This document shows positions 1 to 9,101 of a DNA stretch of 9,101 nucleotides, one piece after another. Numbering within the stretch: position 1 is the first letter of the stretch; every line of letters starts with the position of its first letter. Location of the stretch: positions 1-9,101 of the forward strand of contig DATKZS010000207.1 of assembly GCA_035527835.1 (NCBI GenBank), read 5' to 3'. This stretch comes from DATKZS01 sp035527835 [NCBI: bacterium] (GTDB taxonomy: Bacteria; RBG-13-61-14). Position numbers and translations under genes: made by a program. The notes beneath the pieces were generated by a model, which worked only from the letters and a program-made list of their open reading frames with translations, was not told where the DNA came from and searched no databases.

Positions 1-167
1 CGGCCGTGGCGGGCCATGAAGTTGATGATCTCGGGCGTGACCTTCTCCGCGGCGCAGCACAGGTCGCCCTCGTTCTCGCGGTCCTCGTCGTCAACCAGGA
101 TGACCATCCTGCCTTCATGGACGTCGTCAATGGCCTGCTCGATGGTGATCTTTCTACTGCCGGACAT
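1..167 (-). CDS. ribB: 3,4-dihydroxy-2-butanone-4-phosphate synthase, N-terminal part (cut by window edge)
   Basis: The first 55 codons of DHBP synthase, which converts ribulose 5-phosphate to 3,4-dihydroxy-2-butanone 4-phosphate plus formate, the four-carbon precursor of riboflavin. Residues 26-36 read [11 protein letters not shown], the acidic metal- and substrate-binding signature of the family, preceded by the typical EGRMVILV strand and followed by [17 protein letters not shown]. The start is the ATG at 167, with a good AAGGAG ribosome binding site (174-179) eight bases upstream. The rest of the gene lies off the left edge, so it cannot be told whether it is a stand-alone ribB or a ribBA fusion with GTP cyclohydrolase II. 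It is the last visible gene of the minus-strand block that also carries ribD and ribE, but is separated from them by two genes and several repeats. Identification is secure. Confidence 0.93.
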
Positions 168-190
168 TTTATTACTCCTTTATGCGAACG

Positions 191-265
191 AACCTCTTAA
201 GAGGTTTGTGGTTTTTGGTTTTTGGTTTGTAGTTAACCACAAACCACAAACCATAAACCGCAAAC
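191..265. repeat. GTTTGTGG-type inverted repeat (cruciform) plus 16-bp perfect palindrome
   Basis: Two structures sit side by side. AACCTCTTAAGAGGTT (191-206) is a perfect 16-bp palindrome. Overlapping its end, bases 204-234 and 235-265 form two 31-base arms that match at 27 of 31 positions with no loop between them; each arm is built of GGTTTGTG/GGTTTTTG-like units with a period of 7 to 8 bases. The right arm ends on the first base of the radical SAM stop codon (265-267), and the palindrome lies 23 bases upstream of the ribB start codon. The repeat therefore fills almost the whole gap between these genes. It could be an intergenic repeat of a multi-copy family or a transcript-processing hairpin. 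There is no strong U-tract, so a terminator call is not justified. Confidence 0.8.
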
Positions 266-1716
266 TATTCATCGGGCGGCACGAAGCGGCTCCTGGCGAG
301 ATAGGTGGTCCAGACGTGGCGGAGGTTGTAATGGATCACTTCCCACGCGCTGAGCCGGTGCGTGCCTTTGTAATTTATGGCGAAACTGCCCAGGAACAGG
401 ATATCAAAAAGGGGATTCGGGGGCAAGGCGCACAACCTGGCGATGAGCGGGATGAGCCGGGGGAACCAGAGGCCGAAGAGGAAGAGCTTCTGGAGATTGT
501 GGAAGCGGGCGGTGTCTTTTTGCTGGAACGGCGAGAAGGCGAAGTATGACATTTTCTCGCGGCCGCCGAGCTTATCGGGTTCCTTGATCAGCCCCTGTTG
601 CACCAGCCGGTCGGTCATGGCGGTGCCTGGAAAGGGCTGGAACAGGGCGGTGACGGCATGCCGGTTCTTGACCCGGATGTTGAGGCGCAGGGTGGCGAGT
701 CCCTGCTCGAAGGTCTCGCCGGGGATGTTCAAGATGTTATAGCTCTGGGCGGTGATGCCGTGGCGGTGGAGAATCTCGGTCCCGCGGGCGATGTCGTCAT
801 TGGACATGTTGCGGCCGAGGACCTGCTCGCGGGTCTCCGGGTCCGCGGTCTCGAGTCCGTACCATGAGGTGTAGCAGCCGGCGTCGGCGAGCAGGGCGGC
901 CTTGTCGTCGCTCATGGCGTCAATGCGGCAGGTGCAGAAGAAGGGGATGCCGATCTCTTGCTGGTACCGGGGCAGGAACTCCTGGAGCCAGGAGAGCTTC
1001 AGGGTGAACAGGTCGTCGTTAAAGCCCAGGATGCGGGCCGGATAGGTCTGGAGAACGGCCTTGATCTCGGCGAGCAGATAGGCGGGCGACTTGAAGCGGA
1101 CGTAATGGCCGGGGTTGTCGTAGAGGGCGCGCAGCCCGCGGTTGGCGCAATAGCCGCAGTCGTAGGGGCAGCCGCGGCCGGCCATGAAGAGCTTGATGGG
1201 GAAGTCGCGGAAGTATTGGTAGCGTCCGAGGTAGAGGTCCTTGTCCGGGAAGGGCAGGGTGTCCAGGTCCTGGATCAGGCCGCCGACCGGGTTCTGGCTG
1301 AGCTCGCCGCCCTGGTTATAGGCGAGCGCGGGCACGGAGTGGATGTCCTCACCCCGCGTCACGCGGTCCATGAGCTCGAGCGTGGAGTACTCGGCCTCCC
1401 CCCGGATGACGCCGTCCACGCCCGGCTCCAGGGCCAGGCGGGGATGGAAGGTGGGGTCAATGCCGCCCAGGATGACGAGCGCGCGGGTCCTTTTTTTGAG
1501 GGCCTGGGCCCAGAGCAGGGCCTCCGCCCGCTCGACGGTGGTGAGCCCGATGCCGATGACGTCGGGGTCGGCGCGGAGGATGGCGGCCATGGGGTCCTGC
1601 TCGAACCCGGGCACGGCCAGGGCCGAGGAGTGGCCGTGGGCGCGGAGCACCGCGGCGATGGACTGGGTCCCGTGCAGCTCGTATTCGTTGAGTTGTAAAA
1701 AAACTATTTTTGCCAT
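265..1716 (-). CDS. B12-binding-type radical SAM protein
   Basis: A 483-residue protein with an N-terminal Rossmann-like cobalamin-binding-type domain (about residues 1-150) and a central radical SAM TIM barrel (about 175-380). The cluster motif is C183-PYD-C187-GY-C190 (CxxxCxxC), which would bind the [4Fe-4S] cluster that cleaves S-adenosylmethionine. [10 protein letters not shown] (81-90) and VIRGEAEYS (103-111) are typical of the B12-binding half. The cobalamin-ligand motif DxHxxG is not intact (ELHGTQ at 13-18), so cobalamin binding is uncertain. The C-terminal part (about 410-483) is rich in aromatic and hydrophobic residues, including [18 protein letters not shown], and may touch the membrane. 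Class members methylate unreactive carbons or act in lipid, cofactor or antibiotic synthesis; the substrate here is unknown. It starts at ATG 1716 with no clear ribosome binding site and lies between ribE and ribB with repeats on both sides. It has no established link to riboflavin. Confidence 0.85.
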
Positions 1717-1728
1717 GGGAGGTTTTAA

Positions 1729-1817
1729 AACCGCAGAGACGCAGAGAACGCAGAGAAGAATTTATTTTTTAAAAAACAGAATTGATTTACTCTGCGTTCT
1801 CTTAAGTCTCTGCGGTT
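1729..1817. repeat. CGCAGAGA-type inverted repeat
   Basis: The left arm (1729-1755) starts AACCGCAGAGAC and ends AGAACGCAGAG. The right arm (1790-1817) is its reverse complement except for a 4-to-5 base core (GCAG against TTAAG). The arms thus pair over 12 plus 11 bases. The 34-base centre is AT-rich and contains a TTTTTTAAAAAA palindrome. The element fills the 117-base gap between the stop of the hypothetical gene (1834) and the start of the radical SAM gene (1716). Repeats of the CGCAGAGACGCAGAG kind are, from memory, common between genes in many environmental bacteria. Transcribed in either direction it would form a long hairpin; a role in mRNA ends or stability is possible but not shown. 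Confidence 0.85.
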
Positions 1818-1833
1818 AGTTAATTGCATCACT

Positions 1834-2604
1834 CTATTGAAGGAACTGGTCCAGCTCTTCGCGGGTGAGGAAGTTGATTTCGGGGTCATCGAGGTCGAGT
1901 CCGACCCTTTGCTCCATTCCCTGGTCGTCCTTGATGGTGAAGATCCAGACGCGGGAGTCGTCGTCCTTGATCAGCTTGGTCCAGACCTCGTCGCCGCAGC
2001 GCTTCACCGTCTCCCGGACCAGGTAGATTTTCGAGGGCTTCACATTGAGCGAGCTGGCGTGGGATGCCGGGAACTGGATGGCCACCACGCCCTCCGCCGA
2101 GAGCTCGCGCCGGGCGGGCTCCGGCTCGTCCTCCAGCGAGCTGTAGTAGTCCAGGGCGAAGCGCTCGAACCATTCGTCGTCCTCCAGATACACCACCATG
2201 CCGTAGGTCTCGCCGGCGAGGGGGGCCTCGTCCCAGAACATCTGGGCGTGCTCGGTCGGGCCGGGCGACTCGGCCAGGACGCGGAAGAGCTCGGAGAGGT
2301 ACTTGAGTCCCTCCCGGTTGGCGGTGATCACCGGGCCCTCCTGCGGGTCGGTGGCGATGTGAATGGCGGCGGCCTCGGAGATGGGCACGATCTCGCGGAC
2401 CACGTCGCGGCTGACCTGGGCGGCGCCCAGCTTGTCGGCGGCGTGGGCCAGGAAGGCGTTGCACCACCGGTCGCGGGCCAGGTGGGTCTCCGCGTAGGCG
2501 ATGCACCTCTGGTAGGCCGTCTCCCGCCCCTCGGTATGGGTCAGGTCAATGCCGGAAGCCAGCTCCTCGATCACCTTGTCCCAGTTCTTTTGCTTTTGTT
2601 CCAT
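1834..2604 (-). CDS. hypothetical acidic protein, 256 residues
   Basis: A protein I do not recognise. It has no signal peptide, no membrane segment and no cysteine cluster, so it is probably cytosolic; it is strongly acidic. The first 75 residues look helical (KVIEELASG..., a YAETHLARDRWCNAFLAHAADKLG stretch, given here in part). The middle carries a DDEWFERFALDYYSSLEDE-like acidic, aromatic segment around 142-160. The C-terminal third looks like mixed beta structure ending in EINFLTREELDQFLQ. C-rich third codon positions match the neighbouring minus-strand genes, which supports a real coding region. The start is ATG 2604; the region just upstream (GAGCGAG) is only a weak ribosome binding site. 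It sits between ribE and the radical SAM gene, isolated by repeats on both sides. No function can be inferred beyond possible co-transcription. Confidence 0.7.
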   Translation of the reverse strand: MEQKQKNWDKVIEELASGIDLTHTEGRETAYQRCIAYAETHLARDRWCNAFLAHAADKLGAAQVSRDVVREIVPISEAAAIHIATDPQEGPVITANREGLKYLSELFRVLAESPGPTEHAQMFWDEAPLAGETYGMVVYLEDDEWFERFALDYYSSLEDEPEPARRELSAEGVVAIQFPASHASSLNVKPSKIYLVRETVKRCGDEVWTKLIKDDDSRVWIFTIKDDQGMEQRVGLDLDDPEINFLTREELDQFLQ

Positions 2605-2942
2605 TTGTCTCGCTCACTGTCAATGATAATAACAGATTTCTCCTCGCCGGCCTCGGGATCGAGCCCGATTCATCGGGCTTTCCTTCTGACGTACAGGCCC
2701 GCCATTTATGGCGGGTATCTAGGGGCGACAACAACTGGGGAAGGGCGTTTTAACGTCCTTCTCCGGCCCCGGGCTTTAAGCCCCAGGATAAATCCTTTAT
2801 TTCGAGAACCCCGTTGAAACGGGGTCCGAAGCCAGGCTGCGCTGCCCCTTCAACCCGCGCTAAAGCACGGGCCTACACTTGAATTCAAGGCCGGTAAACC
2901 GGCCTCCCCACGTCCGCAGCCGCCCACCTCGTTACGAATGAC
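2605..2942. repeat. array of small hairpins with 8-bp arms and 2-base loops
   Basis: This 338-base gap between the 3' end of ribE and the next gene has no coding region but is packed with small hairpins of one design: 8-base arms around a 2-base loop. Examples are AGCCCGAT-TC-ATCGGGCT (2662-2679), CCCGCCAT-TT-ATGGCGGG (2698-2715), ACCCCGTT-GA-AACGGGGT (2808-2825), CCCGCGCT-AA-AGCACGGG (2854-2871, one mismatch) and AGGCCGGT-AA-ACCGGCCT (2888-2905). A longer one at 2737-2764 has the same 8-2-8 centre with G-T wobbles. GGGCTT-T-AAGCCC (2771-2783) is a shorter relative. In every 8-2-8 case the loop is flanked by T on the left and A on the right. The stems share no sequence, so this is a family of architecture, not of sequence. 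No FMN riboswitch consensus was found here. Confidence 0.8.
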
Positions 2943-3590
2943 CTAAATAAACCCTTCCTCCATGAGTTTTTTCATGAGCTCGGCGTCATCGGAGCCGGGC
3001 CTGGATTTTCCGAGCAGCCGCGCGACGTACTTTCCGATGAGGTCGGTTTCCAGGTTAACCTCATCTCCGGTTTTTTTCCAGCCCAGGGTGGTGCGGGCCA
3101 GGGTCTCGGGGATGATCATCATGGAGAAGCGGTCATTGGTGAAGGTATTCACGGTGAGGCTCACGCCGTCCACGGCGATGGAGCCTTTCTCGATGACGAG
3201 CGCCATGACCTCGCGGGGGGCGGCGATGGTGACGATGGCGAACTCGCCCCGCGGCCGGCGCTCGGCGATCTTTCCGACGGCGTCCACGTGGCCGGAGACC
3301 AGGTGTCCGCCGAGGCGGCCGCCCAATCTGAGCGCTCGCTCCAGGTTGACGCGGGTCCCGGCGCGGGCTGCTTTAAGGGTCGAGCGCGAAAGCGACTCGC
3401 CGCTCACGTCCACCTTGAAGCCGTCGGCGGTGACGGCGGTGGCGGTGAGGCACAGTCCGTCCACGGCCACCGAGTCGCCCTTAGCGAGCTCGTAAGGCCC
3501 GGGCGCGGTCGAGACCTCCAGCACCACGCCAGGACCCTTCTGGACTTGGGCTTTGATGATGCCAGTGCGCTCGATCAGACCGGTGAACAT
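2943..3590 (-). CDS. ribE: riboflavin synthase, alpha-chain type
   Basis: Riboflavin synthase catalyses the last step of the pathway: two molecules of 6,7-dimethyl-8-ribityllumazine give one riboflavin and one pyrimidine that is recycled. The 215-residue length is usual. The protein starts with the hallmark MFTGLIE and shows the internal duplication of the family: GDSVAVDGLCLTA (38-50) in the first barrel and KGSIAVDGVSLTVN (135-148) in the second, with GGHLVSGHVD (94-103) between them. The start is ATG 3590, although the frame stays open upstream through the repeat; the MFTG start and a GGAGGG about 12 bases before it decide the choice. It lies downstream of ribD, separated from it by 103 bases of hairpin repeats, and would be read from the same transcript unless those hairpins stop it. 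The C-terminal tail (SRPGSDDAELMKKLMEEGFI) is ordinary for the family. Confidence 0.96.
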   Translation of the reverse strand: MFTGLIERTGIIKAQVQKGPGVVLEVSTAPGPYELAKGDSVAVDGLCLTATAVTADGFKVDVSGESLSRSTLKAARAGTRVNLERALRLGGRLGGHLVSGHVDAVGKIAERRPRGEFAIVTIAAPREVMALVIEKGSIAVDGVSLTVNTFTNDRFSMMIIPETLARTTLGWKKTGDEVNLETDLIGKYVARLLGKSRPGSDDAELMKKLMEEGFI

Positions 3591-3614
3591 TTTACTTGTT
3601 GGCCCTCCAGTGGT

Positions 3615-3692
3615 GGGCCCGACACTCCGGTCGGGCCGTCCGCGCGGGGCAGGAGTGCCCCGGCCGCCTATCCGCGGGGCAGGAGTGCCCCG
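3615..3692. repeat. three hairpins with a conserved ACTCC loop, ribD-ribE spacer
   Basis: Two direct copies of GCGGGGCAGGAGTGCCCC (3644-3661 and 3674-3691) lie 30 bases apart. The second folds as GCGGGGC-AGGAGT-GCCCCGC (3674-3692). A third hairpin, GGCCCGAC-ACTCCG-GTCGGGCC (3616-3636 with flanks), points the other way. It has a wholly different stem but nearly the same loop (ACTCCG against ACTCCT on the reverse strand). The copies therefore keep the loop and vary the stem. The outermost repeat runs straight into the ribD stop codon at 3694-3696. These fill the 103-base gap between ribD and ribE. Confidence 0.82.
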
Positions 3693-3693
3693 C

Positions 3694-4818
3694 CTACCGA
3701 TTATCATTAACGACTTTTGCGGTAATCATCAAGTCGGCGCCGATCCTGCGCGCCTTGACGCCGGCGAGGGCGATGGCGTCGGCGATCCTGGGCGGCCCAA
3801 TGCCTCCGGTCACGGAGATGCCGCCGCCCATGATTTTCGGGGCGATGAACAGCACGAGCTCGTCCACCACTCCAGCCCGGAGCGCCGCGCCGAACAGGCC
3901 GGATCCGCCTTCCAGGAGCACGCTCGCGATCTTGCGCGCTCCGAGCTCGCGCATGACGGCCCTGATGTCCGCGCGGCCTCCACGGTCCTTTTTCACGATG
4001 ACCACCTCGGCGCCGGCCCTTAGGAAGGCCTCGACCTTTTTTACGGGCGCGAGCGCGGTGCAGAAGATGAGCGGTCCCCCGCCGGCGGGCGTCTTCATGA
4101 ATTTGCTCGAGATTGGAATGTCGAGGGCGCTGGTCACGACCACGGGCCGGGGCTGGCGGGCCCGGCTCCGGGCATGGCCTTCAGGCCGAGCGGTGAGGCG
4201 GGGATCGTCTCGCCGGACCGTGCCCGCTCCGACCATGACGGCTTGCGTCACGGCGCGGAGCTTGTGGACCTCCTCGCGCGCGGGCTTGCCGCTCACCCAT
4301 TTGGAGTCGCCGGAGGCCGCGGCGATCTTTCCGTCCATGGTCATGGCGGCCTTCATGGTGACGAACGGCGCGCGGGCGGTGATGAACTTGATGAAGACGC
4401 GGTTTAATTCGCGGCACTCGTCTTCGAGCACTCCGCGCACCACCTCGATCCCGGCCTTTTCAAGTTTACGGAAGCCCTTGCCCGCGACCAGCGGATTGGG
4501 GTCTCGCATGCCCGCGGCCACGCGCTTTATTCCGGCGGCGATCACGGCGTCGGCGCAGGGCGGGGTGCGGCCGAAGTGGGAGCAGGGTTCGAGGTTGAGG
4601 ATGAGGTCGGCGCCCCGGGCCCTGGCCCCGGCCTTTTTGAGGGCGTTGACCTCGGCGTGCGGCCCGCCGGGCCTCTCGAAATAGCCCTCGGCCACGAGCC
4701 GGCCGTTCTTGACGACCACGGCGCCGACCATGGGATAGTGCTCGACGCTGCCGTGGGCCCTTTTCGCCAGGGCCAGCGCGCGTTTCATCCAGCGGAGGTC
4801 ATCCGTCCGGACGGTCAT
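3694..4818 (-). CDS. ribD: bifunctional diaminohydroxyphosphoribosylaminopyrimidine deaminase / 5-amino-6-(5-phosphoribosylamino)uracil reductase
   Basis: RibD carries out the second and third steps of riboflavin synthesis: deamination of the pyrimidine ring, then NADPH-dependent reduction of the ribosyl side chain. The 374-residue length fits the fused enzyme. The N-terminal deaminase domain has the zinc motifs H54-A-E56 ([10 protein letters not shown]) and C79 with C88 ([16 protein letters not shown]). The C-terminal reductase domain begins near [15 protein letters not shown] (152-166) and shows [16 protein letters not shown] (174-189), [14 protein letters not shown] (196-209) and [10 protein letters not shown] (301-310). 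The start is ATG 4818, overlapping the nrdR stop by four bases (ATGA). There is no strong ribosome binding site of its own, so translational coupling is likely. The frame is open far upstream, inside nrdR, but that part is not RibD-like. The stop codon TAG lies at the edge of the downstream repeat, so the last residue or two may derive from the repeat. Confidence 0.96.
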
Positions 4819-5294
4819 ACCTGTTTCTTGGCCTCCTCTTTCTGGCGCTGCAGTAGGTCGCGCAACTCTTCCATGAAGTGGTGGGCGTCCTTGAAGGACC
4901 GGTAGACGGAGGCGAAGCGGACGTAGGCCACGTGGTCGAGCTTGAAAAGCTCCTGCATGATGGCCTCGCCGACCACGCTGGAGGGAATTTCCTTGTCGCC
5001 GGACTCCTGGACCTTGAGCTCGATCTTCTCGGCGATCTTTTCCAGGACGGTGATGGAGATGGGGCGCTTCTCGCAGGCCTTTTTCAGGCCGATGATGATC
5101 TTCATGCGGTCGAAGGGCTCGCGCCGGCCGTCCTTCTTGATGACCAGCGGCAGCACCTCCTCGATGCGCTCGTAGGTGGTGAAGCGGCGGCCGCATTCCA
5201 GACACTCGCGGCGGCGGCGGATCACCAGGCCGTCCTTGCTCATGCGCGAGTCAATGACCTTGTTTTCCATATCCTGGCAGAATGGACACTTCAT
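4815..5294 (-). CDS. nrdR: transcriptional repressor NrdR
   Basis: NrdR senses nucleotides through an ATP-cone and represses ribonucleotide reductase genes. The 159-residue protein has the N-terminal zinc ribbon C3-PF-C6 ... C31-LE-C34, the arginine-rich DNA-binding stretch [20 protein letters not shown] (24-43), and the ATP-cone domain from about [16 protein letters not shown] (51-66) to the family signature [13 protein letters not shown] (122-134). It starts at ATG 5294 and overlaps the comEB stop by four bases. A very strong purine-rich ribosome binding site (GGAGG at 5304-5308 within a longer purine run) precedes it. It overlaps ribD by four bases at its other end. No typical NrdR box was noticed in this window, so its targets lie elsewhere. 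The pairing with a dCMP deaminase gene suggests a shared theme of deoxynucleotide balance. Confidence 0.97.
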
Positions 5295-5785
5295 TTTCCC
5301 TCTCCTCCCTCGTAGCGCCGTAACCGGATCGGCGCGTCCTGCAAGAGCTTTTCCGCCAACGGGTCCGGATACCCGTCCTCGAACACGATCTCGTCAATCC
5401 CCGCGTTGATCAGCATCTTGGTGCAGATGGAGCAGGGCAGGTTGGTGCAATAGAGGGTGGCGCCCTTGATCGAGACCCCGTGGTACGCGGCCTGGATGAT
5501 GGCGTTCTGCTCGGCGTGCAGCCCGCGGCAGATCTCGGCGCGCTCGCCGGAGGGGACATTAAGCTCCTGGCGCAGGCAGCCGGTCTCGGCGCAGTGTTTG
5601 AGCCCGGTGGGAGCGCCGTTGTAGCCGGTGGCCAGGACGCGCTTGTCCTTGACCAGGAGGGCGCCCACGGCGCGGCGCAGGCAGGTGGCCCGCTTCCCCA
5701 CCAGCCGGGCGATGGCCATAAAATATTCGTCCCAGCCGGGCCGGCTCTCGGGATCGGGCGGATCGGGGGCAATATGCTCGGACAT
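5291..5785 (-). CDS. comEB: dCMP deaminase (ComEB-like)
   Basis: A zinc-dependent deaminase that converts dCMP to dUMP, feeding dTTP synthesis. Numbered from a GTG at 5794, the 167-residue form shows the catalytic HAE (H93, E95 in GLHAEQNAI) and P-C-x-x-C (C121, C124 in [10 protein letters not shown]) of the family, plus [13 protein letters not shown] (57-69) and the C-terminal region typical of dCMP deaminases rather than RibD or cytidine deaminase. Two starts are possible: ATG 5785, used here, and GTG 5794. The predicted promoter ends only 6 bases before the GTG, so the mRNA would have either a leader of about 9 bases before the ATG or be leaderless at the GTG; neither start has a clear ribosome binding site. 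It is the first gene of the comEB-nrdR-ribD chain. Confidence 0.93.
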
Positions 5786-5800
5786 GTTCTGCACGGATTA

Positions 5801-5829
5801 ATTTTATCTTGTTCGGGGCGGGTTTTCAA
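5801..5829 (-). promoter_or_regulatory. sigma70-type promoter for comEB-nrdR-ribD
   Basis: On the minus strand a -35 box TTGAAA (5829-5824) and a -10 box TAAAAT (5806-5801) are separated by 17 bases. Both match the consensus at five of six positions. It lies in the 62-base gap downstream of the 188-residue protein gene, 15 bases before the ATG of comEB. It implies that the block beginning with comEB is transcribed separately from the gene upstream. Confidence 0.68.
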
Positions 5830-5856
5830 ACGGCGGTCGAGGCGGATGCGCCGGGA

Positions 5857-6423
5857 TTACACTTGCCACGAAACGTCCATGGTACTGATTATCCTGTCGG
5901 GCTCATTGGCGGTGGTGACTTTGATGCCGAGGAAGGTATGGCCGGAGAGCTCGATCAGGCGCTCGACCATGCCGGAAATCTGGATGATGTACACGGGGAT
6001 TCCGACCTCCTCCGGGAGGGAATAGATATGCACCAGGAGACGGCCGGGGCCTTGGTCCTCGGTATTGAAGGCGTCGAAATTATAAAATCTCTTCTGGATC
6101 CAGATGTATTTTTCCAGGGTATTGCGGGGCTTGTCCTTGCTCACCATTCCCGGGTGGTCGGCATGGAGCCGGTCGGCGATGGATTTGCCGAAGGCGCGGA
6201 GGAGCTCATTGTTTTCCTTGGCCACGAGCTTGAACACGGCGAGGCCGATGCGCTGGAAAAAGCCGATGGGATACCAGGAGCCGGGAAGGACCATCTGCTT
6301 GATCAGCGCCATGTCCTCAGGCAAGAGGTATCGGTCCCAGGGCTGATCCGGCGTGGCCCTGACCATTCTGACATAATCAATGACTACACTGCCCTTGACG
6401 CTGCGGTTCGATGGTGTTCCCAT
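5857..6423 (-). CDS. TIGR02265/DUF2378-like protein (V4R-like fold)
   Basis: A 188-residue protein of a family found chiefly in myxobacteria and other environmental bacteria, related in fold to 4-vinyl-reductase/heme-NO-binding-like sensor domains. It shows the family layout: an opening KGSVVIDYVRM (10-20), a linker with YLLPED (32-37), the motif SWYP (49-52), a long helical middle with LLRAFGKSIADR (74-85), and a C-terminal half ending in beta strands with VERLIELSGHTFLGIKVTT (153-171) and MDVSW (182-186). The cysteine motif present in some V4R domains is absent. A good promoter 19 bases upstream of ATG 6423 supports this start. It has no enzymatic motif that I can see; a small-molecule or protein-binding role is usual to propose for the family but is not proven. 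Family assignment is from recall of the motif pattern. Confidence 0.65.
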   Translation of the reverse strand: MGTPSNRSVKGSVVIDYVRMVRATPDQPWDRYLLPEDMALIKQMVLPGSWYPIGFFQRIGLAVFKLVAKENNELLRAFGKSIADRLHADHPGMVSKDKPRNTLEKYIWIQKRFYNFDAFNTEDQGPGRLLVHIYSLPEEVGIPVYIIQISGMVERLIELSGHTFLGIKVTTANEPDRIISTMDVSWQV

Positions 6424-6441
6424 GATTGCAACCTGGGATGC

Positions 6442-6469
6442 ATTTTATCCCTTGGCTGTCGAATGTCAA
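6442..6469 (-). promoter_or_regulatory. sigma70-type promoter for the TIGR02265-like gene
   Basis: On the minus strand a perfect -35 box TTGACA (6469-6464) and a -10 box TAAAAT (6447-6442) are 16 bases apart. The -10 box ends 18 bases before the ATG at 6423, giving a leader of roughly 10 to 12 bases. This also rules out a start further upstream. Confidence 0.72.
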
Positions 6470-6521
6470 GCCTCTCTTCTTGGCCCAGAATCTTTAAGCT
6501 TTTTCTCCCCTCGCGCCCTAA

Positions 6522-6665
6522 AACCCCGAGCTCATCGCCCGCCTCCTCGACACTCTCCTCCAAATGGAGGACCAGAACGACAAGCTCAAAATCAAGCCCG
6601 CCGCCTCCCGCCACCTGGACGAGCGGCAAATCCGGCAGCTCAAGCCCCTGGGGTATCTGCACTGA
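6522..6665 (+). pseudogene. 3' remnant of an unrecognised protein gene
   Basis: A plus-strand frame starting right after an in-frame TAA (6519-6521) reads NPELIARLLDTLLQMEDQND... and ends ...DERQIRQLKPLGYLH at TGA 6663-6665, about 47 codons. C-rich third positions and amphipathic helices, with a coiled-coil-like LIARLLDTLLQMEDQNDKLK segment, look like real coding sequence, but there is no start codon before the stop upstream. The only internal ATG (codon 15) would give 33 residues without a ribosome binding site. I read it as the tail of a gene whose front has been lost. The family is not recognised. Confidence 0.45.
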
Positions 6666-6682
6666 AATCCAATAAAATTGAA

Positions 6683-6720
6683 CCACCAAGACACCAAGAA
6701 TACCAAGAACACCAAGAATT
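6683..6720. repeat. ACCAAGA tandem repeat
   Basis: Four units of ACCAAGA plus one or two further bases follow one another (ACCAAGAC, ACCAAGAAT, ACCAAGAAC, ACCAAGAAT), with a period of 8 to 9 bases, followed by an AT-rich stretch. It begins 18 bases after the stop of the coding remnant. Such CACCAAGACACCAAG repeats are, from memory, frequent between genes of environmental bacteria. Confidence 0.75.
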
Positions 6721-6768
6721 TTTTATTTTATCAAAACCGGTCTGATATGGGATGCGGCGGCTTTCCGT

Positions 6769-6896
6769 TTTGGAGTGCGTGCGGCTTGCCGCCGCTTTAG
6801 TTCGGCAAGCTTGCTTGCCGGTCAGGGAACAAGCTCTTCAAGCCGCCGGGAGCAAGCTCCCGGAGCCAAAGCGATAGCAAGCTTTCGCACTCCAAA
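6769..6896. repeat. composite hairpin element with 11-bp terminal inverted repeats
   Basis: The ends TTTGGAGTGCG (6769-6779) and CGCACTCCAAA (6886-6896) are perfect inverted repeats. Between them lie further hairpins that share a GCTTGC/GCAAGC core but differ in outer stem: GCGGC-TT-GCCGC (6781-6792), CGGCAAGC-TT-GCTTGCCG (6803-6820) and CCGGGAGC-AA-GCTCCCGG (6846-6863). There is also an imperfect one with AAAGC...GCTTT arms (6868-6885). The element codes for nothing and ends 34 bases before the -35 box of the WYL gene. It looks like a member of a repeat family known to me from Verrucomicrobia-like genomes, possibly a nonautonomous mobile unit. The rest of the 6666-6930 gap shows only the tandem repeat and AT-rich spacer. 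Confidence 0.75.
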
Positions 6897-6930
6897 GCGC
6901 TTTGCCGCGGATTGAGGCGGGTCCCGCGAT

Positions 6931-6960
6931 TTGACAATAGCTGTCACGGATGGGTGTAAT
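6931..6960 (+). promoter_or_regulatory. sigma70-type promoter of the WYL gene
   Basis: A perfect -35 box TTGACA (6931-6936) and a -10 box TGTAAT (6955-6960) are separated by 18 bases. The ATG at 6982 follows 21 bases after the -10 box, leaving a leader of about 15 bases that contains the GGGGAGGG ribosome binding site. A TTG in the same frame at 6931 could be mistaken for a start codon, but it is the -35 box itself. Confidence 0.75.
6932..6946. promoter_or_regulatory. possible operator TGACA-N5-TGTCA
   Basis: The inverted repeat TGACA-ATAGC-TGTCA overlaps the -35 box of the WYL gene. A dimeric regulator bound here would block the promoter, so autoregulation by the WYL protein is a natural guess. 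The half-sites are only five bases long, so chance occurrence is quite possible. Confidence 0.35.
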
Positions 6961-6981
6961 CATCGCGGGGAGGGACGGAAC

Positions 6982-7950
6982 ATGGCGCGGAGAGGAAAGC
7001 AGGGGCGGAAGGGGACCGCGGAGCAGCCGAATTATGAGGTGGCGCTGCGGATGGCGCGGATGGTGAGCGAGATGCCGGCGCACCCGTTCGGGTGGGAGCT
7101 CGGAGACGCGGCGGAGTATCTGCGGGTGAGCGAGCGCACGGTGCGGCGGTACGTGAAGGCGCTGGGGGAGGAGTTCACGGACGATGAGGGCGGCCCCCTC
7201 TACGGGATCGAGAAGAAGGGCGAAGATCTCCGGCTGGTGAAGAAGGGCCGGACGCGCGAGGGCCTGCCCGAGGGCGTGTATCACCTCATCTCCGTGCACC
7301 TGTCCCTCGAATTCTTCCGGATGCTCGGCGAGAACGTGGTGGCGCTGTCGGTGGAGGACGTGTTCGACCGCGCCCGGAAACGCCTCTCCCCCCGCGAGCG
7401 CGACCTCCTCGCCAACCTCGACCGCAAGTTCTTCACCGCCCCCGCCGCCATGAAGGACTACTCGGGCTGCGAGGACGTGCTGGAGGACGTAATCAAGGCC
7501 ATCGTGTTCCAGAACGTGATCAAGATCGTTTACCGGCGCGGCGACGGCGAGGTCCGGGACCATACCCTGGAACCCTATACGCTCATGTATCACAAGGGCG
7601 GCTTCTACCTCATCGCCCGCTCCGCCGGCCGCAAATCACCCGTCTATTTCCTGGTGGAAAACATCCTCTCCCTCCAAGTCACCCGCGACAAGTTCGCCTA
7701 TCCCAAGGACTATCGCCCCGAGCAGATGCTCGACGGCGCCTTCGGTATCTTCTCCGGACCCGCCAAAACCTTCAAGCTCAAATTCTCCCCGGCCCTCGCC
7801 GACTACATCGCCTGCCGCCGCTGGCATAAATCCCAAACCTTCCGCCGCCAAAAAGACGGCTCCCTCCTCATGACCCTCAAAGTGGCGGACACCGAAGAGG
7901 TGAGGAGCTGGATCCGCAGCTTCGGGAGGGCGGTCAAGGTGATGGGATAA
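6982..7950 (+). CDS. HTH-WYL domain transcriptional regulator
   Basis: A 322-residue regulator with a winged helix-turn-helix near the N-terminus (about 35-85; DAAEYLRVSERTVRRYVKAL at 42-61 is the helix-turn-helix) and a WYL domain (about 170-245). WYL landmarks are IKIVYRRGDG (180-189), LEPYTLMYHKGGFYLIARS (196-214, where FYL replaces the eponymous WYL) and DKFAYP (236-241). A WCX-like C-terminal domain follows (about 262-322; FKLKFSP, then EEVRSWIRSFGRAVKVMG). The end lacks the last 10 to 15 residues usual after this point. WYL domains bind nucleotides or nucleic acid and control DNA-damage and phage-defence genes. The start at ATG 6982 is supported by GGGGAGGG and the promoter just upstream. 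Third codon positions change from G-rich in the first ~70 codons to C-rich after ~130. The next gene is a putative nuclease 131 bases downstream on the same strand. Confidence 0.9.
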   Translation: MARRGKQGRKGTAEQPNYEVALRMARMVSEMPAHPFGWELGDAAEYLRVSERTVRRYVKALGEEFTDDEGGPLYGIEKKGEDLRLVKKGRTREGLPEGVYHLISVHLSLEFFRMLGENVVALSVEDVFDRARKRLSPRERDLLANLDRKFFTAPAAMKDYSGCEDVLEDVIKAIVFQNVIKIVYRRGDGEVRDHTLEPYTLMYHKGGFYLIARSAGRKSPVYFLVENILSLQVTRDKFAYPKDYRPEQMLDGAFGIFSGPAKTFKLKFSPALADYIACRRWHKSQTFRRQKDGSLLMTLKVADTEEVRSWIRSFGRAVKVMG

Positions 7951-8011
7951 AGTCGGCCGAGGAGCAGTTGCCGTTTATGCGCGGATGTGATACATCATGA
8001 AAAACCAAGGT

Positions 8012-8042
8012 GGCGGCGGCCGGAACTCGCGGCTCCGCCGCC
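8012..8042. other. GC-rich hairpin between WYL and nuclease genes
   Basis: GGCGGCGG (8012-8019) pairs with CCGCCGCC (8035-8042); inside it CCG (8020-8022) can pair with CGG (8030-8032). It lies in the 131-base gap between the WYL gene and the nuclease gene. There is no U-tract after it, so a Rho-independent terminator is unlikely. It may lower read-through or shield the downstream start region. Confidence 0.5.
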
Positions 8043-8081
8043 GCGCGGAGTCCGGCGGATCAAACATGCGAGGTTAGGATA

Positions 8082-9101
8082 ATGACCGGGAATGAAAACG
8101 CCAAAACCAAGCGGTATGCAGGGAAAAAGGCGGCTTCGACCGCCCGCGCCAAGCCTTCCCGTCCCCGGGGGAAAATTGTCCAACAGCCTGTTGGACAATT
8201 TAAGGGCGGCGCTCCGGCCATGCCCGAAAATTACGCCAGCGTGCTCCGGGAGCTTAAGCGCCGCATCAGTTCCGCTCAACAGCGGGCGGCGCTTTCCGTC
8301 AACCGCGAGCTGATCGCGCTCTATCTCGACATCGGGCGGAGACTGGCCCATGAATATGAGACTTCCGGCTGGGGGGACAAGGTGATCGAGTGCCTGGCCC
8401 ATGACCTGCGCCGCGCCTTTCCGGAGATGAAGGGCTTTTCCCGCACCAATCTGTTTTACATGAGGCAATGCTATTTCGCATATAAGGACGACCCCCAATT
8501 AGTCCAACAGGCTGTTGGACTAATTCCCTGGGGCCATAACCTGGCCATCCTCGCCAAGCTCAAGGGCCCGGAGGAGCGCGCCTTCTACCTCCGCGAGACC
8601 ATCGCCCACGGCTGGAGCCGCAACGTGCTCATCCATCAGATCGAGTCCGCCCTCCATCAGCGCCAGGGCGGGGCCGTCACCAATTTCCGCCGCGCCCTGC
8701 CTCCGGCCCAGTCCGAGCTGGCCGCCCAGACCATCAAGGATCCATACGTTTTCGATTTCCTGGGCCTTACCCGCGAGGCCCGGGAGCGCGAGCTCCACCA
8801 GGCCCTGGTCGAGAACATCCGCGACATGCTCCTGGAGCTGGGCCGCGGCTTCGCCTTCGTCGGCAGCCAGTTCCCCCTGTCCGTCGCCGGAGAGGACTAT
8901 TATATTGACCTCCTCTTCTACCACCTCCAACTCCGCTGCTACGTCGTCATTGACCTCAAAAGCGGAAAGTTCCTCCCCGAACACTCCGGCAAAATGAACT
9001 TCTACCTCTCCGCCGTGGACGACCTGCTCCGCGGGACCCACGACCAGCCCGCCATCGGACTAATCCTCTGCCGGGACCGAAACAACATCATCGCCGAATA
9101 C
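8082..9101 (+). CDS. DUF1016/YhcG-type PD-(D/E)XK nuclease (3' end beyond window)
   Basis: 340 codons without a stop up to the window edge. After a lysine- and arginine-rich leader (residues 1-46), the DUF1016 N-terminal domain (about 47-200) shows ALSVNRELIALYLDIGRRLA (69-88), GWGDKVIECLAHDLR, FSRTNLFYMRQCYFAY, VGLIPWGHN (145-153) and HGWSRNVLIHQIE. The C-terminal nuclease domain (from about 225) has DPYVFDFLGL, FAFVGSQFPL, the PD-(D/E)XK core D276 ... D291-L-K293 (YYIDLLFYH and VVIDLKSGKF), then KMNFYLSAVDDLLR. The family is often found near restriction and defence genes; its exact biochemical role is not settled. ATG 8082 gives the longest frame, with weak AGGA upstream. ATG 8220 (MPENYASVLRELKRRI) matches the start of the conserved part. 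Two 29-bp palindromes lie in the coding sequence (8173-8201, 8497-8525). Confidence 0.92.
   Translation, partial: MTGNENAKTKRYAGKKAASTARAKPSRPRGKIVQQPVGQFKGGAPAMPENYASVLRELKRRISSAQQRAALSVNRELIALYLDIGRRLAHEYETSGWGDKVIECLAHDLRRAFPEMKGFSRTNLFYMRQCYFAYKDDPQLVQQAVGLIPWGHNLAILAKLKGPEERAFYLRETIAHGWSRNVLIHQIESALHQRQGGAVTNFRRALPPAQSELAAQTIKDPYVFDFLGLTREARERELHQALVENIRDMLLELGRGFAFVGSQFPLSVAGEDYYIDLLFYHLQLRCYVVIDLKSGKFLPEHSGKMNFYLSAVDDLLRGTHDQPAIGLILCRDRNNIIAEY
8173..8201. repeat. 29-bp palindrome, copy 1, inside or ahead of the nuclease gene
   Basis: Arms of 14 bases around a single central C; the core is GTCCAACAGCCTGTTGGAC with AAATT/AATTT flanks. It codes for VQQPVG (33-38) in the poorly conserved leader, or lies 18 bases upstream of the alternative start at 8220. 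In that case it could be an operator or mRNA hairpin. Confidence 0.9.
8497..8525. repeat. 29-bp palindrome, copy 2, inside the nuclease gene
   Basis: Arms of 14 bases around a single central G; the core is GTCCAACAGGCTGTTGGAC with AATTA/TAATT flanks. It codes for VQQAVG (141-146), just before the conserved IPWGHN of the DUF1016 domain. It has the same length and reading frame as copy 1, with centres 324 bases apart. Confidence 0.9.

What the first reader, a model, noticed from the sequence alone, without database searches (positions are those of the whole stretch)
8173..8525. Two near-identical 29-bp palindromes in one nuclease gene, in the same reading frame
The cores GTCCAACAG-C/G-CTGTTGGAC are identical except for the central base, both have exactly 14-bp perfect arms, and the flanking four to five bases differ yet remain self-complementary in each copy. 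Both are read as VQQ(P/A)VG. Copy 2 encodes a conserved part of DUF1016 just before PWGHN; copy 1 sits in the variable leader. The matched flank changes suggest selection for the palindrome itself, not only for the protein. Possibilities are an operator for this or another gene, a mobile palindromic unit derived from the conserved codons, or a recognition or protection site for the encoded nuclease.
Basis: partly seen in the sequence, partly recalled or inferred. Interest (0 to 1): 0.72.

Follow-up and report, generated by a model that had tools for sequence, protein, structure and literature searches.

The report
Nuclease gene carrying its own address
A widespread but uncharacterised bacterial nuclease gene has, written into its own coding sequence at one fixed spot, the palindromic DNA site that its own protein appears to recognise, so gene and protein have changed together across bacteria.

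Summary
The two palindromes are real. They are two copies of a trait of the DUF1016/YhcG family. Of 146 non-redundant full-length DUF1016 genes chosen without regard to palindromes, 143 carry an in-frame 27-bp palindrome with at least 9 of 13 pairs (134 with at least 10). Its form is AATT-N9-N-N9'-AATT, with 95 different N9 arms. It is centred on the first base of a codon, 18-22 codons after a predicted recognition-helix residue in 123 of 143 genes. The modelled N domain resembles the ParB/Noc/Spo0J DNA-binding domain, which reads palindromes. Single residues of the recognition helix and two later helices co-vary with single base pairs of the gene's own palindrome: two pairs exceed all of 638 control bases, three more exceed their 99th percentile. 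The resulting code, trained without them, gives the window's GTCCAACAG 9/9 and E. coli CGCCAGACA 9/9. Exact sites occurred once per genome, in the gene, in 9 of 9 genomes tested. Best reading: each DUF1016 nuclease binds a parS-like site inside its own gene, most likely for autorepression. Self-cutting or allele exclusion is the main rival. Binding is inferred, not assayed.

The parts
8497..8525 (.). Main palindrome at the family-conserved place (27-bp element 8498-8524, centre 8511 = first base of codon 144); inner half-site GTCCAACAG
   Evidence: equivalent element in 143 of 146 DUF1016 genes
8173..8201 (.). Second palindrome with the same half-site in the N-terminal leader (27-bp element 8174-8200, centre 8187), AATT ends intact, in frame
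   Evidence: scores 14.2 bits for the window protein, the same as the main copy
8082..9101 (+). DUF1016/YhcG nuclease gene (start inferred: ATG 8082 with GAGG at 8070-8073; a later in-frame ATG at 8220 is possible; runs off the window end)
   Evidence: Pfam PF17761 and PF06250; PADLOC model PDC-S02, E 2.5e-132
8250..8663 (+). DUF1016_N domain (residues 57-194); predicted ParB/Noc-type DNA-binding fold (residues 73-194)
8442..8483 (+). Predicted recognition helix (residues 121-134); residues 122, 125, 126 co-vary with palindrome pairs 7, 8/9, 5
8541..8543 (+). Codon 154 (Leu); co-varies with palindrome pair 4 (and 3)
8619..8624 (+). Codons 180-181 (Arg-Asn); co-vary with palindrome pairs 3 and 1-2
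8727..9101 (+). YhcG_C PD-(D/E)XK nuclease domain; E235, D276 and K293 invariant in a 55-sequence alignment

Best explanation
The palindrome is the cognate binding site of the protein that the gene encodes. A dimer of DUF1016_N, a ParB/Noc-like helix-turn-helix domain, reads AATT-N9-N-N9'-AATT base by base: the recognition helix (residues 122, 125, 126) reads outer pairs, and residues 154, 180, 181 read pairs near the dyad. The site lies in the gene's own coding sequence, usually 18-22 codons after residue 122, so reader and site are inherited and change together. Shown by computation: presence, fixed place and codon phase, symmetry, co-variation, and near-uniqueness in the genomes tested. Inferred: that the protein binds it (about 0.9), as a dimer. 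Most likely use, given binding: negative autoregulation of a dangerous nuclease by occupying its own gene as a roadblock or operator, with occasional extra copies in the leader or just outside the gene (about 0.5).
For: Family-wide element: 143/146 genes with at least 9 of 13 pairs, 134/146 with at least 10; the centre of the best palindrome is on codon phase 0 in 130 of 137; 123 of 143 centres are 18-22 codons after residue 122. Centre slide in 73 genes: 63 genes with at least 10 pairs at shift 0, 0 at every shift of 1-9 nt. Fold: 11 ParB/Noc/Spo0J rows at Z 8.1-9.9, ten of them with rmsd 2.3-3.2 over 94-101 residues (the eleventh, 6s6h, rmsd 8.3), including DNA complexes 4umk, 6t1f, 6y93; weak Pfam HTH_ParB match, E 0.0096, in 1 of 6 proteins. 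Co-variation: pair7-res122 z 8.9, pair3-180 6.8, pair5-126 5.8, pair1-181 5.0, pair4-154 4.9, pair2-181 4.6, pair9-125 4.5; 638 control bases: 95% 4.17, 99% 4.74, maximum 6.19, and two of the three highest controls (180-143, 122-146) are the same link seen from the protein side. Chemistry: Arg122 with G at pair 7 in 50/54; Arg181 with C and A at pairs 2 and 1 in 74/74 and 61/61; Arg154 with C in 39/40; Lys180 with C in 21/21. In 68 sister pairs, pair7-res122 co-change is 17 both, 7 residue only, 1 base only, 39 neither (P 3.9e-9 uncorrected, rank 1 of 275 columns). Held-out window 9/9 and yhcG 9/9. Own site averages 9.1 bits; the best of 30 random windows of the same gene averages -5.8.
Against: No binding or expression data. 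Pair 6 has no clear reader and pair 8 a weak one (top column 312); pairs 2 and 9 lie below the control 99th percentile. In sister pairs, pair 5 ranks residue 89 first and 126 only 17th, and pair 3 ranks 154 first and 180 ninth. With clusters left out, pair 8 is predicted worse than by majority (12/21 against 16) and pair 9 no better than by the nearest relative (15, 15). Arg is not always with G:C: Arg128 goes with A in 93 of 105. The E. coli L181 allele is mispredicted at 2 of 9 bases, and MG1655's own left arm differs from the prediction at 1 of 9. Own sites do not always beat others: own beat all sampled foreign sites in 48 of 143 genes (mean fraction beaten 0.92), and of 12 genes with a second site-like palindrome 7 score it above the main one. 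An operator about 430 nt inside a gene is unusual and few genes have a promoter-proximal copy. 25 of 120 collection hits of the GTCCAACAG core are not in or near a DUF1016 match, and 4 of 13 genomes picked for such orphan-looking sites have no DUF1016_N match.
Confidence: 0.75

Rival explanations
1. Self-addressed cutting: the palindrome is the nuclease's own target, used against rival copies of the same gene on incoming plasmids, phages or alleles (exclusion), or to provoke recombination at the gene; the own copy must then be protected or cut only under some condition.
For: Conserved PD-(D/E)XK residues; relatives on plasmids (471 records) and in Wolbachia phage WO (3 of 15 phage records); match to a PADLOC candidate-defence model; exact site only in the gene in 9 of 9 genomes; two E. 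coli alleles differ mainly over the segment before and across the palindromes.
Against: An unprotected own site would be cut; no methylase or antitoxin was looked for systematically or shown; paralogues in one genome do not differ more in site than matched pairs between genomes. PMC2672614 (passages) reports that yhcG deletion is synthetic-lethal with dnaB, dnaN and parE hypomorphs, which hints at a housekeeping role.
Confidence: 0.25
2. mRNA hairpin: the palindrome is kept as RNA structure in the transcript (translation control or self-processing).
For: Long arms in a transcribed region; at pair 1, next to the centre, GT/TG exceeds AC/CA (19 against 8).
Against: No G-U preference at pairs 2-9: GT/TG 21 against AC/CA 34 cells (summed); the outer AATT keeps its letters even where they mispair as A-A or T-T; single residues of a ParB-like fold co-vary with single pairs.
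Confidence: 0.04
3. Mobile palindromic element (REP or Rickettsia-palindrome type) that settled in DUF1016 genes.
For: Extra palindromes in some genes: MG1655 has 78 bp more than E. coli alleles L177 and L178; L250 has three in tandem.
Against: Fixed place and codon phase with 95 different arms; 10 of 10 motif copies in DUF1016-bearing genomes are in or at the gene; exact sites single in 9 of 9 genomes; the E. coli 33-mer lies in yhcG/DUF1016 in all 60 listed rows, median 2 places (both strands), highest 4.
Confidence: 0.04
4. Coding coincidence or repair by-product: the peptide, or intrastrand template switching, makes the palindrome without function.
For: Template-switch correction can keep arms matched (recalled, not tested).
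Against: Synonymous shuffles do not give it; correction would not make residues 122, 180 and 181 follow the bases.
Confidence: 0.02

Closest known systems
ParB/Spo0J and Noc with parS / NBS
   Same: Predicted fold of the DNA-reading domain; two-fold palindromic site; recognition-helix residue reads an outer base and a later Arg reads a C:G pair, as ParB R173-G1 and Noc R201-C6:G-6 (PMC7383237, passages). A parS inside the B. subtilis spo0J gene is recalled from memory; no call showed it.
   Different: No ParBc (CTP-binding) domain found by Pfam in the proteins scanned; fused to a PD-(D/E)XK nuclease; site 27 bp with one central base; site letters vary from gene to gene and sit at a fixed place in the gene; not multi-copy in the genomes tested.
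YhcG / COG4804 / DUF1016 PD-(D/E)XK family
   Same: The window gene is a member. PMC1189080 (passages) predicted the nuclease and noted an N-terminal domain lacking confident matches to known structures. PMC2672614 (passages) links E. coli yhcG to DNA replication by synthetic lethality.
   Different: The embedded palindrome, the ParB-like N-domain fold and the co-evolution are not in the passages seen.
Rickettsia palindromic elements (protein-coding palindromes)
   Same: Palindromes inside genes that leave the ORF intact (PMC4316617, passages).
   Different: Those are about 100-150 nt selfish elements at many loci; here one short site in one gene family, tied to the encoded protein.
Intragenic operators (e.g. 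lacO2 in lacZ; recalled)
   Same: Regulatory site inside a coding sequence.
   Different: Here the presumed reader is encoded by the same ORF, and the site is family-wide and co-evolving.

Membership tests
DUF1016/YhcG (PF17761 + PF06250) | Both Pfam domains over cut-off | tested here: met
   138.5 and 181.9 bits, cut-offs 32.8 and 32.5
DUF1016/YhcG (PF17761 + PF06250) | PD-(D/E)XK catalytic residues | tested here: met
   E235, D276, K293 invariant in 55 sequences; position 291 is E or D in 140 of 143 genes
ParB/Noc family | ParB/Noc-type DNA-binding domain | tested here: inconclusive
   Fold match of a predicted model, Z 8.1-9.9, within the range that the tool calls possibly a common helical arrangement (an unrelated helical row is at Z 7.0); Pfam HTH_ParB E 0.0096, below cut-off, in 1 of 6 proteins; no ParB sequence hit in the PDB
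ParB/Noc family | Binds a palindromic site sequence-specifically | tested here: inconclusive
   Statistical residue-base code; no binding assay
ParB/Noc family | N-terminal ParBc (CTP-binding) domain | tested here: not met
   No ParBc match by Pfam in the window protein or in five relatives
Mobile palindromic repeats (REP, RPE) | Dispersed copies at unrelated loci | tested here: not met
Autoregulated DNA-binding proteins | Binding lowers own expression | not testable with these tools
   Needs an expression assay
PADLOC PDC-S02 (candidate defence gene; 'phage defence candidate' is my recalled reading of the name) | Matches PDC-S02 models | tested here: met
   E 2.5e-132; defence function not tested

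The most novel reading that the evidence does not exclude
DUF1016 proteins are self-addressed nucleases: each recognises, through a ParB-like reader, the very gene that encodes it, and uses that address to police copies of itself (exclusion of rival alleles or mobile elements, or self-triggered recombination). Because reader and address usually lie within about 66 bp in one ORF, new specificities arise and spread as a unit, giving a large natural set of reader-site pairs.
Probability: 0.25. Interest if true: 0.95.

Novelty: new variant of a known kind. Interest (0 to 1): 0.88.

Why it matters
It gives a mechanism-level handle on a large uncharacterised family that includes E. coli yhcG and matches a PADLOC defence candidate: for nearly every member examined, the DNA that the protein probably binds can be read off the gene itself. 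A coding segment that is at once protein and the apparent binding site of that protein, kept through 95 different half-sites, is an unusual double constraint. It also offers a natural data set of reader-site pairs for learning a ParB-like recognition code.

Tried and rejected
Mobile element, mRNA hairpin, coding coincidence: see rivals. Dispersed copies: the CAACAGNCTGTTG core in 13 palindrome-selected genomes gave 1-5 sites each, with no visible link to the own gene's type. Domain shuffling at the palindrome found no clear support in N-versus-C identity. Orthogonality of paralogues: 1 of 64 same-genome pairs shares a half-site, but matched between-genome pairs look alike, so it does not discriminate. 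IS-disrupted yhcG in E. coli C, MLI106K2 and QDFD216 was taken as ordinary decay. A protein-based scan of viral contigs found nothing. No sequence relative in the PDB.

Literature. Searches (3 papers; 4; 10; 1; 8; 0) are the ones that bear on DUF1016/YhcG with palindromes, nuclease or ParB; I saw passages of PMC4316617, PMC7967276, PMC1913061, PMC1189080, PMC11341870, PMC2672614, PMC8547009 and PMC6300072 and only the listings of the others. None of these passages describes a palindrome in DUF1016. Searches (244 papers; 1,135; 3) returned lists of which I saw 20, 10 and 3 titles. The library lacks most subscription papers.

Rows set aside: ORFs under 270 aa and duplicates before the 146-gene count; 3 of 146 genes without an element (L223|0, L235|15, L350|1; the first may be a spurious frame); two genes without a residue at the column; unpaired positions were treated as missing. 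The 60 hand-picked stretches came from the top of the list, which was itself cut short. By source the 146 are 98, 47 and 1 from the three phylum draws. In one search at most 3 genes per left-out cluster were scored. The first co-variation run failed with nan and was redone. My notebook entry after miscounted (31 of 35); the listing shows 29 of 34.

Full report
What was reported is there. The two 29-bp palindromes at 8173-8201 and 8497-8525 have 14-bp perfect arms around one base and lie in one frame. The frame is a DUF1016/YhcG gene: DUF1016_N plus the YhcG PD-(D/E)XK nuclease domain, cut by the window end. The window's own genome is not held.

From one gene to the family. Of those 120 sites, 94 lie inside DUF1016 matches, 1 within 52 bp of one, 1 elsewhere in a locus with a match, and 24 in loci without a match. 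To avoid choosing by palindrome I took DUF1016_N hits from evenly drawn genomes: 40 of 200 genomes in the phylum of G001 (a Pseudoalteromonas), 29 of 61 and 99 of 247 (overlapping draws) in that of G002 (a Flavobacteriales MAG), 4 of 80 in that of G010 (an Arthrobacter); genes of the palindrome-chosen G001, G002 and G010 were not used. In the first 73 full-length genes perfect arms of 11 bp or more occur in 28, against a mean of 0.15 in 20 synonymous-codon shuffles, and in 2 of 138 neighbouring ORFs. In an alignment that adds the window and yhcG, 29 of 34 palindromes (arms of 10 bp or more) map to window residue 144 and 3 to residue 146; these 32 and the leader copy are centred on the first base of a codon, though they encode VQQAVGQ, RETLSLE, RDALRHE, LPPLVAE and other peptides; one is a GC-rich outlier. 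At that codon 63 of 73 genes (window and yhcG included) have at least 10 of 13 pairs; moving the centre by 1 to 9 bases gives 0 of 73 each time.

In the enlarged set of 146 non-redundant genes, 143 have an in-phase element (at least 9 of 13 pairs; 134 at least 10) within 150 nt before to 9 nt after the column; 101 are exactly on it, and the others that I looked at have an insertion between the palindrome and the PWGH/SWSHY motif. Measured from residue 122 of the recognition helix instead, 123 of 143 centres are 18-22 codons downstream. There are 121 different 27-mers and 95 different half-sites. By chance about one gene in twenty would reach 9 of 13 in that search window (my estimate), so 134 is the firmer figure. 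Pairs 14-16 pair at about a third, so the element is 27 bp: AATT-N9-N-N9'-AATT. G-U pairs are not favoured at pairs 2-9 (21 against 34 A-C cells), though they are at pair 1 (19 against 8); on balance this speaks against an RNA hairpin.

It is not a dispersed repeat. In the 200 genomes the pattern with any outer triplet was found in 14 genomes (reversed control 0). Ten have DUF1016, and in all ten the motif is in or at that gene (in G170 it is 48 bp beyond the domain match). Of the four without, G001 and G120 have perfect arms, G038 one mismatched pair, G092 two. Exact own-type sites occur once per genome, in the gene, in 5 of 5 GTGCAGCAG genomes and 4 of 4 YGTGACGCR genomes; the other 9 and 8 genomes searched have none; some one- or two-mismatch copies exist elsewhere, most in G143, G203 and G118. 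Within 311 kb around DUF1016 genes 43 of 47 strong 27-bp sites are inside the gene. Extra sites resembling the own site number 30 in 134 loci, 28 inside the ORF and 2 within 40 nt of it, against 75 hits for up to 20 foreign sites per locus.

E. coli. MG1655 yhcG carries three such palindromes (the first two imperfect) and a fourth about 15 bp after the stop, all around CAGACANTGTCTG. Alleles L177 and L178 lack 78 bp holding two of them. Allele L181 differs from MG1655 mainly over alignment columns 241-420, before and across the palindromes; there CGC..GCG has become GTG..CAC in the first palindrome and, after the gene, CTG..CAG has become CTC..GAG, both arms changing together.

An AlphaFold2 model of the window protein (mean pLDDT 81.6, pTM 0.51) matches ParB, Spo0J and Noc DNA-binding domains over residues 73-194 (11 rows, Z 8.1-9.9, including DNA complexes) and PD-(D/E)XK nucleases such as EndoMS over 230-340. 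Plain Foldseek gave no match at E 0.001 or better (best 1.6e-3, a repair endonuclease; Noc 0.1). Z near 10 for a helical domain is suggestive, not proof; a sub-threshold HTH_ParB match points the same way, while a profile search of PDB sequences found no ParB.

The code. In 143 genes (effective number 62) I asked which protein columns co-vary with each palindrome pair beyond background. Outside the palindrome-coded residues the top columns are 122 (pair 7), 180 (pair 3), 126 (pair 5), 181 (pairs 1, 2), 154 (pair 4) and 125 (pair 9; second for pair 8); pair 6 has none that stands out. Of 638 control codon bases elsewhere in the genes the 95th and 99th percentiles are 4.17 and 4.74 and the maximum 6.19; pairs 7 and 3 exceed all, pairs 5, 1 and 4 exceed the 99th percentile, pairs 2 and 9 the 95th, pairs 6 and 8 neither. 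Two of the three highest controls (180-143, 122-146) are the same link read from the protein side. At the reading positions Arg or Lys mostly goes with a G:C pair, but Arg128 goes with A. Among 68 greedy nearest-neighbour sister pairs, 122 and pair 7 co-change 17 times, with 1 base-only and 7 residue-only changes (P 3.9e-9, uncorrected, rank 1 of 275); 154 ranks first for pairs 3 and 4, 125 first for pair 8 and third for 9, 181 second for pairs 1 and 2; but pair 5 ranks residue 89 first, 128 second and 126 seventeenth. With whole clusters left out (50% linkage), residue 122 predicts pair 7 in 20 of 22 cases (majority rule 9, nearest relative 9), 126 pair 5 in 17 of 22 (12, 9), 180 pair 3 in 14 of 19 (5, 10), 154 pair 4 in 15 of 21 (6, 13); pairs 1 and 2 gain little (11/14 against 10 and 9; 16/20 against 14 and 13), pair 9 equals the nearest relative (15/21), pair 8 is not predicted (12 of 21; 16, 15). 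Held-out window: 9 of 9. Held-out yhcG: 9 of 9 against MG1655's right arm and the perfect site of L177-L180 and L183, 8 of 9 against MG1655's left arm. L181 allele: 7 of 9. Relatives with the window's site were in the training set, so its 9/9 is a mild test.

How it most likely works. The protein binds its own gene. Since the nuclease residues are conserved, keeping expression low by self-occupancy is the simplest use; in the window a second full site lies in the leader, its centre 33 bp before an in-frame ATG that could be the true start. The alternative, that the address is for cutting rival copies of the gene, fits its presence on plasmids and phages and its match to a candidate-defence model, but needs a way to spare the own copy. 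A 2009 E. coli survey found yhcG deletion synthetic-lethal with dnaB, dnaN and parE hypomorphs and YhcG associated with HsdMRS and McrABC (PMC2672614, passages), which fits neither use directly. The sequence data do not decide.

Known or not. In the searches that bear on it I saw nothing that links DUF1016 with palindromes of its own or with ParB; the 2005 family paper notes that the N domain had no confident structural match (PMC1189080, passages).

Noticed in passing
window 6982-7950: HTH-WYL-WCX regulator directly upstream of the DUF1016 gene, same strand.
   Followed up: no
window 5291-5794: dCMP/dCTP-deaminase-like protein (ComEB below cut-off; match to antiphage dCTP deaminase models) beside nrdR and ribD.
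   Followed up: no
L250: Three near-identical palindromes about 56 nt apart in one DUF1016 ORF.
   Followed up: no
L085, L066, L263 (Vibrio, Colwellia, Pseudoalteromonas genomes without a DUF1016_N match): GTCCAACAG palindromes outside DUF1016, beside other palindromes with different arms; possible remnants or sites of another protein.
   Followed up: partly
L040 1640-1816: Three different palindromes of this style clustered outside any DUF1016 match, in a genome with 5 DUF1016_N matches.
   Followed up: no
L296, L297, L298 (E. coli C, MLI106K2, QDFD216): yhcG broken beside insertion sequences or transposase genes; in strain C the remaining gene ends inside the third palindrome.
   Followed up: partly
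G476, G504, G512: Genomes of the phylum of G002 with 15, 13 and 11 DUF1016_N matches.
   Followed up: no
E. coli yhcG locus, L181 against MG1655: The palindrome downstream of yhcG carries at pair 7 the base that the other allele's residue 122 would prefer, not its own.
   Followed up: no
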